Assembly: GCF_013744875.1 (NCBI RefSeq)
Contig: NZ_CP059399.1
Location: forward strand, 7,688,001 to 7,752,000
Origin: Nocardia huaxiensis
GTDB taxonomy: Bacteria > Actinomycetota > Actinomycetes > Mycobacteriales > Mycobacteriaceae
Direction: 5' to 3'
DNA length: 64,000 nucleotides
Position 1 is the stretch's first letter, and every line of letters begins with the position of its first letter. Shown here one piece after another: positions 1 to 64,000 of this stretch. Below the pieces are notes generated by a model. It did not search any database. It saw only the letters and a program-made list of their open reading frames with translations, and was not told the origin of the DNA. Made by a program: the position numbers and the translations under genes.

Positions 1-94
1 CTTCGGCGAATCCCTGAGCTAACCTGGCCGCAACCGGACTTCGTGGCCATTCGGCTATTCGCCTGTAGCGCAGCAGATTTGGAGCTTGTTCGCG

Positions 95-1498
95 ATGACA
101 CTCATTGGTACGGACACGGCACGGTCCACCACCGGATCCAGCCGCCCGGCGGCAGGATCCCCCGCCACCCGCCGGGCGCCCACCGCGCCGGGCGCGCTCC
201 CGCTGCTGGGGCACTGGCCGCGCTTCGGCCGCCGGCCCTATCGCTTCCTGTCCACCCTGCCGGCCGTGGGTCCGGTTGTGCGCGTGCGAATTCCGGGCTA
301 CGACACCTACGTTGTCACCGACCCCGAACTGGTGCGCGAGTCGTTCGTGGCGCTCTCGGATCAGGGCATGATGATCGAACGGGCCGAGGCGCTGCTCGGC
401 GAGGGCGTGACCGTGCTGCAGGGACAGCGGCACCGGCGGGAACGCCGCATGATCGCGCCCGCCTTCGCCAAGGCCCGCATCGCCCGCTACGCCGAGGTCA
501 TGACGAGACACGGTGCGGCGCGGGCGGATTCCTGGCGCGTGGGTCAGGTGCTGGCCGTCAACGAACAGATGCACGATCTGGCGCTGCGAACTGTCGCCGG
601 GGCGCTGTTCAGCGGCGAGCTGGGCGCGGAGACCGCCGAGCACATCCATCGACTGCTGCCGCCCGTCATGACGTTGCTCTCGCGCCGGGTCACCCGTCCG
701 GCCTGGATCGACCGACTCCCGCTGCCCGGCAACCGTCGCTTCACCGCCCTGGTCGCCGAGATGAAAACGGCGACGGGCACCATTATTTCGGCCTATCGCG
801 CCGAACTGGCCGCCGACCCGGAGCTCGATCACGGCGATCTGCTCGACACGCTGCTCAAGGCCCGCGACGAATCCGGGGCCGCGCTCACCGACTCGCAGGT
901 GCACGACGAGCTGATCAACTTCCTGGTGGGCGGCACCGAGGCCATCGGCGCCACCCTCGCCTGGGTGTTCCATGAACTGGGCGCCAACCCGGCGGTGGAA
1001 GCCGCACTGCACGCCGAGGTCGACGCGGTGCTCGACGGCGGGCGCGCGGCGGAATTCGCGGATCTGGCCCGGCTGGAGGTGACCAAGCGCATCGTGCTCG
1101 AGACGCTGCGCAAGTACTCACCGTGGTTGACGGTGCGGCATGTGCCGGAGCCCTATGTGCTCGGCGGGGTCGAGATACCCGCGGGCAGCATGCTTTTCGT
1201 GTGCCCGGTCGCGGTGCACCGGGACCCGGCCGTGCACGCCGATCCGCTGCGCTTCGACCCGGATCGCTGGCTGCCCGAACGCATGGCCGACCTGTCCAAG
1301 GGGGCGCACCTGCCCTTCGGCATGGGTGCGCGGCAGTGCCCGGGCAATATCTTCGCGCTCACCGAGATCGCACTCCAGGTGGCGACCATCAGCGCTCGCT
1401 GGCGGCTGCGGCCGATTCCCGGAATCCCGGTGCGGGAGACCGTGATCGGTGCGCTCGTGCATCCGGAGCAGCTGCCCATGCAGGTGGAGGCGCGCTGA
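95..1498 (+). CDS. Cytochrome P450 monooxygenase
   Basis: Heme-thiolate monooxygenase of 467 aa. The heme-binding loop FGMGARQCPG places the axial Cys at residue 415. The K-helix ExxR is E336-T-L-R339, and the I-helix oxygen-activation segment LVGGTEAIGAT has its Thr near 281. There is no membrane anchor, so it is a soluble bacterial class P450 that needs external ferredoxin and reductase, neither of which is adjacent. An in-frame TTG lies upstream at 86, but ATG 95 has GGAG at 81-84 at good spacing. The MMPL gene begins 2 nt after its stop, so the two are surely co-transcribed. The substrate is unknown; the MMPL and BVMO neighbours suggest a lipid or polyketide-like metabolite. Confidence 0.95.
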   Translation: MTLIGTDTARSTTGSSRPAAGSPATRRAPTAPGALPLLGHWPRFGRRPYRFLSTLPAVGPVVRVRIPGYDTYVVTDPELVRESFVALSDQGMMIERAEALLGEGVTVLQGQRHRRERRMIAPAFAKARIARYAEVMTRHGAARADSWRVGQVLAVNEQMHDLALRTVAGALFSGELGAETAEHIHRLLPPVMTLLSRRVTRPAWIDRLPLPGNRRFTALVAEMKTATGTIISAYRAELAADPELDHGDLLDTLLKARDESGAALTDSQVHDELINFLVGGTEAIGATLAWVFHELGANPAVEAALHAEVDAVLDGGRAAEFADLARLEVTKRIVLETLRKYSPWLTVRHVPEPYVLGGVEIPAGSMLFVCPVAVHRDPAVHADPLRFDPDRWLPERMADLSKGAHLPFGMGARQCPGNIFALTEIALQVATISARWRLRPIPGIPVRETVIGALVHPEQLPMQVEAR

Positions 1499-1500
1499 CC

Positions 1501-3690
1501 GTGCTGGACTTCGTAATGCGCCGGCACCGGCTGGTGCTGACGATCGCCGCCGTCTTCGCCCTGCTGGCGGGGGCGGCGGGCATGACCCTGTTCGACAGGT
1601 TGCAGGGCGGTGGCTACTTCGATCCGGGCGCGGAATCCACGGCCGCGAGTGCCGCGCTGCGTGAGCATTTCGGGCAGGGCGCACCGAATCTGGTGCTGCT
1701 GGTGGACACCGGCGGATCGGTGAACGACGCCGAAACCACCCGTGCCGCAACCGCACTCGTCGATCGACTGCGCGGTGAAGCGGATGTCACGGGGGTGATG
1801 TCCTACTGGACCTCCGGTCAACTGCCCGCGCTGCGCGACAAGCAGGGCGGCAAGGGGCTCGTCGTCGCCACCATCCTCGGCGACGAAATGCACATCGACG
1901 ACCGGATCGCCGCGCTGGCACCGGAATTCGGCGGTCGCCACGACGGCCTCGACGTGCGCGTGGGCGGCTACGCCATGATGGCGCACGAGACGGTGAAACA
2001 GGGCGAGAAGGATATCGTCGCGGGTGAGGCGATCGCCTTCCCGCTCACGCTGATCGCGCTGCTGCTGGTGTTCGGCAGCGTGCTGGGTGCGGCGCTGCCG
2101 CTGCTCACCGGGACCGTCACCACCATGCTCACCATGGGTGTGCTGTGGCTGATCGCGGCGGTCACCGACCTGTCGGCCACCGCCTCGAATGTGGCCTCGC
2201 TGCTGGGGCTGGGGCTGGCCATCGACTACAGCCTGCTCATCGTCAACCGGTACCGCGAGGAGCTGTCCGGTGCGGCCGAACCGCGAGATGCCTTGCGCGC
2301 CACCATGTCCTCGGCCGGTCGGACGGTGGCGTTCTCGGCGCTCACCGTGGCGGCGGCGCTGTCGTCCATGCTGTTCTTCCCGCTGCTGGCGGTGCGGTCC
2401 ATCGGGTATGCGGGCATCGCGGTCGCGGCGACCGCCGCACTCGTGTCGCTGACCGTGCTTCCCGCCGTGCTGCTGCTCGCGGGCCCGCGCATCCGGCGGT
2501 CACGCTTCGGGCGGAAAGGGCTGTCCAGCAAGGATTCCCAGACCTTGGACGAGGGATTCTGGCATCGGCTGGCGACCATGGTGATGCGGCGGCCGGTGCC
2601 GGTCGCGACCCTCACCGTAGTGGTGCTGCTGGCGCTGGGCCTGCCGTTCCTGAAGTTCCACGCCGGATTCCCGGACTACCGCTCCATGCCGGCCGACACC
2701 TCCGCGCGGCAGGTCGCCGAAACCGTGCACGACGACTTCGACGCGGCCGAGCTCAGCGGGCTGTTCGTCGTCCTGCCGGACGGCAAGGACGGCCTCGGCG
2801 CGTATGCCGCCGCACTGTCGGCGCTCGACGGCGTGCAGCGGGTCGACACCGCCACCGGGAGTTACACCGCGGGCGCACCGGCGATTCCGGCGACGCCCGC
2901 GCACGCTCGATTCCAGAACGACACGGCCGCATACCTTTCCGTCGTGCCCGAGACCGCCGACCCAGATGCGGTCGGTGCGGTCGTCCGCGAGATCCGCGAC
3001 ACCGCGGCCCCCTCGCGCGCACTGGTGGGCGGTGTGGACGCGGCGAACCTGGACGCCATCGACGCGCTGACCGGCCGCGCCCCGATCGCGCTCGGCTATG
3101 TGCTGATCCTCATGGCCGTGCTGCTGTTCCTGCTGACCGGAAGCCTTTTCGTGCCGGTGCTGGCGCTGGTGCTGAGCGCCTTGAGCCTGACGGCCACCTT
3201 CGGTGCGCTGGTGTGGATCTTCCAGCAGGGGCATCTGTCCGGGCTGCTGGGCTTCACCGTCACCGGCGACATCTCGGCGGTCGTGCCGGTCATGTTGTTC
3301 GCCGTGGCCTTCGGGCTGGCCATGGACTACCAGGTGTTCCTGCTGGCCCGCATCCGCGAGGAGTACGAGCTGTCCGGTGACCCGGTGGGCTCGGTCGCCA
3401 TCGGACTGGAACGCATCGGCCGGATCGTCACCGCGGCCGCCATCCTCATTTCCATTGTGTTCCTGGGATTCCTGGCCTCCGACATCACCTTCATGAAGGC
3501 GTTCGGTATCGGGCTGCCGCTGGCGGTGCTCGCCGACGCCACCCTGATCCGCGGCTTCCTGCTGCCCGCCGCCCTGCGTCTCGGCGGCCGCTGGACCTGG
3601 TGTGCGCCCGCGCCGCTGCGCCGCCTGCACGACCGCATCGGGATTCGCGAAAGCGCCGCGCCGCCGGTGACGGCCGCCGTCGGCGCATGA
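1501..3690 (+). CDS. MMPL family transporter
   Basis: RND-superfamily transporter of the MMPL (mycobacterial membrane protein large) type, 729 aa. This is the short class, close to the YdfJ-like proteins. It shows the expected two-fold repeat: one N-terminal membrane helix, a periplasmic domain, then five helices (about residues 175-335), repeated after residue 360. Hydrophobic runs such as LLGLGLAIDYSLLIVNRYREE and VAFGLAMDYQVFLLARIREE carry the conserved GLxxDYxxFLLxRxREE signature in both halves. The start is GTG 1501, 2 nt after the P450 stop. MMPLs use proton-motive force to export lipids and siderophores, so here it probably exports the product of the flanking oxygenases. Confidence 0.92.
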   Translation: MLDFVMRRHRLVLTIAAVFALLAGAAGMTLFDRLQGGGYFDPGAESTAASAALREHFGQGAPNLVLLVDTGGSVNDAETTRAATALVDRLRGEADVTGVMSYWTSGQLPALRDKQGGKGLVVATILGDEMHIDDRIAALAPEFGGRHDGLDVRVGGYAMMAHETVKQGEKDIVAGEAIAFPLTLIALLLVFGSVLGAALPLLTGTVTTMLTMGVLWLIAAVTDLSATASNVASLLGLGLAIDYSLLIVNRYREELSGAAEPRDALRATMSSAGRTVAFSALTVAAALSSMLFFPLLAVRSIGYAGIAVAATAALVSLTVLPAVLLLAGPRIRRSRFGRKGLSSKDSQTLDEGFWHRLATMVMRRPVPVATLTVVVLLALGLPFLKFHAGFPDYRSMPADTSARQVAETVHDDFDAAELSGLFVVLPDGKDGLGAYAAALSALDGVQRVDTATGSYTAGAPAIPATPAHARFQNDTAAYLSVVPETADPDAVGAVVREIRDTAAPSRALVGGVDAANLDAIDALTGRAPIALGYVLILMAVLLFLLTGSLFVPVLALVLSALSLTATFGALVWIFQQGHLSGLLGFTVTGDISAVVPVMLFAVAFGLAMDYQVFLLARIREEYELSGDPVGSVAIGLERIGRIVTAAAILISIVFLGFLASDITFMKAFGIGLPLAVLADATLIRGFLLPAALRLGGRWTWCAPAPLRRLHDRIGIRESAAPPVTAAVGA

Positions 3691-3724
3691 ATCCGCCTGC
3701 CTCTCAACCGTTTCGAGGAGTCGC

Positions 3725-5191
3725 ATGACCACCGCTTCCGACCATTACGACGTCGCCATCATCGGCTCCGGCTTCAGCGGACTCGGTGTTGCGATCAACC
3801 TGCGCCGGTTGGGGATCGACAACTTCGTCATCCTGGAGCGGGCGGACACGGTCGGCGGCACCTGGCGCGACAATGTGTATCCCGGTTGTGCGGTGGACGT
3901 TCCGTCGGTCCTGTACTCCTACTCGTTCGCGCCGAACCCGGACTGGACGCGGCTCTACGCCACCCAGCCCGAGTTGCGCGAGTACACCGAGAACGTGGTC
4001 GACAGTTTCGATCTGCGCCGCCACGTGCGATTGCGCAGCGAGGTCGGCTCGGCCGATTTCGACGAGTCCGCCAAGCTGTGGACGATCCAGCTCACCGATG
4101 GCCGCGAGATTCGCGCCCGCGCCGCCGTGATGGGGTACTTCTCGCTGCACGAGGCCACCGTCCCGGATATCCCCGGCCGCATGGAATTCACCGGCCCGCA
4201 GATGCATTCGAGCCGGTGGGATCCGGCCTTCGAGCCGGAGGGCAAGCGCATCGCCGTGATCGGCTCCGGCGCGAGCGCGGTCCAGATCGTCCCGGCGCTG
4301 GCCCGCACCTCGGCCCGCGTCCTGTCCTTCCAGCGCACCGCCGCCTGGGTGCTCCCCCGCGGTGACCGCCCCATCCCGCCCGCCGTGCGCACCGTGCTCC
4401 GCCGTATCCCACCGCTGCGACTGGCCGCGCGCGCCTTCGTCTTCACCTTCCTGGAGGCGCTGCACTTCGCCGAATTCCACCCGCGCCTGGTCTCGCTCTA
4501 CGCGCGGGTCTGCCTGGCGGCCCTGAAACGCCAGGTGCCCGACCCGGAAACGCGCCGCAAGCTCACCCCCGACTACAGCTTCGGCTGCAAACGGCCCATG
4601 GTCTCCGACGAGTACTACGCCGCATTCGCCCGGCCCACAGTGGATCTCGTCACGGAGAAGATCATCGAGATCACGCCGACCGGCCTGCGCACCGCCGACG
4701 GCGCCCACCACGAAGTGGACGCCATCGTCTGGGCCACCGGCTTCCACGTCCAGGACTCCATCGCCCGCTTCCCCGACTTCCGGACCCCCACCACATCGAC
4801 CCGCCGCAAGTTCGCCGAAGACGGCTTCACGGCCTACCGCGGCATAGCCTTCGCCGGCCTCCCCAACCTGTTCGCTGTGACGGGCCCCAATACGGCCCTC
4901 CCCCACACCTCGCAGTTCCTCGCCATCGAGCCCACCGCCCGGCTGATCGCCCGCACCATCGCCCACATGCGCGCCCACCACATCCCCCGCTACACACCGA
5001 GTGCGGGTGCCGAGCGTGAATGGGTGACGCGCGCACGGGATCTGCTGAGTTCGCGGGTCTGGTCGACCGGTGGCTGCACCAACTACTTCACCACCGCTGA
5101 CGGCACCAACACCCTCACCTACCCCGGAGGTACCTGGACGCTGCGGCGGGATCGCCGTCAGCTGCGGCTCGAAGACTGGCAGCTGGGGTAG
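3725..5191 (+). CDS. Flavin-containing (Baeyer-Villiger-type) monooxygenase
   Basis: FAD/NADPH-dependent monooxygenase, 488 aa. The N-terminal FAD Rossmann motif is GSGFSG at residues 14-19. The BVMO fingerprint FxGxxxHxxxW is seen as F155-T-G157...H161...W165. The second, NADPH-binding Rossmann motif is IAVIGSGASAVQIVP near 176-190, and the family's WATGF is present near 338. A strong GAGGAG at 3715-3720 precedes ATG 3725. It lies 34 nt after the MMPL stop on the same strand, so it probably forms the third gene of that unit. The chemistry (ketone to ester insertion, or N/S-oxygenation) cannot be settled from sequence. It converges on the GntP gene with 3 nt between the stops. Confidence 0.93.
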   Translation: MTTASDHYDVAIIGSGFSGLGVAINLRRLGIDNFVILERADTVGGTWRDNVYPGCAVDVPSVLYSYSFAPNPDWTRLYATQPELREYTENVVDSFDLRRHVRLRSEVGSADFDESAKLWTIQLTDGREIRARAAVMGYFSLHEATVPDIPGRMEFTGPQMHSSRWDPAFEPEGKRIAVIGSGASAVQIVPALARTSARVLSFQRTAAWVLPRGDRPIPPAVRTVLRRIPPLRLAARAFVFTFLEALHFAEFHPRLVSLYARVCLAALKRQVPDPETRRKLTPDYSFGCKRPMVSDEYYAAFARPTVDLVTEKIIEITPTGLRTADGAHHEVDAIVWATGFHVQDSIARFPDFRTPTTSTRRKFAEDGFTAYRGIAFAGLPNLFAVTGPNTALPHTSQFLAIEPTARLIARTIAHMRAHHIPRYTPSAGAEREWVTRARDLLSSRVWSTGGCTNYFTTADGTNTLTYPGGTWTLRRDRRQLRLEDWQLG

Positions 5192-5194
5192 TGC

Positions 5195-6712
5195 TCAGGC
5201 CAGGAGGGCGAACAGGAGGGCGGCTACCGCGAAACTGACCACGGAGAGCACTGTTTCGAGGACCGTCCAGGTTTGCAGGGTTTGCTTCACCGTGAGGTTG
5301 AAGTACTTGGCGATGATCCAGAATCCGCCGTCGTTGACGTGGCTGAGGATGATGGAGCCGGCGGCGATGGCCATGGCGATGAGGGCGAGAGCCAGTTGGG
5401 AGTAGCCCTTGTCGGCGATCAGGGGGGCCACGATGCCGCCGGTGGTGACGATGGCGACGGTGGCGGAACCCTGGGCGATGCGCAGGCCGCAGCTGATGAT
5501 GTAGGCGAGGACTATGACGGGGAGGCCGGCGGCGGACATGGTTTCGGCCAGGGCCGCGCCGATTCCGGTGGCGGAGATGACCTTTCCGAAGAAGGCGCCT
5601 GCGCCGACGACCAGGAGCAGCATGCCGACGGGGCGCAGGGATTCGGCGGTGAGGGTGCTGAGTTCCTGGACCGAGGAGCCGCGGCGAACGCCGAGCACGT
5701 AGAAGGCGATCAGGACCGCGATGAGCAGCGCCACCGCCGGGGTGCCCAGGAAGGTCAGCACCTGGAGCGGTTTCGAGTTCGCCTCCAGCAGCTGGCTGCC
5801 GAAGGTGGCGCCGAGGATGAGAACCAGCGGGATCGCGATGATGCCGCCGATCAGGCCCACCGACGGGGGACGGCGGACGAGCGTGGCAGCGGTGCTGGAC
5901 ACGTCGGTCGCCACTCCAGCTCCGGAAGGCTGGGCCGAGACCCCGCCACCGGGCTGTGCGGCCGAATCGCTCGGGGAGCCGGTATCGGTGATGCCGTTCG
6001 CGCCATTGTCCTTGCGGACCAGGAACTCGTCGGGCACCTCGACGTACACCCGCTTGCCGATCCAGCCGCCCCACACGATGCCCGCCGCGACGAATCCCGG
6101 TAGGCCGCAGACGAATCCCATGAGGATGAGCCAGCCCAGGCTGACGCCGAGCAGGCCGCCCAGCGACACCGGGCCCGGGTGCGGCGGGAGGAAGGCGTGC
6201 GTCATGGACAGGCCCGCGAGCATGGGCATGGCGTACAGGACCAGCGAGCGGCCACCGCGTTTCGCGGCCACGTACACCAGCGGCGCGAGCACGAAGATGC
6301 CGATGTCGAAGAAGACCGGGATGCCGAAGATCAGGCCGAGCAGACCCATGGCGAGGGGTGCGCCCTTCTCGCCGAAGATGCTCAGCAGTTTCTCGGTGAG
6401 GATGTCCGCGCCGCCCGAGCGTTCCAGGATGGCGCCGAGCACCGTGCCCAGGCCGATGATGACGGCGATGTGGCCGAGGATGCCGCCGAAGCCGGTTTCC
6501 AGCAGGGATTCACCGGCTTTCAGCGGGGTGCCGACGATCTTCGACACCGGCAGCCCCGCCGCCAGCGCCAGCCCGAGGCCGGTGAGCAGCAGGGCGATGA
6601 ACGGTTCCAGTTTGAACCGGATGATCGCTACCAGCAGCACGGCGATGGCGAGACCGCAGAGCAGCAGCAGTCCTGGCGTGGTGGTGCGCAGCCAGTCGAC
6701 GGTGGCGCTCAT
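5195..6712 (-). CDS. GntP family gluconate/sugar-acid permease
   Basis: Proton symporter of the GntP family, 505 aa, with about 12-14 hydrophobic segments and one hydrophilic, Gly/Ser/Ala-rich central loop (roughly residues 215-280) that is longer than in typical GntP proteins. GntP members import gluconate, other aldonic acids and hydroxy acids. GAGAGG lies just upstream of ATG 6712. It is the last gene of the - operon (deaminase, deacylase, aldolase, permease), starting 2 nt after the aldolase stop. That position makes it the likely importer of the acid the other enzymes degrade. Confidence 0.9.
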   Translation of the reverse strand: MSATVDWLRTTTPGLLLLCGLAIAVLLVAIIRFKLEPFIALLLTGLGLALAAGLPVSKIVGTPLKAGESLLETGFGGILGHIAVIIGLGTVLGAILERSGGADILTEKLLSIFGEKGAPLAMGLLGLIFGIPVFFDIGIFVLAPLVYVAAKRGGRSLVLYAMPMLAGLSMTHAFLPPHPGPVSLGGLLGVSLGWLILMGFVCGLPGFVAAGIVWGGWIGKRVYVEVPDEFLVRKDNGANGITDTGSPSDSAAQPGGGVSAQPSGAGVATDVSSTAATLVRRPPSVGLIGGIIAIPLVLILGATFGSQLLEANSKPLQVLTFLGTPAVALLIAVLIAFYVLGVRRGSSVQELSTLTAESLRPVGMLLLVVGAGAFFGKVISATGIGAALAETMSAAGLPVIVLAYIISCGLRIAQGSATVAIVTTGGIVAPLIADKGYSQLALALIAMAIAAGSIILSHVNDGGFWIIAKYFNLTVKQTLQTWTVLETVLSVVSFAVAALLFALLA

Positions 6713-6714
6713 GT

Positions 6715-7344
6715 TTACCTCTCAGAATTCAGCGATCGAACGAAAGCCGCCGCGCGAGCGGCGATTTCCGACCAGTTCCCGGCCGCGACCGCGGCGGGCG
6801 GGACGACATCGGTTCCGGCGGTGACCGCCACCGCGCCGTGCGCGAGGAAGTCGGCGGCATTGCCCGCATTGACCCCGCCGGAGGGGATCAGTCGAGCGTC
6901 GGGGAAGGGGCCGCGCAGGTCCTTCAGATAGCCGGGGCCGAGAGCGCGGGCGGGGAAGATCTTGACCGCAGCCGCGCCGAGCGTCGTGGCCCGCATCACC
7001 TCACTGGGCGTGAAAGCGCCCATGACAACCGGAATTTCATGGCGAGCGGCCACCTCGGCGACCGGCTCGGTCACACCGGGGGTCACCAGGAATTGCGCGC
7101 CCGCGTCGATGGCCGCCACAGCCTGGTCCGCGGTCAGCACGGTGCCCGCACCGATCACAGCCCGGTCGGCGCCGGACGCCTTGCGCAGACAGTCCAGTAC
7201 GCCCGGCGTGGTGAAAGTCAGTTCCACAGCGCGGATTCCGGCGCCGGCCAGCGCCTCGGCCAGCGCCGCCGGATCCGGAATCTCCGGTGCGCGAACAACA
7301 GTCAGCGCACGGTCGGCCAGCACGGCCGCCATGGCGGTGGTCAT
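6715..7344 (-). CDS. eda: KDPG / KHG-type aldolase
   Basis: Class I aldolase, 209 aa, the usual family size. It cleaves 2-keto-3-deoxy-6-phosphogluconate to pyruvate and glyceraldehyde 3-phosphate. The motifs are VELTFTTP with the catalytic Glu, IGAGTVLT, QFLVTPG, and VKIFPA with the Schiff-base Lys, followed by the phosphate-binding IPSGGV. ATG 7344 overlaps the end of the deacylase gene by 4 nt and has AGGAGA upstream, so translation is coupled. With the PfkB-type kinase encoded divergently, it completes the lower half of a KDG to KDPG to central metabolism route. A related keto-acid substrate (for example 2-keto-3-deoxy-6-phosphogalactonate) is possible. Confidence 0.9.
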   Translation of the reverse strand: MTTAMAAVLADRALTVVRAPEIPDPAALAEALAGAGIRAVELTFTTPGVLDCLRKASGADRAVIGAGTVLTADQAVAAIDAGAQFLVTPGVTEPVAEVAARHEIPVVMGAFTPSEVMRATTLGAAAVKIFPARALGPGYLKDLRGPFPDARLIPSGGVNAGNAADFLAHGAVAVTAGTDVVPPAAVAAGNWSEIAARAAAFVRSLNSER

Positions 7345-8957
7345 CGAGTCTCCTGACGGTCGGAATCCATGCGGAGGGTGCGGCCGGCGCGAATGCCGGT
7401 GGGTTTGCCTGCGTCCAGGGCGAATTCGCCGTTGACGAGCACATACGGGATGCCGTGGGCCTGCTGCTTCGGTTGTTCGAAGGTGGCGGTGTCGCGCACG
7501 GTGGCCGGATCGAAGAGGACCAGGTCTGCGGCGTGGCCGGGCCGGATCAGGCCGCGGTCGCGGAGGCGCAGGCGTTCGGCGGGGCGGCCGGTCAGGTGGT
7601 GGACGCAGTCTTCCAGGTCGAGGACGCCGAGGTCACGGGTGTAATGGCCCAGGTAGCGGGGGAAGGTGCCCCAGGCTCGGGGGTGCGGGCGGTCGCCGAC
7701 GAGGAGGGCGTCGCTGCCGCCCATATGGCGGTGGTGGCGCATGATGGCGCGGACGTTCTCCTCATGGCCCACGTGTTGCAGGATGGTGGTGGCCAGCTGA
7801 TCTCGGGTCAGCAGGTCGAAGAAGACCTCCACCGGGGGCAGGTCACGGTCGACGGCAAGCTGGGCGATGGTGCGGCCGACGTGCGGGGTGAGGTCGGGGT
7901 TGGCTACGCCGCTGATCTGAATGGTCTCCCAGTCGACGGTGACGCCGTGGCAGCCGTCGGAGCCGTGCACATTCACATCGAGGGCGATGGCGAGGCGGGT
8001 GTCCAGGTCGGCGATGCGGGTCAGGGCCGCGTCGGGGCCGCCGGACATGGCCCAGCTGGGCAGCAGCGCCGACAGGGTGGTGGAGCCGGGAAGATAGGGG
8101 TAGGTGTCGAGGGTGATGTCGCACCCCTCGGCCAGGGCGGCGTCGATCATGGCCAGGAATTCCGGTGCGCGGCCGCGGTTCTCGCCGAAATTCATGGTGG
8201 CGTGGGTGAGGTGCAGGGCGCAGCCGGTGCGGCGGGAGAGGTCGATCATCTCGGCGTAGGCGTCGAGCGCGCCCTTGCCGTAGGAGCGGGTGTGCGGGGC
8301 GTAGAAGCCACCGAACCGGGCCACCACCTCGCACAGGGACGCCAGTTCGCCGGTGTCGGCGTACATTCCGGGGGTGTAGGTGAGGCCGCTGGACATGCCG
8401 ACCGCGCCCTCGGTGAGGGCCTGAGCCAGGAGCTCACGCATGCGGTCGATCTCCGACGGTGTGGCCGAACGCTTTTCGGTGCCGACCACCATCAGGCGCA
8501 GGGTGCCCTGCGGGACCAGGTAGGCGGCGTTCGGGGTGATACCGGCGGTGTCCAGGCGGTCCAGGTATTCGGCGACGGTGCGCCAGGAGAAGTCGAGGTC
8601 GGCGGGATTGCCGTTCCAGCCCGCGATCTGGCGGCGCACGAGGTCGAGTGCCGTGTCGTCGATGGGCGCGTAGGACAGGCCGTCCTGGCCGATCACCTCG
8701 GTGGTGATGCCCTGGCTCAGTTTCGGGAAGTGCCCGGGTTCGGTGAGCAGGTGCAGGTCGGAGTGGGCGTGCATATCGATGAAACCGGGTGCGAGGACGA
8801 GGTTTTCGCCCTCGTCCAGGATGCGGCCGGCGGTCGCCACCGTTCCGGGGGCGGCTATCTCGGTGATGCGGCCGTCATCCACCACCACGTCCGCGCGATA
8901 CCGCTGCGCGCCGGTGCCGTCGATGACGTCGATGTCACGAATGAGCAAGTCGGGCAT
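7341..8957 (-). CDS. N-acyl-D-amino-acid deacylase family amidohydrolase
   Basis: Metal-dependent amidohydrolase of the D-aminoacylase family, 538 aa. GFIDMHAHSDLHL near residues 57-69 carries the HxH metal ligands. GMSSGLTYTPG, the APHTR segment and HLTHATMNFG match further metal and substrate regions of the family. Known members remove N-acyl groups from D-amino acids. A family member acting on N-acetyl-D-glucosaminate, which has a D-configured alpha-amino acid end, would fit this operon. It starts 19 nt after the PLP deaminase and overlaps the aldolase by 4 nt. The family call is firm; the substrate is inferred only from the neighbours. Confidence 0.9.
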   Translation of the reverse strand: MPDLLIRDIDVIDGTGAQRYRADVVVDDGRITEIAAPGTVATAGRILDEGENLVLAPGFIDMHAHSDLHLLTEPGHFPKLSQGITTEVIGQDGLSYAPIDDTALDLVRRQIAGWNGNPADLDFSWRTVAEYLDRLDTAGITPNAAYLVPQGTLRLMVVGTEKRSATPSEIDRMRELLAQALTEGAVGMSSGLTYTPGMYADTGELASLCEVVARFGGFYAPHTRSYGKGALDAYAEMIDLSRRTGCALHLTHATMNFGENRGRAPEFLAMIDAALAEGCDITLDTYPYLPGSTTLSALLPSWAMSGGPDAALTRIADLDTRLAIALDVNVHGSDGCHGVTVDWETIQISGVANPDLTPHVGRTIAQLAVDRDLPPVEVFFDLLTRDQLATTILQHVGHEENVRAIMRHHRHMGGSDALLVGDRPHPRAWGTFPRYLGHYTRDLGVLDLEDCVHHLTGRPAERLRLRDRGLIRPGHAADLVLFDPATVRDTATFEQPKQQAHGIPYVLVNGEFALDAGKPTGIRAGRTLRMDSDRQETR

Positions 8958-8976
8958 GATGTTCCGCTCAGATGGA

Positions 8977-10365
8977 TCAGAAGAAGGTGTGCAGGAAATC
9001 GACGACGCGGGGCCGCGCGGCCGCGGCGTCGTCGAGCACCGGGATCAAGCGCCACTTGTCGAAAGCGGTGCAGGGGTGCGAGAGACCCAGGCGCACAGTG
9101 CTTCCCACCTGGACATCCGCCGCTGACGCACCGGGCAGGCGCAGGAAGGCGTGCTGGTCGTTGAGCGCCGAGACGTGCGCACCCTCGGGCAGAGGTTGCG
9201 CCGCCGGTCCCGAAACCTGTTGCGGGACCGGCAGCCCCTCATCGAACGGGAGATCGCGCTTGCCCGCATCGAGCAGGGCGAGCTCCCCCTCCGGGCGCGA
9301 CACGCATCGCGCCCAGCCGTGCATGGCCGAACGCAGGGGGCGTTCGGCACGCCCCTGCGCCAGCGGGGAGATGCTGGAGTAGAAGCCGTCGTCGTGGATC
9401 AGGTAGGCGCCGGAGCGCAGCACGACCGTGGTCGGAACGCCCTGTGCGCCGGCCTCATCCGCGAGTGGGGCCAGATGTTCCACCACGAGTTCGGGGTATG
9501 CGCTGCCACCGGCGGTGATGAGCGCGCCGCGCGTGGGACCGGACCGGGCCGAACCGGGCTCGGCCGTGGCCGATTCGGCACCGGTCGACGCGACGGCGGA
9601 AGGGGCCGCAGCGTCCTCGTACCAGTCCGCCGCGGCGAGTTGCCGGTGCAGTGCGGCGATTTCGTCGAGGTAGTGCCGGACCGCCGCCAGGCTCTCCGGG
9701 GTGCGGTCGTGGGCCAGCGCGCCCTCGTAACCGCCGATTCCGGCGAGACGCAGTCGCGGCGACTTGTGCACGGCCTCGGCGACTCCGAGCGCGGCGGTCC
9801 GGTCGCGGGCACCCGTGCGGCCGTGCGGCCCACCGAGTTCCACGAGCACCGACAGGCGCACGGCCTCCGGGGCGGCTTCGAGGTGGCGTTCCATCTCGCG
9901 CACCGAGTCGACCCCGTCGACCCAGCTGAAGAGTTCGAAGCCGGGGTCGCGGGCGATTTCGGCTGCGGCCCAGCGCAATCCGACCGGATCCAGCAGCGCG
10001 TTGGCGAGCATGATGCGGTTCAGGCCGAAGGAGCGGCCCACCTGCGCCTGCCAGCCTGTGGCCAGGGTGATGCCCCAGGATCCGGCGGCCAGCTGTTCGG
10101 CCCACAGCTGGGGTGACATGGAGGTCTTGCCGTGCGGAGCCAGGCGTACGCCGGCCGCGGCGGCCCAGTCCGCCATGACGGCGCGATTGTGATCCAGGGC
10201 GGCTCGGTCCATGGTCAGCACCGGGGTTTGCAGGTCGTCCAGACGCGGTGCGGTGGCCAGGTATTCGCGCACGGTCAGGCCCCAGGCCGCGGGCGGGAGC
10301 GATTTGTGCTCCGGTCCGAGGATCCGATCGTGCAGGGCCGCGATGAGCGCGTTGTCGATGGCCAC
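8977..10365 (-). CDS. PLP-dependent D-amino acid deaminase (DSD/D-threonine aldolase fold)
   Basis: Fold-type III PLP enzyme, 462 aa, with an alanine racemase N-terminal barrel and a D-serine dehydratase-like C-terminal domain. The PLP lysine lies in RLAPHGKT (about residue 75). The C-terminal metal pair His/Cys sits in LSHPCTAFDKW. Relatives are D-threonine aldolase, D-serine dehydratase and D-glucosaminate dehydratase. An open frame extends upstream to 10593, but GTG 10365 is chosen because GGAAGGA precedes it at proper spacing and similarity to the family begins there. An Ala/Ser/Gly-rich insert of about 28 residues interrupts the mid region (around 9528-9613). First gene of the - operon, divergent from the sugar kinase. 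Confidence 0.87.
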   Translation of the reverse strand: MAIDNALIAALHDRILGPEHKSLPPAAWGLTVREYLATAPRLDDLQTPVLTMDRAALDHNRAVMADWAAAAGVRLAPHGKTSMSPQLWAEQLAAGSWGITLATGWQAQVGRSFGLNRIMLANALLDPVGLRWAAAEIARDPGFELFSWVDGVDSVREMERHLEAAPEAVRLSVLVELGGPHGRTGARDRTAALGVAEAVHKSPRLRLAGIGGYEGALAHDRTPESLAAVRHYLDEIAALHRQLAAADWYEDAAAPSAVASTGAESATAEPGSARSGPTRGALITAGGSAYPELVVEHLAPLADEAGAQGVPTTVVLRSGAYLIHDDGFYSSISPLAQGRAERPLRSAMHGWARCVSRPEGELALLDAGKRDLPFDEGLPVPQQVSGPAAQPLPEGAHVSALNDQHAFLRLPGASAADVQVGSTVRLGLSHPCTAFDKWRLIPVLDDAAAARPRVVDFLHTFF

Positions 10366-10442
10366 GACGCTCCTTCCGAAATCGATTGAGCCGCGGTCGT
10401 ACCGGCTCGATTGCCAACCAGCTGTGTTCAATAGCATGTCTG

Positions 10443-10475
10443 CATTGCATAATTTGCAACGCTTGTTGCGCAATG
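10443..10475. promoter_or_regulatory. Nested palindromes in the divergent promoter region
   Basis: In the 172-bp gap between the deaminase (-) and kinase (+) genes there are two palindromes side by side. One is TTGCA-TAATT-TGCAA (10445-10459). The other is TTGCGCAA (10466-10473). Both are enclosed by an outer pair CATTGC (10443-10448) and GCAATG (10470-10475). The area is unusually AT-rich for this genome. It is the natural operator for the IclR protein encoded two genes away, controlling both arms at once. That assignment is inferred. Confidence 0.6.
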
Positions 10476-10537
10476 TGTTTCTGCTGGTTATTCTGCACAC
10501 GTTGTCCGAAAGCCGCAAGCATTCGAAGGAGATTGGT

Positions 10538-11569
10538 GTGATCCAGCCGATCCGGCGGGCGGTGACCGTCGGGGAAGGACTCGCGGTCCTCATCGCACGG
10601 CCCGGCCCGCTCGAGGACTCACCCGTCTTCGAACGCGGAGCGGCGGGGGCGGAAGCGAATGTGGCGGGCGTGCTGAGTCAACTCGGGGTGCCCACCGCGT
10701 GGCTGTCGCGGGTGGGAGACGACGGGTTCGGGCGGTATCTGGTACGGGAACTGAGTGCGCGCGGCGTGGACACCTCCGCGGTGAGCGTCGATTCGCTGCG
10801 GCCGACCGGGGTGTACGTGAAGGAACGCGGGAGCGGCTCCGGGCGGTCCGGTGATCTCGCGGCGGGCACGAGCCGAATGCTGTACTACCGCACCGGATCC
10901 GCGGCCAGCGCGCTGTCACCGGCCGATCTCGCGGAGGCGAGCGGGCTGCTCGACGCGGCGGGATTGATCCACTGCACCGGCATCACCACCGCGCTCTCGC
11001 CGTCGGCCACCGACCTGACCGAGGCGCTGCTGACGCTGCGCAGGCCCGGGCGATTGATCAGCTTCGATCTCAATTACCGTGCCGCACTGTGGAATCGGCC
11101 CGCCGATACCGTGGCCGATACCCTGGCGCGGCATATTCGGGGCAGCGATATCGCGTTCCTGGGGGCCGATGAGGCCGACGCGGTGTTCGGGACCTCCGAG
11201 CCGGACGCGCTGCGGGCCCTGTTCCCGCAACCCCGGCATCTGGTGGTCAAGAACGACAAGCATTCGGTCACCGGGTTTCTCGGAGCCGAACGGGTCGAGG
11301 TGCCCGCATTGAGCCTGGAGGTCACCGAAAGCATCGGAGCCGGAGATGCTTTCGCGGGCGGCTATCTGGCCGCACTGCTCCAGGGGCGTCCGCATGAGCA
11401 GCTGCTGCGCTTCGGGCACCTGTGCGCGGCCGCCGCGCTCACCGGCGCCGGCGATGTGGCCGAGCTGCCGCCGGTGCGCACCCTCGAAAACCTTGCCGCC
11501 GTCGCGGCTTCCGAATGGGCGGGTATGCGCTATCGCCCGGCCGCCGTCCCCGAGAATGTGAGCTCATGA
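10538..11569 (+). CDS. kdgK: PfkB family kinase, probable 2-keto-3-deoxygluconate kinase
   Basis: Ribokinase/PfkB fold sugar kinase, 343 aa. The C-terminal signature ESIGAGDAFAGGYLAALL holds the catalytic Asp and anion hole. An N-terminal Gly-rich segment (GAAGAEANVAGVLSQLG) contacts the sugar, and HLVVKNDKHSVTGF is the ATP-side region. Such kinases phosphorylate KDG at O6 to give KDPG, the substrate of the aldolase encoded on the other arm. GTG 10538 is chosen because GAAGGA is 7 nt upstream; the open frame runs further upstream without coding character. Its stop overlaps the IclR start (ATGA). The exact keto-deoxy sugar acid is not provable from sequence. Confidence 0.88.
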   Translation: MIQPIRRAVTVGEGLAVLIARPGPLEDSPVFERGAAGAEANVAGVLSQLGVPTAWLSRVGDDGFGRYLVRELSARGVDTSAVSVDSLRPTGVYVKERGSGSGRSGDLAAGTSRMLYYRTGSAASALSPADLAEASGLLDAAGLIHCTGITTALSPSATDLTEALLTLRRPGRLISFDLNYRAALWNRPADTVADTLARHIRGSDIAFLGADEADAVFGTSEPDALRALFPQPRHLVVKNDKHSVTGFLGAERVEVPALSLEVTESIGAGDAFAGGYLAALLQGRPHEQLLRFGHLCAAAALTGAGDVAELPPVRTLENLAAVAASEWAGMRYRPAAVPENVSS

Positions 11570-12321
11570 GCCAGAGCCTGCAGCGCGCCCTCACCCTGCT
11601 CGTCGAACTCGGCGAGGAGCCGAAATCCCTGGACCAGCTGGCCACCGGGCTGGGCGTGCACAAGTCGACGGTGCTGCGGCTGTTGCAGACCATGGAGGGC
11701 GAACGGTTCGTCACCCATGACAGTGAGCATCGGTATCGGCTCGGGACCCGGCTGTTCGAGCTGGCCAACCGGTCACTCGAGGGACGGGATCTGCGGACCG
11801 TGGCGCGGCCGCACCTGAGCGCGCTCAATGCCGCCACCGGGCAGACCGTGCACCTGGCCACCTACGAATCCGGCGAAGCCGTGTACATCGACAAGCTCGA
11901 TGCCACCCACAGCGTGCGCATGTACTCGCGCATCGGGCGGCCGGCGGCGCTGCACTGCACGGCGGTCGGCAAGGTGCTGGTGGCCGCGCTGCCCCGCGAA
12001 CAGTGGGCGGCCATCGCGGAACGGCTGGACTACCGCAAGTTCACCGAACGCACCATCCAGAGCCCCGAGCAATATCTCGCGGAGTTGGAACTCGTTGCGG
12101 CCCAAGGGTTCGCCGAGGATCACGAGGAACACGAGAGCTTCATCAACTGCGTCGCCGTCCCGATTCGCAATGGCACCGGCGCGGTCGTCGCCGCACTGTC
12201 GGTGTCGGTGCCGGACATGCTGCTCGATCACGACCAGGTGCTCGGCCTGCTGCCGCGGGCACGCGCGACGGCCGACGCCGTATCCACCGAGCTCGGCTGG
12301 AGCCCGAGCCCCGACAAGTGA
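11566..12321 (+). CDS. IclR family transcriptional regulator
   Basis: Regulator of 251 aa. The winged HTH lies in the first 60 residues (SLDQLATGLGVHKSTVLRLLQ is the recognition part), followed by the IclR effector domain (GRPAALHCTAVGKVLVAALP and the later INCVAVPIRN segment). IclR proteins bind small organic acids and usually repress the adjacent catabolic genes. It overlaps the kinase gene by 4 nt, is followed 11 nt later by ridA, and faces the palindromes at 10443-10475 through the kinase promoter. A keto-acid intermediate of the pathway is the likely inducer (inference). Confidence 0.93.
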   Translation: MSQSLQRALTLLVELGEEPKSLDQLATGLGVHKSTVLRLLQTMEGERFVTHDSEHRYRLGTRLFELANRSLEGRDLRTVARPHLSALNAATGQTVHLATYESGEAVYIDKLDATHSVRMYSRIGRPAALHCTAVGKVLVAALPREQWAAIAERLDYRKFTERTIQSPEQYLAELELVAAQGFAEDHEEHESFINCVAVPIRNGTGAVVAALSVSVPDMLLDHDQVLGLLPRARATADAVSTELGWSPSPDK

Positions 12322-12332
12322 AAGGCCCGTCC

Positions 12333-12740
12333 ATGAGTGAGAAGATCGCCGTCCGCACCGAGCTGGCGCCCGCACCCGCGCACACGTTTTCGCAAGGGGT
12401 GCGCAAGGGGCCGTTCGTGCAGGTGTCCGGACAGGGGCCGGTCGACCCGGTGACCAACGAGTACCTGTACCCGGGCGATGTCGCGGCGCAGACCATTCGG
12501 ACGCTGGAGAATGTGAAGGCGATCGTCGAGGCGTCGGGGGCGAGCTTCGACGATGTGGTGATGCTGCGGGTGTATCTGACCAAGCGGGAGGACTTCCCGA
12601 TCATGAACGAGGCGTACGGGAAGTTCGTCGAGCAACACACGAACGGTGGGGTACTGCCCAGCCGCACAACGGTTTTCACCGGTCTGCCACGGGAAGAGAT
12701 GCTGGTCGAAATCGACGGCATCGCCATCGTCGAAAACTGA
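12333..12740 (+). CDS. RidA/YjgF family enamine-imine deaminase
   Basis: Small Rid protein of 135 aa with the family's core GVRKGPFVQVSGQGPVDP, the Arg of PSRTTVFTGLP that binds the carboxylate, and the terminal VEIDGIAIV. Rid proteins hydrolyse 2-enamine/2-imine intermediates released by PLP dehydratases. Placed in one unit with a PLP deaminase, it fits well as the factor that turns the deaminase's imine product into the keto acid. ATG 12333 follows the IclR stop by 11 nt. A longer in-frame reading from 12003 is only the IclR gene in another frame. Confidence 0.92.
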   Translation: MSEKIAVRTELAPAPAHTFSQGVRKGPFVQVSGQGPVDPVTNEYLYPGDVAAQTIRTLENVKAIVEASGASFDDVVMLRVYLTKREDFPIMNEAYGKFVEQHTNGGVLPSRTTVFTGLPREEMLVEIDGIAIVEN

Positions 12741-12745
12741 GCAGC

Positions 12746-12776
12746 CGCCGCCCGATTCGCTCAGCCGCGGGCGGCG
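12746..12776. terminator. Bidirectional hairpin between ridA and hrpB
   Basis: Perfect 9-bp stem CGCCGCCCG / CGGGCGGCG with a 13-nt loop, between two convergent genes; the right arm lies in the last codons of hrpB. There is no T-tract, as is common for actinobacterial hairpin terminators. Confidence 0.55.
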
Positions 12777-15292
12777 TTGCGGGCGGTGCCGCGATGCGGT
12801 TGCACCGTCGTGGGGTCTTCCGGCCAGGAATGCTTGGGATAACGCCCGCGCAGTTCGGCGCGCGCCTGCGGCCAGCCGGTGCGCCAGAACGACGGCAGGT
12901 CGGCGGTCACCGCGATGGGGCGCTGCGCGGGTGAGAGCAGGTGCAGCAGGATCGAGGCGCGCCCGTCCGCCAGGCGCGGCGGCTCCGTCCAGCCGAAAAT
13001 CTCCTGCACCTTGACCGCAAGAACCGGCGGATCCGCCGAATAGTCCAGGCGCACGTGGCTTCCGGAGGGCACCGGCAGGCGCTCCGGAGCCAGTTCGTCG
13101 AGCCGGGCGGCCTCGGGCCACGGCAGCAGCCGGCGCAACGCCTGACCGGCGTCGATGCGTTCGAGGTCGGCGCGGCGGCGGGCGGTCCCGAGATCAGGAG
13201 CCAGCCAACGGTCGAGGGCGGCGAGCAGCGACTCGTCATCCACCGCAGGCCACGGCTCCCCCAGCGTGCGATGCAGGAAGTCCAGCCGCTGCCGCAACGA
13301 CACCGCATCGGCACTCCAGCGCAGCAACGACAAGCCCAGCTCCTGCAGTCCTCGCCGCAGCGCGGCCTCCAGCAGTTCCGGCTCCGGCTCCCGAATCGGC
13401 TTCTCCGACAATACGATCGCCCCGAGCCGCTGCACCCGCCGGGCCACCACGTCCCCGTCGACCCAATCCACCTCGTCGCCGCCGGTGAGCAGCGTCGGCG
13501 CAGCCCGCCGCGCGAGCTCCTCATCCGCGATGGCAGCCAACCGAATTCGCCCTTCGGAGCGCCCCGGATCACGCGTCGCCACGGCGACGGCCAGCCACTC
13601 GGCATCCCCCAACCCGGATCCGGGCGGCAAGGTCACCGCGGTCCCGCCCGCCATCAAGTAGCTCGCCGACCCCGGTCCACGCCGCCGCGCCAACCGCTCC
13701 GGATACGCCAGCGCGACAACCGATGCCGGATCATCCGCCTGCCCCGAGAGCGCAGTCCCCCTGCGCTCTGCTGGGCCGGACTTCCCATCACCGGTGCTGG
13801 ATCCGATGTTCCGGCTCCGATCTGGTTCGGCCGTCGATCCGTCGATCAGACGGGTCAGGCGGTCCACCTCTCGGAGCCAGCGCTGTGGGCGTTCGCGGCG
13901 CAGGGTTCGGAGTGCGGAAACGAGATCCACACCGGGAGAGAGGGACTCGTCGTCCAGCAGAGTCACCACCTCTGCCGCTGCGCGGGGGCCGACCTCGGCG
14001 GCGCCGTCGAGGAGAGCGCGGGACAGGCGCGGGTGCAGGCCGATCGCGGCCATGCGGCGGCCGCGCGGGGTGATGCCATTGCGGTCTTCGGCGGCCAAGG
14101 CGCGCAGGACTTCTCGGCCTGCGGCGAGACCGCCCGGGGGTGGGGCGTCCCACCAGGAGAGGGCGGAGCCGTCGGGGGTGCCCCAGCAGGCCAGCTCCAG
14201 GGCGAGGCGGGTGAGGTCGGTGGTGCGGATCTCGGGTTCGGGGTAGGCGGGGAGGGTGGCGTGCTCGTATTCGGGCCAGCAGCGCCAGGCTCGGCCGGGG
14301 GCCTCGCGGCCCGCGCGGCCCGCGCGCTGCTCGGCTACGGCGGACGAGACTCGCACTGTCGCAAGGCCGGACAGGCCACGAGCACGGTCGATGCGGGGGA
14401 CTCGAGCGAGGCCGGAATCGACGACGGCTCGCACACCAGGGACTGTGAGACTGGATTCGGCTACGGCCGTGGACAATACGACCCGGCGGCGGGCGCCGGG
14501 ACGCAGGGCGGTGTCCTGGGCTGCGGCGGCGAGGCGGCCGTGCAGGGGGATCACATCGATGTCGTGCAGGCCGGAGAGTTGTTCGGCGGTGCGGCGGATT
14601 TCGGCAGCGCCGGGGAGGAAGACCAGGATGTCGCCGTCGGTTTCGGCGAGGGCCGTGCGGGTGGCGCGGGCGACCTGAGTCTCGATGCGTTCGCGGGGCA
14701 GCGGCGGGACGTAGGCGATATCGACCGGGTAGGTGCGGCCGTGCACCTCCAGCACCGGAGCGGGTTCGTCACCATCGCCGAGAAGGGCGGAAAGTCGTTC
14801 GGCCGCAACCGTTGCCGAGGTCGCCAGCAGGCGCAGATCGGGTCGCAGCCCGGCGCGGGCGTCGAGCAGCAGGGCCAGCAGCAGATCCGCGTCGAGGTGG
14901 CGCTCGTGACATTCGTCGAGGACGACCACATCGACACCGGCCAGCTCGGGATCGTGCTGGAGACGGCGCACCAGCAGGCCGGAGGTGACGACCTCGACCC
15001 GCGTGTCCCGCCCCGCCTTCCGATCGCCACGCACGGCGTAGCCGACCGTGGCCCCGACCGGTTCCCCGAGCAGCGCGGCCATGCGCGCCGCCGCAGCCCG
15101 CGCGGCCAGCCGCCGGGGCTCGGCCACCAGCACCCGGCCCGTCACCCCGGCCGCCAAGGCCAGCGGCACGAGCGTCGTCTTGCCGGTGCCCGGCGGCGCG
15201 ACCAGCACGGCCGTCTCACGCTCGGCCAGCGTCGCGACAATGCGGTCGAGGGCGGCACGAACGGGCAGATCGGGGAGTTCAGGCAGTTTCAT
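12761..15292 (-). CDS. hrpB: ATP-dependent RNA helicase HrpB
   Basis: DExH-box helicase, 843 aa, the usual HrpB length. Motif I is APPGTGKTT (residues 32-40), motif II DECHER, motif III LLATSATV, motif VI RAGRAGREAPG. The HrpB C-terminal domain closes the protein (FGWTEPPRLADGR, LLSPAQRPIAVTADLPSFW). ATG 15292 starts MKLPELPDLPVR, which matches family N-termini; the open frame upstream of it has no coding look. A -10-like CAGACT sits 8 nt before the start codon. Monocistronic, converging on ridA. The physiological role of HrpB in actinobacteria is not established. Confidence 0.92.
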   Translation of the reverse strand: MKLPELPDLPVRAALDRIVATLAERETAVLVAPPGTGKTTLVPLALAAGVTGRVLVAEPRRLAARAAAARMAALLGEPVGATVGYAVRGDRKAGRDTRVEVVTSGLLVRRLQHDPELAGVDVVVLDECHERHLDADLLLALLLDARAGLRPDLRLLATSATVAAERLSALLGDGDEPAPVLEVHGRTYPVDIAYVPPLPRERIETQVARATRTALAETDGDILVFLPGAAEIRRTAEQLSGLHDIDVIPLHGRLAAAAQDTALRPGARRRVVLSTAVAESSLTVPGVRAVVDSGLARVPRIDRARGLSGLATVRVSSAVAEQRAGRAGREAPGRAWRCWPEYEHATLPAYPEPEIRTTDLTRLALELACWGTPDGSALSWWDAPPPGGLAAGREVLRALAAEDRNGITPRGRRMAAIGLHPRLSRALLDGAAEVGPRAAAEVVTLLDDESLSPGVDLVSALRTLRRERPQRWLREVDRLTRLIDGSTAEPDRSRNIGSSTGDGKSGPAERRGTALSGQADDPASVVALAYPERLARRRGPGSASYLMAGGTAVTLPPGSGLGDAEWLAVAVATRDPGRSEGRIRLAAIADEELARRAAPTLLTGGDEVDWVDGDVVARRVQRLGAIVLSEKPIREPEPELLEAALRRGLQELGLSLLRWSADAVSLRQRLDFLHRTLGEPWPAVDDESLLAALDRWLAPDLGTARRRADLERIDAGQALRRLLPWPEAARLDELAPERLPVPSGSHVRLDYSADPPVLAVKVQEIFGWTEPPRLADGRASILLHLLSPAQRPIAVTADLPSFWRTGWPQARAELRGRYPKHSWPEDPTTVQPHRGTARNAARG

Positions 15293-15300
15293 TGCCGACC

Positions 15301-15306
15301 AGTCTG
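15301..15306 (-). promoter_or_regulatory. -10 element of hrpB
   Basis: CAGACT on the - strand, 8 nt before ATG 15292 with no Shine-Dalgarno sequence between. This suggests a leaderless or nearly leaderless transcript. Confidence 0.4.
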
Positions 15307-15429
15307 CCCGCCTGCGGCACGCGATCGAAATGCCACCACCCCGATCGCCACAACGCGGACCGGCTCCCCGAATCGCCCACCGAGCCCCCGCCCCGGGCGG
15401 AGCGGTCCCCCCAACCGGCACGAGGCTCC

Positions 15430-15435
15430 TACACT
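15430..15435 (+). promoter_or_regulatory. -10 element of the small lipoprotein gene
   Basis: TACACT lies 7 nt before GTG 15443 with no Shine-Dalgarno sequence, giving a leaderless transcript. It helps choose this start. Confidence 0.5.
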
Positions 15436-15442
15436 GGGCGGG

Positions 15443-15787
15443 GTGCAGATTCGACGGCTGATCGCCCTGTCCACGTTCGCGGTGCTGGTTCCGGTGGGAG
15501 CTGTGGCCTGCACGGCCGAGGGGCCGGGGAGCAAGTCCGAGTGTGATGTGAGTGGATGCACCATCACGTTCGATCGGGGGGTGAATGCCAAGGCCAGCGT
15601 GCTCGGGGTGGATGCGGAGCTGGTGGCCGTGGATGGGAACAATGTGACATTGAAGGTGGGCGGTCAGCAGGTTGTGGTGCCGGTGGGGCAGTCGCAGCCG
15701 ACCGACGGGCTGAACGTGAATGTGCAGCAGGTGACGCAGGACAATGTGGTGGTGCGGATCGGGACCGGGATTCAGACCGGGAACTGA
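15443..15787 (+). CDS. Small exported (lipo)protein
   Basis: Protein of 114 aa, not assignable to a known family. The N-terminus (QIRRLIALSTFAVLVPVGAV) is a typical signal sequence: two Arg, a hydrophobic core, then AVAC, a slightly unusual lipobox with Ala at -3. The mature part has a Cys pair (ECDVSGC) and a Gly/Val/Asn-rich beta-like repeat region that includes VDGNNVTLKVGGQQVVVPVGQ. GTG 15443 was chosen because the signal peptide starts there and a -10 hexamer sits 7 nt upstream. It is probably anchored on the outer face of the membrane. Codon use is normal for the genome. Confidence 0.75.
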   Translation: MQIRRLIALSTFAVLVPVGAVACTAEGPGSKSECDVSGCTITFDRGVNAKASVLGVDAELVAVDGNNVTLKVGGQQVVVPVGQSQPTDGLNVNVQQVTQDNVVVRIGTGIQTGN

Positions 15788-15854
15788 GACGCCTGCTCGG
15801 GTGCCTGACGACAACCCGGTCATTCGACAGAGGCGAGCATCGACGGGTGGTACC

Positions 15855-15860
15855 TAGCGT
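15855..15860 (+). promoter_or_regulatory. -10 element of the erythromycin-esterase-like gene
   Basis: TAGCGT exactly 7 nt before ATG 15868 with no ribosome binding site between: a leaderless-type promoter. Confidence 0.45.
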
Positions 15861-15867
15861 CGGTGGC

Positions 15868-17058
15868 ATGACTACGACGTATTCCGCCGATGTGCTCGAA
15901 TGGCTGCGGGCCGCGGCGCACCCTGTAACAGGTACTCGATCAGATGACACCGGGGCGGATCTCGAGTGGCTGACCGGCGGGCTCGGGGACGCCACGGTGG
16001 TCGGGCTCGGCGAGTCCACGCGCTTCTCGGCGGAGACCTTCGGCGTGCGGGCGCGGATCTTCCGGCTTCTCGTGCGGGAGTACGGATTCCGCGCGCTCGC
16101 GGTGCAGGACGGGGCTCGGGCCGGGGAGCGGATGGATCGGTTCGCGCTGGGCGGGGCGGAGACGGCCGAGGAGGCGCTCGCGCAGGCTTGGGCGCCGCTG
16201 CGGACGCGGGAAATGGCGGAGACGCTGCGGTGGATTCGGGAGTTCAATCTCACGCATGCGGCGGATCCGGTGCGGGTGTTCGGGATTCAGCCGCCGCACG
16301 CGGAACCGTCCGATTACGACGCGGTGCTCGAGTTCGCGGGGCGGGCTGCTCCGGAACGGCTGGCGGAGTTCACTTCCCGGCTCGAGACGATCCTTACGGC
16401 GCATCGGATGGACGAGCATGTGCAGCGCCACAATGGAATTCATCCGGGTCGGCCGTTCGCCGAGCAGGCGCGTGAGGTGGTCGAACTACTCGAGACGCTG
16501 CCGGTCACCGCGGAACGGGATGCCGCGCTGGCACATGCCCGATTGATCCGGGAGTTCCACGAAGGCAGCGTCGCGGGCCGGGGTGGTTTCGCCAAAGATG
16601 AACGGGCGGAGTCTGATCGGATCATCGATTGGCACGAGCGCACCGGAGCGCGCATCGCCTACTGGGACGGCATTTCGCACACCGGTGTGCTGGCCGATGG
16701 TCTGGGCGGGCACTTGCGCGGGCGGTTCGGCGATGGTTATGCGGCCGTCGCCATCGGGTTCCATCACGGAGATCTGGGCCTGACCGTGGTTCCCGAGCCC
16801 GCCGCGGATCTGGTGGACGCGCAGTTGGGTGCGGTGGGACTGGATGCCTTCGCGGTGGATCTGCGTTCTGCCGCACCGGAATCCGTCCTGGCATGGCGGG
16901 CGGGACCGGCGGCGCTGCGGGTGATCAGCGGGGTGTACGACCCGGCACAGGATGCGGCGGCACGGATGACGGTGCCCTCCCTCGCCGGGGCGTTCGATGT
17001 GCTCATCCACATTCGCGAGGCCACGCCGGTCGACTGGCTGCCGGTCGGCGAGCAGTGA
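15868..17058 (+). CDS. Erythromycin esterase family protein, active site degenerate
   Basis: Protein of 396 aa of the Ere/EreB-like fold (PF05139 type). The N-terminal motif reads GLGESTRFSAETFGVRARIF, where the family has GExxH. Counted from the conserved Glu (E43 in EreB numbering), the general-base His at +3 is Arg, the Arg at +12 is kept, and the Glu at +31 is Gln. The later W-A-H-N-x-H element is WDGISH, so its first His is also gone. It is therefore unlikely to hydrolyse macrolides by the known mechanism and may be a different hydrolase or a binding protein. No resistance phenotype should be assumed. ATG 15868 has a -10 hexamer 7 nt upstream. Confidence 0.8.
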   Translation: MTTTYSADVLEWLRAAAHPVTGTRSDDTGADLEWLTGGLGDATVVGLGESTRFSAETFGVRARIFRLLVREYGFRALAVQDGARAGERMDRFALGGAETAEEALAQAWAPLRTREMAETLRWIREFNLTHAADPVRVFGIQPPHAEPSDYDAVLEFAGRAAPERLAEFTSRLETILTAHRMDEHVQRHNGIHPGRPFAEQAREVVELLETLPVTAERDAALAHARLIREFHEGSVAGRGGFAKDERAESDRIIDWHERTGARIAYWDGISHTGVLADGLGGHLRGRFGDGYAAVAIGFHHGDLGLTVVPEPAADLVDAQLGAVGLDAFAVDLRSAAPESVLAWRAGPAALRVISGVYDPAQDAAARMTVPSLAGAFDVLIHIREATPVDWLPVGEQ

Positions 17059-17205
17059 TCACACCGTCGCGGCGACGCGCTCCACGATCGGCCGCCACCA
17101 TTCGACGGGGTGCACGGCGAGGCCGACGACCTTGCCGGCGTCGTCGGCGCGGCGCAGGTACAGGGCGGACCGGAAATCGGGATCCGCAGTCGAGATCGCC
17201 TTCAT
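17059..17205 (-). CDS. Small protein of unknown function (48 aa)
   Basis: Short frame on the - strand in what otherwise looks like an intergenic gap. It begins MKAISTADPDFRSALYLRR and ends in VERVAATV, has no signal or membrane segment, and contains a VHPVEWW stretch. Nearly every third codon position is G or C, as in real genes here. A -10-like CAGAGT stands 7 nt before the ATG. Its stop lies next to the stop of the esterase-like gene, so the two converge. No family is recognised. Confidence 0.6.
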   Translation of the reverse strand: MKAISTADPDFRSALYLRRADDAGKVVGLAVHPVEWWRPIVERVAATV

Positions 17206-17212
17206 GGGCAAC

Positions 17213-17218
17213 ACTCTG
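17213..17218 (-). promoter_or_regulatory. -10 element of the 48-aa gene
   Basis: CAGAGT on the - strand, 7 nt before ATG 17205; no Shine-Dalgarno sequence. Confidence 0.4.
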
Positions 17219-17322
17219 GCGAATCACCGTGAACGCGGCGTGACAGGGACCGAAACACTGCGCACCGTCCCACTCGATGAATGATTGACTCTCAATCGCT
17301 CTCATCCTCCGCGCTTTCCGGT

Positions 17323-17328
17323 TATGGT
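17323..17328 (+). promoter_or_regulatory. -10 element of the first DUF2236 gene
   Basis: TATGGT on +. The transcript would begin near 17336, at an in-frame TTG (17337) and 28 nt before the preferred ATG 17364. Confidence 0.4.
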
Positions 17329-17363
17329 CGGACACGTTGTCACGGTGGGAGGGAGCCCGCGGA

Positions 17364-18242
17364 ATGGGCAGGTTCATCAAGAGTTTCGGCTGGGACGTGT
17401 CCGCGCCACTGGGCCCGGAATCGCTGACCTGGAAGCACTTCGGCGATATCCGCTCCATGTTGATCCTGGGCCGCGCCGGGACGCTGCAGAATATGCACCC
17501 GGTTCTGGACAAAGCGCTGCAGGAGCATTCGAACTTCTTCAGCGATCCAATGGACCGGTTCGATCGCTCCATCAAGCCGATTCACGCCATGATCTATCAA
17601 CCGCGCGCGGGCGAGAACGCCGCCACCGTGCGGGATTTCCACAAACCGATCAAGGGCGTGGACGAGCAGGGCGAGCGGTATCACGCGCTGGATCCGGACG
17701 TGTTCTGGTGGACGCACGTCACCTTCTACGAGTCCATCATCGCCACCCAGGAGTTCTTCGGGACACCGCTCAGCGAGGACGAGAAGCGGCAGCTGATCGC
17801 GGAGGGGCTGACGTGGTGGCGGCTCTACGGGATGAGCGAGCAGCCCGCGTTCGGGGATTACGAGAGCTACCAACAGTATTGGCGGCACATGTTCCAGGAG
17901 GTACTGGGCAGCAATCGCACCACCGACTTCGCGGCGGCCATCCACCGGGCGAAAGTGCCCGCACCGCCGGGGATTCCGGAGCCGGTGTGGCGGCTGGCGC
18001 GGTTTCCGGTGATGAGTATCGGGGTGTGGATCTCGAACGCCACCATGCCCGCCGAGGCGCGGGAAATACTGGGCTGGAAGTGGACTCGCGCGGATCGAGC
18101 CGCGTTCGGGGTATTCCGGCGGGTGGTGCGGTTGACGTGGGAGATCGCGCCGAGGCGGCTGCGCTACATCCCTGATTCGTGGGCGGGCATGCGGCGCTAC
18201 GACGAAGATCCTGCGGCCTACGCGGAGAGCGCCGCGGGCTGA
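17364..18242 (+). CDS. DUF2236 (MpaB/Lcp-type) oxygenase family protein
   Basis: Protein of 292 aa of the DUF2236 family, which includes the fungal MpaB and bacterial latex-clearing (Lcp) b-type heme oxygenases. Family segments seen are the N-terminal MLILGRAGTLQNMHPVLDKAL, EHSNFFSDPMDRFDRS, the RDFHKPIKG ... YHALDPDVFWWTHVT block with a conserved His, and the later LTWWRLYGMSE. ATG 17364 has GGGAGGGA at 17347-17354. An in-frame TTG at 17337 is an alternative if the transcript starts there. No partner reductase is adjacent. The substrate is unknown; a second family member lies about 3 kb away (21164-22441). Confidence 0.85.
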   Translation: MGRFIKSFGWDVSAPLGPESLTWKHFGDIRSMLILGRAGTLQNMHPVLDKALQEHSNFFSDPMDRFDRSIKPIHAMIYQPRAGENAATVRDFHKPIKGVDEQGERYHALDPDVFWWTHVTFYESIIATQEFFGTPLSEDEKRQLIAEGLTWWRLYGMSEQPAFGDYESYQQYWRHMFQEVLGSNRTTDFAAAIHRAKVPAPPGIPEPVWRLARFPVMSIGVWISNATMPAEAREILGWKWTRADRAAFGVFRRVVRLTWEIAPRRLRYIPDSWAGMRRYDEDPAAYAESAAG

Positions 18243-18358
18243 GGACGGCGGTCCCGGGCCGACCCGGACACCGCGTTGCGGCTTCGCCGCCGACGCGACC
18301 CGCCTCCCCATCCGGTGTGACTCAGCGTTTCCGACGCCGAGACGGCATTGGTTGCTGC

Positions 18359-18364
18359 CAGGAT
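18359..18364 (+). promoter_or_regulatory. -10 element of the MFS gene
   Basis: CAGGAT, 7 nt before ATG 18372. It supports that start over the in-frame ATG 18363 and TTG 18348. Confidence 0.35.
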
Positions 18365-18371
18365 GCTGTCC

Positions 18372-19784
18372 ATGGCGCATGCAGGACGGACCGCAGCGGC
18401 CGAACCCATGACGGCTCGGCAGATCACGGTGCTGGCCATCTGCTGCACGGCCGTGCTCATGGCCTATCTGGACACCACGGCCATCAATGTCGCGCTGCCG
18501 GCCATCGGTCGCGACCTGCACGCCTCGCTGTCCGGTGCGCAGTGGACGGTCGCCGCCTACACCGTGGTGATGGCCTGCTCACTGACACTCGCGGGATCAC
18601 TGGGCGATCGGTTCGGGCGGCGCACGGTATTGCAAACCGGCTTGGTCCTGTTCGCCGCGGGATCGCTGGCGTGCAGTCTCGCGCCCTCGCTGGGCTGGCT
18701 GGTGGCCTTCCGCATGGTGCAGGCGATCGGCGGGGCCACGCTGAGCCCGGTCGCCATGTCCATTCTGAGCGCGACCTTTCCGAATCCGGCGCAGCGGGTG
18801 CAGGCCATCGGATTGTGGAGCGGCACCATGGGAATCAGCATGGCCGCCGGGCCCGTGGTGGGCGGATTCCTGGTGGATGCCATCGGCTGGGAGGCCGTGT
18901 TCTGGATGAACGCGCCGATCGCGGCGGTCACGCTGGTGCTGACCGCACTGTTCGTGCCGCAGTCCCGGGCCGCGCGGGCGCGGGATCTGGATCCGGTCGG
19001 GCAGGTGCTGGTGATCGGATTCCTGGGTGCGCTGGTGTTCGCGATCATCGAAGGGCCGCACCGGGGATGGGATTCGGCGGTCACCCTCGGCTGCCTCGGG
19101 TGCTCGCTGGTCTGCCTGACAGCCCTGATTGCGTACGAGTCACGGCGGGCCGAGCCGCTCATCGATGTGCGGGCCTTCCGCTCCCCCGCCCTGCGCGGCG
19201 CGACCGCCATCGCGGTGTGCGCTTACGCGGCAATGGGCGGGTTCCTGTTTCTGAATACGTTCTTCCTGCAGGAGGTTCGCGGCGATCGGCCGTTCCGGGC
19301 CGGGCTGGAACTGCTGCCGATGGCGGCGGCCATGTTCGTGTTCAGCCCGCTCTCGGGGCGGATCGTCACGTGCTGGGGTGCGCGCACGGCGCTGGTGGCC
19401 GGGGCGGCGACGGCCGCGGTGGCGAGTGCGGTGCTGGCGTATACCTTCGACGGCGGCGGGCAGCTGGTCCTGCTCGCCGGGTACGCCTTGTTCGGCGCCG
19501 GAATCGGTTTGGTGAATCCCCCCATCACGGACGCGGCAGTGTCCGGATTACCGCCGGATCAGGCGGGTGTGGCCTCGAGTCTGGCCTCGACATCCCGGCA
19601 GATCGGGCAGTCGCTGGGTGTGGCGGTGATCGGGTCGATCCTGGCCGCACACCACGGCGCTCTCGACTCGGCAGCCGCGTTCCATACGCCGGCGCTGCTG
19701 AGCTGGCTCACCATTGCCGGGGTGAGCCTGATCGCGCTGGTAATCGCTGTGATGACCGGTCGGTCCGCTACAGCTCGTCGGTAG
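18372..19784 (+). CDS. MFS transporter, DHA2 (EmrB/QacA) family
   Basis: Drug:proton antiporter-like permease of 470 aa, with about 14 predicted membrane helices. Helix 1 (VLAICCTAVLMAYLDTTAINVALPAI) has the DHA2 pattern with Asp in the membrane. Motif A is LAGSLGDRFGRRT between helices 2 and 3, and motif C-like glycines follow in GISMAAGPVVGGFLV. Members export dyes, drugs or secondary metabolites. ATG 18372 is preferred (MAHAGRTAAAEP). The 3' end overlaps the convergent hypothetical gene by 17 nt. No regulator adjoins directly. Confidence 0.9.
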   Translation: MAHAGRTAAAEPMTARQITVLAICCTAVLMAYLDTTAINVALPAIGRDLHASLSGAQWTVAAYTVVMACSLTLAGSLGDRFGRRTVLQTGLVLFAAGSLACSLAPSLGWLVAFRMVQAIGGATLSPVAMSILSATFPNPAQRVQAIGLWSGTMGISMAAGPVVGGFLVDAIGWEAVFWMNAPIAAVTLVLTALFVPQSRAARARDLDPVGQVLVIGFLGALVFAIIEGPHRGWDSAVTLGCLGCSLVCLTALIAYESRRAEPLIDVRAFRSPALRGATAIAVCAYAAMGGFLFLNTFFLQEVRGDRPFRAGLELLPMAAAMFVFSPLSGRIVTCWGARTALVAGAATAAVASAVLAYTFDGGGQLVLLAGYALFGAGIGLVNPPITDAAVSGLPPDQAGVASSLASTSRQIGQSLGVAVIGSILAAHHGALDSAAAFHTPALLSWLTIAGVSLIALVIAVMTGRSATARR

Positions 19785-20037
19785 GTGGAAGTACAGGCAG
19801 GACAGGGTCTTCCAGATCTTCCAGCGCCGCCAGCTGGAGGTGGATGAAGGCGGCTACCCGATGCCGGGTCGATGCGGGGAATCCTTCGAGATCCGCTGCG
19901 GTGAGCACCTTTTCAGCGGACGGATAATTCTGCAGATCATCGGGCACTTCGCCGACGAGTTCTAGGTGTGGCCGCGGTGTGGACGTCGGACCTTCGGGCT
20001 CGTCCGGGTCTTCCGCGGCGACAGCGGTTCGCGCCAT
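19768..20037 (-). CDS. Hypothetical protein (89 aa)
   Basis: Acidic soluble protein of 89 aa with no recognised family. The first third is Pro/Glu-rich and probably disordered (DPDEPEGPTSTPRP). The rest looks helical: SAEKVLTAADLEGFPASTRH followed by RVAAFIHLQLAALEDLED. An open frame extends upstream to 20145, but ATG 20037 has a -10 hexamer (TATGGT) 6 nt in front, so a leaderless start is preferred. It overlaps the MFS 3' end by 17 nt on the opposite strand and lies downstream of the LysR gene. Confidence 0.6.
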   Translation of the reverse strand: MARTAVAAEDPDEPEGPTSTPRPHLELVGEVPDDLQNYPSAEKVLTAADLEGFPASTRHRVAAFIHLQLAALEDLEDPVLPVLPPTDEL

Positions 20038-20043
20038 GGTGTG

Positions 20044-20049
20044 ACCATA
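20044..20049 (-). promoter_or_regulatory. -10 element of the 89-aa gene
   Basis: TATGGT on -, 6 nt before ATG 20037; no Shine-Dalgarno sequence. Confidence 0.4.
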
Positions 20050-20151
20050 ACCCCTCACCGGCCCGCTCGGGAGCCGTTGGCGCACTTGGGCCTTCATTAC
20101 ACCATTCGTATTTCGCACCGGCATGGGGTGGGTCACATCCGGCACGGCTCG

Positions 20152-21060
20152 TCAGGCGGGGCGGCGGGCGATGGTGTAGAGATCCCGGGCCGGACCGGTG
20201 GGACGCTGACCCTTCGGCCATACCGCGCGCAGCGAACGGTCCAGGTCGAGGCCGGTGACGGCGGGCGAGATCAGCGAACCGTCGGCCAATTCGCTCGCCA
20301 CCGCCAGCGAACTGAGCACCGCCGGGGCGACGCCCTCGGCCACCGCGGTCTTGATGGCCGTGGTCGAGGACAATTCGAGCAGCACATTGGGTTTCCAGCC
20401 CGGAATCCCCCGAATCATGGCTTTCTCGAACGAAATTCGGGTGCCGGAACCGCCCTCCCGATAGATGAGCGCGGTGTCCGCCAGCTCCTGCGCGCTGATC
20501 TCGGAACGCCGAGCCCAGCGATGCCCCGGCCCGACCACCACCAGCAGGCGATCCCGCGCCACCACATGACTCTCCAGATCGCGTGGCACCGACGGGCTCT
20601 CCACGAATCCGATCCCGGCCCTGCCCTCCAGCACGGCCTTGCCCACCTCCGCCGAATTCCCGGACACCAGCGCGATGGAGGTGTCGGGCATGCGCGCCCG
20701 CAGCGCCATGAGCCATTTGGGGAACAGATACTCGGCGATGGTCTGGCTGGCCGCCACCCGCAGCCGCGAATCCCGCTGCGCGCGCAGGGTGTCGATACCG
20801 GCATCCAGCCGCGCCGCCGCCTCCACCACATCGCGCGCCCACTCGGCGATCAACGCTCCCGCCGCCGTGGGCCGCGACCCCAGCGTGGTGCGCTCCAGCA
20901 CCGGCACCCCCACCAGCTGCTCCAGATACCGGATCCGCGAACTCGCCGACGGCTGACTGATCCCGTGCGCCTGCGCCGCCCGCCCCAGACTGCCCAGTTC
21001 GATCACCGACAGCAGCAGGTCGAGCGCACCCAGATCCGGAACCCGCGGGGACAGTGGCAT
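20152..21060 (-). CDS. LysR family transcriptional regulator
   Basis: LysR-type regulator, 302 aa. The N-terminal HTH (ALDLLLSVIELGSLGRAAQA then ISQPSASSRIRYLEQLVGV, residues 12-50) is complete, followed by the two-lobed periplasmic-binding-like effector domain from about residue 95 (RLRVAASQTIAEYLFPKWLM). It is of the subtype with GHRWARR and YREGGSGTR segments, often linked to sulfur, CO2-fixation or aromatic genes. A truncated paralogue occurs at 61004-61762. A -10 hexamer TAGACT sits 6 nt before the ATG. It lies downstream of a DUF2236 gene on the same strand, so its target is not obvious from position. Confidence 0.93.
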   Translation of the reverse strand: MPLSPRVPDLGALDLLLSVIELGSLGRAAQAHGISQPSASSRIRYLEQLVGVPVLERTTLGSRPTAAGALIAEWARDVVEAAARLDAGIDTLRAQRDSRLRVAASQTIAEYLFPKWLMALRARMPDTSIALVSGNSAEVGKAVLEGRAGIGFVESPSVPRDLESHVVARDRLLVVVGPGHRWARRSEISAQELADTALIYREGGSGTRISFEKAMIRGIPGWKPNVLLELSSTTAIKTAVAEGVAPAVLSSLAVASELADGSLISPAVTGLDLDRSLRAVWPKGQRPTGPARDLYTIARRPA

Positions 21061-21066
21061 AGGCCG

Positions 21067-21072
21067 AGTCTA
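21067..21072 (-). promoter_or_regulatory. -10 element of the LysR gene
   Basis: TAGACT on -, 6 nt before ATG 21060: a leaderless-type promoter. Confidence 0.45.
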
Positions 21073-21163
21073 TGTAGCCGACCGGTCGCCATGCCCGCGC
21101 GCCGACCCGTGTCCGGAAACGTGCAGCAGTGCCACCACCGATCCGAGAACAGACCGCGATGGC

Positions 21164-22441
21164 TCAGCGGCGGAATTCCTCCACGGGCTGGAATTCGGCG
21201 GCGCGGTCGCCTACCTCGTTGCGGTACCACTGTTCTCTTCGACGGCGTTGGACGCGGTCGGCGACGGTGTTCAGGGCGGGGAGGGTGCGGCGGAGGGTTT
21301 CGGCGGCGAAGACGACGGGGGCCTGGGCGAGGGGGTGCAGGATCCAGGGGAAACGGGTGGGCATGCGGTGGCGGGCATAGGTTTTCGGAGGAAGCCAGAA
21401 GGCGGTGTAGCCGATCTGGACGCGGTAGTTGAATTCGTCGCGGATGCGCTTGGGCCAGGGGGTGTTCGGGGCCGGGGCGAAGGCGGGGAGGTAGGACTCG
21501 ACCAGTTCTTCGCCGTCGGGGCCGGCGGTGTGGGCGCGTTTGACGAAGGCGGCGAACATGAGCTGCACCGCTTCGCGGAAGTCGCGGGGGTACCAGGCGG
21601 GCTGGACGCCGAGCAGATGGCCGACATAGCGCCAGAAGTGCAGGGTGGCTTCGATTTCGGGCTTGGTGGTCTGGTGGCCGACGCTCCACAGGGCCAGACC
21701 GGGGACGACGCTGCCGCCCATGAGGGTGAGGGTGGCGTCGCCGACACTGATGGGGACACCCCAGGCGTCGTAATCCCATTCGGGGCGCTGCATGAGCTTG
21801 CGGCGGATGAAGACGTGCATGATGCGCACCCGCATGGCGGTCTGGCGACCGCGCGCGCCGGGAGCCAGGCCACCCGGATCGGAGACGTCGATCCAGAAGC
21901 GGACGGTTTCCAGTTGCCGCTTGTGCGCCTTGTCGCCGGCGTAGCCGCCCGCATAGGACAGCGGCTTGGCGATCGAGCTCTCCGAATACATTTCGAGGGT
22001 GCTGGTGGTGGCGAAGCTGAACACCGAGGTGCCCCAGCGACGGAAGACTCGCGCGCCCTGCTCGACCAGGTCCAGGTCGAGCCAGTCGGGGGCGGTCTCG
22101 AATTCCTCGAACAGGCGGATGAGCGAGGGCGGGGCGTCGGGCACCGAGTCCACGCCGTGCGCCAGGGCCTGATCCAGCATGGCGCGACCGGCTTTGGGGC
22201 CGATGTCGCCGAGGTACACCTCGTCGACGAACGCCTCGGCCACCGGATCGGCCTGGTAGTAGGCGGCGGCGAAGGAGTCGACGAGTTCGCCGGAGGGCTG
22301 CGGATCGAAGCCGAAGGCCAGGCGCGCCGCGCGGCGGGCCCATTGCACGCGTGGGTCCCAGACCTTCTCCCAGTAGCGGAACTCCGTCGGAATCTTGCCT
22401 GCCGCAGCCGTTTCCAGCGTCGCGGGCGCCTTGCCACTCAT
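21164..22441 (-). CDS. DUF2236 (Lcp/MpaB-type) oxygenase family protein
   Basis: Protein of 425 aa, close in length to latex-clearing-type heme oxygenases. The conserved MRVRIMHVFIRRKL segment holds the candidate proximal heme His. Further family segments are FSFATTSTLEMYSESSIAKPL, a Thr/Ser-rich pocket region, and HFWRYVGHLLGVQPAWYPRD. No Tat or Sec signal is visible, unlike secreted Lcp. ATG 22441 is preferred: TAGGCT is 8 nt upstream, and the open frame beyond it to 22579 lacks coding character. The substrate is unknown; isoprenoid or lipid cleavage is possible. Confidence 0.85.
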   Translation of the reverse strand: MSGKAPATLETAAAGKIPTEFRYWEKVWDPRVQWARRAARLAFGFDPQPSGELVDSFAAAYYQADPVAEAFVDEVYLGDIGPKAGRAMLDQALAHGVDSVPDAPPSLIRLFEEFETAPDWLDLDLVEQGARVFRRWGTSVFSFATTSTLEMYSESSIAKPLSYAGGYAGDKAHKRQLETVRFWIDVSDPGGLAPGARGRQTAMRVRIMHVFIRRKLMQRPEWDYDAWGVPISVGDATLTLMGGSVVPGLALWSVGHQTTKPEIEATLHFWRYVGHLLGVQPAWYPRDFREAVQLMFAAFVKRAHTAGPDGEELVESYLPAFAPAPNTPWPKRIRDEFNYRVQIGYTAFWLPPKTYARHRMPTRFPWILHPLAQAPVVFAAETLRRTLPALNTVADRVQRRRREQWYRNEVGDRAAEFQPVEEFRR

Positions 22442-22449
22442 GTCTGCGG

Positions 22450-22455
22450 AGCCTA
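22450..22455 (-). promoter_or_regulatory. -10 element of the second DUF2236 gene
   Basis: TAGGCT on -, 8 nt before ATG 22441. About where the -35 should be lies the inverted repeat TGGCA (22474-22478) / TGCCA (22487-22491), a possible operator. Confidence 0.45.
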
Positions 22456-22647
22456 GGCGAGCCGGCGCAATTTTGGCAGGGGTTCTTGCCAGATTTGCTC
22501 GGCGAATTCCCCGCTCGCCGGTCCGCCCTACACCGAAAGGGTTAGCCGATCGTGTGCTGTCGGCCGATGGCCGCGGCACCCGAACCCGGCATCGTCGGTA
22601 CGGACAGCGTCACCACCGGCGCGATCCACGAACGAGGGGAACGAGAG

Positions 22648-23556
22648 ATGATCCAGGCGCGCGGCCTCAGCAAGCACTACGGCGACGTCCGCGCCGTCGG
22701 CAATCTGTCCTTCGATGTCCAGCCCGGTGTGGTCACCGGATTCCTCGGGCCCAATGGCGCGGGCAAGTCCACCACCATGCGGCTCATGCTCGGACTCGAC
22801 CACGGCGGCGGACGGACACTGTTCGACGGGCACACCTACGGCGAACTCACCGACCCGCTGCGCTCGGTCGGCGTCATGCTGGACGCGCGGGCCGTGCATC
22901 CCAAGCGCACCGCACGCGGGCACCTCCGAATGGTCGCCGCCGGCGCGGGAATCGACCACGGCCGGGTGGACGAAGTGCTCGATACCGTCGGCCTCACCAG
23001 CGCCGCCGGCAAGCGCGCGGGCGGCTTCAGCCTCGGCATGCAGCAGCGGCTCGGACTCGCCACCGCCCTGCTGGGCGATCCAGCCACCATCATCCTCGAC
23101 GAACCCGCCAACGGGCTCGACCCCGAAGGCGTGCGCTGGCTGCGTGACACCCTCAAAAAGCTGGCGCAGCAGGGCCGCACGATCTTCGTCTCCTCGCATC
23201 TGCTCAATGAGATGGCGCACCTGGCGGATTCGCTGATCGTCATCGGCACGGGTGAACTCATTGCCGCGGAATCGGTCCCGGAGTTCGTGAACCGGAATAC
23301 CGCGCAGCGCATCGTGGTCCGGTCGGACCGGCCGCGTGAACTCGCGGACGCGCTGTCCCGCAATGGTTTCCAGGTGGCGCTCGAACCCGATGGCACGGTG
23401 GTGGTGCGCGGGCACGACCGGCAGGCGGTGGCCGCGATCGCCATGCGAGCCGGACTGCTGATCACCGAACTCACCCAGGCGCAGTCCAGCCTCGAGGAGG
23501 CGTTCTTCCGCGCCACCGCGGGCGCCGCCCAGTACCGCGGTCACGTCACCGCCTGA
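22648..23556 (+). CDS. ABC transporter ATP-binding protein (bacitracin/lantibiotic-export type)
   Basis: ATPase of 302 aa. Walker A is GPNGAGKST (about residues 38-46), the signature is SLGMQQRLGLA, Walker B is TIILDEP followed by NGLDP, and the switch His lies in VSSHLLNEM. The C-terminal 80 residues are the extension typical of ABC-2 exporters of the BcrA/NatA kind. ATG 22648 has a purine-rich GAGGGGAACGAGAG leader; the open frame from 22552 lacks support. It forms an operon with the permease (19 nt gap) and then the sensor kinase and regulator. Confidence 0.93.
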   Translation: MIQARGLSKHYGDVRAVGNLSFDVQPGVVTGFLGPNGAGKSTTMRLMLGLDHGGGRTLFDGHTYGELTDPLRSVGVMLDARAVHPKRTARGHLRMVAAGAGIDHGRVDEVLDTVGLTSAAGKRAGGFSLGMQQRLGLATALLGDPATIILDEPANGLDPEGVRWLRDTLKKLAQQGRTIFVSSHLLNEMAHLADSLIVIGTGELIAAESVPEFVNRNTAQRIVVRSDRPRELADALSRNGFQVALEPDGTVVVRGHDRQAVAAIAMRAGLLITELTQAQSSLEEAFFRATAGAAQYRGHVTA

Positions 23557-23575
23557 ACCGGAAGGAATCCGACTC

Positions 23576-24277
23576 ATGACCAACGCGATTCGCTACGAAC
23601 TGACCCGGCTGCGCACCGTGCGGTCGACCTGGGTGCTGCTGGGCAGTGGCCTGGTCCTGCAGGCCCTGATCGCCCTGATCGTCATGAACAAGACCGATCT
23701 CACGCCGGGCGCACAACTCACCATGGCCTTCGACGGGCTGCCGCTGCTGCTGGTCTCGCTGTTCAGCACCGCCGTGGCGGTGAGCGCGTTCGGGCACGAA
23801 TACCGTTACGGCACCATCACCACCACCATGCTGACCCTGCGCGCGCCCGGGAAGGTCCTGGCCGCCAAGGGGCTCACCTGCGGCGCGCTGGCCGCGGCGA
23901 CGGGGGCCGCGCTGGTGGCCGTCACGCTGGCGGTGCAGGCGGCGGTCTCCTCCGTGCCGGGTGAGACCGCGCTCATCGCACGGACTTTCGCAGCGGTCAT
24001 GGTGTACACGACGCTGGCCGCACTGGTGGGACTGGCCATTGCCGCACTGGCCCGCAATGCCACCTTCGCCATGGTCGCGGCCATCGGACTGCCTACCGTG
24101 GTGGAGATGCCGGCCATGCTGGCCGGAGTCAGCCCGAAGCTCATGCCGTTCACCGCGGCAGGACGGCTGGTGGATCCGAGCGTGGGTCATCCGGCGCTGA
24201 CGGCACTGCCGCTGCTGGGACTCACGGCTGGTTTGCTGACAGTTGGCGGAATCATGCTTGCGCGCCGTGACGTGTGA
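23576..24277 (+). CDS. ABC-2 type permease
   Basis: Integral membrane protein of 233 aa with about six hydrophobic segments, beginning NAIRYELTRLRTVRSTWVLL, the classic cytoplasmic N-terminus of ABC-2 export permeases. It pairs with the ATPase 19 nt upstream; GAAGGAA precedes the ATG. Coupling to a two-component system immediately downstream resembles modules that sense and expel cell-envelope antibiotics. That role is inference. Confidence 0.9.
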   Translation: MTNAIRYELTRLRTVRSTWVLLGSGLVLQALIALIVMNKTDLTPGAQLTMAFDGLPLLLVSLFSTAVAVSAFGHEYRYGTITTTMLTLRAPGKVLAAKGLTCGALAAATGAALVAVTLAVQAAVSSVPGETALIARTFAAVMVYTTLAALVGLAIAALARNATFAMVAAIGLPTVVEMPAMLAGVSPKLMPFTAAGRLVDPSVGHPALTALPLLGLTAGLLTVGGIMLARRDV

Positions 24278-24292
24278 TCAGGGCCGCATGGC

Positions 24293-24298
24293 TAGGGT
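24293..24298 (+). promoter_or_regulatory. -10 element of the histidine kinase gene
   Basis: TAGGGT, 7 nt before GTG 24306. It indicates an internal, leaderless-type promoter at the head of the kinase gene and favours GTG 24306 over ATG 24288. Confidence 0.4.
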
Positions 24299-24305
24299 AG
24301 CCAGG

Positions 24306-25436
24306 GTGAGCAGGCATCGGATACGCACCGTGATCCTGGATGTCGTGCTCGCCCTGGCTTTCGGCCTGTTCGCCGTCGACCAGGTCAATGGGTCGCCCAT
24401 CGGCGTGCTGCCCGCCGCCTGGGGACCGCCGCTGGCGGTGGCGGCCGGTGCGGCCCTGCTGTTCCGGCGATCCGCGCCGATTCCCGTGCTCGTCGCCTGC
24501 GTGCTCGCCGATATCGCGGCCGGCGCGAATCTGCCTTCGGCGCTGGCGCTTTACACGGTGGCCAATCGGTACGGCAATACCGCGCGAACCTGGGTGTCCA
24601 CCATCGCTAGCATGGTCGCGGGGGCGGTGCCGTGGGGTGTGTGGACGAAATACCAACTGACCAACAGCGCACCGATCTCCGTGCTGTTCTTCCTGGTGCC
24701 GGCGCTGCTCGGACTGTGGATCAATCAGCGCAGGCAGGTGCTGACCGGCCTGCGCGAACGCGCCGAACAGGCCGAGCGGGAACGTGATCTGCGCGCCGCG
24801 GCCGCGGTGGAAGCCGAGCGCCTGCGCATCGCGAGCGAGCTGCACGATATTGTCGCGCATCGTATTTCGCAGGTGACGGTGCTGGCGGGCGCGCTCGAGG
24901 TGTCCGCCGACGGGAAGCCCGCCGAGATCGCGGGCACCATTCGCGATACCGGAGCGCGGGCGCTGGCCGAGATGCGGGAACTACTGGGTGTGCTGCGCAC
25001 CGACGCGCCACTGCGGCCCGCGCCCGACCTCGCGGCCGTGCGCGAACTGGTTTCCGACGCGGTCACCGCCGGGCAGCGCATCGAACTCGTTGCGCCCGAA
25101 CAACTTCCGGAAGTCACGGGGCCGGTCGGGCGCGCGGTGTACCGGCTGGTCCAGGAAGCGCTCACCAATGCGGCCAAACATGCCGCCGGAGCCGTGGTCC
25201 GGGTGCAGATCTCGGCGGGCGACACGGTCGAGGTCGATGTGCGCAACGGTGCGGGCGAACGCACTACCCTGGCTGCCGAGGGCTCGGGATTCGGCCTGAT
25301 GGGGATGCGTGACCGAGTCGAACTGGCGGGTGGCACACTGCATTCCGGCCCGCTGGCCACCGGCGGCTTCGTGATACACGCGAGTTTCCCTTCGCGATCA
25401 CACGAACAACAACCCCACGACAAGGAGAACACATGA
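24306..25436 (+). CDS. Sensor histidine kinase (HisKA_3, NarL-type partner)
   Basis: Membrane histidine kinase of 376 aa. There are four to six membrane helices in the first 140 residues and no large external domain, so it probably senses inside the membrane or through the ABC exporter. A short coiled coil then leads to the HisKA_3 dimerisation domain with H180 in SELHDIVAHR. The HATPase domain has N box VQEALTNAAKHA and G box GFGLMGMRDRVE. It ends GGFVIHASFP plus a short tail. In-frame ATG 24288 is the alternative start. The stop overlaps the next ATG by 4 nt. Confidence 0.9.
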   Translation: MSRHRIRTVILDVVLALAFGLFAVDQVNGSPIGVLPAAWGPPLAVAAGAALLFRRSAPIPVLVACVLADIAAGANLPSALALYTVANRYGNTARTWVSTIASMVAGAVPWGVWTKYQLTNSAPISVLFFLVPALLGLWINQRRQVLTGLRERAEQAERERDLRAAAAVEAERLRIASELHDIVAHRISQVTVLAGALEVSADGKPAEIAGTIRDTGARALAEMRELLGVLRTDAPLRPAPDLAAVRELVSDAVTAGQRIELVAPEQLPEVTGPVGRAVYRLVQEALTNAAKHAAGAVVRVQISAGDTVEVDVRNGAGERTTLAAEGSGFGLMGMRDRVELAGGTLHSGPLATGGFVIHASFPSRSHEQQPHDKENT

Positions 25437-25795
25437 CAGCAGGAGATTCCGCACGGTCGGCGACCGGGGGTCTCACCAGCGCAGCACGCGATGCCCGCGA
25501 ACTCGTCTCGGGACCGGCCGGGGGTCTGGTCGTGCACGCGCATATCCCCGCCGATCACAGCACCCGCGCGGCGAGCGCCGCAGCGGCCCGCGCTCCGGGT
25601 TTCGTTGTGCATGTGCGCATCCCGGCCGAGCGCAAGCGGGCCATGGTCGAGAGCGGTGCCGTAGGGGAACGTCGCGCGGTCGGGGAAGACCGCGCGGCGG
25701 GAGCCACCGGCACGGCCGGGCCGGGCCGTGCGCCGAAGGGCCGCGGCAGGGCGGCGAAGACCCCGGAAAGTGCCGCCGTGCGGGCGGTTTCGTGA
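25433..25795 (+). CDS. Small basic protein between kinase and response regulator, with kinase-tail repeats
   Basis: Protein of 120 aa, with AAGGAG just before ATG 25433. It overlaps the kinase stop (ATGA) and its own stop overlaps the response-regulator start (GTGA), so all three are translationally coupled. It is rich in Ala, Gly and Arg. Two segments, GGLVVHAHIPADHSTRAA and PGFVVHVRIPAERKRAM, resemble each other and the end of the upstream kinase's HATPase domain (GGFVIHASFPSRS). It seems to consist of two copies of that C-terminal strand plus a disordered basic tail. No family is recognised. It could modulate the kinase, or be a relic of duplication that still keeps the genes coupled. Confidence 0.75.
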   Translation: MTAGDSARSATGGLTSAARDARELVSGPAGGLVVHAHIPADHSTRAASAAAARAPGFVVHVRIPAERKRAMVESGAVGERRAVGEDRAAGATGTAGPGRAPKGRGRAAKTPESAAVRAVS

Positions 25796-26433
25796 TCCGC
25801 GTCGTCCTGCTCGACGACGAGGAACTGGTGCGCTCGGGGATCGCCATGATCCTCGAGGCGGGCGGCGGCATCGAGGTCGTCGCCCAGGGCGGGGACGGGC
25901 GCGACATCGTCGACCTGGTCGCCAAGCACCGGCCCGATGTCGTGGTCACCGACATCCGGATGCCGCACATGGACGGGCTCGAGGTGACGCGGCGGGTACG
26001 CGCGCTGCCGGATCCGCCGGCCGTGGTCGTGCTCACCACCTTCGGGCTCGACGAATACGTCTACGCCGCACTGGAAGCCGGGGCGGCCGGCTTCCTGCTC
26101 AAGGACACGCCCCCGCGCGAGCTCGCGCACGGGGTGGAGGTGGTGGCGCGCGGTGACGCCATCCTCGCGCCCGCCATCACCAGACGCATGCTCACCGCCT
26201 TCGCCACCGGCGCCCAGCAGCCCGAGGCGCGGGCGCAGCTCGAACAGCTCACCGAGCGCGAGGGCGAGGTCGCGCTGGCGGTGGCCACCGGGGCGGGCAA
26301 TGCGGAAATCGCGCGCACCCTGCACATGAGCGAATCCACGGTGAAGGTGCACATCAGTCGCATCATCGCCAAGCTCGGGCTGGAGAACCGCACCCAGATC
26401 GCCATTCTCGTGCACCGCGCCGGGCTCGCGTGA
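25792..26433 (+). CDS. NarL/FixJ family response regulator
   Basis: Response regulator of 213 aa. The receiver domain has D8/D9, phospho-acceptor D54 (VVVTDIRMPHMDG), Thr in VVVLTTFG and K104. The LuxR-type HTH is at about 148-205 (LTEREGEVALAVATGAGNAE ... STVKVHISRIIAKLGL). The start is GTG 25792, overlapping the previous stop, with no Shine-Dalgarno sequence of its own, so it depends on translation of the small upstream gene. It is the cognate partner of the HisKA_3 kinase and probably controls the ABC exporter in the same cluster. Confidence 0.95.
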   Translation: MIRVVLLDDEELVRSGIAMILEAGGGIEVVAQGGDGRDIVDLVAKHRPDVVVTDIRMPHMDGLEVTRRVRALPDPPAVVVLTTFGLDEYVYAALEAGAAGFLLKDTPPRELAHGVEVVARGDAILAPAITRRMLTAFATGAQQPEARAQLEQLTEREGEVALAVATGAGNAEIARTLHMSESTVKVHISRIIAKLGLENRTQIAILVHRAGLA

Positions 26434-26492
26434 CGCGCTGAGCGGGGCCCGCCGCAATCCTTGATTCTTGGCTCAGCGGATCCGTGAACTGC

Positions 26493-26522
26493 CACAATGG
26501 ATCCGCGACGAGGAGCCGAGGG
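26493..26522 (+). repeat. Leader shared with the second Ser/Thr kinase gene (copy 1)
   Basis: A 30-bp block covering a -10-like CACAAT and the GAGGAGCCGAGGG ribosome-binding leader. It matches 28694-28723 at 27 of 30 positions, so the duplication of the kinase included its promoter and leader. Confidence 0.7.
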
Positions 26523-26529
26523 ACGCGCC

Positions 26530-28629
26530 ATGACCAGTCCGCACCACCCGCTCACCGTCGGATCGCGGTTCGGGCCGTACCGGCTGGACCGGCTGATCGG
26601 ACGCGGGGGCATGGGCGAGGTGTATCAGGCCTACGACACGGTCAAGGACCGCACGGTGGCCATCAAGGTGCTGCCCGAACGGCTCGCACAGGATCCCGTG
26701 TACCGGCAGCGGTTTCAACGCGAATCGCACGCGGCGGCCCGGCTGCGGGAAGCGCATGTCATTCCCATTCACGATTACGGGGAGATCGACGGGCGGCTGT
26801 TCATCGATATGCGGCTGGTGGACGGCGAGAGCCTGCGGGAACTCGTCGATCGGACCGGGCCCGGCCTACCCGAGCGAATGGTCGGCTGCGTCGAGCAGGT
26901 GGCGGCGGCGCTGGATGCCGCGCACGCCGACGGGCTGCTGCACCGGGATGTGAAGCCGGACAATATTCTCGTCACCCGCGACGGGTTCGCGTACCTGGTG
27001 GATTTCGGGATCGCGCAGTCCAGCACCGATCCCGGCCTCACCAGCGACGGGTCGGCGGTCGGCTCGTACCGGTACATGGCCCCGGAGCGGTTCTCCTCCC
27101 GCGACTTCGGGCCCGCCTCGGATGTGTACGGGCTGGCCTGTGTGCTGTACGAAGCCCTCACGGGCGCGCGGCCGTTCACCGGGGAGACCGACGGGCAGAT
27201 CATGCGCGCGCACCTGTTCGATCCACCGCCCAAGCCCAGCCGGGTGCGCGACGGGCTGCCGGAATCGTTCGATCCTGTCATCGCACGCGGCATGGCGAAG
27301 AATCCGAACGAGCGATACCGCACGGCGGGGGAACTCGCCGCCGCCGCACGCGCCGCGCTCTCGGGCAGGCACGACGATGCCACGGTGGTGACCGGCACGG
27401 TGGATTCGGCTCGGGCACACACGGAACCGGAGCACGCCGTCGCAGCGGCCGGAGCCACTCCGCCACCGCAGCATTCGGCCGCCGATGCGGCCCCGCTCGG
27501 CGGAGCTGCGGCCCTGGGCAATGTGGGCGGGCTCGGCAGGGCGGGCGACCCGGTGCCGCGACACCGTCCGAACCGGCTGCTGCGCGGTGCGGCGCTGGTC
27601 GCCACGCTCGTGGTGGTGCTCGCGGCGGTGACTTTCGCCGGGTGGGCGGTGGCGCTGGGCAATCGAACCGACGGTGTGGCGGTGGCGGGGGAAACCGCGT
27701 TGCGCCAGGCCGATATCGAACTGCTGTCGCTCGTCGGGCCCATCGGGTATCAGCGGTCGAACTGCTTTCGCGAGCAGGGGGACTCGTCGATGGTGGCGTT
27801 GTTCGGCTGCCAGGCGAATCCGGCGGCGTCGGCACCGTATGCGCGGTTCTTTCGGTTCCGCAGCATCGATGCGCTGACCACCTACTACAAGACGGTGGTG
27901 CTGGAGGGACTGAAGGGCACGAGTTGCGCGGGCGATCCGGTGGGCAGCGACGCCGCCTCGGTGGTCGACGGGAAGACGCTGGGGCGCAAGACCTGTGTCG
28001 AGAGCAAGGTGGACAACCCCGGCTCCCCCAAGCCAACCCTGGTGCTGACCAATGAGAATGCCGTCGCCATGGCCGTCTACGTGTGGGCGGACCCGACCGA
28101 GAAGGCGCTGCGGGACTATCGCGCCGTGATCAATGCGGGTCAGTTCCGGACCGCCGAGAACGCGCAGGACCCGGACGAGAAGACCCAGGACGACCGGCAA
28201 CTGCTGGCGCACACCGGCGACGCCTTCCGCAAAGGCAACTGCCGCCATGTCGATCCGCCCGGCGCGTCCATCGTCGCCGCGCTGGACTGCGCCACCGAAC
28301 TGGGCAAACCCGCGGTCAGCTGGATGGGCTTCGCGGATCGACGCGGCGCGAACACCCTCTACCAGGGCAATATCGCGCAGTTCGGCGGCCGGGCGTGCGG
28401 GGGCGGCGCGGGATCGGACGCGGTGTGGCGCAAGACCAGCGGCGTGGTCGGACGGTTCTTCTGCTTCGACTCCACATCCATCGTCGGCTCCCCCATCGCC
28501 TGCCTGATGGCGGTGCACGACGAATTCATGCTGGTGCTCATCGCCTGCACGGCCCCGGCGGAGAGCCCGGAGGGCGGGCCGAAAACCGAAGCGGCACTGG
28601 CCGCCTACTTCGAGGAGGACTTCGGGTAG
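26530..28629 (+). CDS. Receptor-like serine/threonine protein kinase (copy 1)
   Basis: Transmembrane Hanks-type kinase, 699 aa. The kinase domain (about 17-275) is complete: GRGGMGEV loop at 24-31, K46, catalytic HRDVKPDN with D140, DFG at 158-160, and APERF at the activation-loop end. A variable linker follows, then one membrane helix at about 352-375. The extracellular part (about 390-690) is Cys-rich and made of two related halves, each with an NC...C...C...C spacing pattern. It resembles PknH-type sensor kinases in layout. ATG 26530 is supported by GAGGG; the frame upstream lacks support. Followed 99 nt later by its paralogue. Confidence 0.93.
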   Translation: MTSPHHPLTVGSRFGPYRLDRLIGRGGMGEVYQAYDTVKDRTVAIKVLPERLAQDPVYRQRFQRESHAAARLREAHVIPIHDYGEIDGRLFIDMRLVDGESLRELVDRTGPGLPERMVGCVEQVAAALDAAHADGLLHRDVKPDNILVTRDGFAYLVDFGIAQSSTDPGLTSDGSAVGSYRYMAPERFSSRDFGPASDVYGLACVLYEALTGARPFTGETDGQIMRAHLFDPPPKPSRVRDGLPESFDPVIARGMAKNPNERYRTAGELAAAARAALSGRHDDATVVTGTVDSARAHTEPEHAVAAAGATPPPQHSAADAAPLGGAAALGNVGGLGRAGDPVPRHRPNRLLRGAALVATLVVVLAAVTFAGWAVALGNRTDGVAVAGETALRQADIELLSLVGPIGYQRSNCFREQGDSSMVALFGCQANPAASAPYARFFRFRSIDALTTYYKTVVLEGLKGTSCAGDPVGSDAASVVDGKTLGRKTCVESKVDNPGSPKPTLVLTNENAVAMAVYVWADPTEKALRDYRAVINAGQFRTAENAQDPDEKTQDDRQLLAHTGDAFRKGNCRHVDPPGASIVAALDCATELGKPAVSWMGFADRRGANTLYQGNIAQFGGRACGGGAGSDAVWRKTSGVVGRFFCFDSTSIVGSPIACLMAVHDEFMLVLIACTAPAESPEGGPKTEAALAAYFEEDFG

Positions 28630-28693
28630 GTCCGCCGTTAACGGTCGCCGCGCGCCCGGCAATCACAAGCAGTGTGGCGGATATCCATCCGGT

Positions 28694-28723
28694 CACAGTG
28701 GATCCCTGACGAGGAGCCGAGGG
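28694..28723 (+). repeat. Leader shared with the first Ser/Thr kinase gene (copy 2)
   Basis: Counterpart of 26493-26522 with three mismatches. It carries -10-like CACAGT and GACGAGGAGCCGAGGG directly before the second kinase. Confidence 0.7.
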
Positions 28724-28728
28724 GGCTT

Positions 28729-30798
28729 ATGGCCAGCCAGCAACAGCCGCTGACGGTCGGGTCGCGGTTCGGGCCGTACCGGCTGGACCGCTTGATCGGG
28801 CGCGGCGGCATGGGCGAGGTGTTCCAGGCCTACGACACGGTCAAGGACCGCACCGTGGCGATCAAGGTGCTGCCCGAACGGCTCGCGCAGGATTCCGTGT
28901 ACCGGCAGCGATTCCAGCGCGAATCGCATGCGGCGGCCCGGCTGCGGGAAGCCCACGTCATTCCGATCCACGACTACGGGGAGATCGACGGGCGGCTCTA
29001 TATCGACATGCGACTCGTGGAAGGCGACAGTCTGCGAGAACTGCTGCGGCGCTTCGGGGCCGCGACCCCGGAGCGCTCGGTCATGGTGGTCGAGCAGGTG
29101 GCGGCCGCCCTGGACGCCGCGCACGGTGAGGGGCTGCTGCATCGAGATGTGAAGCCCGACAACATCATTCTCACGCGAGACGATTTCGCCTATCTGGTGG
29201 ATTTCGGTATCGCGCAGTCGGTCTCGGACGAATCGCTCACCAGTGACGGGTCGGCGGTCGGGTCGTTCAGCTACATGGCCCCGGAGCGTTTCTCCTCGCG
29301 CGACTTCGGGCCCAGCTCCGATGTGTACGCACTGGCCTGCGTGCTGTACGAATCCCTCACGGGCACAAGACCGTTCACCGGCGGCACGGACGCGCAGATG
29401 ATGAGCTCGCATCTGTTCGACGCGCCGCCGCGCCCCAGCCGGGCGCGGGCGGGCGTGCCCGAATCCTTCGATCAGGTCATTGCCACGGGCCTGGCCAAGA
29501 ATCCGAACCAGCGCTACCGCTCGGCGGGCGATCTGGCCGCCGCGGCGCGCGCCGCACTCGATCAGCCGCGCACCGATTCCCCTGGTGTCCAGGCCGATTC
29601 GCGCCAGACGACGATGACCGGGCCCACCGCGGTCACCACCCCCGCGCCGCCCGTGCAGGTCAGCACGCCACCGCCGACGCAGATCCCCACCCCGCCGCCC
29701 ACGCCGATACCCGATCCGGTGGAGTCGCCGCGCCAGGGACGCCACCGGGCACGGTCCGCATCGATCATCGCGGCGTGCCTGATATTGATCGCCGCCGCAA
29801 CAGGTTTCGCGGCCTGGGCCTACACCCAGCAGACGACTCCGGGCACCCCCGTCGCCGATTCCCTGGCCTTGCGCGGCGCCGACATCGAACTGCTGTCCCT
29901 TGTGAACGCCTACGGCCACAAACGCAACAACTGCAGGCACATCGATACCGACTCGACCACTGTCGCGGTGATCACCTGCTACTACAACCCGCTGACCGAC
30001 GAACCGCTGACGGTATACCGCAAGTTCCGGAGCGCGCAGGACCTGCAAACGTTCTACAAGACCTACGTCCTCGGCGTCTTCACAACCGATGCCTGCGGCG
30101 TCAACTCCACCGACCGCGACATTCCCTCGAAGATCGACGATCGCGAGGTCGGCCGTATGGCCTGCTGGGACGACCTCACCGTGGACCCTTCGTCGCCGAT
30201 ACCCACCCTGGCGGTCACGAACACCGAGCTGCTCACCATGGCCGTCCACTTCTACGAGTCACCGAATCTGCGGCCGATCCGCGACTATCTCGCCAAGAAC
30301 GATTACGTGCAGTTCCGCACCCAGCAGAACACTCAGGACCCGGACGCCTACACCGACGAGGATCGCGCCCTGTTCAGCCGCCTCGGGTCGGACTACACCT
30401 ATCGCAACTGCATTCACTTCGAGCCCGCCGCAGGCGATCCCATGAACGCTCAGCTCGGCTGCGGCACCACCCGGGGCAACCCGGCCGTGTACTTCCTGGG
30501 CTATCCGGACCAGAGCTCGGGCTCGCTCGCCTATCAATCCCACCTCGCCCAATCACCGGGGCACGCGTGCGGGGGCGCTGCCGGGTCCGACGACGTCTGG
30601 CGTTTGAACGGTGAGATTGTCGGCCGTTTCACCTGCTACACCAACAAGATCCGCACCCCGCCGCGGCACTGCATCATGGGCCAGCACGACAGTGCCAAGC
30701 TGTCGGTCATCGTGTGCTCACTGGACCCCGACTCACCGGAGAACGGACCCAAGACCGAAGCCGAGCTGCTCACCTGGTTCAAGAAGAAGTTCGGCTGA
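28729..30798 (+). CDS. Receptor-like serine/threonine protein kinase (copy 2)
   Basis: Paralogue of the preceding gene, 689 aa. The kinase domains are nearly identical over the first 110 residues (G-loop 24-31, K46, D140 in HRDVKPDN). The linker differs: here it holds a Pro/Thr-rich stretch (about 305-335) just before the membrane helix (IIAACLILIAAATGFAAWAY). The extracellular part again has two Cys-rich halves, starting at NCRHIDTDSTTVAVITC and NCIHFEPAAGDPMNAQLGC. Kinase domains are conserved while sensor domains have diverged, which suggests different ligands feeding one pathway. Convergent with ectB, with a strong hairpin between. Confidence 0.93.
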   Translation: MASQQQPLTVGSRFGPYRLDRLIGRGGMGEVFQAYDTVKDRTVAIKVLPERLAQDSVYRQRFQRESHAAARLREAHVIPIHDYGEIDGRLYIDMRLVEGDSLRELLRRFGAATPERSVMVVEQVAAALDAAHGEGLLHRDVKPDNIILTRDDFAYLVDFGIAQSVSDESLTSDGSAVGSFSYMAPERFSSRDFGPSSDVYALACVLYESLTGTRPFTGGTDAQMMSSHLFDAPPRPSRARAGVPESFDQVIATGLAKNPNQRYRSAGDLAAAARAALDQPRTDSPGVQADSRQTTMTGPTAVTTPAPPVQVSTPPPTQIPTPPPTPIPDPVESPRQGRHRARSASIIAACLILIAAATGFAAWAYTQQTTPGTPVADSLALRGADIELLSLVNAYGHKRNNCRHIDTDSTTVAVITCYYNPLTDEPLTVYRKFRSAQDLQTFYKTYVLGVFTTDACGVNSTDRDIPSKIDDREVGRMACWDDLTVDPSSPIPTLAVTNTELLTMAVHFYESPNLRPIRDYLAKNDYVQFRTQQNTQDPDAYTDEDRALFSRLGSDYTYRNCIHFEPAAGDPMNAQLGCGTTRGNPAVYFLGYPDQSSGSLAYQSHLAQSPGHACGGAAGSDDVWRLNGEIVGRFTCYTNKIRTPPRHCIMGQHDSAKLSVIVCSLDPDSPENGPKTEAELLTWFKKKFG

Positions 30799-30822
30799 CG
30801 TACTTCGACTGACGAAAGGGGT

Positions 30823-30857
30823 GCGCCGGGTTCCCTCCGCAGCTGGGAACCCGGCGC
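30823..30857. terminator. Bidirectional hairpin terminator
   Basis: Perfect 13-bp stem GCGCCGGGTTCCC / GGGAACCCGGCGC with a 9-nt loop between the convergent kinase and ectB genes. There is no T-tract. Confidence 0.75.
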
Positions 30858-30929
30858 GGTCGGCACCGGTGTGGGCGGTGACCGACGGTGGTGCGCCCGC
30901 GTGGGGGGCGGGCACGATCTGGGTGCGGT

Positions 30930-32192
30930 TCAGTGAGTGTCGCGCACGATCTCCACACTGCGAGTGAGAATGCCCAGTCCGTGGGAAATCTCGTCGTCGG
31001 TGATGGTGAGCGGGGGCAGCAGCTTCACGACTTCGTCGCGGGTGCCGGAGGTTTCGACCAGCAGGCCCAGTTCGAAGGCGGTGCGGCAGACCTTCGCCGC
31101 CTGCGAGGCGTCGTCGAACACGATGCCGTGCACGAGCCCGCGCCCGCGGGTGGTGATGCCGGGCAGCTCGGCGGTGAAGTCGGCCAGGTGCTTTCGGATG
31201 CGCTCGCCCTTGGCGAGGGTGGCCGTCTCCAGGCGGGAGTCCGACCAGTAGTGGCGCAGCGCCACCTCGGCGGTCACGAAGGCGGCATTGTTGCCGCGGA
31301 AGGTGCCGTTGTGCTCGCCCGGGGCCCACAGGTCCAGTTCGCGGCGCATGAGCACCAGGGCCATCGGGAGGCCGTAGCCGCCAATGGATTTGGACAGGGT
31401 CACGATGTCGGGGGTGATGCCGGCGTGTTCGAAGGAGAAGAACGGGCCGGTGCGGCCGCAGCCCATCTGCACGTCGTCGACGATGAGCAGGATGCCGCGA
31501 TCGGTGCACAGCCGGGATAGTTCGCGCAGCCATTCGGGGCGGGCGATGTTCACACCGCCCTCGCCCTGCACGGTCTCGACGATGACGGCTGCCGGCTTGT
31601 CCAGGCCGGAGGAGCTGTCGTCGAGGGCCTTGCGCATCCACGAAAGGTCGTCGGCGGACTCGAGGTAGCCGTCGTAGGGCATGGGGGTGGTGTGCACGAG
31701 CGGGACGCCCGCGCCCGCGCGCTTGGCGGCATTGCCGGTGACCGACAGCGCGCCGAGGGTCATGCCGTGGAAGGCATTGGTGAAGTTGAGGACCGCGGTG
31801 CGGCCGGTGGCCTTGCGCGCCAGCTTGAGTGCGGCCTCCACGGCGTTCGCACCGGTCGGTCCGGGGAACTGCACCTTGTAGTCGAGGCCGCGCGGTGCGA
31901 GCAGCACATCGCGGATGGTCTCCAGCAGCGTGCGTTTGGCGACGGTGGACATGTCCAGCCCGTGCGTGATGCCGTCGCCGGTGAGGTAGTCGAGCAGCGC
32001 CTGCTTGAGCAGCGGATTGTTGTGCCCGTAGTTGAGCGCTCCCGCGCCCGCGAAGAAGTCGAGGTAGTCCTTGCCGTTCTCGTCGGTCAGCCACGCGCCG
32101 CGGGCGGTGTCGAAGACAGTGGGCCAGGACCGGCAATAGCCGCGCACGTTGGATTCGAGCGCCTCGAATACCGTGGTCTCGGCAATGGTCAT
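30930..32192 (-). CDS. ectB: L-2,4-diaminobutyrate:2-oxoglutarate transaminase
   Basis: PLP class III aminotransferase of 420 aa, the EctB length. It starts with the family's FEALESNVRGYCRSWPTVF and includes FFAGAGALNYGHNNP, FPGPTGANAVEAALKLARK, and the PLP Lys K268 in TLSKSIGGYG. EctB makes 2,4-diaminobutyrate from aspartate semialdehyde, the first step of ectoine synthesis. ectA, ectC and ectD are absent on both sides, so this is a stand-alone copy. Diaminobutyrate could instead feed a siderophore or peptide. AGGAACG precedes the ATG; a -10-like TACGCT and an inverted repeat lie upstream. Confidence 0.88.
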   Translation of the reverse strand: MTIAETTVFEALESNVRGYCRSWPTVFDTARGAWLTDENGKDYLDFFAGAGALNYGHNNPLLKQALLDYLTGDGITHGLDMSTVAKRTLLETIRDVLLAPRGLDYKVQFPGPTGANAVEAALKLARKATGRTAVLNFTNAFHGMTLGALSVTGNAAKRAGAGVPLVHTTPMPYDGYLESADDLSWMRKALDDSSSGLDKPAAVIVETVQGEGGVNIARPEWLRELSRLCTDRGILLIVDDVQMGCGRTGPFFSFEHAGITPDIVTLSKSIGGYGLPMALVLMRRELDLWAPGEHNGTFRGNNAAFVTAEVALRHYWSDSRLETATLAKGERIRKHLADFTAELPGITTRGRGLVHGIVFDDASQAAKVCRTAFELGLLVETSGTRDEVVKLLPPLTITDDEISHGLGILTRSVEIVRDTH

Positions 32193-32219
32193 CGGTCGTT
32201 CCTAGCGTAGCGGGCAAGT

Positions 32220-32235
32220 GAAACGAGACCGTTTC
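32220..32235. promoter_or_regulatory. Inverted repeat upstream of ectB
   Basis: GAAACG-AGAC-CGTTTC, a perfect 6-bp dyad 28 bp before the ectB start, in an AT-richer gap. It overlaps or adjoins the expected -35 region, so it may be an operator. The regulator is unknown. Confidence 0.4.
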
Positions 32236-32433
32236 TATCATTGCCGAGTCTGCTCCGGGGTCGTTTTCGCGATTTCTGGAGCAGCCCTGCTCCCCCCGGC
32301 CGGAATACACAGCTCCCCCATCGCACGAGAGCCGATGCGAGCGTAGCGCCGAATCCCAGGTGGGAAAACAGTTTTCAGCACATCCGGGTAATCGTTTGCC
32401 GCCCATGGGACTCGCACGTAGTGTCAAACTCTT

Positions 32434-33237
32434 GTGCGCGCTGACATGGGGGTGTATTGGCAGCTGGCCAGAGCGGGGTTTCGCAGGCAATCCACCTACC
32501 GCCTGGCCATGATCGCCGGACTCGTCACCAATCTGGTCTTCGGCTTCGTGCGCGCCGCCGTACTCACCTCGGCGGTCGAAGCCAACGGCAGCTTCGGCGG
32601 CTACGACCGCGGCACCATCGGGGCCTACACCTGGCTGTCACAGGGACTGCTCGGGGCCATCGCCTTCTGGGCCCTGCCCGACATCGTGGAACGCATTCGC
32701 ACCGGGGACGTCGCGGTGGACTTCCTGCGGCCCATCGACATCCAGTTCGCCCATCTGGCCGAATATCTCGGCCGCGCCACCTGCACGCTCATACCGCGCA
32801 GCCTGCCCAGCGTGCTCATCGGCGCAGCCACCTTCGGCATGGTCATCCCGAACACGCCCGCGCCCTACCTGCTCGGCGCGATCAGCCTGCTGCTGGCCAT
32901 CGCGGTGTCGTTCCTGTCCATGTTCGCCGTCTGCCTGGCCGGGTTCTGGCTCGTGGAGACGCGCGGACTGCGGGCGCTGCACATGATCCTCGGGACCTTC
33001 CTGGCCGGGCTGTTCGCGCCCGTGCACCTGTTCCCGGACTGGTTGAAGGCCATCGCCTACGCGACGCCGTTCCCGTCCATGCTGCAGTGGCCCATCGACG
33101 TGCTGTCCGGGCGCACCCTCGGCATGGCCGCCGTGCAAGTCGTTGCGGTGCAGTGCTTCTGGCTGGTCGCGCTGGCCGGCGTGGGGCAGCTGCTGCTGCG
33201 CGCCGGACGCCGCAAACTGGAGGTGCAGGGTGGCTGA
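32434..33237 (+). CDS. ABC-2 family permease, subunit 1
   Basis: Membrane protein of 267 aa with about six helices, of the ABC-2 (DUF990-like) class. It begins GVYWQLARAGFRRQSTYRLAM and continues with an Ala/Leu-rich membrane region. It pairs with a second permease that starts 8 nt inside its 3' end, and an ATPase follows. GTG 32434 stands 9 nt after a -10-like TAGTGT (32419-32424); in-frame ATG 32446 and GTG 32452 are alternatives. The cargo is unknown. Confidence 0.85.
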   Translation: MRADMGVYWQLARAGFRRQSTYRLAMIAGLVTNLVFGFVRAAVLTSAVEANGSFGGYDRGTIGAYTWLSQGLLGAIAFWALPDIVERIRTGDVAVDFLRPIDIQFAHLAEYLGRATCTLIPRSLPSVLIGAATFGMVIPNTPAPYLLGAISLLLAIAVSFLSMFAVCLAGFWLVETRGLRALHMILGTFLAGLFAPVHLFPDWLKAIAYATPFPSMLQWPIDVLSGRTLGMAAVQVVAVQCFWLVALAGVGQLLLRAGRRKLEVQGG

Positions 33238-34045
33238 ACCGCGACCCTCCCGGCTCGCGCCCTACCGCGCCGTGCTCGCCTCCCGACTGCGCACCCAGCG
33301 TGCGTACCCGCTGTCCTTCGCCACCGACCTGCTCAGCGCCTTCCTCATCGGACTGCTCGAATTCGCCGAAATGTGGGTGATCTTCAGCAATGTGCCGCAG
33401 CTGGGCGGACTCGACCTCGATGGAATGCTGCTGCTGTACGGGCTCAGCAATACCTCCTTCGCCGTGGCCGACATGCTCGTCGGGCACGCCGACACGCTGC
33501 CCACCTATATTCGGCTCGGCAGACTGGACGCGTTCTACCTGCGCCCGCAACCATTGCTGTTACAGCTCATGACCAGCGACATAGCCTTACGCAGGGTGGC
33601 GCGCATCGCCGTGGCGGCCACCGTGCTGGGACTCGGCGTCATGCGGAACGACATCGACTGGACCGCAAGCCATCTCGCGCTGTTCGGCATCACCCTGCTC
33701 TCCGGCATCGCCATCTTCGCCGGGCTGTTCATCTGCGCGGCCGGAGTGCAGTTCTTCCTCATCGACGGATCCGAGCTGACCAATGCCTTCACCTACGGCG
33801 GGTCCTACGCGTCCATGCAGCCGACCTCGGTGTTCCCGACGCCGATGAAGCTCATCTTCGGATTCCTGGTACCGGTCGCCTTCACCTCGTACCTGCCCGC
33901 CATCGCACTGCTCGGGATACCCGGGCCGGCACTGCTGCCGGGCTGGCTGGCCTGGGGTTCGCCGCTGGCGGCGCTATGGGTGTGGGCGGCAGCACTGTTC
34001 TCGTGGCGGGTGGGCACTCGGCACTATCAGGGAGGCGGAGGATGA
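33230..34045 (+). CDS. ABC-2 family permease, subunit 2
   Basis: Second permease of the three-gene exporter, 271 aa, about six helices. It starts with GTG 33230 (VAEPRPSRLAPYRAVLASRL), overlapping subunit 1 by 8 nt. The conserved LTNAFTYGGSYASMQPTSVFP segment between helices is typical of this DUF990-type pair. Its stop overlaps the ATPase start (ATGA). Two different permease subunits with one ATPase give the expected heterodimeric channel. Confidence 0.87.
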   Translation: MAEPRPSRLAPYRAVLASRLRTQRAYPLSFATDLLSAFLIGLLEFAEMWVIFSNVPQLGGLDLDGMLLLYGLSNTSFAVADMLVGHADTLPTYIRLGRLDAFYLRPQPLLLQLMTSDIALRRVARIAVAATVLGLGVMRNDIDWTASHLALFGITLLSGIAIFAGLFICAAGVQFFLIDGSELTNAFTYGGSYASMQPTSVFPTPMKLIFGFLVPVAFTSYLPAIALLGIPGPALLPGWLAWGSPLAALWVWAAALFSWRVGTRHYQGGGG

Positions 34046-35022
34046 CGGCGATAGTCGATGTACAGGGGCTGACAAGGACTTTCGTCATCAACCGCAAGGA
34101 TGGGCGGTGGCGGCGACGGCGCGAAGTGCTGACCGCGGTCGATGATATGAGCTTCCGCATCGAGCGTGGGGCGGCGGTCGGGTACATCGGGGCCAATGGG
34201 GCGGGCAAGTCCACCACCATCAAAATGATCACCGGGATTCTGGTGCCCAGTGCGGGCACGCTGCGCACCTGCGGACTCGATCCGGTGCGGCAGCGGCGTG
34301 AGCTGGCCGGGCGGATCGGGGTGGTGTTCGGGCAGCGGTCGCAGCTGTGGTGGGATCTGCCACTGCGCGAATCGTTTTCGATTCTGGCGGCCATTCATCG
34401 ACTGCCGCCGGGTGCGGCGGCGCGGCGCACCGCGGAACTGGTGGACCAGCTCGAGATGGGCGGCACCCTGGACACGCCGGTGCGGCAGCTGTCGCTGGGG
34501 CAGCGCATGCGCGCGGAAGTGGCTGCGGCACTGCTGCATTCACCGGAACTGGTGATCCTGGACGAGCCCACCATCGGGCTGGATGTGCTGTCCAAGCAGC
34601 GATTACGCGAATTTCTGCGGCACGAGCGCACCGAACGCGGGACTACGCTGCTGCTCACCACGCACGATATGGGCGATATCGAGCGGCTGTGCGAGCGGGT
34701 GCTGGTGGTCGATCACGGGCGGCTGGTGTACGACGGCTCGCTCACCGGCCTCGCCGCCACCGTGGGCGAATATCGGGTGCTCACAGTCGATCTCGTGGAA
34801 CCCACGCCCGATCTCACCGATCTCCCGGGCGCGAAACTGCTCGGCAGCGAAGGCTCCGGCATGCGGCAGCGGCTCGCCTTCGACACCGAGATCACCACCG
34901 CCGCACAGCTTCTCGCCGCCGTCTCGGCGCGCGCGGAGGTGCGCGACCTGTCCATCGAGGAACCCGATATCGAGGACGTGGTGCGGCGCATCTACGAGTC
35001 GGCGGCCAATCCGCTGCGCTGA
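34042..35022 (+). CDS. ABC transporter ATP-binding protein
   Basis: ATPase of 326 aa for the two upstream permeases. Walker A is GANGAGKST, signature LSLGQRMRAEVA, Walker B ELVILDEP followed by TIGLDV, and the H-loop TTHDMGDIERLC. An N-terminal arginine-rich stretch (NRKDGRWRRRREV) precedes the core, and about 80 residues follow it, as in daunorubicin-resistance-like exporters. ATG 34042 overlaps the permease stop; GGAGG precedes it. The long frame upstream of ATG 34042 is an artefact of the other gene. Confidence 0.93.
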   Translation: MTAIVDVQGLTRTFVINRKDGRWRRRREVLTAVDDMSFRIERGAAVGYIGANGAGKSTTIKMITGILVPSAGTLRTCGLDPVRQRRELAGRIGVVFGQRSQLWWDLPLRESFSILAAIHRLPPGAAARRTAELVDQLEMGGTLDTPVRQLSLGQRMRAEVAAALLHSPELVILDEPTIGLDVLSKQRLREFLRHERTERGTTLLLTTHDMGDIERLCERVLVVDHGRLVYDGSLTGLAATVGEYRVLTVDLVEPTPDLTDLPGAKLLGSEGSGMRQRLAFDTEITTAAQLLAAVSARAEVRDLSIEEPDIEDVVRRIYESAANPLR

Positions 35023-35097
35023 GCGGACGACACGTAGCGTTTGTTCACCCCATTGTTTCCGATATGTCCCGGCGATCACATCTCGATATCACCCGGA

Positions 35098-35125
35098 GTG
35101 AGCATATTCGGCGTGAGCATTTTCG
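35098..35125. repeat. 15-bp-spaced direct repeat upstream of cvnA
   Basis: GTGAGCATATTCG at 35098-35110 is repeated as GTGAGCATTTTCG at 35113-35125 in the 246-bp AT-rich gap before the conservon. The spacing is about 1.5 helical turns. A possible regulator site; no regulator is identified. Confidence 0.4.
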
Positions 35126-35268
35126 TGATAGCGCATGCGCCAAGGAGTTCCACAGACCACACCATCCGGCTTCGAATTGCGGACCTCTCCAACCTGTGCA
35201 ACGTTTGCTGATAGTTCATTTCGCACCCGGGAAAATACCGGAGCGACAGCGTTTTCCAGGAGAGAGTG

Positions 35269-38085
35269 GTGTATTTGCGTCCGGCAGATTTGTTGCCACG
35301 CGGTAACAAGAAGCTCACTCCGGCAACGGGACTCAGCGCCCGGCCGCGCACGATCCGGGTGCGGCTACGGCGAATTCTGATCTTCTCGGTGGCCTTGGTG
35401 CTGGCCCTGCTCACGGTAATCGTCCTGCGCGAGGCGGAAAGCTACCGGCACACCGGGTCCACGGCGCGATCGGTGGAATTGACATTGGCCGCGCAGGATC
35501 TCGTACATGAAATGCAGCGGGAACGCGGACTCACCAATGGCATGCTCGGTGGTGACGAGAGCCTGCGGCAATCGGTCTCCGATCAGCGGGCCGCCACCGA
35601 CTTCGCGCTGCAGGCGCTCAACCGCACACTGGCCGACGCTCCGCCGGGCGCCGAGGAGGTGCGGACCGCACTGGGCCAGTTCTCCGGCATCACCGCCAAC
35701 CGCGGTGATGTCGATACCCGGCGCATCGATCGGGCCACCTCGTTCCAGTTCTACTCCAATGCCATTGCCGCGCTGAATCGGACGCGACCCGGCATGAACG
35801 GGGCACAGGACGCCACGCTCTGGCACGGATTGCAGGCGCTGCACGCACTCGGCGACGTGAAGGAATACACCGCCCAGGAACGCGGATTCCTCAACGGCGT
35901 CTTCGCCGCGGGCGGCTTCGGGGCCGGAGAGTACGTGCAGTTCCTGGACATTCGCGCCGCCAAGCAGGCCGCCCTCACCGCCTTCGAACGCGACGCCACC
36001 TCCGCACAGCGGTCCCAGCTGTACGCGGCCATGCGCACCGAGGACTCGCTGCGCGCCGCCGAAGCCGAGGCCACCGCCGTCGAATCGGTGAGCGGGCCGC
36101 TGGCGCAACCGGTGCACCCGGCCGACTGGTGGCGGCAGATGACCTCGGTCATCGACTCCGAGCGCACCGTGCAGCGTGCCGTCGGCGACCAGATCCGCGA
36201 CCGCGCGGACGAATTGCGCGCCGACGCGGCGGTGAGCCTCGCCCTGTACCTCCTGGCCGCGCTGGCGGCGCTGGCCGCACAGGTGGGCCTGATCCTGGCG
36301 GCCGTGCGCGCCATCGTGCGACCGCTGGCGCGGGTCGCCGCCGACGCCGACGACATCGCCTCGCAGCGGCTGCCGCGGCTCATCGCCGACTGGAACGACA
36401 CCACCGCCGGCGATCCGGAACCACCGGAACCCGTACGCGCCGACCACACCTCGGGTGAGGAGATCATCTCGGTGGCGCGCGCGCTGGACCGGGTGCAGAC
36501 CACCGCCTTCGAACTCGCCTCCGCGCAGGCGCGGCTGCGGCGCAATACCAGCGAGTCCATGGCGAATCTGGCGCGGCGCAATCAGAACCTGGTGCGCCGC
36601 CAACTCGGACTGATCAGCGATTTCGAGAGCGAGGAACTCGACCCCGACGCGCTGTCCAAACTGTTCGAACTCGACCACCTGGCCACCCGCATGCGGCGCA
36701 ATGCCGAAAGCCTGCTGGTGCTGGTGGGCGAGTCCAGCCCGCGCCGCTGGTCGACGCCCATTCCGCTCAATGACGTCATTCGCGCGGGACTGTCCGAAGT
36801 GGACGATTACCGCCGGGTGGTCCTACGCCGCATCGACGATGTCGCCATCGCCGGCGCGCACGTCAGCGAGATCGCGCACATGCTCGCCGAACTCATCGAG
36901 AATGGATTGTCCTTCTCGCCACCGGATCTGGAAGTCGAGATCTACGGCCGCAAACTCGGCTCGCGCTACATGCTCGCCGTCGTCGACCACGGCGTCGGCA
37001 TGCCGCCCGACCAACTCGCCACCGCCAACGCCCGGCTGCGCGGCGAAGCCGACTTCCTCGTGGCCCCCACCCGCTTCCTCGGTCACTACGTCGTCGGCCG
37101 CCTGGCCCGGCGCCTGAAAATCGAAGTGGAGCTGACGGTCTCGCCGACCAGCGGCGTGGTGGCCCGCATGCTGTTGCCCGCCGACCTCCTCGGCGACCCC
37201 AAGGCCCCGGCTCCGGCCGTGCCCACCAGCGACGCCAAACACGCTGCCGGACCGCAGATTCCGGAGCCCGTCCGGGGCGAGGAGGGCAGCGCGGGACGAC
37301 ACCGGCCCGCGCACGCGGCGCAGTCGTCCGACCCGGCGGCCGCGGATGCGACCGCCGGTGGAACCGATACCGGCAGCTGGCTTTTCGGACCCGCGGCCGG
37401 GTCGGCCATCGGCGCTGTGGTCAATGGCGTAGCCGCCGTACCCGCCCGCGAGCGCGACGGTGTCGGCACGCCGGTTGACAGCCGGGCATCCGTCCATGAG
37501 CGCGACGGCGGCCCGCCGGTCCGGCCGTTCGACAGCCAATCCCGCACGCGCGGTGGCAAGAACACCGATCGGCAGGATGGCCGGGTTCGGCCGCCCATCA
37601 GACTGGTTCCGCTCGACGAGGCCCCGATCCCCGCAGGCACCGCCGGAGCCGGGCCCGCCACGAGTGGGCGGGCGTATTCCACTGCCGGGCACCATGGTCC
37701 GGGTGGGGTGCCGCCCGCGCACGCGACAGGACAGAACGGTCATCGAGGTCCGGTGGACGGGGCGGTGTCCAACCCTTCGGCGACCGGCGGACCGTCGGTC
37801 GCGGTGGGGGCGAAGGCATCTCACAGCGTGGAAATCGACGGCGCTGCGGGAGGTGTACCCGCGGTGCAACGTACGCGAAACGGTCTCGTCAAGCGGACCC
37901 GCAAGACTAGGGGCACTGTGGGCGGCGGGCCGGCCGTCACAACCAATCAGCCAGTCGCGCCGCTGGCCGATCGGTCGCCGGATGAGGTGCGCAGCATGTT
38001 GGCCGGATTCCGGGCCGGGCATCAGCGCGGTGCGGACGGGGGGCCGACACGGCCCGGATCGAAGTCAGAGGAGAAGAACAGGTGA
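35269..38085 (+). CDS. cvnA: Conservon sensor kinase-like protein (CvnA)
   Basis: Membrane histidine-kinase-like protein of 938 aa. A first helix (about 30-52) leads to an extracellular nitrate/nitrite-sensing (NIT) type domain (about 60-320, with VHEMQRERGLTNGML and YTAQERGFLNGVFAAG), then a second helix (about 322-345), HAMP, a coiled coil lacking a canonical H-box, and a HATPase domain (ELIENGLSFSPPDLEVE, DHGVGMPPDQL). The last ~290 residues are disordered, rich in Gly, Pro and Arg. AGGAGA at 35258-35263 suits GTG 35269 better than the adjacent GTG 35266. First gene of the four-gene conservon; overlaps cvnB by 4 nt. Confidence 0.92.
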   Translation: MYLRPADLLPRGNKKLTPATGLSARPRTIRVRLRRILIFSVALVLALLTVIVLREAESYRHTGSTARSVELTLAAQDLVHEMQRERGLTNGMLGGDESLRQSVSDQRAATDFALQALNRTLADAPPGAEEVRTALGQFSGITANRGDVDTRRIDRATSFQFYSNAIAALNRTRPGMNGAQDATLWHGLQALHALGDVKEYTAQERGFLNGVFAAGGFGAGEYVQFLDIRAAKQAALTAFERDATSAQRSQLYAAMRTEDSLRAAEAEATAVESVSGPLAQPVHPADWWRQMTSVIDSERTVQRAVGDQIRDRADELRADAAVSLALYLLAALAALAAQVGLILAAVRAIVRPLARVAADADDIASQRLPRLIADWNDTTAGDPEPPEPVRADHTSGEEIISVARALDRVQTTAFELASAQARLRRNTSESMANLARRNQNLVRRQLGLISDFESEELDPDALSKLFELDHLATRMRRNAESLLVLVGESSPRRWSTPIPLNDVIRAGLSEVDDYRRVVLRRIDDVAIAGAHVSEIAHMLAELIENGLSFSPPDLEVEIYGRKLGSRYMLAVVDHGVGMPPDQLATANARLRGEADFLVAPTRFLGHYVVGRLARRLKIEVELTVSPTSGVVARMLLPADLLGDPKAPAPAVPTSDAKHAAGPQIPEPVRGEEGSAGRHRPAHAAQSSDPAAADATAGGTDTGSWLFGPAAGSAIGAVVNGVAAVPARERDGVGTPVDSRASVHERDGGPPVRPFDSQSRTRGGKNTDRQDGRVRPPIRLVPLDEAPIPAGTAGAGPATSGRAYSTAGHHGPGGVPPAHATGQNGHRGPVDGAVSNPSATGGPSVAVGAKASHSVEIDGAAGGVPAVQRTRNGLVKRTRKTRGTVGGGPAVTTNQPVAPLADRSPDEVRSMLAGFRAGHQRGADGGPTRPGSKSEEKNR

Positions 38086-38510
38086 CCACCCACTACACCG
38101 ACACCGACCCGCACACCTTCAACTGGCTGGTGGCCGACTTCGTGCGCACCACCGACGGGGTGCGCGATGCCGTCGCGGTTTCTTCCGACGGATTGCTCAT
38201 GGCCATGTCCGAGGGCTTGGACCGGACGGGCGCGGATCGGCTCGCCGCGGTTGTGTCCGGGCTCACCAGTCTGGGTCGAAGCGCCGCGCGCAGTTATGCT
38301 TTCGACGGACTGAAGCTGATCATGATCGAAATGGGGAGGGGATTCCTGCTCGTGTCGTCCATGGCCAACGGCAGTTGCATCGGCGTCATCGCGGACAACA
38401 GCGCGGACGTGGGCCTGGTCGGCTATCAGATGGCCGTGCTCGCCGAGCGGGCCGGCGCCCTGCTCACCCCGGCGTTGATCACCGAATTACGAGAGTCGTT
38501 GAGCCGATGA
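38082..38510 (+). CDS. cvnB: Roadblock/LC7 domain protein (CvnB)
   Basis: Single-domain roadblock/LC7 protein, 142 aa. The fold is clear from FNWLVADFVRTTDGVRDAVA, VSSDGLLMAMSEGL and the later ISSMANGSCIGVIAD-like strand (FLLVSSMANGSCIGVIAD). Roadblock proteins regulate small GTPases. In conservons CvnB bridges the membrane kinase-like CvnA and the GTPase CvnD. GTG 38082 overlaps the cvnA stop, and the stop overlaps the cvnC start (ATGA). Confidence 0.95.
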   Translation: MTTHYTDTDPHTFNWLVADFVRTTDGVRDAVAVSSDGLLMAMSEGLDRTGADRLAAVVSGLTSLGRSAARSYAFDGLKLIMIEMGRGFLLVSSMANGSCIGVIADNSADVGLVGYQMAVLAERAGALLTPALITELRESLSR

Positions 38511-38980
38511 ACGATTCACCACGACTACCGGATCCGCGCATGATCACCCCGCACCGGACCGAGAGCTGGGGCACGGCGCCGCAGCCGACGGAACGGCCTC
38601 GGCCCTATATCGCGCCGCTTCGTTCGGCGGCCGAACCACAGTCCGCGTCAACACATTTCGATGAGCAGGTGGTGCGGCCGTTCATGGTCACCGCGGGCCG
38701 CACCACACCGCTGATCGACGGGCTGCGAATCGAGACGCTGGTGCGCACCACGCCCGCCGCCCTGTCCGCACCGCTACGCTTCGAATCGGAACGGGTGGTG
38801 CGGCTGTGTCAGCAGCCGCACTCCATCGCCGAAGTCGGTGCGGCCCTGCGCATTCCAGTCGGCGTGGCGCGGGTGCTGGTCAGCGATCTGGTGAGCGCGG
38901 GCCACGCCTCGGTCAGCCGGTCCGACGAATTGTCCACCGCCGCCCTCGAAAGGATTCGGGATCTTGTTCGGGCACTCTGA
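38507..38980 (+). CDS. cvnC: DUF742 protein (CvnC)
   Basis: Protein of 157 aa. The first ~60 residues are Pro-rich and disordered; the DUF742 domain follows (VRPFMVTAGRTTPLIDGLRI, LRFESERVVRLCQQPHSIAE, VARVLVSDLVSAG). It has a winged-helix look. It starts at ATG 38507 inside the cvnB stop and overlaps the GTPase gene by 17 nt. Its length and position are standard for conservons. Confidence 0.93.
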   Translation: MNDSPRLPDPRMITPHRTESWGTAPQPTERPRPYIAPLRSAAEPQSASTHFDEQVVRPFMVTAGRTTPLIDGLRIETLVRTTPAALSAPLRFESERVVRLCQQPHSIAEVGAALRIPVGVARVLVSDLVSAGHASVSRSDELSTAALERIRDLVRAL

Positions 38981-39566
38981 GAATCCCAGCCCCGCCGCCG
39001 CCCCACTGGCCTCCTCGGTGAAAGTGGTGATCAGCGGCGGCTTCGGCGTCGGCAAGACGACCTTCATCGGCGCCATCTCCGAAATCGAGCCGCTCGCAAC
39101 CGAAGCGGCCATGACCGAACTATCGGTGGGCGTCGACCACCCCGGCCTGGCGAGCGGGAAGACCACCACCACGGTGGCCCTGGACTTCGGCCGCGTCACC
39201 CTCGACAAGAGCCTGGTGCTGTACCTGTTCGGAACCCCGGGCCAGGAGCGCTTCGAGTTCCTGTGGGACGACCTGCTCGACGGCGCGCTGGGCGGGGTGA
39301 TCATGCTCGACACCAGCCGCATCGAGGACTGCTATCCGGTGCTGGACTTCTTCGAACAGCGGCGCACGCCATTCGTGGTGGCGGTCAACCGATTCGACAC
39401 CGCACCCGGCTTCGACCTCGAGGAGGTCCGGGAGGCGCTGGATCTCGATCCCGGCATCCAGATCCTGGATTGCGATGCACGCGAACGGAACTCGGTCAAG
39501 CTCGTACTCGTCGCACTCTTGGAACAGATCTTGCTGGCCCGCCGCTCCCCCGCCCTGGTGGGCTGA
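38964..39566 (+). CDS. cvnD: Small GTPase of the conservon (CvnD)
   Basis: Ras-like GTP-binding protein, 200 aa. G1 is GGFGVGKTT, G3 is GTPGQERF (the usual DxxG Asp is replaced, as in conservon GTPases), G4 is NRFD, and the late LDCDARERNS replaces G5. TTG 38964 is taken as start (FGHSENPSP...) with AAAGGA at 38950-38955; GTG 39019 is too far inside the fold. Last gene of the operon, with a hairpin 30 nt after its stop. It switches signalling by the CvnA/B/C set. Confidence 0.92.
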   Translation: MFGHSENPSPAAAPLASSVKVVISGGFGVGKTTFIGAISEIEPLATEAAMTELSVGVDHPGLASGKTTTTVALDFGRVTLDKSLVLYLFGTPGQERFEFLWDDLLDGALGGVIMLDTSRIEDCYPVLDFFEQRRTPFVVAVNRFDTAPGFDLEEVREALDLDPGIQILDCDARERNSVKLVLVALLEQILLARRSPALVG

Positions 39567-39595
39567 ACACCCAACAAACCGAAAACCGCAAAAAA

Positions 39596-39621
39596 CCCCG
39601 GCCCCGTAACGGGGGCCGGGG
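39596..39621. terminator. Intrinsic terminator between cvnD and the 44-aa gene
   Basis: Stem CCCCGGCCCC / GGGGCCGGGG with a 6-nt loop. Read on the - strand it is followed by TTTTTTGCGGTTTT, a proper T-tract. It is therefore a true intrinsic terminator for the small - strand gene at 39671-39805 and also closes the conservon. Confidence 0.8.
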
Positions 39622-39661
39622 GCAGCGCCCCCGATACCGGGGGTCCGGGGGCAGCGCCCCT
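39616..39661. repeat. Two GGGGGCAGCGCCCC hairpins
   Basis: A CCGGGGGCAGCGCCCC unit appears twice within 46 bp, each able to fold on itself. It is of the kind of GC-rich palindromic intergenic repeat found in Nocardia and relatives. It forms part of the region after the terminator. Confidence 0.55.
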
Positions 39662-39670
39662 GGGAAAAAC

Positions 39671-39805
39671 TCAGCCGAAGGAACCTGTGAACAGGGTGTT
39701 GAGAATGCCACCGAGGGCCGCGCTTCCGGTGTTGACCACACCGCCGAGCGCCGCGGAACCGGTGTCGATGGCAACCTGGGCAGAACCGAAGATAAGCGGG
39801 ATCAT
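39671..39805 (-). CDS. Tiny glycine/alanine-rich repeat peptide (44 aa)
   Basis: Short gene with its own parts: AGAGAGG ribosome binding site 8 nt before ATG 39805, a clean frame, and an intrinsic terminator 50 nt after the stop. The peptide begins MIPLIFGSAQVAID and holds two near-identical units, TGSAALGGVVN and TGSAALGGILN, before ending LFTGSFG. It is hydrophobic without charged residues except one Asp, which suggests membrane association or self-assembly. No signal peptidase site is visible and no family is recognised. It is too short for usual gene callers. Confidence 0.7.
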   Translation of the reverse strand: MIPLIFGSAQVAIDTGSAALGGVVNTGSAALGGILNTLFTGSFG

Positions 39806-39959
39806 TTTTCAACCTCTCTGTCGGAAAGCCACCGGGCGGGATCTCCACTCGGCGACGAGACCCACAGTGCAGGGCCAGCCTTACACGGCCCTGGTCGATA
39901 GCTAAGAGGTTGCTGAGATGCCTTGTGGCACCGGCCACTTCAATGCACAGCGGCTATGA

Positions 39960-40280
39960 CTAGCGCGGCGCCTGTCCCTCGGCCGAATAGAGGCTCACCT
40001 CGCCGTCCTCGCCGAGAAACGCGTTGACCAGCATCGTTCCGCTGGAACGCAATTCGTCGGCGTCCGGCGCGGCCGTCGTGATGGAAATCTGCGGCACGGC
40101 GGCCCAGTTGACGACATACCGTTCCGGCGGGCCGCTGTCGTCCGACAGGTGCGCCAACCGGAACACCGACACACTCCGGCGAACGATCAGGTTGCGCACG
40201 ACTTCCGCGATTCGCTCCGGGTCTTCCAGCGCGAACATGAAACCGAAGCGCAACTCCGGCGAGGATGCGTATGCGGGCAC
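39960..40280 (-). CDS. Hypothetical protein (106 aa)
   Basis: Soluble protein of 106 aa, no family recognised. It contains FALEDPERIAEVVRNLIVRR, probably a helix, then alternating strands (SVSVFRLAHLSDD, ERYVVNWAAVPQISITT) and MLVNAFLGEDGEVSLYSAEG. GTG 40280 is chosen over upstream ATG 40331 because TAGCCT is 8 nt before it. It lies upstream of the tiny repeat-peptide gene on the same strand. Confidence 0.65.
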   Translation of the reverse strand: MPAYASSPELRFGFMFALEDPERIAEVVRNLIVRRSVSVFRLAHLSDDSGPPERYVVNWAAVPQISITTAAPDADELRSSGTMLVNAFLGEDGEVSLYSAEGQAPR

Positions 40281-40288
40281 GAATACCG

Positions 40289-40294
40289 AGGCTA
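40289..40294 (-). promoter_or_regulatory. -10 element of the 106-aa gene
   Basis: TAGCCT on -, 8 nt before GTG 40280; leaderless type. Confidence 0.45.
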
Positions 40295-40656
40295 ACGGAC
40301 CGCAGCGCGTGTCGGCCCCGGCACGCCGCACCGATTGCTATTCATAAGCCTCAGTAATCTGATTCATGACCGATTCGGTGGGAACCGCCGGCATACCGGC
40401 GCCCGGCGCCCCGCACGCAGGTGTCGATCCGCCTCGAACCGCACCCCCCACGTGACCGTCTTGTAATGCTGTATAACGATTTTCCGGCAGGTTCCCCGAT
40501 CACGCGCCGGATGGTTGCGCCCGTTCGACTATCGCGCTTTCCTGAATATGTCCCGTATTTCGGACAGTCTCCCATCGCATCGTCGCGAAAATTTCCCGGT
40601 TTTTCCCGTGCCGTCGTGGTGGGCTGTTGCGTTCCGCAAGTACGAGACTGCGCCGA

Positions 40657-40692
40657 GGCCGAGGGGAGCCCCTCCCCGAAACCCCCTCGGCC
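40657..40692 (+). promoter_or_regulatory. Hairpin in the leader of the DUF4254 gene
   Basis: GGCCGAGGGG (40657-40666) pairs with CCCCTCGGCC (40683-40692), a perfect 10-bp stem with a 16-nt loop 40 nt before ATG 40733. It could be a terminator/attenuator or mark the end of an upstream transcript. There is no T-tract. Confidence 0.4.
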
Positions 40693-40732
40693 CTGGCGCA
40701 TCCAAAACTGTGAACAGCACAAGGGTGGGAAT

Positions 40733-41314
40733 ATGGCAACCGACTACACCGGAGCGGGATTCGGGGCCGAGCTCCCGTCGCCGTCAACGTTGCTGCGCGC
40801 CTTCAGGGAACCCGTCACCATCGACCGTCGCGATCGCGACGTGCTCGAATCCGCACATGAACTGGCTCTGTGCCACGAACGCCGCCGCAACGCACTGCAG
40901 GCGGCCCACGCTGCCGACGCCACCGCGCAATCCGTACTGGCCTGTGGGCAAACCGTGGAAGAAATCGACGAACGACGAACGCACCTGATCGCCCGCATCG
41001 ACGACTGGGTGGCGGGCAACATACCGAATCATCGCAACGGGGCGTCCCTGCACACCGAGACGCTCGGGGCCGTCATCGACCGAATGGCGGCGAAATGGGT
41101 TGCCGCGCAAGAGGCGTTGGGCGGACCGACACCTCCCGCGCGGCCTACGAAAAGCCCCGACGCACGGGCGCGGCGACGCGGAGTGGTGGCGTCACGGCAC
41201 ATCGTGGACAGCGAGGCGCACCTGCAGTGGTATCGCCTCGCCGAACTCGCCGACGGGTACAAGGATCTGATCACCGAAGTGGCGCAGCATCGCCGACGCC
41301 TGCCTACTTGGTAA
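40733..41314 (+). CDS. DUF4254 domain protein
   Basis: Helical soluble protein of 193 aa matching the actinobacterial DUF4254 pattern: PSPSTLLRAFR, then ESAHELALCHERRRNAL, EIDERRTHLIARIDDWVAGN, the ASLHTETLGAVIDRMA core, and the C-terminal LQWYRLAELADGYKDLITEV. The function is unknown. GGTGGGA precedes ATG 40733; an open frame to 40421 upstream has no support. Its TAA stop abuts, on the other strand, the stop of the 114-aa gene with no base between them. Confidence 0.8.
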   Translation: MATDYTGAGFGAELPSPSTLLRAFREPVTIDRRDRDVLESAHELALCHERRRNALQAAHAADATAQSVLACGQTVEEIDERRTHLIARIDDWVAGNIPNHRNGASLHTETLGAVIDRMAAKWVAAQEALGGPTPPARPTKSPDARARRRGVVASRHIVDSEAHLQWYRLAELADGYKDLITEVAQHRRRLPTW

Positions 41315-41659
41315 TCACGGCTCGCGCGGGTAGACGACCTCGGCGTCGATGACGTCGGCGGTCGGGTACTCGGCCGTCTTGACCACCGGGTCCGGTTGCG
41401 GGGCAACGGGATCCGGGGTGTCGTCGATGTCGTCGTCCGCGGCGTCGAGGTCGTCCGCGGCGCGCTGGGCGGCGGCGTCCTTGGCGGCGGCCGCGGCGGC
41501 CTCGCGCATTTCGATGGCGTCGGTGATCCAGTCACCGATCTCGCGGGTCACCTCGGCCACGGTGCCGGTGATGATGGTCGCGATATTGCCGACGTGCCGG
41601 GCGCCCGACGACGTCAATTCCTGGATCAGATCCTTGTTGCTTTCGAATTTCCCGATCAT
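41315..41659 (-). CDS. Small protein downstream of the desaturase (114 aa)
   Basis: Protein of 114 aa. The first half is helical and amphipathic (IGKFESNKDLIQELTSSGAR, VGNIATIITGTVAEVTREIG, then an Ala-rich helix); the second half is acidic and probably disordered (DDDIDDTPDPVAPQPDP). ATG 41659 abuts the desaturase stop, so the two are co-translated. It may be an accessory factor of the desaturase system, but no family is recognised. Confidence 0.75.
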   Translation of the reverse strand: MIGKFESNKDLIQELTSSGARHVGNIATIITGTVAEVTREIGDWITDAIEMREAAAAAAKDAAAQRAADDLDAADDDIDDTPDPVAPQPDPVVKTAEYPTADVIDAEVVYPREP

Positions 41660-42808
41660 TTACACGCCCACTTCGCTAGCCTGCCCCCGGCGCATCACGA
41701 TAACACCGGCCTGCTGGCCATTCTTCATGAGGAACGGGGGCAGGGCCAGTTTGAAGAGCTTGCCCCACACCGAACCGATCTGCTTGGAGAAACGGCCGGT
41801 GTTGTAGGGCAGGCCGTGCTTTTTGCACAGCGCCTCCACCTCGGGGGCGATTTCCGGGTAGCGGTTGGCCGGCATGTCCGGGAACAGGTGGTGCTCGATC
41901 TGGTGCGACAGGTTGCCGGACATGATGTGGAAGAGCTTGCCGCCGGTGATGTTCGCCGAGCCCAGCATCTGGCGCACGTACCACTCGCCCTGCGTCTCGT
42001 CGGCGGTCTCCTCCTCGGTGAACGTCTGTACGCCGGTCGGGAAGTGCCCGCAGAAGATGATCGAGAACGTCCACAGGTTGCGCACGATGTTCGCGGTGAA
42101 GTTGGCGGCCAGCGTGGACAGGAACAGCGGGCCGGTCAGCGCCGGGAACACCACGTAATCCTTGAGCACCTGCCGACCGGCCTTGCGCGCCTGGCCCTTG
42201 ACCAGCGCCTTGATCTCCGGCCACTTCTTCTTGCCGCGCAGGATGTTCTCGACCTCGAGGTCGTGGCCCATCACGCCCCACTCGAAGGCGAGCATGAGGA
42301 TGAACGCGTAGAGCGGATTGCCCAGCCGCAGCACATTCCACGACTGCGCCTCGTCCACCCGCAGGATGCCGTAGCCGATGTCGCGGTCCATGCCGTGGAT
42401 ATTGGTGTAGGTGTGGTGCATGTAGTTGTGCGAGTGCCGCCACTGGTCGCCCGGGCAGACGGTATCCCACTCGAACTCGCGGGAGTTGATGCCGGGCTCA
42501 CGCATCCAGTCCCACTGGCCGTGCATGACATTGTGGCCGATCTCCATATTGTCGAGAATCTTGGAGATGCTCAGCGCGGCCACGCCGGCCAGCCAGAACG
42601 GCGGCAGGAAGCCGAGATACAGCAGGCCGCGGCCCGCGATCTCGAAGCCGCGCTGCGCCTTGATGACCGAGTAGATGTATTCGCGGTCGCGGTCGCCGAG
42701 TTCGGCGGTGATGCGGGCGCGCAGGGCGTCGAGCTCGCGGCCGATCTCCTCGACCTGCTCGATGGACAGGACCAGCGGGCCCTCTTTGGTTTCGGTAAGG
42801 ATCGCCAT
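41660..42808 (-). CDS. Acyl-CoA/fatty acid desaturase (DesA3-like)
   Basis: Membrane di-iron desaturase, 382 aa. The three His boxes are HNVMH (92-96), HSHNYMHH (125-132) and HQIEHH (about 306-311). Hydrophobic segments flank boxes 1 and 2 (YLGFLPPFWLAGVAALSI) and lie at about 210-245. It resembles mycobacterial DesA3 (Rv3229c), which makes oleoyl-CoA with the adjacent Rv3230c reductase. Here the reductase gene precedes it by 31 nt in the same operon, with the 114-aa gene after it. The divergent TetR gene is the likely regulator. Confidence 0.92.
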   Translation of the reverse strand: MAILTETKEGPLVLSIEQVEEIGRELDALRARITAELGDRDREYIYSVIKAQRGFEIAGRGLLYLGFLPPFWLAGVAALSISKILDNMEIGHNVMHGQWDWMREPGINSREFEWDTVCPGDQWRHSHNYMHHTYTNIHGMDRDIGYGILRVDEAQSWNVLRLGNPLYAFILMLAFEWGVMGHDLEVENILRGKKKWPEIKALVKGQARKAGRQVLKDYVVFPALTGPLFLSTLAANFTANIVRNLWTFSIIFCGHFPTGVQTFTEEETADETQGEWYVRQMLGSANITGGKLFHIMSGNLSHQIEHHLFPDMPANRYPEIAPEVEALCKKHGLPYNTGRFSKQIGSVWGKLFKLALPPFLMKNGQQAGVIVMRRGQASEVGV

Positions 42809-42839
42809 GATGGTTCTCTCCTGAATTCAGCGTGGCGTG

Positions 42840-43907
42840 TCAGATTGCGATGTCGACGTCGCCGACCGGCGCGTTGATGCAGAGCTGGATGGGCTGATCC
42901 GGATCGGCGTCCAGCTCGCCGGTGCGCAGATTGCGGGTGCAGCCGCTGCGCTTGACGGCCGTGCAGGAGAAGCAGATCCCCATGCGACAGCCGTATTCGG
43001 GGCTGAGACCGGCGGATTCGGCCTGCTCGAGCAGGCTCGCGCCATTGTTCTCGTGGGTGATGCCGCTGCCGGAGAAGGTGACCGCCCCCTCCGCGGTGGC
43101 CGGATCGGCCGGCGCGAGGCTGAGCGTGAACTCCTCCGAGTGCAGGCGATCGGTCAGGTTCTCCGCCTCGTAGACCGTGCGCACCGCCTTCATGAGTCCG
43201 GGCGGGCCGCACAGGTAGGTCTGCGCCTGCGCGAACCACGGTGCGAGGCTTTCCAATTCGTCGTAGCCGAAGTGCGGATCGCGCTGCAGCTCCGGATACC
43301 GGAATTCGATGCGGAAGTTGCTGTGCTGCATGGCGATCGCCTCCAGTTCGGTGCGATGCGGCACCCATTCCGGAGAACGGTTGTAATGCAGGAACAGCAG
43401 CTGCCCGCGGTAGCTCTCATTGGCCAGGGTGCGCAGCATGGACAGCGTCGGCGTGATGCCGCTGCCGCCGCTGATGAGCACGATGTGGTCGGGCCGATGC
43501 TCGGGCAGGTGGAAGACCCCGGCGGCAGGAGTCAGGTCCACCACCATGCCCGGCACAGCCTCCTCGTTGAGGTATTGGGAAACCAGGCCGCCGGGGTGGG
43601 CCTTGATCGTCAGTTCGATGTGCCGATCCCGGCGGCCCTGCGCGTGCACCGGTGAATAGCAGCGGGTATGGCGCACGCCGTCGATGACCACGCCGATCTG
43701 CACGTACTGTCCGGCCAGGTGCGCCGCCGCCCATTTCCGATTGGGGCGCAGCGTGAGCGTCACCGAGCCCACGGCGCTGCGGCGCACGTGGGTGATCTCG
43801 GCGCGCAGCGCGCGCACGGTCAGGGTCGGGTTGATCAGCTCCAGGTAGCGGTCCAGTGGATGCGGGGTGGTCAGGGTCTTGGACACCAGATCTGCGAGTC
43901 CAGCCAT
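42840..43907 (-). CDS. Ferredoxin reductase / 2Fe-2S flavoprotein partner of the desaturase
   Basis: Electron-transfer protein of 355 aa. The FAD domain (RCYSPVHAQ) and NAD domain (ISGGSGITPTLSML, YLCGPPGLM) are followed by a C-terminal plant-type 2Fe-2S domain with C-x4-C-x2-C (CRMGICFSC) and a final Cys in QLCIN. It is like Rv3230c, which feeds electrons to DesA3. It is the first gene of the - operon. ATG 43907 has an AGGAGG-like leader (CAGGAGGCCCCC). Confidence 0.93.
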   Translation of the reverse strand: MAGLADLVSKTLTTPHPLDRYLELINPTLTVRALRAEITHVRRSAVGSVTLTLRPNRKWAAAHLAGQYVQIGVVIDGVRHTRCYSPVHAQGRRDRHIELTIKAHPGGLVSQYLNEEAVPGMVVDLTPAAGVFHLPEHRPDHIVLISGGSGITPTLSMLRTLANESYRGQLLFLHYNRSPEWVPHRTELEAIAMQHSNFRIEFRYPELQRDPHFGYDELESLAPWFAQAQTYLCGPPGLMKAVRTVYEAENLTDRLHSEEFTLSLAPADPATAEGAVTFSGSGITHENNGASLLEQAESAGLSPEYGCRMGICFSCTAVKRSGCTRNLRTGELDADPDQPIQLCINAPVGDVDIAI

Positions 43908-43968
43908 GGGGGCCTCCTGTCACGTCGCCGGGCTGTCGGCGACGCCCTCACTACTGCTTGCGTGTGTG

Positions 43969-43984
43969 CCGAAATTCATTTCGG
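43969..43984. promoter_or_regulatory. Operator candidate between desaturase operon and TetR
   Basis: CCGAAAT-TC-ATTTCGG, a perfect 7-bp dyad, with looser symmetry outside (GTGTG / TGCAC). It lies in the 198-bp divergent gap, about 60 bp before the reductase start. The TetR protein encoded on the right is the obvious binder. Confidence 0.55.
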
Positions 43985-44092
43985 TGCACATCTGTACACT
44001 GAGTTAGTCTGCCGGGAGGAGCCCCTCCAGTTCAACCTGCAGTTCGTGTGACCCACACGACATCTTTGAAACGGACCGAATGTGAACGGATG

Positions 44093-44098
44093 TATGCT
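44093..44098 (+). promoter_or_regulatory. -10 element of the TetR gene
   Basis: TATGCT, 7 nt before ATG 44106. It supports that start over GTG 44082 and ATG 44094. Confidence 0.45.
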
Positions 44099-44105
44099 CA
44101 TCGAG

Positions 44106-44714
44106 ATGAGCGAGCACGCAGCAACCCGAGTCGAACGCAAGGAGCGCACCCGCGCAGCCCTGCTCGAAGGCACCCTCGCCCTCGCCGCGGACCGCGGCTT
44201 CGCCGCCCTGTCCCTGCGTGAGATCGCCCGCTCCGCCGGCATCGTGCCCACCGCCTTCTACCGGCACTTCACCTCGCTCGACGAACTCGGCACCACCCTC
44301 GTCGAAGAGGGCGTACGCCAATTGCGTTTGGCGCTACGGGAAATGCGGCGGACCCCCGAGGCACGGCTGGCCGACACCGTGCGATTCGTCTTCGATCAGG
44401 TCGACGAACAGCGCGACCTGTGGGGCTTCCTGATTCGCGAACGGCACGGCGGCTCCGCACCCCTGCGCGGGGCCATCGCCGTCGAAATGCAGCTCATCGT
44501 GCGGGAACTCGTGGTCGACCTGTCCCGCGTGCGAGCCCTGGACTCGTGGTCGCCGGACGATCTGGAACTGGCGGCGGACCTCATCGTGTCCACCGTCGCG
44601 GACCGGATCGCGGACTACGTGGTCGCCGAGAAGCGCGAACGCGCCCGCATCGTGGACCGCGCGGTGCTACAGGTCCGGCTCATCGCCCTCGGAATGGGTA
44701 CGTGGCGAACGTAA
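44106..44714 (+). CDS. TetR family regulator (probable desaturase repressor)
   Basis: TetR-type regulator, 202 aa. The N-terminal HTH is typical (ALLEGTLALAADRGFAALSL ... IARSAGIVPTAFYRHFTSLD), followed by a helical ligand domain that should bind an acyl chain or acyl-CoA in desaturase-linked relatives. It diverges from the reductase/desaturase operon across the dyad at 43969-43984. Its stop lies 1 nt before the convergent MFS stop. Fatty-acid sensing is inferred from the neighbours. Confidence 0.9.
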   Translation: MSEHAATRVERKERTRAALLEGTLALAADRGFAALSLREIARSAGIVPTAFYRHFTSLDELGTTLVEEGVRQLRLALREMRRTPEARLADTVRFVFDQVDEQRDLWGFLIRERHGGSAPLRGAIAVEMQLIVRELVVDLSRVRALDSWSPDDLELAADLIVSTVADRIADYVVAEKRERARIVDRAVLQVRLIALGMGTWRT

Positions 44715-44715
44715 T

Positions 44716-46104
44716 TCAGGACGCGGGCAGGTCGGCTCCGCGGGCGGGCAACTCCGGGGCACGGACCGGAAGCAGCACGACCAGGCCCACCGCCAGCACC
44801 AGCAGAATGCCGACAATGCCCGCACGATCGGCATCGAAAAGCCAAACGAACACGCCGAACAGGCTGGGCGCCAGGAAGGATACGGCGCGCCCCGTCGTGG
44901 TGTAGAGACCGAACAGCTGCCCCTCCCGCCCGGGCGGGGCGATGCGCGCCAGAAACGACCGCGCGGAAGCCTGTGCGGGGCCGACGAATACGGTCAGCGC
45001 CAGGCCGAAGATCCAGAACATGAGCGGGCCCGACACCACCAGCAGCAGTATGCCGCAGCAGATCATGGCGGCCAGCGACGCGATGATCACCCGCTTCGGG
45101 CCGATGCGGTCGTCGAAGCGCCCCGCGACCAGAGCCGCCAGTGCCGCAACAACATTCGCGGCCACACCGAACAGCAGCACGTCGGAATCGGCGATGCCGT
45201 AGACGCTCACGGCCAGCACGGCCCCGAAGGTGAACACACCCGCCAGCCCATCCCGGAAAACCGCACTGGCCACCAGGAATCCGACCGTGCGGCGATCGAC
45301 CCGCCAGAGGTCCCGCAGGTCTCGCCACAGCACCCGGTAGGAGGTGATCAGCGCGCGGTACCAGCCGGTGAGCGCACGCCCCTGCTCCCGAACATGCACC
45401 GCCGCACCGGGATCGGCGGTGGTGCGCGGCACCTCCGGAACCAGGAACAGCACCGGCAGCGCGAACGCCGCGAACCACACCGCGGCCAGCACCGCCACCA
45501 GGCGGATGTTCAAACCCTCATCCGTGGGCACCCCGAGCAACCCCCGGTAATCCCCCTTGCCGCTGATGAACCCGAAATAGCAGATCAGCAGCAGGAAGAT
45601 GCCACCGAAATACCCCATGGCCCAACCGAACCCGGAAACCCGCCCCACGGTCGCGGGCGTGGACACCTGCCGCAGCATGGCGTTGTAGGGCACATTCGCC
45701 AGCTCGAAAAACGTCGACCCGATCGCCAGCAGCACCAACCCCAGCCACAGGAAGTGGTAGTCGTCGCGAACGAAGAACATGCCCGCCATGGCCAGCACCG
45801 TCAGTCCGGTCAGGAAGCCCAGGGACAGTTTGCGTTTCGCGGTGGCGTCGAACCACTGCCCGCTCACCGGCGCGGTCAGGGCCACCACCAGCCCCGCGAT
45901 CCCCAGTGCCCACCCCAGCCAGGCACTGGCCGAAATCCCGCCCGGCAACTCCTCCCCCACCTTGTCGGTCAGATACACCGAGAACACGAAGGTGAGAATC
46001 ACGGCATTGAACGCCGACGACCCCCAGTCCCACAGCCCCCACGCCGCCACCTGCCGCCGACCGGTGGCCTGCCCGATCGTCGCCTGCCCCGGAACCTCGG
46101 TCAT
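44716..46104 (-). CDS. MFS transporter, UMF1-like
   Basis: Membrane protein of 462 aa with 12 helices, starting with WGLWDWGSSAFNAVILTFVF, the first helix pattern of the UMF1/Atg22-like branch. FDATAKRKLSLGFLTG stands for motif A, and KRVIIASLAAMICCGILL follows in the second half. The transported compound is unknown; some relatives export amino acids. ATG 46104 has TAGTCT 7 nt upstream; the open frame to 46158 is not supported. Confidence 0.85.
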   Translation of the reverse strand: MTEVPGQATIGQATGRRQVAAWGLWDWGSSAFNAVILTFVFSVYLTDKVGEELPGGISASAWLGWALGIAGLVVALTAPVSGQWFDATAKRKLSLGFLTGLTVLAMAGMFFVRDDYHFLWLGLVLLAIGSTFFELANVPYNAMLRQVSTPATVGRVSGFGWAMGYFGGIFLLLICYFGFISGKGDYRGLLGVPTDEGLNIRLVAVLAAVWFAAFALPVLFLVPEVPRTTADPGAAVHVREQGRALTGWYRALITSYRVLWRDLRDLWRVDRRTVGFLVASAVFRDGLAGVFTFGAVLAVSVYGIADSDVLLFGVAANVVAALAALVAGRFDDRIGPKRVIIASLAAMICCGILLLVVSGPLMFWIFGLALTVFVGPAQASARSFLARIAPPGREGQLFGLYTTTGRAVSFLAPSLFGVFVWLFDADRAGIVGILLVLAVGLVVLLPVRAPELPARGADLPAS

Positions 46105-46111
46105 GCTGCGC

Positions 46112-46117
46112 AGACTA
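46112..46117 (-). promoter_or_regulatory. -10 element of the UMF1-like MFS gene
   Basis: TAGTCT on -, 7 nt before ATG 46104; leaderless type. Confidence 0.45.
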
Positions 46118-46209
46118 TGCGACGAATCTCGCCCGGGACAGCCGAAACGACCGTCCACGCTCGGCGAGATCGAGTCGGCCGCACCCGGACGCGCCGTCCC
46201 ATGCGGGCT

Positions 46210-46229
46210 CTATGCACTAAGTTGCATAG
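46210..46229. promoter_or_regulatory. PadR operator candidate
   Basis: CTATGCA-CTAAGT-TGCATAG, a perfect 7-bp dyad with a 6-bp spacer, 28 bp before the PadR start and just upstream of its -10 (46246-46251). PadR proteins favour ATGT/ACAT-type dyads, which this resembles. Confidence 0.6.
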
Positions 46230-46245
46230 TACGGGGCGTCTCAAT

Positions 46246-46251
46246 TAATCT
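46246..46251 (+). promoter_or_regulatory. -10 element of the PadR operon
   Basis: TAATCT, 6 nt before ATG 46258; a GAGGG at 46252-46256 is too close to act as a ribosome binding site, so leaderless initiation is likely. Confidence 0.45.
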
Positions 46252-46257
46252 GAGGGC

Positions 46258-48859
<2,602 letters not shown>

Positions 48860-48860
<1 letters not shown>

Positions 48861-49468
48861 TGCCGCTGCTCACCCGCCTCGGCCTGCCCGGCGACGAGCA
48901 GGCTTGGGCGGCACTGGGATTCACCGTCGACGCCGGGCGGATCCGGATCGGACAGGTCACGTGCAGCCTCGGCGAGGCGGCGTGGGGGTTCGACGAGGTG
49001 CAGGCCGACCCGGCGGTGCTCGGCGTGGCCACGCTGCCGGAGAGCACCCCGGACGGACCTGCTTCCGCCTCGGATCCCGCTACCGCGCCGCACGCCAACG
49101 GCGTCACCTTCATCGATCACGTCGTGTACTGGGTGCCCGATCTCGACCGGGCCGTCACCGATCTCGGTGCCGTGCTGGGCATTCCGCCGCGCCGCCGGTT
49201 CTTCCCGCGCGGCCCGGAAGGCCCGGAGATGGCGTTCCACCGCGTCGGCGAACCCTTCATCGAGACGGTCGGCGCGGGGCTGCCGCCCGCGCTGGTCGGC
49301 GTCGCCTTCATGGCCTCGGACCTGGATGCCACCGTGGCCGCCGTCCGCGCGGCCGGCGGTCCGATCGGCGATCCGAAACCGGCCGTGCAGGGCGGACGCA
49401 TCGCGAGTGTCTGGCGCGGGCACGTGAATTGGGGCATCGCATTCATGGAACCGAAACCCCGCGGCTGA
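48860..49468 (+). CDS. VOC/glyoxalase family protein
   Basis: Protein of 202 aa with the vicinal oxygen chelate fold: INxxDH-like start VTFIDHVVYWVPDLDRAVTD, metal-ligand His in the first module, then GEPFIETVGAG and HVNWGIAFMEPKP. Its ATG overlaps the previous stop by one base (TAATG), so it is coupled to the reductase. It may act on the same substrate family (isomerase, lyase or dioxygenase-like). The first ~80 residues form a degenerate module without ligands. Confidence 0.85.
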
Positions 49469-49585
49469 ATTCGACTGATTAACCGACGGATTCGAGAATT
49501 CCCAGCCCCCGGAACCTGCACTGGATCATGTCGGTCCGATCTGCCATGATCACAGCGCATTTGTCGATCGAAGTGGGAATTCTCA

Positions 49586-50002
49586 ATGTCACTGTCTCGT
49601 AAGGCCGCCTTCGGCATCGTCGCGGCGGGCGCCGCCGCACTGATCTCCGGCGGCATGGGCACCGCCAACGCCGCCAGCTACTACGGCTCCATCGCCGTCG
49701 GCGACCTGGGCGACCGCTGGGCCATCGGCGTCACCTGGAACTACCAGGACCAGGGCCGCGCCGACGACGAAGCCCTCGACCAGTGCGGCTGGACCAACTG
49801 CCGCGTCCAGGTGCGCTTCGTGAACGGCTGCGGCGCGGTCGCCGACCGCGACGGCCGCCTGTACTCCGGCACCGGCGCCACCCTGGCCGAAGCCGAGCGC
49901 AACGCCCTCGCCGCCTCGGGCCCGGACCCGAACCCGCTGCTGGTCAGCCTGGGCAGCGCGCAGAAGAGCGAGGCCGGGATCATCGCCTCGCAGTGCACCT
50001 AG
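49586..50002 (+). CDS. Secreted DUF4189 protein 1
   Basis: Exported protein of 138 aa. The Sec signal is residues 1-29 (KAAFGIVAAGAAALISGGMG, cleavage after ANA). The mature DUF4189 domain has YYGSIAVGDLGDRWAIGVTW, DEALDQCGWTNCRVQVRF, NGCGAVA and three or more Cys that should form disulfides. These small proteins are common in Nocardia; the role is unknown. A paralogue follows about 150 nt downstream. A strong hairpin (50024-50054) separates them. Confidence 0.88.
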   Translation: MSLSRKAAFGIVAAGAAALISGGMGTANAASYYGSIAVGDLGDRWAIGVTWNYQDQGRADDEALDQCGWTNCRVQVRFVNGCGAVADRDGRLYSGTGATLAEAERNALAASGPDPNPLLVSLGSAQKSEAGIIASQCT

Positions 50003-50023
50003 GCCGCCGAGTTCCACGCAGGC

Positions 50024-50054
50024 GTGAATATCCGTTCGGGGACGGATATTTCAC
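50024..50054 (+). terminator. Hairpin after the first DUF4189 gene
   Basis: GTGAATATCCGT pairs with ACGGATATTTCAC (one bulged T) across a 6-nt loop, 22 nt past the stop. The stem is AT-rich for this genome. A likely terminator. Confidence 0.65.
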
Positions 50055-50159
50055 GGCCTGTGAGCTATATCCCAATCCCCCTGCCGTGCTTTGAATTCCG
50101 GCGCACGCCTGATGATCATCGTCGAGATCATTGTTTCCTAGCAGGGGAGGAACCTCTCG

Positions 50160-50621
50160 ATGACTCAGCTCTCGAAATCGTTGTCCCGCAAGTTCGCCGC
50201 CATCGCATTCACCGCATCCGCCGGTGCGCTCACCCTCACCGGAGCGGGCAGCGCACACGCGAGCGGCGACCTCTACGGCGCGATCGCCTATCGCCTCGCC
50301 GCCTCGAACGTCTACACCTTCTCCGCCGTCAACCAGTCGTCTCAGGAAGCCGCGGACGAACTGGCCCTCGCCATCTGCAACGAGGGCAAGGGCGCCACGG
50401 AAACCTGCAAGGTGCAGGTGCGATTCGTGAACGCGTGCGGCTCGCTCGCCGAACGGTCGGTCTCCTTCGCCGGCGGCACCGGCGCCACCCGTCAGGAAGC
50501 CGAGGGAGCCGCACTGACGGCCGCCAACAACGCGCCCACGATCCAGGACCTCACCGGCAGCTCCTCGGGCCGCGTCAGCGCACGGATCCTCCTCACAGCC
50601 TGCAACCGCAACGCGGGCTGA
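50160..50621 (+). CDS. Secreted DUF4189 protein 2
   Basis: Exported protein of 153 aa, paralogue of the preceding one. The signal peptide (residues 1-35: RKFAAIAFTASAGALTLTGA, cleavage near SAHA-SG) is followed by the DUF4189 domain (LYGAIAYRL, ALAICNEGKGATETCKVQVRF, NACGSLAERS, GTGATRQEAEGAA). GGGGAGGA about 10 nt before ATG 50160 is a good ribosome binding site. Its own promoter is likely, since a hairpin closes the upstream gene. Confidence 0.88.
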   Translation: MTQLSKSLSRKFAAIAFTASAGALTLTGAGSAHASGDLYGAIAYRLAASNVYTFSAVNQSSQEAADELALAICNEGKGATETCKVQVRFVNACGSLAERSVSFAGGTGATRQEAEGAALTAANNAPTIQDLTGSSSGRVSARILLTACNRNAG

Positions 50622-50624
50622 CGG

Positions 50625-50630
50625 TAGGCT
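50625..50630 (+). promoter_or_regulatory. -10 element of the SDR gene
   Basis: TAGGCT, 7 nt before GTG 50638 and directly after the DUF4189 stop; leaderless type. Confidence 0.5.
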
Positions 50631-50637
50631 CCCGGTC

Positions 50638-51435
50638 GTGAGTCTTCCTCTCCCCACCGCCGACAATCGTGCCGTCGTCACCGGAGCCTCCTCCGGCATC
50701 GGAACCGCCCTCGCCGAGGAACTCGCCTCGCGCGGCTACTCGCTCATCCTCGTCGCCCGGCGCGAGGATCTGCTGAACCAGCTGGCGCAGCGGCTCAGCG
50801 CGCGGTACGGCATCACCGCCGAGGTGCGGGCCGTGGATCTCTCCGACCGGGAGGCCCGGCAGCCCCTGGCCAAGGAACTGGCCTCGCGCGATATCGCCAT
50901 CCTCGCCAATAACGCCGGTGTGGCCACCTTCGGCCCGCTGGCCAAGCTGGACCTGGACTTCGAGCGCGACATCATGGAATTGAACGCCGTCGCCGTGCAC
51001 GATCTGACGCTGGCGGTGCTGCCCGGCATGCTGGAGCGGCGCACTGGCGGCATCCTCATCACCGGGTCGGCGGCCGGCAATATGCCGATCCCGAACAACA
51101 CCACCTACGCCGCGAGCAAGGCGTTCACCAATACCTTCTCCGAGTCGCTGCGCGGGGAGCTCAAGGACACCGGCATCCATGTCACGCTGCTCGCCCCCGG
51201 GCCGGTGCGCACCGACAATCCGGACCAGGACGAGGTCGGCAACAAGATCCCGGAGTTCATCTGGGTCACCGCCGCGCACACCGCCAAGATCACCATCGAC
51301 GCGCTGGCGCGTAACAAGATGCGCGTGGTCCCGGGCCTGATCAGCAAGGGCATGAGCCTGGCCGGACAGTTCGGCCCGCGCTCCATCACCTCCCTCGTGG
51401 CGGGCGCGGCCTACAAGAAGCTGGGCGAGAACTAG
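50638..51435 (+). CDS. Short-chain dehydrogenase/reductase
   Basis: Classical SDR of 265 aa. The cofactor motif TGASSGIGTAL is near residues 17-27, an Arg-rich NADP pocket follows (VARREDLLNQ), NNAG at about 90-93, catalytic Ser (ITGSAAGN), and Y-x-x-x-K in YAASKAFTN. It uses NADPH by its basic pocket. Similar mycobacterial proteins act on lipid precursors. GTG 50638 is preferred because of the -10 spacing; the gene stands alone between the DUF4189 genes and lysA. Confidence 0.9.
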   Translation: MSLPLPTADNRAVVTGASSGIGTALAEELASRGYSLILVARREDLLNQLAQRLSARYGITAEVRAVDLSDREARQPLAKELASRDIAILANNAGVATFGPLAKLDLDFERDIMELNAVAVHDLTLAVLPGMLERRTGGILITGSAAGNMPIPNNTTYAASKAFTNTFSESLRGELKDTGIHVTLLAPGPVRTDNPDQDEVGNKIPEFIWVTAAHTAKITIDALARNKMRVVPGLISKGMSLAGQFGPRSITSLVAGAAYKKLGEN

Positions 51436-51529
51436 CTCGTCAGGAAGCCGTCAAGAAAAGACGGGAGCACGTCAAAGCCGCGTAGCCGGAGGTTCCGGGT
51501 GCGCGGTTTCGGCGTAGTCCTGAGGGTGG

Positions 51530-51551
51530 CCCCGCATAAGAGAAAGCGGGG
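51530..51551 (+). promoter_or_regulatory. Small hairpin in the lysA leader
   Basis: CCCCGC-10 nt-GCGGGG, 20 nt before the GTG of the decarboxylase gene. It lies just before the ribosome binding site and might influence translation. It does not look like a lysine riboswitch. Confidence 0.35.
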
Positions 51552-51571
51552 ACGCCCACACAGGAGAGTTC

Positions 51572-52915
51572 GTGACGCTTGCCGACATATTCCCGTCGCT
51601 GCTGTCGGGAACACCGCCTCGCCTGGACTCGGCGATCTGGCCTCGGGAAACCCACTACGACGAGGAAGGCCGGATCACCGTCGGCGGAGTGGCGCTGGCG
51701 GATATCGCCGACCAGTACGGGACACCCACCTATGTTCTCGACGAGAACGAGGTGCGGGATCGGTGCCGGGCCTACCGGAAGTACTTCCCGGAGGCCGAGA
51801 CCATCTACGCGGGGAAAGCCTTGCTGACCCGCGCGGTGGCGGAATGGGTTGCCGAAGAAGGACTTTCGATCGATGTATGCTCGGCCGGGGAACTGGCCGT
51901 GGCGCTGTCGGCGTGGGTGGATCCGCGGCGCGTCGTGCTGCACGGCAATGGAAAACCCTTCGGGGAGCTGGAAACCGCGATCGGCTCGGGAGTCGGGCGC
52001 ATCGTGCTCGACTCGCTCAGCGAGATCACGCTGGTGTCGGCGCTGGCCACCACGCCGCAGCGGGTGCTGCTGCGGGTGACGCCCGATATCGACGTGCATG
52101 GGCATCCGGCGGTCCGCACCGGGGTGGCCGATCAGAAGTTCGGGTTCCCGATCGGCAGCCACATGCTCGACGAGGCCGTGGAACGCATTGTGCGGCAACC
52201 GAATCTGGAGTTCGCCGGGCTGCACTGTCATATCGGCTCACAGATCTCGGACACGTTCCCCTACGGGGAGGCGGTGCGCCGGATGATCGCGGCCATGGCG
52301 CGCATTCGCGACGAGCACGGGGTGACGCTCACCGATCTCGACCTCGGGGGCGGGCACGCGGTCGCCTACCGCAGCGGTGACGCGGAGATGAACCTGCCGG
52401 AGCTCGCCGACATCATCGAGGATTCACTCGACGCCGCCTGCGCCCGGCACGGATTCCCGCGCCCGCGAATCGCTTTGGAGCCGGGACGGGCCATAGTGGC
52501 GCGCGCCGGGGTGACGCTGTACCGGGTGCTGACGGTCAAGCACATCGACGACGGGCAGACCTATGTGACCGTCGACGGCGGCATGTGCGACAACCCGCGC
52601 GTGGCGCTGTACGGGGCGCGCTACGACGCGGTGGTGGCCAACCGGCATCCCACCGGGCCGCACATGACGGCCACCATCGCGGGACGCTACTGCGAGGCGG
52701 GCGACATCCTGGCACGAGACGTCCGGCTCCCGGTCGACCTGCGGCCCGGCGAAGTGCTGGCCGTGCCGTGCACCGGCGCGTACCACCACAGCCTCGCCTC
52801 CTCCTACAACGGCGTCGGCCGCCCGCCGATAGTCGCTGTGCGGGAGGGACATACGCGGGAACTGGTGCGCCGCGAAACCCTCGAGGATCTGATGCGGCGC
52901 GACGTCGGACGCTGA
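51572..52915 (+). CDS. lysA: Diaminopimelate decarboxylase
   Basis: PLP enzyme of fold type III, 447 aa. The PLP Lys is K82 in YAGKAL. GLHCHIGSQ, GGGHAVAY, EPGRAIV and CDNPRVALY follow, and CEAGDIL gives the active-site Cys/Glu contributed across the dimer, with TGAYHHSLASSYN at the end. It converts meso-diaminopimelate to L-lysine. GTG 51572 has AGGAGAG. It is not in the argS-hom-thrC context usual for the main actinobacterial lysA, so it may be a second copy. A relaxed specificity cannot be excluded. Confidence 0.88.
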   Translation: MTLADIFPSLLSGTPPRLDSAIWPRETHYDEEGRITVGGVALADIADQYGTPTYVLDENEVRDRCRAYRKYFPEAETIYAGKALLTRAVAEWVAEEGLSIDVCSAGELAVALSAWVDPRRVVLHGNGKPFGELETAIGSGVGRIVLDSLSEITLVSALATTPQRVLLRVTPDIDVHGHPAVRTGVADQKFGFPIGSHMLDEAVERIVRQPNLEFAGLHCHIGSQISDTFPYGEAVRRMIAAMARIRDEHGVTLTDLDLGGGHAVAYRSGDAEMNLPELADIIEDSLDAACARHGFPRPRIALEPGRAIVARAGVTLYRVLTVKHIDDGQTYVTVDGGMCDNPRVALYGARYDAVVANRHPTGPHMTATIAGRYCEAGDILARDVRLPVDLRPGEVLAVPCTGAYHHSLASSYNGVGRPPIVAVREGHTRELVRRETLEDLMRRDVGR

Positions 52916-52921
52916 CGCTCC

Positions 52922-53026
52922 CCCGTCAGCCCGGCATGCCACCCCGTCATCCCGGCATGCCACCCCGTCATCCCGGCATGCCACCCCGTCAGCCCGGCAT
53001 GCCACCCCGTCATCCCGGCATGCTTT
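52922..53026. repeat. 21-bp tandem repeat, five copies
   Basis: The unit CCCGTCATCCCGGCATGCCAC occurs from 52922, with copies 1 and 4 reading CAGC in place of CATC, and the last copy (53006-53026) ending in TTT. It starts 6 bp after the lysA stop. The unit is itself partly palindromic (GCATGC). No spacers, so not CRISPR. Confidence 0.85.
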
Positions 53027-53085
53027 TGGCCGGGATCCACAGCAGGGAGGTGGATCCCGGCCAAGAGGCACACCGGGATGACGGG
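53006..53085. repeat. Nested inverted repeat (MITE-like element or terminator)
   Basis: Outer arms CCCGTCATCCCGG (53006-53018) and CCGGGATGACGGG (53073-53085) enclose inner arms GGCCGGGATCCAC (53028-53040) and GTGGATCCCGGCC (53050-53062) around a 9-nt loop. All arms are perfect 13-mers. The left outer arm is also the last copy of the tandem repeat. It probably serves both convergent genes (lysA, HerA-like) as a terminator. Confidence 0.8.
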
Positions 53086-53117
53086 CTTCCGGCCGCCGCC
53101 ACGCAGCGTTTTACAGC

Positions 53118-54836
53118 TCAGCGCTTACGCGTACCGAAGATGCTGCGGCCGATCTCGCGTCCGGCGACGGTGGCCGCCGAGCGCAGGAAGTTCTTGAAAG
53201 CCGTATTGTTGACGATCTTCTCGGCCATCGATTCCTCTTCCGGGGCGGGCTTGGACGAGCGGGAGCGCGACGGCGCGGGCTCCGGTTCCTTCTCCGCCGC
53301 AGCCGCCAGCTTCTCGGCCAGGATCTCGTAGGCCGAATCCCGGTCGATGGTGGTCCCGTACTTCGAATACAGCGAGGATTGCTGTGCGCGCGAACGGATT
53401 CCATCATCCCCGATGGTGTCCATGAGTGAGCGCGGCGGCTGCATGCGCGCCCACGCCACCGGCGTCGGCGCACCCTTCTCCGACAGCACCGTCACGACGG
53501 CTTCACCGATACCCAGTGAGGTGAGCGCCTTTTCGAGATCGTAGGTCTTGGTCTTCGGGTAGGTGCGCACCGTCTTCGACAGTGCCGCTTGATCTTCCGG
53601 CGTGAAGGCGCGCAGTGCGTGCTGAATGCGCGCACCCAGCTGGGAGAGCACGGCATTCGGGATATCGGTGGGCAGCTGGGTGCAGAAGAACACGCCCACC
53701 CCCTTGGAGCGGATGAGCTTCACCGTCTGCTCCACCTGCTGCAGGAACGCCTTGGACGCCCCGTTGAACAGCAGATGCGCCTCGTCGAAGATGAACACCA
53801 GCTTCGGCTTGTCCATATCGCCGATCTCGGGCAGCGTCTGGAACAGGTCCGCCAGCACCCACATGAGGAATGTGGAGAACATCTGCGGGCGCGACGCCTG
53901 CGCGCCCAGCTCGAACAGCGTGATCACGCCCTGCCCGCCCGCGGTGCGCATGAGATCGGCCGGATCCAGTTCCGGCTCACCGAAGAACGTGTCGCCGCCG
54001 TCGGCCTCGAGGTTGACCAGCGCGCGCAGAATGACCCCGGCCGTCTGCGCCGAGACGCCGCCGATGCCCTTCAGATCCTCCTTGCCCTCCGGGCTGGTGA
54101 GGAACTGGATGACCGAGCGCAGATCCTTCAGATCCAGCAGCGGGAAGCCGTTCTGATCCGACCAGTGGAAGATCAGCCCCAGCGTCGACTCCTGGGTTTC
54201 GTTGAGCCCCAGCACCTTCGACAGCAGAATCGGCCCGAACGAGGTGATGGTCGCGCGAATCGGGATCCCGATCCCCTCGGTGCCCAAAGACACGAATTCG
54301 CAAGGGAATCCGGTCGGCTTCCAGTCCGGGTCGCCGGTTTCCTGTGCGCGCGTGAGGATCTTGTCATTGGACTGCCCCGGTTGCGACAGCCCCGACAGAT
54401 CCCCCTTGATATCGGCCACCACGACCGGCACCCCGGCCGCCGACAACTGCTCGGCGATGCCCTGCACGGTCTTGGTCTTACCGGTGCCGGTCGCGCCCGC
54501 GATGAGCCCGTGCCGGTTCATGGTCTTCATCGGAATCCGCACCCGCGCATCGGGATGCACCACACCGTCCACGATGACCGTGCCCAGTTCGAGCGCGAGC
54601 CCCTCCATGGCGTATCCGGCCGCGATCTCCGCCGCCGCGCCGCCCTCCCCCGAATCCGCTTTCCCGGCGGCGCTCGGCGCGGCCGCGGCCTGTGCGGCGG
54701 CTGCTTTCTCCGCAGCCTCCTGTTCGGCCGCTTCCTTCTCCGCGGCCTCCGCCGCCGCTGCCGCCTCCGCCGCCATGCGCGCGGCGTCCTCCGCAGCCTT
54801 GCGGGCTGCCGCTGCCTTTTCCTGAGGGGTGGTCAT
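53118..54836 (-). CDS. HerA-like / DUF853 ATPase
   Basis: P-loop ATPase of 572 aa of the HerA-FtsK group, DUF853 (YjgR-like) branch. Residues 1-70 are an Ala/Glu-rich coiled coil or disordered tail. Walker A GATGTGKT is at 114-121, and Walker B VFIFDEAH later. The following CTQLPTDIP and [14 protein letters not shown] match the family. The far C-terminus is basic (FGTRKR). Helicase or DNA-pump roles are known for HerA; DUF853 members are uncharacterised. ATG 54836 has GGAGGA upstream; the open frame to 54887 is unsupported. Confidence 0.88.
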
Positions 54837-54999
54837 CGCGCTGTCCTCCGTGTTGCTCTGCCGAACTACCTGGGGAGTGCACTGCAAACCGTGCCGACCG
54901 GCCGGTCACACACGGATATGAGAGGAACCATACTGCCGGGTCGCGTGCGATCCGAGCCCCGACGCGGCCGGGTGACCCGGACGACAGCGCCGAAACGGC

Positions 55000-55005
55000 T
55001 AACCT
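55000..55005 (+). promoter_or_regulatory. -10 element of orn
   Basis: TAACCT, 7 nt before GTG 55013: a clear leaderless-type promoter that decides the start. Confidence 0.55.
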
Positions 55006-55012
55006 TTGCCGG

Positions 55013-55663
55013 GTGAGCGACAAATACGTGGTGTGGATGGATTGCGAGATGACCGGCCTACGCCTCGACAGCGACAAGCTGATCGAGGTCGCCGCCCTCG
55101 TCACCGACAGTGACCTCAATATCCTCGGCGAGGGCGTGGACATCGTCATCCACGCCGATGACGCCGCCCTCGCCGCCATGCCCCCCGTGGTCACCGAGAT
55201 GCACGCCCGCTCCGGCCTCACCGAAGAGGTCCGCCGCTCCACGGTCACCATGGCCGAGGCCGAACAGCAGATCCTCGACTACATCAAGCAGTACGTCCCC
55301 ACCCCGCGCACCGTCCCGCTGGCCGGCAACTCCATTGCCACCGACCGCGGCTTCATCGCCCGCGACATGCCGACCCTGGACGCCCACCTGCACTACCGCA
55401 TGATCGACGTCAGCTCCATCAAGGAACTGGCCCGCCGCTGGTACCCGCGCATCTACTTCGGTCAGCCCGAGAAGGGCCTGGCCCACCGCGCCCTCGCCGA
55501 CATCCAGGAATCCATCCGAGAACTCCAGTACTACCGCCGCACCGCCTTCGTGGCCCCGCCCGGCCCCTCCACCGCCGAGATCGCCGCCGTGGCAGCCGAA
55601 CTCGCCACCACCCGCCCAGCAACCGAAAATGACGCCGTAAACCCCGCCTCACCAGCCGATTAG
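55013..55663 (+). CDS. orn: Oligoribonuclease
   Basis: DEDDh 3'-5' exonuclease that degrades 2-5 nt RNA to mononucleotides, 216 aa. D10 and E12 (MDCEMTGL), the central [16 protein letters not shown] and the H-x4-D of [10 protein letters not shown] are all present. GTG 55013 gives the known N-terminus ([13 protein letters not shown]). Orn next to tRNA-His is a common actinobacterial arrangement. The C-terminal 25 residues are Ala/Pro-rich and probably disordered. Confidence 0.97.
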
Positions 55664-55717
55664 GAACTGACGGCGGTGTCACGCTAACATTTACCGCGCC
55701 GGAAGTTACCGGCAAAT

Positions 55718-55791
55718 GGTGGCTGTAGTTCAGCTGGTAGAGCACCAGGTTGTGATCCTGGGTGTCGCGGGTTCGAGTCCCGTCAGCCACC
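55718..55791 (+). tRNA. tRNA-His (GTG)
   Basis: Complete cloverleaf. The acceptor GTGGCTG pairs with CAGCCAC, with an extra G at 55718 opposite C55791, the G-1 mark of tRNA-His. The anticodon stem CCAGG/CCTGG flanks loop TTGTGAT (anticodon GTG). The T arm has GGTTCGAGTCC. CCA is not encoded. The last nine bases overlap, antisense, the end of the sigma-factor gene. Confidence 0.97.
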
Positions 55792-56664
55792 CTCATCGGC
55801 CCGGGCCGGAGAATCTTCTCCCGCCCGGGCCGAACTGCGTTTCGGACAGCAGCCACAGACGAGGTAGAGGCCGGTGATGCGGTCGCCGTCGAGGGCCATC
55901 GCCAGGACGCTGTGGGGTGCGCCGTCGGCACGGACGGTCAAGGCCGGGGCGCCGTCGACGGGTTCGCAGGTGAGTGATGCCGCGCCGACGCCCAACCCGG
56001 CGGCGACGAATCGGGCCACCTTGGCTGCGCCGGTGATCGGGCGCACCGGGGATCCGGCGCCGCCCGCGTCACTGACGAGGACCGCGTCGGGAGCCAGGAG
56101 GTCGTGCAGGGCCTGGGTGTCGCCGGAATCCAGTGCGCGCCTCAAGGATTCGGCTGCCGCCCGGGCCCGGTCCGGGGAGACCGGACGGTGCGGGCGGCGG
56201 ACGGTGATGTGACGGCGGGCGCGGTAGGCGAGGTCGCGGACGACGGGGGTGGTCAGTCCTACCGCTTCGGCGATTTCGTCGTAGCCGAGGTCGAACGAGT
56301 CGCGCAGGATGTAGACGGCGCGTTCGGTCGGGGAGAGCGTGTCGAGGGCCAGTTGCAGGGCCATCGACATGGTCTCGGCGAGTTCGGCATGGCTGTCCGG
56401 AGCGGTCTGCAGCGACTCGGGCAACCACGGACCGTATTCGCCGGGGTGGTTGGCCGAGCGCAGCCGATGCATGGACTGGCGGGTGAGGATTCGGATGAGG
56501 TGGGTGCGCGGGTCGCCGATGTGCTCGGAGTCGATGGTCCGCCAGTGCAGCCAGGTTTCCTGCAGTACCTCCTCGGCGGCGGCCGCGGATCCGAGCATCC
56601 CGCGGGCGACGGTGAACAGCAGATTGCGGTGTGCCAGAAAGGTTTCGGTCGACTCGCGCACCAT
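55783..56664 (-). CDS. ECF41-like RNA polymerase sigma factor
   Basis: Extracytoplasmic-function sigma factor of 293 aa. The sigma2 (FTVARGMLGSAAAAEEVLQE) and sigma4 (LSPTERAVYILRDSFDLGYD) domains are followed by a SnoaL-like C-terminal domain as in ECF41/SigJ. The ECF41 marks WLPE and a GG loop (SDAGGAG) are seen. The terminal NPDKL motif is replaced by VCGCCPKR. ATG 56664 lies 8 nt after the flavoprotein gene's stop, so they form one operon, fitting the ECF41 habit of pairing with an oxidoreductase. Its own stop lies inside the tRNA-His acceptor stem on the other strand. Confidence 0.9.
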   Translation of the reverse strand: MVRESTETFLAHRNLLFTVARGMLGSAAAAEEVLQETWLHWRTIDSEHIGDPRTHLIRILTRQSMHRLRSANHPGEYGPWLPESLQTAPDSHAELAETMSMALQLALDTLSPTERAVYILRDSFDLGYDEIAEAVGLTTPVVRDLAYRARRHITVRRPHRPVSPDRARAAAESLRRALDSGDTQALHDLLAPDAVLVSDAGGAGSPVRPITGAAKVARFVAAGLGVGAASLTCEPVDGAPALTVRADGAPHSVLAMALDGDRITGLYLVCGCCPKRSSARAGEDSPARADEGG

Positions 56665-56672
56665 GACGGGGC

Positions 56673-57860
56673 CTATGCGACCGGCACGGTCGTATTGTCG
56701 CGCTGGGCCTGCAGCAGGGTCGGGCGGTACTTGCCGTCCTTGAACCAGTGGTGAGCGCCGGGCTTCTTCGCCTCCTTGGCCATGTGGTCGATGCCGGCAT
56801 TGCAGGCGAACTCCTTGAGCTTCTTGCCGAGGGCCCCACCGAAATACACGCGCATGGCCGTCTCGTTCTTGTGGCCGAGCTGGTAGATGCCCGCGTCCCG
56901 GCCGAAGCTGAGGCACATGGCGGGGAACGCCAGGTCGACGGGCTCGGGCTGCTCGCCCGCGACGCGGTGCAGCAGGGTGTCGGCGGCGTGTGCGCCCAGG
57001 CAGTAGGCGACGTAGGCGCTCATCCGGAACGGCAGATCCGACGGAGCGGCGGAGTCACCGGCCGCGACAATGCGGTCGTCGTCGATGCTGGTCAGCGTCT
57101 CGTCGGTGAGCAGTCGGCCGGATTTGTCGGTGCTCAGCCCGCTGCGGGCGGCCAGATCGGGGACACCGAAGCCCGCCGTCCAGATGGTGAGGTCGCTCGT
57201 CAGCGTCCGGCCGTCGGCGAGCCGCACGGCATCGCGCATCACCTCGGTGACGGCCGCGTCGGAGCCTTCGATGACGGTCACGCCCAGTTTGGCGAGGTAC
57301 TTGTGGGCCGTGCGGCGCGCCTTCGGGTGCAGGTACGGGACGAGGGAGCTGCCGCAGACCAGAGTGACCTTGCGGCCCTGCTCGGCGAGCTCGGCGGCGG
57401 TCTCGACGCCGGTCGGACCGCCACCGATCACGGTGACCGCGGCCGCCATGGGCGTATCGAGCAGCACCGAACGCAGACGCTGCGCGGCCTCCAAAGTCGC
57501 TACGGGGTAGGCGAATTCGGCCGCACCCAGCACCTTCGGCGCGGGGACGCCGCTGCCCACCGCATAGAGCAGGTAGTCGTAGCCGATGCTGCCGCCGTCG
57601 GCCAGTTCGACGGTGCGGGTGGTCGCGTCGATCCGGGTCACGCTGTCGACCACGAGCTCGATGCCCTCGGCCAGGATGTCGGTGTAATTCACGACCGCCT
57701 CGTGGGTTTCGCCGACCAGCTGGTGCAGCCGCAGGCGCGGGACGAAGACCTGGCGGGGGTTGATCACGGTCACCTTGACGTCGTCGCGCTGCGTCAGGCG
57801 GTTGGCCGCCATGACACCGGCGTATCCGCCGCCGACGACAACGATTTCGTGCTTGCTCAT
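56673..57860 (-). CDS. FAD/NAD(P)-dependent oxidoreductase (NDH-2-like)
   Basis: Flavoprotein of 395 aa. An N-terminal FAD motif VVVGGGYAGVMAANRL and a central NAD motif VTVIGGGPTGVETAAELA give the two-dinucleotide-domain fold of type II NADH dehydrogenases and ferredoxin reductases; VAAGDSA is the second FAD contact. No membrane-binding tail is obvious. GAAGGA precedes ATG 57860. It precedes the ECF sigma factor in one operon, behind an ECF41-type promoter. Substrate and acceptor are unknown. Confidence 0.92.
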   Translation of the reverse strand: MSKHEIVVVGGGYAGVMAANRLTQRDDVKVTVINPRQVFVPRLRLHQLVGETHEAVVNYTDILAEGIELVVDSVTRIDATTRTVELADGGSIGYDYLLYAVGSGVPAPKVLGAAEFAYPVATLEAAQRLRSVLLDTPMAAAVTVIGGGPTGVETAAELAEQGRKVTLVCGSSLVPYLHPKARRTAHKYLAKLGVTVIEGSDAAVTEVMRDAVRLADGRTLTSDLTIWTAGFGVPDLAARSGLSTDKSGRLLTDETLTSIDDDRIVAAGDSAAPSDLPFRMSAYVAYCLGAHAADTLLHRVAGEQPEPVDLAFPAMCLSFGRDAGIYQLGHKNETAMRVYFGGALGKKLKEFACNAGIDHMAKEAKKPGAHHWFKDGKYRPTLLQAQRDNTTVPVA

Positions 57861-57897
57861 GGTGACTTCCTTCGTTCGATGAGGGGTTCGGGCACAA

Positions 57898-57924
57898 GAC
57901 ACCGCATCCCTCGAATCTGTGACA
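57898..57924 (-). promoter_or_regulatory. ECF41-type promoter of the flavoprotein-sigma operon
   Basis: On the - strand: TGTCACA (57924-57918), a 16-bp spacer, then TGTC (57901-57898). The ECF41 consensus is recalled as TGTCACA plus CGTC at about this spacing. The transcript would start near 57890, 30 nt before ATG 57860. This suggests the sigma factor drives its own operon. Confidence 0.6.
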
Positions 57925-58066
57925 GCCGATTCGGAACTGTGGGGTCCGGCTCTCGAATCAGCGTGTCCACCAGGGCATCTGCCGTGGTGACTCCTCTACC
58001 TTCGCGGCAGGCCGACAGTTGATCAACGTAAGCTTCGTGGACTGATCGATAACCCTGGAGTTATTT

Positions 58067-58957
58067 GTGGAGCTACGCGATATCGAGATCTTCCTGACGC
58101 TGGCCGAGGAATTGCACTTCGGCCGCACCGCGGAACGCCTGCACGTGTCCCAGGCGCGGGTCAGCCAGGCCATTCGCACACAGGAACGACGCATCGGCAC
58201 GGCACTGTTCGAAAGGACCAGCCGCCGTGTGCAACTGACTCCGGTCGGCCGGCGGCTGCGCACCGACCTGCAACAGGTGCACGATCTTCTCCAGGCCGCC
58301 CTCGCCCGCGCCGAAGCCGCAGGCTTGAGCGCCGGCCAGACTCTGAAGGTCGGTGTGTTCGGATACGCCGGACACGAACTGCGGCCCCTGGTCGACGAGT
58401 TCCGCACCCGCTACCCGGGGAGCGACATCAGCTTCGGCGAGGTCAATGGCGTCGACCCGTTCAACGCACTGCGCAGCGGGGCACACGATGTGAACGTGCT
58501 GTGGCTACCGGTCCTCGAACCGGATCTCACCGTCGGTCCCACCGTGCTGGTCGGCCGCCGCGTGCTGGCCGTCGCCAGCGACCATCCACTGGCCGAACGC
58601 GGTCACGCCTGCCTGGAAGACCTGGGCGACAACCATGTCGCCGACTTCGGCCCCGACGCCCCCACCTACTGGGTCGAGTCCATGGTTCCCACCCGCACTC
58701 CGCAGGGCCGCCGCATCCGGCGCGGGCCGATCGCACGGAACATTCACGAGATCCTGTCGCTGGTCGCTTCCGGCCAATGCGTCCATCCGCTGGGTGAGAT
58801 CGCCGCCCGCTACAACAAACCCCCGGGCATCGTCTTCCTGCCCATGCCCGATGCACCGATCCTGCAGTGGGCGCTGACCTGGCGCTCCACCGCCGACAGC
58901 CCCGCCATCCGCGCCCTGGCCGGAACCGCGGCCGAGTTCGGGCCGATTCAACTGTGA
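58067..58957 (+). CDS. LysR family transcriptional regulator
   Basis: LysR regulator of 296 aa, divergent from the flavoprotein-sigma operon. The HTH occupies residues 1-60 (DIEIFLTLAEELHFGRTAER, VSQARVSQAIRTQERRIG), and the effector domain follows with GVFGYAGHELRPLVDEF. GTG 58067 has GGAG at 58057-58060. A TTGATCAA palindrome (58019-58026) lies in the shared gap and could be its site or part of it. It possibly adds a second control on the operon. Confidence 0.93.
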   Translation: MELRDIEIFLTLAEELHFGRTAERLHVSQARVSQAIRTQERRIGTALFERTSRRVQLTPVGRRLRTDLQQVHDLLQAALARAEAAGLSAGQTLKVGVFGYAGHELRPLVDEFRTRYPGSDISFGEVNGVDPFNALRSGAHDVNVLWLPVLEPDLTVGPTVLVGRRVLAVASDHPLAERGHACLEDLGDNHVADFGPDAPTYWVESMVPTRTPQGRRIRRGPIARNIHEILSLVASGQCVHPLGEIAARYNKPPGIVFLPMPDAPILQWALTWRSTADSPAIRALAGTAAEFGPIQL

Positions 58958-58978
58958 CGCAACGGTTTCCGAGACTCC

Positions 58979-59566
58979 TCAAGGAGTGAGGTGGGCGAGG
59001 GCGGCAGCCAGGATGGCGTCGGCGTACTCCTCGGTGAGACCGTCCAGCCCCAGGGACCAGCGGGACTGGATGGGGCCCAGCAGCAGGTCGAGGGCGATCT
59101 CGGTGTCGAGGTCGGGGCGCAATTGGCCGGCTTCGACGGCGGCGGCGAGACGGGCGGCCACGGCGGCGCGCTGCGGGAGCAGCAGGCGTTCGCGGTAGTA
59201 ACGGCCGATATCGGGGTCCTGCTGGATCTCGATGTACATGGCGCGCAGGAAGCCTTCGACGGCCGGGTCGGTGAGTTCGGCGACCGCGCCGCGCAGCAGC
59301 AGGGTCAGGTCGGCGCGGATGTCTCCGGAGTCCGGGAGGACCAAACCTTCGGGGCTGGAGTCTCTTTCGAGCATGGCGTCGAGGACGACGGCGCCCTTGG
59401 AGGGCCACCAGCGGTAGATGGTCTGCTTGCCGACGCCCGCGCGGGCGGCGATGGCCTCGATGCCCAGTTTGGCGTAGGGCATTTCGCGGATGAGTTCGGT
59501 GGTGGCGGCGAGGATCGCCGATCGTGCACGTTCGCTGCGCCGAGCGGCGCTCGGAGTCTCGGACAT
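58979..59566 (-). CDS. TetR family regulator
   Basis: TetR repressor of 195 aa with a complete N-terminal HTH (ILAATTELIREMPYAKLGIE, AIAARAGVGKQTIYRWWPSK) and the usual helical ligand domain with the TetR_C-like LRAMYIEIQQDPDIGRYY. ATG 59566 has a -10 TACCCT 6 nt upstream. Two perfect dyads sit in the 111-bp gap to the divergent SDR gene. It very likely represses both genes. Confidence 0.93.
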   Translation of the reverse strand: MSETPSAARRSERARSAILAATTELIREMPYAKLGIEAIAARAGVGKQTIYRWWPSKGAVVLDAMLERDSSPEGLVLPDSGDIRADLTLLLRGAVAELTDPAVEGFLRAMYIEIQQDPDIGRYYRERLLLPQRAAVAARLAAAVEAGQLRPDLDTEIALDLLLGPIQSRWSLGLDGLTEEYADAILAAALAHLTP

Positions 59567-59572
59567 GCGGCC

Positions 59573-59578
59573 AGGGTA
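59573..59578 (-). promoter_or_regulatory. -10 element of the TetR gene
   Basis: TACCCT on -, 6 nt before ATG 59566; operator 1 lies just upstream of it. Confidence 0.5.
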
Positions 59579-59586
59579 ACAGTTCA

Positions 59587-59603
59587 CGAGACGAAACGTC
59601 TCG
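59587..59603. promoter_or_regulatory. TetR operator 1
   Basis: CGAGACG-AAA-CGTCTCG, a perfect 7-bp dyad. It lies between the TetR -10 and the SDR -35, so binding would block both. Confidence 0.8.
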
Positions 59604-59605
59604 TC

Positions 59606-59634
59606 TTGACGGCGGCGAAATTCCTGGGCATACT
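59606..59634 (+). promoter_or_regulatory. Promoter of the SDR gene
   Basis: -35 TTGACG (59606-59611), 17-bp spacer, -10 CATACT (59629-59634). The start site would be near 59641, at operator 2. Confidence 0.7.
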
Positions 59635-59641
59635 TCTCCAA

Positions 59642-59658
59642 CGAGACGGAGCGTCTCG
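59642..59658. promoter_or_regulatory. TetR operator 2
   Basis: CGAGACG-GAG-CGTCTCG, the same 17-bp dyad as operator 1, 55 bp centre to centre, covering the first transcribed bases of the SDR gene. Confidence 0.8.
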
Positions 59659-59677
59659 CGACGAAGGGAGTCAGCAC

Positions 59678-60526
59678 ATGACCCGCACATGGTTCATCAC
59701 CGGCGCGAATCGGGGCCTGGGCCGGGCGTTCACCCTCGCCGCGCTCGAGCAGGGTGACCGCGTGGTCGCGACCGCTCGCGAGCCGGAGAGCATGAGCGGC
59801 ATCGCGCAGGAGCGGCTCACCGTGCTGCCGCTGGACGTTCGCGATCGAGAGCGCGCAATCGCCACTGTCGACCGGGCATTCGAGATCAGCGGCTCGATCG
59901 ATGTAATCGTGAACAATGCCGGATACGGTCTGGTCGGCGCGGTCGAGGAGCTGAGCGAGCAGCAGATCCGCGCCCAGATGGACACCAATTTCTATGGCGC
60001 GCTGTGGGTTTCGCAGGCGGCGATTCCGCACCTGCGCAAGCAGGGGTCCGGGCACATCGTGCAGATCTCCACCGTCGGCGCGGTCGGGTCACTGCCGCTG
60101 TTCAGCCTCTACAACGCCAGCAAGTGGGCGCTGGAAGGGTTCAGCGCATCCATGGCGGATGAGTTGCGGCCCTTCGGAATCGCCGTCACCCTCGCGCAGA
60201 TGGGCGGCTTCGACACCGACTGGGCCAAGTCCAGCATGAAGTTCGCCGAAGCCCTGCCCGCCTACGCCGACACCCGCGCGGGCATCCTCGGCATGCCGGA
60301 CTACCCGGACCCGCTCGCCCCGCCGCCCGCCGCCGATCATCAGCCGGAATGGGTCGAGCCCGGACCGGAAGTGGCTGCCGCCGAACTGATGTCGCTGGTG
60401 AACATGCCGAATCCGCCGGTGCGCAGGATCATCGGCCCGGGTGCGCGGGAGATGGTGGCCATGGCCCTGGACCAGCGCCGGCTCGACTACGCGACAGATC
60501 CGGAGTTCACCTGGCCCGCGTGCTGA
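59678..60526 (+). CDS. Short-chain dehydrogenase/reductase
   Basis: SDR of 282 aa with cofactor motif TGANRGLGRAF at residues 8-18, NNAG, catalytic Ser (QISTVGAVGS) and YxxxK in YNASKWALEG. GAAGGGAG precedes ATG 59678. Divergent from and surely controlled by the TetR gene through the two operators. Such TetR/SDR pairs often detoxify aldehydes or ketones; the true substrate is unknown. Confidence 0.93.
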   Translation: MTRTWFITGANRGLGRAFTLAALEQGDRVVATAREPESMSGIAQERLTVLPLDVRDRERAIATVDRAFEISGSIDVIVNNAGYGLVGAVEELSEQQIRAQMDTNFYGALWVSQAAIPHLRKQGSGHIVQISTVGAVGSLPLFSLYNASKWALEGFSASMADELRPFGIAVTLAQMGGFDTDWAKSSMKFAEALPAYADTRAGILGMPDYPDPLAPPPAADHQPEWVEPGPEVAAAELMSLVNMPNPPVRRIIGPGAREMVAMALDQRRLDYATDPEFTWPAC

Positions 60527-60569
60527 CCTTCGTGCGATCCGTCCCCGGTCGATGGTCCGGCACCACGCG

Positions 60570-60908
60570 CTAGGGCTGGTAGGCCGCCACGAACGGCGTA
60601 TCCACACCCAGCGCACCCATTCGCGCTCCCCCGCCACCGGGCGACCCGAACGGTGCGTCCCGGCCGGGCAGCGTCTCGGCGAAGAACCGCGCGTTCTCCT
60701 TCACGAAAACCTCCTGCCCGTCCGGCATGTCGTCCTCGTAATAGATGGCCTCCACCGGGCAGGCGGGTTCACACGCGCCGCAGTCGGTGCATTCGTCGGG
60801 CTGGATATAGGCCATCCGCTCCCCGATGTAGATGCAGTCGACCGGGCATTCCTCGATGCACGCCCGGTCGAGAACATCGACGCAACTCGCTGCGACAACG
60901 AAAGTCAT
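60570..60908 (-). CDS. fdxA: 7Fe ferredoxin
   Basis: Ferredoxin of 112 aa with a 3Fe-4S plus 4Fe-4S layout: C9-x7-C17-x3-C21-x3-C25, then C40-x2-C43-x2-C46-x3-C50-P. The C-terminal half has the FdxA extension (EDDMPDGQEVFVKENARFF). ATG 60908 follows a GAGGAGACACC leader. It may serve the indolepyruvate oxidoreductase 1.6 kb away, or other redox enzymes. An open frame to 61037 upstream has no support. Confidence 0.92.
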   Translation of the reverse strand: MTFVVAASCVDVLDRACIEECPVDCIYIGERMAYIQPDECTDCGACEPACPVEAIYYEDDMPDGQEVFVKENARFFAETLPGRDAPFGSPGGGGARMGALGVDTPFVAAYQP

Positions 60909-61003
60909 GGTGTCTCCTCGGTTTTCACCACCCGCGACGGCGGTCGGCGACTCGAGCCCCGGGCGTGGGTCAACGATCGCCGCCGGCGGGCCGTACCGGT
61001 AGC

Positions 61004-61762
61004 CGGCTGAAATTGCGGTTACTCGACCGCGGACCAACAGGTTCGGTGCTCACCGCCGCGGGCAAGGCGGTGGTCGAGCACGCCGGCCCGATGCTCACCG
61101 CCGCACAGACCTTCTCCGACGGCGTCACCGCACTCCGCGCCGAGGATCACCCGCGCCTGCGCCTGGCCGCCTCCAAAACCATTGCCGACCACCGGATGTC
61201 GCAATGGCTGGCAGCCCTGCGGGAAGCGCGCCCGGAGGTGACGGTCACCCTGGAGGTCGGCAACTCCCGCCAGGTCGAATCCTGGGTCCGCTCCGCCGCC
61301 GCCGACCTCGGCTTCGTCGAAGGCCCCCATCCCCCGGCCGATCTGGCCAGCCGCGTCCTCGGCTCCGACGACCTGGTGATCGTCGTCGGCCCCGATCACC
61401 GATGGGCCCGCCGCCGCACCCGGCTCACCGTCCGCGAACTCGCGACCACCGCCCTGCTCTGGCGCGAGTCCGGCTCCGGCACCCGCGACACCGTCGAAGA
61501 AATCCTCGGCACGCAGCCCGCCCCACCCGCGGCCGAATTGGGTTCGGCGGCAGCAATTCTGGCCACCGCTCGCACCGGCGTCGCGCCCGCGGTCCTGAGC
61601 AGGCTCATCGCCTGCGAAGACCTGCGTACCGGCACACTGATCGAAGTCCCGCTCGCGGACGCCACCTTGACCCGCATGTTCCGCGCCGTCTGGCGCAGGC
61701 AGTCGCCGCCCGCCGAGCCCGGCGAGCTCCTCGTCCGCATCGCCGAACGCGGCCAGACCTGA
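61004..61762 (+). pseudogene. LysR regulator lacking its DNA-binding domain
   Basis: About 252 codons of a LysR protein, entering at LKLRLLDRGPTGSVLTAAGK, which is the end of the wing after the HTH. The complete effector domain follows (LRLAASKTIADHRMSQWLAAL ... GPDHRWARR ... WRESGSGTRDT). Upstream in the same frame only antisense ferredoxin sequence is found, and no HTH appears in any frame. It is a paralogue of the intact gene at 20152-21060. In-frame TTG 61013 or GTG codons could still start a headless protein. Most likely a 5' truncation by recombination near 61000. Confidence 0.8.
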
Positions 61763-61871
61763 TCCTCGCGCACGATCCGGCCGACGATCCCTATCCGGTT
61801 GTGCTCGCCGGGATTCCGAATCCCGCCCGCACGCGCCCGGGTTCGGGTAGCGCGGCGTGCCAGAATGCGTC

Positions 61872-62357
61872 ATGCCCATCAAGATCGACGCATTGGATTC
61901 GCGGCTGCTGGCGGAGCTGGCGCGGGATCCGCGGACACCGATTCTGGAGTTGGCGCAGCGGCTGGGGATCGCGCGCAACACGGTGCAGGCGCGGATGCGG
62001 CGGCTGGAGGAGTCGGGGGCGGTGCGGGGGTACCCGCCGAATGTGGATTTGCAGGCGATCGGATTCGCGGTGAACGCGCTGCTGGGCATCGAGCTGGATC
62101 AGAACAAGATGGATGCGATCGTGGAGGCGTTGCGGGAGTTTCCGCATGTGCTGGAAGTTCACGCGACCACCGGGCGGTCGGATCTGCTGGTGCGGATCGC
62201 GGCGCAGACGCAGCAGGATCTACTGGGGATCATCCAACGGGTGCATTCCATTCCGGGGGTGAAGCACACCGAGACGATGCTGGCGCTCGCCACGCCCATC
62301 GAGTACCGATGCCTGCCACTGGTCGAGCATCTGACCGCGAACCCCGACAACGCATGA
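61872..62357 (+). CDS. Lrp/AsnC family regulator
   Basis: Regulator of 161 aa. The N-terminal HTH (LDSRLLAELARDPRTPILEL, GIARNTVQARMRRLEESG) is followed by a RAM/AsnC ligand domain (EVHATTGRSDLLVRIAAQTQ). ATG 61872 is preferred over GTG 61857; a -10-like CAGAAT is 5 nt before it. It is encoded just before the indolepyruvate oxidoreductase gene on the same strand, so it probably senses an amino acid or aryl keto acid and controls that gene through the TTGATCAA sites. Confidence 0.92.
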   Translation: MPIKIDALDSRLLAELARDPRTPILELAQRLGIARNTVQARMRRLEESGAVRGYPPNVDLQAIGFAVNALLGIELDQNKMDAIVEALREFPHVLEVHATTGRSDLLVRIAAQTQQDLLGIIQRVHSIPGVKHTETMLALATPIEYRCLPLVEHLTANPDNA

Positions 62358-62421
62358 TGTGACGCCGGTCTCGTCTCGCTCGAGCAGAATGACGCACACA
62401 CCACAGTGCGCTAGATCACTT

Positions 62422-62438
62422 TTGATCAAATTGATCAA
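62422..62438. promoter_or_regulatory. Tandem TTGATCAA sites
   Basis: TTGATCAA-A-TTGATCAA, two 8-bp palindromes one base apart, upstream of the -35 at 62454. Further GATCA cores occur at 62413 and 62462, giving four in 55 bp. A likely Lrp binding array. Confidence 0.6.
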
Positions 62439-62453
62439 CGTGTCGCCCGTCTG

Positions 62454-62482
62454 TTGACACAGATCACCCATTTCGGCAGATT
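62454..62482 (+). promoter_or_regulatory. Promoter of the indolepyruvate oxidoreductase gene
   Basis: -35 TTGACA (62454-62459), 17-bp spacer, -10 CAGATT (62477-62482). The start would be near 62489, leaving a 65-nt leader. Confidence 0.7.
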
Positions 62483-62553
62483 TCGCTGCACCGATTGCAA
62501 GTTCCATCGTTTGCAGCTCACGATCTGGGTTGTGGAAAGTGTGGTGACTGTTC

Positions 62554-64000
62554 ATGACCAGCGTCGCCTGGCCGCCGGCCCTACAGCAGGCCGAGAACGC
62601 CCCGTACGACCTCGCCGACCGGTATCGCTCCGGGGCGGGACCGGTGCTCCTCACCGGGGTGCAGGCCATTGCCAGACTTCTGGTCGAGCAGCATGTGCGC
62701 GATATTCGCGCCGGTCGCCGCGTCGCGACATTCGTGTCCGGGTATCAGGGCAGCCCGCTGGGCGGGGTCGACAAGATGCTGCTGGGCATGCCGAATGTGC
62801 TGACCGAGCACGACATCACGTTCGTGCCGGGATTCAACGAGGAACTGGCCGCCACCTCGGTGTGGGGCAGCCAGGCCGATCTGCCCGCCGGGCGCGCGAC
62901 ACACGATGGCGTCGTGGGGGTGTGGTACGGCAAGGGTCCGGGCGTGGACCGCGCGACCGATGCGCTGCGGCACGCCAATATGTACGGGGTGAACCCGCGC
63001 GGCGGTGTGCTGCTGCTGGTCGGGGATGATCCGGCGTCGAAATCCTCCACCGTGCCGGCGGTGAGCGAGCGGTCGCTGGCGGCCATGGGAATTCCGGTGC
63101 TGTTCCCGCGCAATGCCGAAGAGATCATCACCATGGGCATGCAGGGGGTGGCGCTGTCGCGGGCCTCCGGGTGCGTGGTGGCCATGAAGATCGTGGCCGA
63201 TGTCGCCGACGGGGCCTGGACGGTCGACGCCTCGGTCGCCGATCTCGCGCTGACGGTTCCCGAAGTGCAGTGGGACGGAAAGCCTTTCGTCTACAAGCAG
63301 CGTCCGATGGCGGCCCCGACGGACAGTGTGATCGCCGAGGCGGACCTGTACGGGCCGCGCTGGGAGATCGTGCGGTCTTTCGGTGCGATGAACGAACTCG
63401 ATGTGATCGAGGTGAATCCGGCCGACGCGAAGCTCGGACTCGCCGCCACCGGAACGACTTTCGACTCCATGCGGCAGGCGCTGCTGGATCTCGGCGTGGA
63501 CGATGCCGCACTGCATCGCGCGGGCATTCGACTACTCCGCATCGGTATGCCCTATCCCCTTGGCGCACAGCAGGTCACCGAGTTCGCGCGCGGGCTCGAG
63601 CAGCTGATCGTGGTGGAGGACAAGACCGCGTTCATCGAGACCCAGATTCGCGAGATCCTGTACGGCACAGCGGATGCGCCCCGCATTCTCGGCAAGCAGG
63701 ACGGTCAGGGCGCGCGGCTCATGCCCTTCGACGGCGAGCTGACCCCCGGCCGACTACTCGGGCCGCTGCGCCGGGTGCTGCGTGATCATGTCGAGCTGAA
63801 AAAGGCCGCGCCGCCGCCGCTTTCGCTGGAGGTGCTCTCGGCCAAGCGGACCCCCTACTTCTGTAGCGGCTGCCCGCACAATCGCTCCACCGCCCTGCCC
63901 GAGGGCTCCATCGGCGGCGGCGGCATCGGCTGCCACACCCTGGTCACCATGTCCGGCCGCAGCGACAGCGCGGTCACCGGGCTCACCCAGATGGGCGGCG
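62554..64000 (+). CDS. Indolepyruvate ferredoxin oxidoreductase family protein (partial, runs off the right edge)
   Basis: N-terminal 482 codons of a large fused oxidoreductase. It begins SVAWPPALQQAENAPYDLAD, shows the family's VSGYQGSPLGGVDKMLLGMP and FNEELAATSVWGSQ (pyrimidine domain), a transketolase-C-like middle, and CSGCPHNRST, an iron-sulfur/TPP-region motif, near the edge. Full-length relatives are about 1150 aa and convert aryl keto acids to aryl-acetyl-CoA with ferredoxin. ATG 62554 has only a weak ribosome binding site. The upstream Lrp gene and the nearby 7Fe ferredoxin fit its function. Confidence 0.9.
   Translation, partial: MTSVAWPPALQQAENAPYDLADRYRSGAGPVLLTGVQAIARLLVEQHVRDIRAGRRVATFVSGYQGSPLGGVDKMLLGMPNVLTEHDITFVPGFNEELAATSVWGSQADLPAGRATHDGVVGVWYGKGPGVDRATDALRHANMYGVNPRGGVLLLVGDDPASKSSTVPAVSERSLAAMGIPVLFPRNAEEIITMGMQGVALSRASGCVVAMKIVADVADGAWTVDASVADLALTVPEVQWDGKPFVYKQRPMAAPTDSVIAEADLYGPRWEIVRSFGAMNELDVIEVNPADAKLGLAATGTTFDSMRQALLDLGVDDAALHRAGIRLLRIGMPYPLGAQQVTEFARGLEQLIVVEDKTAFIETQIREILYGTADAPRILGKQDGQGARLMPFDGELTPGRLLGPLRRVLRDHVELKKAAPPPLSLEVLSAKRTPYFCSGCPHNRSTALPEGSIGGGGIGCHTLVTMSGRSDSAVTGLTQMGG

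Follow-up and report, generated by a model that had tools for sequence, protein, structure and literature searches.

The divergent locus at positions 5195-12740 of the window (the whole 64-kb stretch of Nocardia huaxiensis DNA that was analysed) raises the question of which substrate would call for a GntP permease, a D-aminoacylase-like deacylase, a PLP-type deaminase, a RidA protein, a sugar kinase, an aldolase and an IclR regulator together. Actinobacteria are recognised soil chitin degraders (PMC6097792) and S. coelicolor is reported to encode chitin-type LPMOs (PMC10067821); a search of the open-access literature turned up no route for oxidised chitin ends in this phylum. Judged from gene content, conservation and regulatory sequence, the locus is likely to be an IclR-controlled catabolic unit for N-acetyl-D-glucosaminate (GlcNAc-1-acid, GlcNAc1A), the C1-oxidised end-sugar of chitin.

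All seven genes are intact and form two divergent arms, ridA/iclR/kdgK on the forward strand and the deaminase, deacylase, eda and gntP genes on the reverse strand, the starts of dea (GTG 10365), kdgK (GTG 10538), iclR (ATG 11566) and ridA (ATG 12333) having been refined from the DNA. We infer the following reactions from the protein families. The GntP-family permease (gntP, 5195..6712, reverse strand, 505 aa; GntP_permease PF02447, 5.8e-118; TIGR00791, 364 bits against a cut-off of 292.75) would import free GlcNAc1A, from which the D-aminoacylase-family deacylase (dac, 7341..8957, reverse, 538 aa; Amidohydro_3 PF07969, 1e-35) would remove acetate. The deaminase of the D-serine dehydratase family (dea, 8977..10365, reverse, 462 aa; D-ser_dehydrat PF14031, 3.4e-19) may then convert D-glucosaminate, itself a beta-hydroxy D-amino acid, into KDG and NH3 by elimination of its amino group and C3 hydroxyl, assisted by the Rid-family protein (ridA, 12333..12740, forward, 135 aa; Ribonuc_L-PSP PF01042, 1.6e-28) as a candidate hydrolase that clears the imine/enamine. 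A PfkB-family kinase (kdgK, 10538..11569, forward, 343 aa; PF00294, 3.7e-42) would generate KDPG, which is predicted to be split into pyruvate and glyceraldehyde 3-phosphate by the KDPG/KHG-type aldolase (eda, 6715..7344, reverse, 209 aa; PF01081, 3.7e-47; TIGR01182, 182 bits against a cut-off of 156). The Lys in the KIFPA stretch of the aldolase, which we take to be the Schiff-base Lys, is common to four aligned cluster homologues and the Klebsiella aldolase. The regulator gene (iclR, 11566..12321, forward, 251 aa) encodes IclR_C (PF01614, 1.9e-47) and HTH_IclR (PF09339) domains, and its best NCBIfam model is KdgR, at 190.8 bits under the cut-off of 275. Its ATG overlaps the kdgK stop and, in the other arm, eda starts inside the deacylase stop (7344/7341).

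The set is kept among relatives. In 80 loci fetched by deacylase alignment, in which the deacylase is thus present by construction, tblastn found dea in 80, iclR in 77, ridA in 76, kdgK in 70, gntP in 62 and eda in 56; all seven genes occur in 41, each time (41/41) in one orientation. These counts rest on tblastn because some genes, such as the GH20 gene of locus L052, were overlooked or put on the wrong strand by a simple gene caller. Several of the remaining 39 loci end at contig ends, and elsewhere kdgK, eda or gntP is absent or too diverged for tblastn. With the rough gene caller, no additional family recurred in more than 13 of 85 loci. The initial annotation had named the seven families around one promoter region and proposed their joint conservation as a check; the Pfam assignments bear out the former and the 41 complete loci the latter. 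That 10 of the 80 loci gave no kdgK and 24 no eda, in part at contig ends, counts against GlcNAc1A catabolism. It could be argued, from loci that retain dea and dac without kdgK and eda, that ordinary N-acyl-D-amino acids such as N-acetyl-D-serine or -threonine are catabolized beside an unrelated KDG branch; against this, the kinase gene sits between those of the regulator and the deaminase, eda and dac overlap, and the seven genes stand together in the 41 loci.

That argument for amino acids extends to the enzymes themselves, since both deacylase and deaminase come from D-amino-acid families. The deaminase has PDB entry 3gwq, a 'D-serine deaminase', as its best structural match (1.6e-61), and this entry is also the first match of an OngC-like protein of Klebsiella, with which the deaminase shares 31% identity, from which it differs by a longer N-terminus and an inserted stretch, and through which it can be assigned, at family level only, to the OngC-type fold-III PLP D-amino acid deaminases. 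The SHPCxxFDKW motif is kept in all five aligned deaminase rows. In Pseudoalteromonas prydzensis a GlcNAc1A pathway comprising OngB, OngC, KdgK and the RidA-type OngD has been demonstrated by experiment (PMC9537276), and OngC itself is reported there to accept D-Ser and D-Thr as well. The RidA-family OngD is required for growth of Pseudoalteromonas on GlcNAc1A, its role being given as unknown in the text consulted (PMC9537276); row L085t of our RidA alignment, being in a wrong frame, was disregarded.

The deacylase resembles its marine counterpart less closely. Its relatives in the PDB are 9g5m, AfDam (1m7j), BbDam (3gip) and PpOngB (9kb1), and it keeps the equivalents of PpOngB His68, His70, Tyr194, His222, His252, Tyr285, Ser291, Asp368, Leu370 and Arg379. 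In contrast, it has D92 for Cys97, Q110 for Leu116, Y226 for Glu226, T254 for Lys254, G291 for Ser290 and T293 for Ser292, and an insertion region about 50 residues longer; the position matching Gln298 could not be confidently aligned. Thus, the OngB-type zinc site (Cys97/His222/His252) with Ser292 is not preserved, nor is the Cys/His/His site of subtype V amidohydrolases, in that the HxH motif, both His ligands and D416 are kept but Cys is replaced by D92, as it also is in Haloprofundus and Rhodovastum relatives. Several of these replacements, a position outside the OngB clade and the 23 of 49 cluster genomes with no LPMO_10 speak against carrying the marine case over unchanged, and the loss of the carboxylate-binding Lys254 counts against GlcNAc1A catabolism. 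In PpOngB the S292T substitution is reported to leave 1.3% of kcat/Km (PMC12017989), so with T293 at this position the pocket of the Nocardia enzyme must work differently; Thr is the residue type of D-aminoacylases (PMC12017989), which speaks for the amino acid reading. AfDam, a member of the same family, likewise has Thr and Gly at OngB positions 292 and 290, but carries Phe and Met where the window deacylase has T193 and N256. Both polar residues are found in the window deacylase and all ten aligned cluster homologues, forming a clade-specific polar pocket that counts in favour of GlcNAc1A, while two other Asp-type relatives have Ile with Ala or Cys. Phylogeny places the window and OngB clades apart (support 99/99 and 100/100), AfDam grouping with OngB, Burkholderia and Thalassospira sequences (100/100) and apart from the window clade. 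Residues and tree together rule out that the deacylase is an OngB orthologue. The OngB homologue of Klebsiella (L003) has no visible mismatch to 9g5m over 479 residues, and deacylase relatives on plasmid records of Haloprofundus, Thalassospira, Azospirillum, Rhodovastum, Burkholderia and Croceicoccus have other gene contexts within the stretches shown.

The regulatory sequence speaks more directly to the substrate. The divergent gap (10366-10537) between the two operons holds a 29-bp operator, GCGCAACAAGCGTTGCAAATTATGCAATG (10443..10471, reverse strand), with the pattern GCAAY-N4-RTTGC-N7-GCAAY, at which IclR would act. In a position-weight scan it scores 48 bits and is the sole match of at least 12 bits in the 64-kb window. 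Among the divergent regions 79 of 81 agree at 16 or more of 24 seed bases, against a maximum of 15 when the same regions were shuffled once, and 48 of the 49 cluster genomes contain the exact pattern, none the reversed one. Seven operator sites were found beyond the starting loci: four at lactonase genes (L093, L096, L097 and L098), two at an SBP-permease-GH20 operon (L092 and L094) and one at a second full cluster (L095). Genomes with two sites were sampled at 20 of 32 (19 of 31 plus G200, with G211 omitted as its two sites overlap), some of the 20 being closely related to each other. In every one of them one site lies at the cluster, and the other lies at a lactonase gene in 18, before an SBP...GH20 operon in one and before a split-off deacylase gene in one. 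The 18 lactonase sites are 106-233 nt from the aligned lactonase start, in genomes where PF10282 matches below an E-value of 1e-70 occur at only 24 places in all 20. It should be emphasized that the bare pattern has background in the family of G001, where 13 of 20 further sites fetched (of 56 listed, mostly chosen for looking unlike the consensus) lie at nothing recognised and seven at the cluster.

A palindromic operator beside the regulator gene and before the target operons is a trait of IclR regulons, found here as judged by position. Relatives appear to co-control the cluster genes with an enzyme for opening lactones and an importer of chitin sugars. In these better-equipped bacteria the same operator would govern a putatively exported lactonase, which has a twin-arginine-like start and would open the oxidised end where it is in its 1,5-lactone form, together with an ABC importer that may take in chitobionate-type oligomers, from which a GH20 inside the cell would remove GlcNAc. 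The presence of the operator at both GH20/sugar-ABC and lactonase genes points to the aldonic acid of an N-acetylhexosamine and is ill-suited to N-acyl-Ser/Thr; ordinary N-acyl-D-amino acid catabolism, the alternative raised by the initial annotation, is now quite unlikely. The sequence of reactions first proposed, from GlcNAc1A through glucosaminate, KDG and KDPG to pyruvate and glyceraldehyde 3-phosphate, gains from these targets and from the chemistry demonstrated in P. prydzensis (PMC9537276), which accords with the marine oxidative chitin pathway that the initial annotation had mentioned. Because a lactonase is what the second site most often accompanies (18/20), it could also be argued that the operator serves a wider regulon for lactones and aldonates, with an incidental GH20 link, the substrate being an unacylated aldonate or its lactone. 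GntP does transport gluconate in E. coli. A deaminase accompanies the deacylase in all 80 loci, however, and would be useless for a plain aldonate, and GH20 with SBP/permease genes stands behind the operator in N. transvalensis, N. panacis and G347, so that this explanation is very improbable.

Chitin LPMOs are the known source of such acids. The survey for LPMO_10 covered 50 of the 80 loci (49 genomes) and found the family in 26; the 23 without it, which include all 11 Arthrobacter-type and three Rhodococcus-type genomes, rule out an obligate partnership, and their cluster suggests a scavenging lifestyle. GH20 is absent from 10 of 25 of these 49 genomes, and N. inohanensis, among the nearest to the window, lacks both families. 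Within the cluster stretch GH20 occurs in nine of 80 loci (five Amycolatopsis, one Saccharopolyspora, three Arthrobacter) and not in the window locus. For the family to which Amycolatopsis pittospori belongs (that of G034), 37 of 40 genomes with one operator site have LPMO_10 compared with 15 of 40 without a site, all taken in listing order, and the difference persists by genome-size bin (5/6 versus 5/24; 27/29 versus 10/16), although the Fisher p-values (2.9e-7 overall; 0.009 and 0.017 in the bins) are too optimistic because they ignore kinship, which makes the genomes of one family non-independent. Three LPMO query sequences had no match in 67 site stretches or the 80 loci, which speaks against LPMOs of the queried types as operator targets. 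The co-occurrence with chitin oxidases, which the initial annotation had proposed as a check, is thus seen in part: as an association in this family and in 26 of the 49 cluster genomes.

We also infer GlcNAc1A rather than its C4 epimer. The same plan would serve N-acetyl-D-galactosaminate (via KDGal and KDPGal) or a non-acetyl N-acyl derivative: the best kinase model is the bifunctional KDG/KDGal kinase (168.5 of 400 bits, far under cut-off), GH20 enzymes accept GalNAc as well as GlcNAc, and in Klebsiella the kinase and aldolase of the ong-type cluster carry galacto-type annotations. The aldolase, however, passes the KDPG-type eda model while reaching 105.9 of 207 bits for the galacto model, well under its cut-off, and LPMO_10 accompanies the operator in one family; we thus regard another acylated amino-aldonic acid as unlikely.

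The genes, their families and conservation, the operator and, by position, the membership of the regulon are established by this analysis. Beyond GlcNAc1A catabolism itself, we lean, with less assurance, towards a wider view in which Actinobacteria separately assembled an oxidative-chitin regulon, recruiting a non-OngB D-aminoacylase clade as GlcNAc1A deacetylase and tying in, through one IclR operator, both a lactonase exported to act on chitobionolactone and an ABC importer that brings chitobionate to an intracellular GH20, while lineages without their own chitin LPMOs keep only the scavenging half. If true, two D-aminoacylase lineages have converged on a sugar acid. The regulon offers a testable route for oxidised ends and proposes a job for the exported lactonase, and its operator could be used for a GlcNAc1A biosensor.

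The ong cluster of P. prydzensis ACAM 620 comprises OngB, OngC, OngD, KdgK, OngIT, OngA and OngR (PMC9537276). Common to both systems is the order of reactions by family, with a D-aminoacylase-like deacetylase, a fold-III PLP deaminase, RidA and a KDG kinase (the last two in the cluster here as well, the PfkB kinase having KDG kinase as its best model, under cut-off), together with a KDPG aldolase in some members; the GH20 that serves the oxidised dimer in ong (OngA) has its counterpart here in some relatives, with the cluster or behind the operator. In contrast, the importer is GntP, with an ABC importer in relatives, rather than the SSS-family inner-membrane symporter of ong; the regulator is IclR and not MurR/RpiR; the deacylase belongs to another clade; and a lactonase is in the regulon, whereas the words 'lactone' and 'lactonase' are absent from the text of the ong paper as consulted (PMC9537276). 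The complete pathway was reported in Gammaproteobacteria plus one Achromobacter by a screen for at least four co-occurring genes with more than 30% identity to those of Pseudoalteromonas (PMC9537276), which the actinobacterial version would hardly pass. By its sequence, the Nocardia locus is thus predicted to work like the ong pathway but is a different cluster.

The seven-gene divergent locus proposed in the initial annotation was recovered in full: all genes are intact at 5195-12740, gave family matches, and form two operons transcribed away from each other. The minus-strand operon encodes a PLP deaminase (dea, 8977-10365), a D-aminoacylase-family deacylase (dac, 7341-8957), a KDPG-type aldolase (eda, 6715-7344) and a permease (gntP, 5195-6712), while the plus-strand operon encodes a KDG-type kinase (kdgK, 10538-11569), an IclR regulator (iclR, 11566-12321) and RidA (ridA, 12333-12740), with start/stop overlaps at the dac/eda and kdgK/iclR junctions. 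Judged from sequence, the family calls are firm, except that for kdgK only the superfamily is firmly assigned, the best-matching model suggesting a KDG kinase. The deacylase shows 100% identity (rounded) to a protein recorded under Nocardia huaxiensis, placing the window in Nocardia. Genes for an MMPL-family transporter and an FMO-like flavin monooxygenase (1123-3690 and 3725-5191) flank the locus with no evident tie to it. Further along, 17337-18242 encodes a protein with an MpaB/Lcp-type oxygenase domain, the start of which resembles, by eye, a protein adjoining the second cluster in Mycobacterium aquaticum (L095).

Scanning genomes with an alignment of deacylases yielded at least 590 confirmed relatives, and the best 80 loci were searched by tblastn with the window proteins and a few homologues. 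These loci were fetched with the deacylase, and dac is thus present in all 80 by construction; dea was found in 80, iclR in 77, ridA in 76, kdgK in 70, gntP in 62 and eda in 56. The genera represented include Nocardia, Rhodococcus, Arthrobacter, Kribbella, Kitasatospora, Streptomyces, Amycolatopsis, Lentzea, Saccharopolyspora and Nocardioides. Of these 80 loci, 41 are complete, all in identical orientation; in others tblastn did not find kdgK (some Saccharopolyspora, Actinomadura and other loci), eda (Pseudonocardiaceae and Streptomyces) or gntP (most Kribbella, all Kitasatospora). In Kribbella antiqua the place of gntP after eda is taken by a solute-binding protein, with an ABC ATPase farther along. 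Deacylase and deaminase make up the constant core, regularly accompanied by genes for KDG handling. An annotated Tsukamurella record has the same layout as the window (proteins 40-63% identical). M. aquaticum carries, besides a complete cluster with operator (L095), a locus (L025) where the search recovered just the deaminase, the deacylase and a distant IclR, possibly reflecting a change of substrate.

The kdgK-dea gap carries a palindrome-rich site, the putative IclR operator. Among 81 divergent regions (the window and 80 fetched loci, including L087, an unrelated Azospirillum stretch), 79 matched 16 or more of the 24 seed bases, and the same regions, shuffled once, reached at most 15. The best 80 sites give the consensus gcGCAACnagCGTTGCAaAaTAtGCAAcg. 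In a position-weight scan of the window, the sole hit of 12 bits or more lies at 10443-10471. The exact pattern GCAAYNNNNRTTGCRNNNNNYGCAAY is present in 76 of the best 80 loci and 48 of 49 whole genomes, in which the reversed pattern gave no matches. Overlapping operator-like sites (23-24 bits) also occur at L072:3588-3626, close to the beginning of a gene grouping with a GntR/FCD regulator of the Amycolatopsis locus L061, where a PALP-type PLP enzyme comes next.

Beyond the starting loci, those 49 genomes contain seven operator sites. Four adjoin a PF10282 lactonase (L093, L096, L097, L098), one belongs to a second complete cluster, found in M. aquaticum (L095), and two precede an operon of solute-binding lipoprotein, permease and GH20 hexosaminidase (N. 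transvalensis, L092; N. panacis, L094), in which one permease is Pfam-confirmed and space is left for a second. By eye, the GH20 of L092 and that of L061 have no obvious signal peptide at the start. In the N. inohanensis family (G001), 54 of 251 genomes contain the pattern and 2 its reverse; in the Amycolatopsis pittospori family (G034), 120 of 200 contain the pattern. Two separate sites occur in 32 genomes, and both were fetched for 20. The cluster adjoins one site in all 20 (in G411 that site is at dea, and the split-off dac sits under the other), while 18 of the second sites adjoin a lactonase, at a distance of 106-233 nt to its aligned start, and that of G347 precedes a solute-binding protein...GH20 stretch. 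Together these 20 genomes contain just 24 lactonase places scoring below E 1e-70, so chance does not explain the adjacency, although some of the genomes are near kin. An RRxF stretch, a putative export signal, lies close to the start of all 22 lactonases beside outlying sites (these 18 plus L093 and L096-L098). Lactonase, importer and GH20 directly adjoin the cluster in Amycolatopsis and Saccharopolyspora, GH20 does so in a different arrangement in three Arthrobacter loci, and in L079 a second operator lies immediately upstream of the importer. By position, all three look to be under the same switch.

For the suggested co-occurrence with chitin oxidases, LPMO_10 (AA10) was searched. It is present in 26 of the 49 cluster genomes, and within the G034 family (E 1e-15) it occurs in 37 of 40 one-site versus 15 of 40 no-site genomes, a difference that persists in two genome-size bins with kinship uncorrected. 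All 20 two-site genomes (19 of the G034 family and G200) contain it, with best E values of 2.2e-20 or lower. Most genomes of Kribbella, Kitasatospora, Streptomyces, Amycolatopsis and their relatives give strong matches; K. antiqua, A. pithecellobii and Pseudonocardia xinjiangensis do not. Five of nine Nocardia cluster genomes have weaker matches (57-84 bits) and four none, and none was found in the 3 Rhodococcus-type and 11 Arthrobacter-type genomes among the 49 searched. Two lifestyles are likely: full degraders would possess the lactonase and the importer, and scavengers, perhaps including the window's Nocardia, would import the free acid via GntP.

Alignment to OngB of the Pseudoalteromonas prydzensis N-acetyl-D-glucosaminate (GlcNAc1A) cluster, ong, with chain numbering checked, showed that H63, H65, Y194, H222, H252, Y286, S292, D416, L418 and R427 (window numbering) are kept. 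Cys97, Leu116, Ala193, Glu226, Lys254, Ala256, Ser290 and Ser292 of OngB are replaced by D92, Q110, T193, Y226, T254, N256, G291 and T293, respectively, and the Gln298 region gave no confident alignment. T193, Y226, N256 and T293 are identical in all ten cluster homologues aligned, and T254 in nine, while Haloprofundus and Rhodovastum relatives from outside the cluster, which have the same Asp, retain Glu226 and Lys254, indicating a pocket particular to the cluster clade. In the tree the 11 cluster deacylases form a single clade (support 99/99), apart from the two OngB proteins, which group with the D-aminoacylase AfDam (PDB 1m7j) and Burkholderia and Thalassospira sequences (100/100). Identity of the window deacylase with OngB was thus rejected, and GlcNAc1A activity, if true, would have arisen separately. 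The extra insertion of the window deacylase carries, at residues 332-351, a GSDGCHGV...W.TI.I.GV stretch, highly conserved across the clade (Cys to Ala in L061), possibly a substrate lid or metal ligands.

A Klebsiella plasmid (L003) carries an ong-type cluster of deaminase, deacylase, RidA, SSS symporter, galacto-type kinase and aldolase, and MurR/RpiR; its deacylase shows no visible mismatch to PDB 9g5m, deposited only as 'Amidohydrolase family protein'. Neither its OngD-like protein (L003:10442-10834) nor the cluster RidA (window 12333-12740) has an Arg at the presumed R105 position of archetypal RidA, so the two may represent a Rid subgroup of different function. In contrast to the cluster, L087, with a D-aminoacylase, RidA, alanine-racemase-like protein and peptide-type ABC transporter, resembles a locus for ordinary N-acyl-D-amino acids.

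The GH20, the importer and the lactonase apparently share one switch with the deacylase, deaminase, RidA, KDG-type kinase and KDPG-type aldolase, a gene set that fits one substrate class, N-acetylhexosamine aldonic acids. The known member is GlcNAc1A, from chitin cut by LPMO. It occurs as 1,5-lactone and open acid (PMC12017989), which leaves room for a lactonase. We infer all reactions of the actinobacterial enzymes. In the open-access literature we found nothing on GlcNAc1A catabolism in actinobacteria; the ong paper reports the complete pathway from Gammaproteobacteria and one Achromobacter, and does not name Nocardia, Arthrobacter or Streptomyces (PMC9537276). In Pseudoalteromonas, OngB was demonstrated to deacetylate, OngC to yield KDG and ammonia and KdgK to phosphorylate, and RidA-family OngD is essential, its role being unknown (PMC9537276). 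The ong pathway employs the same enzyme types as the actinobacterial locus.
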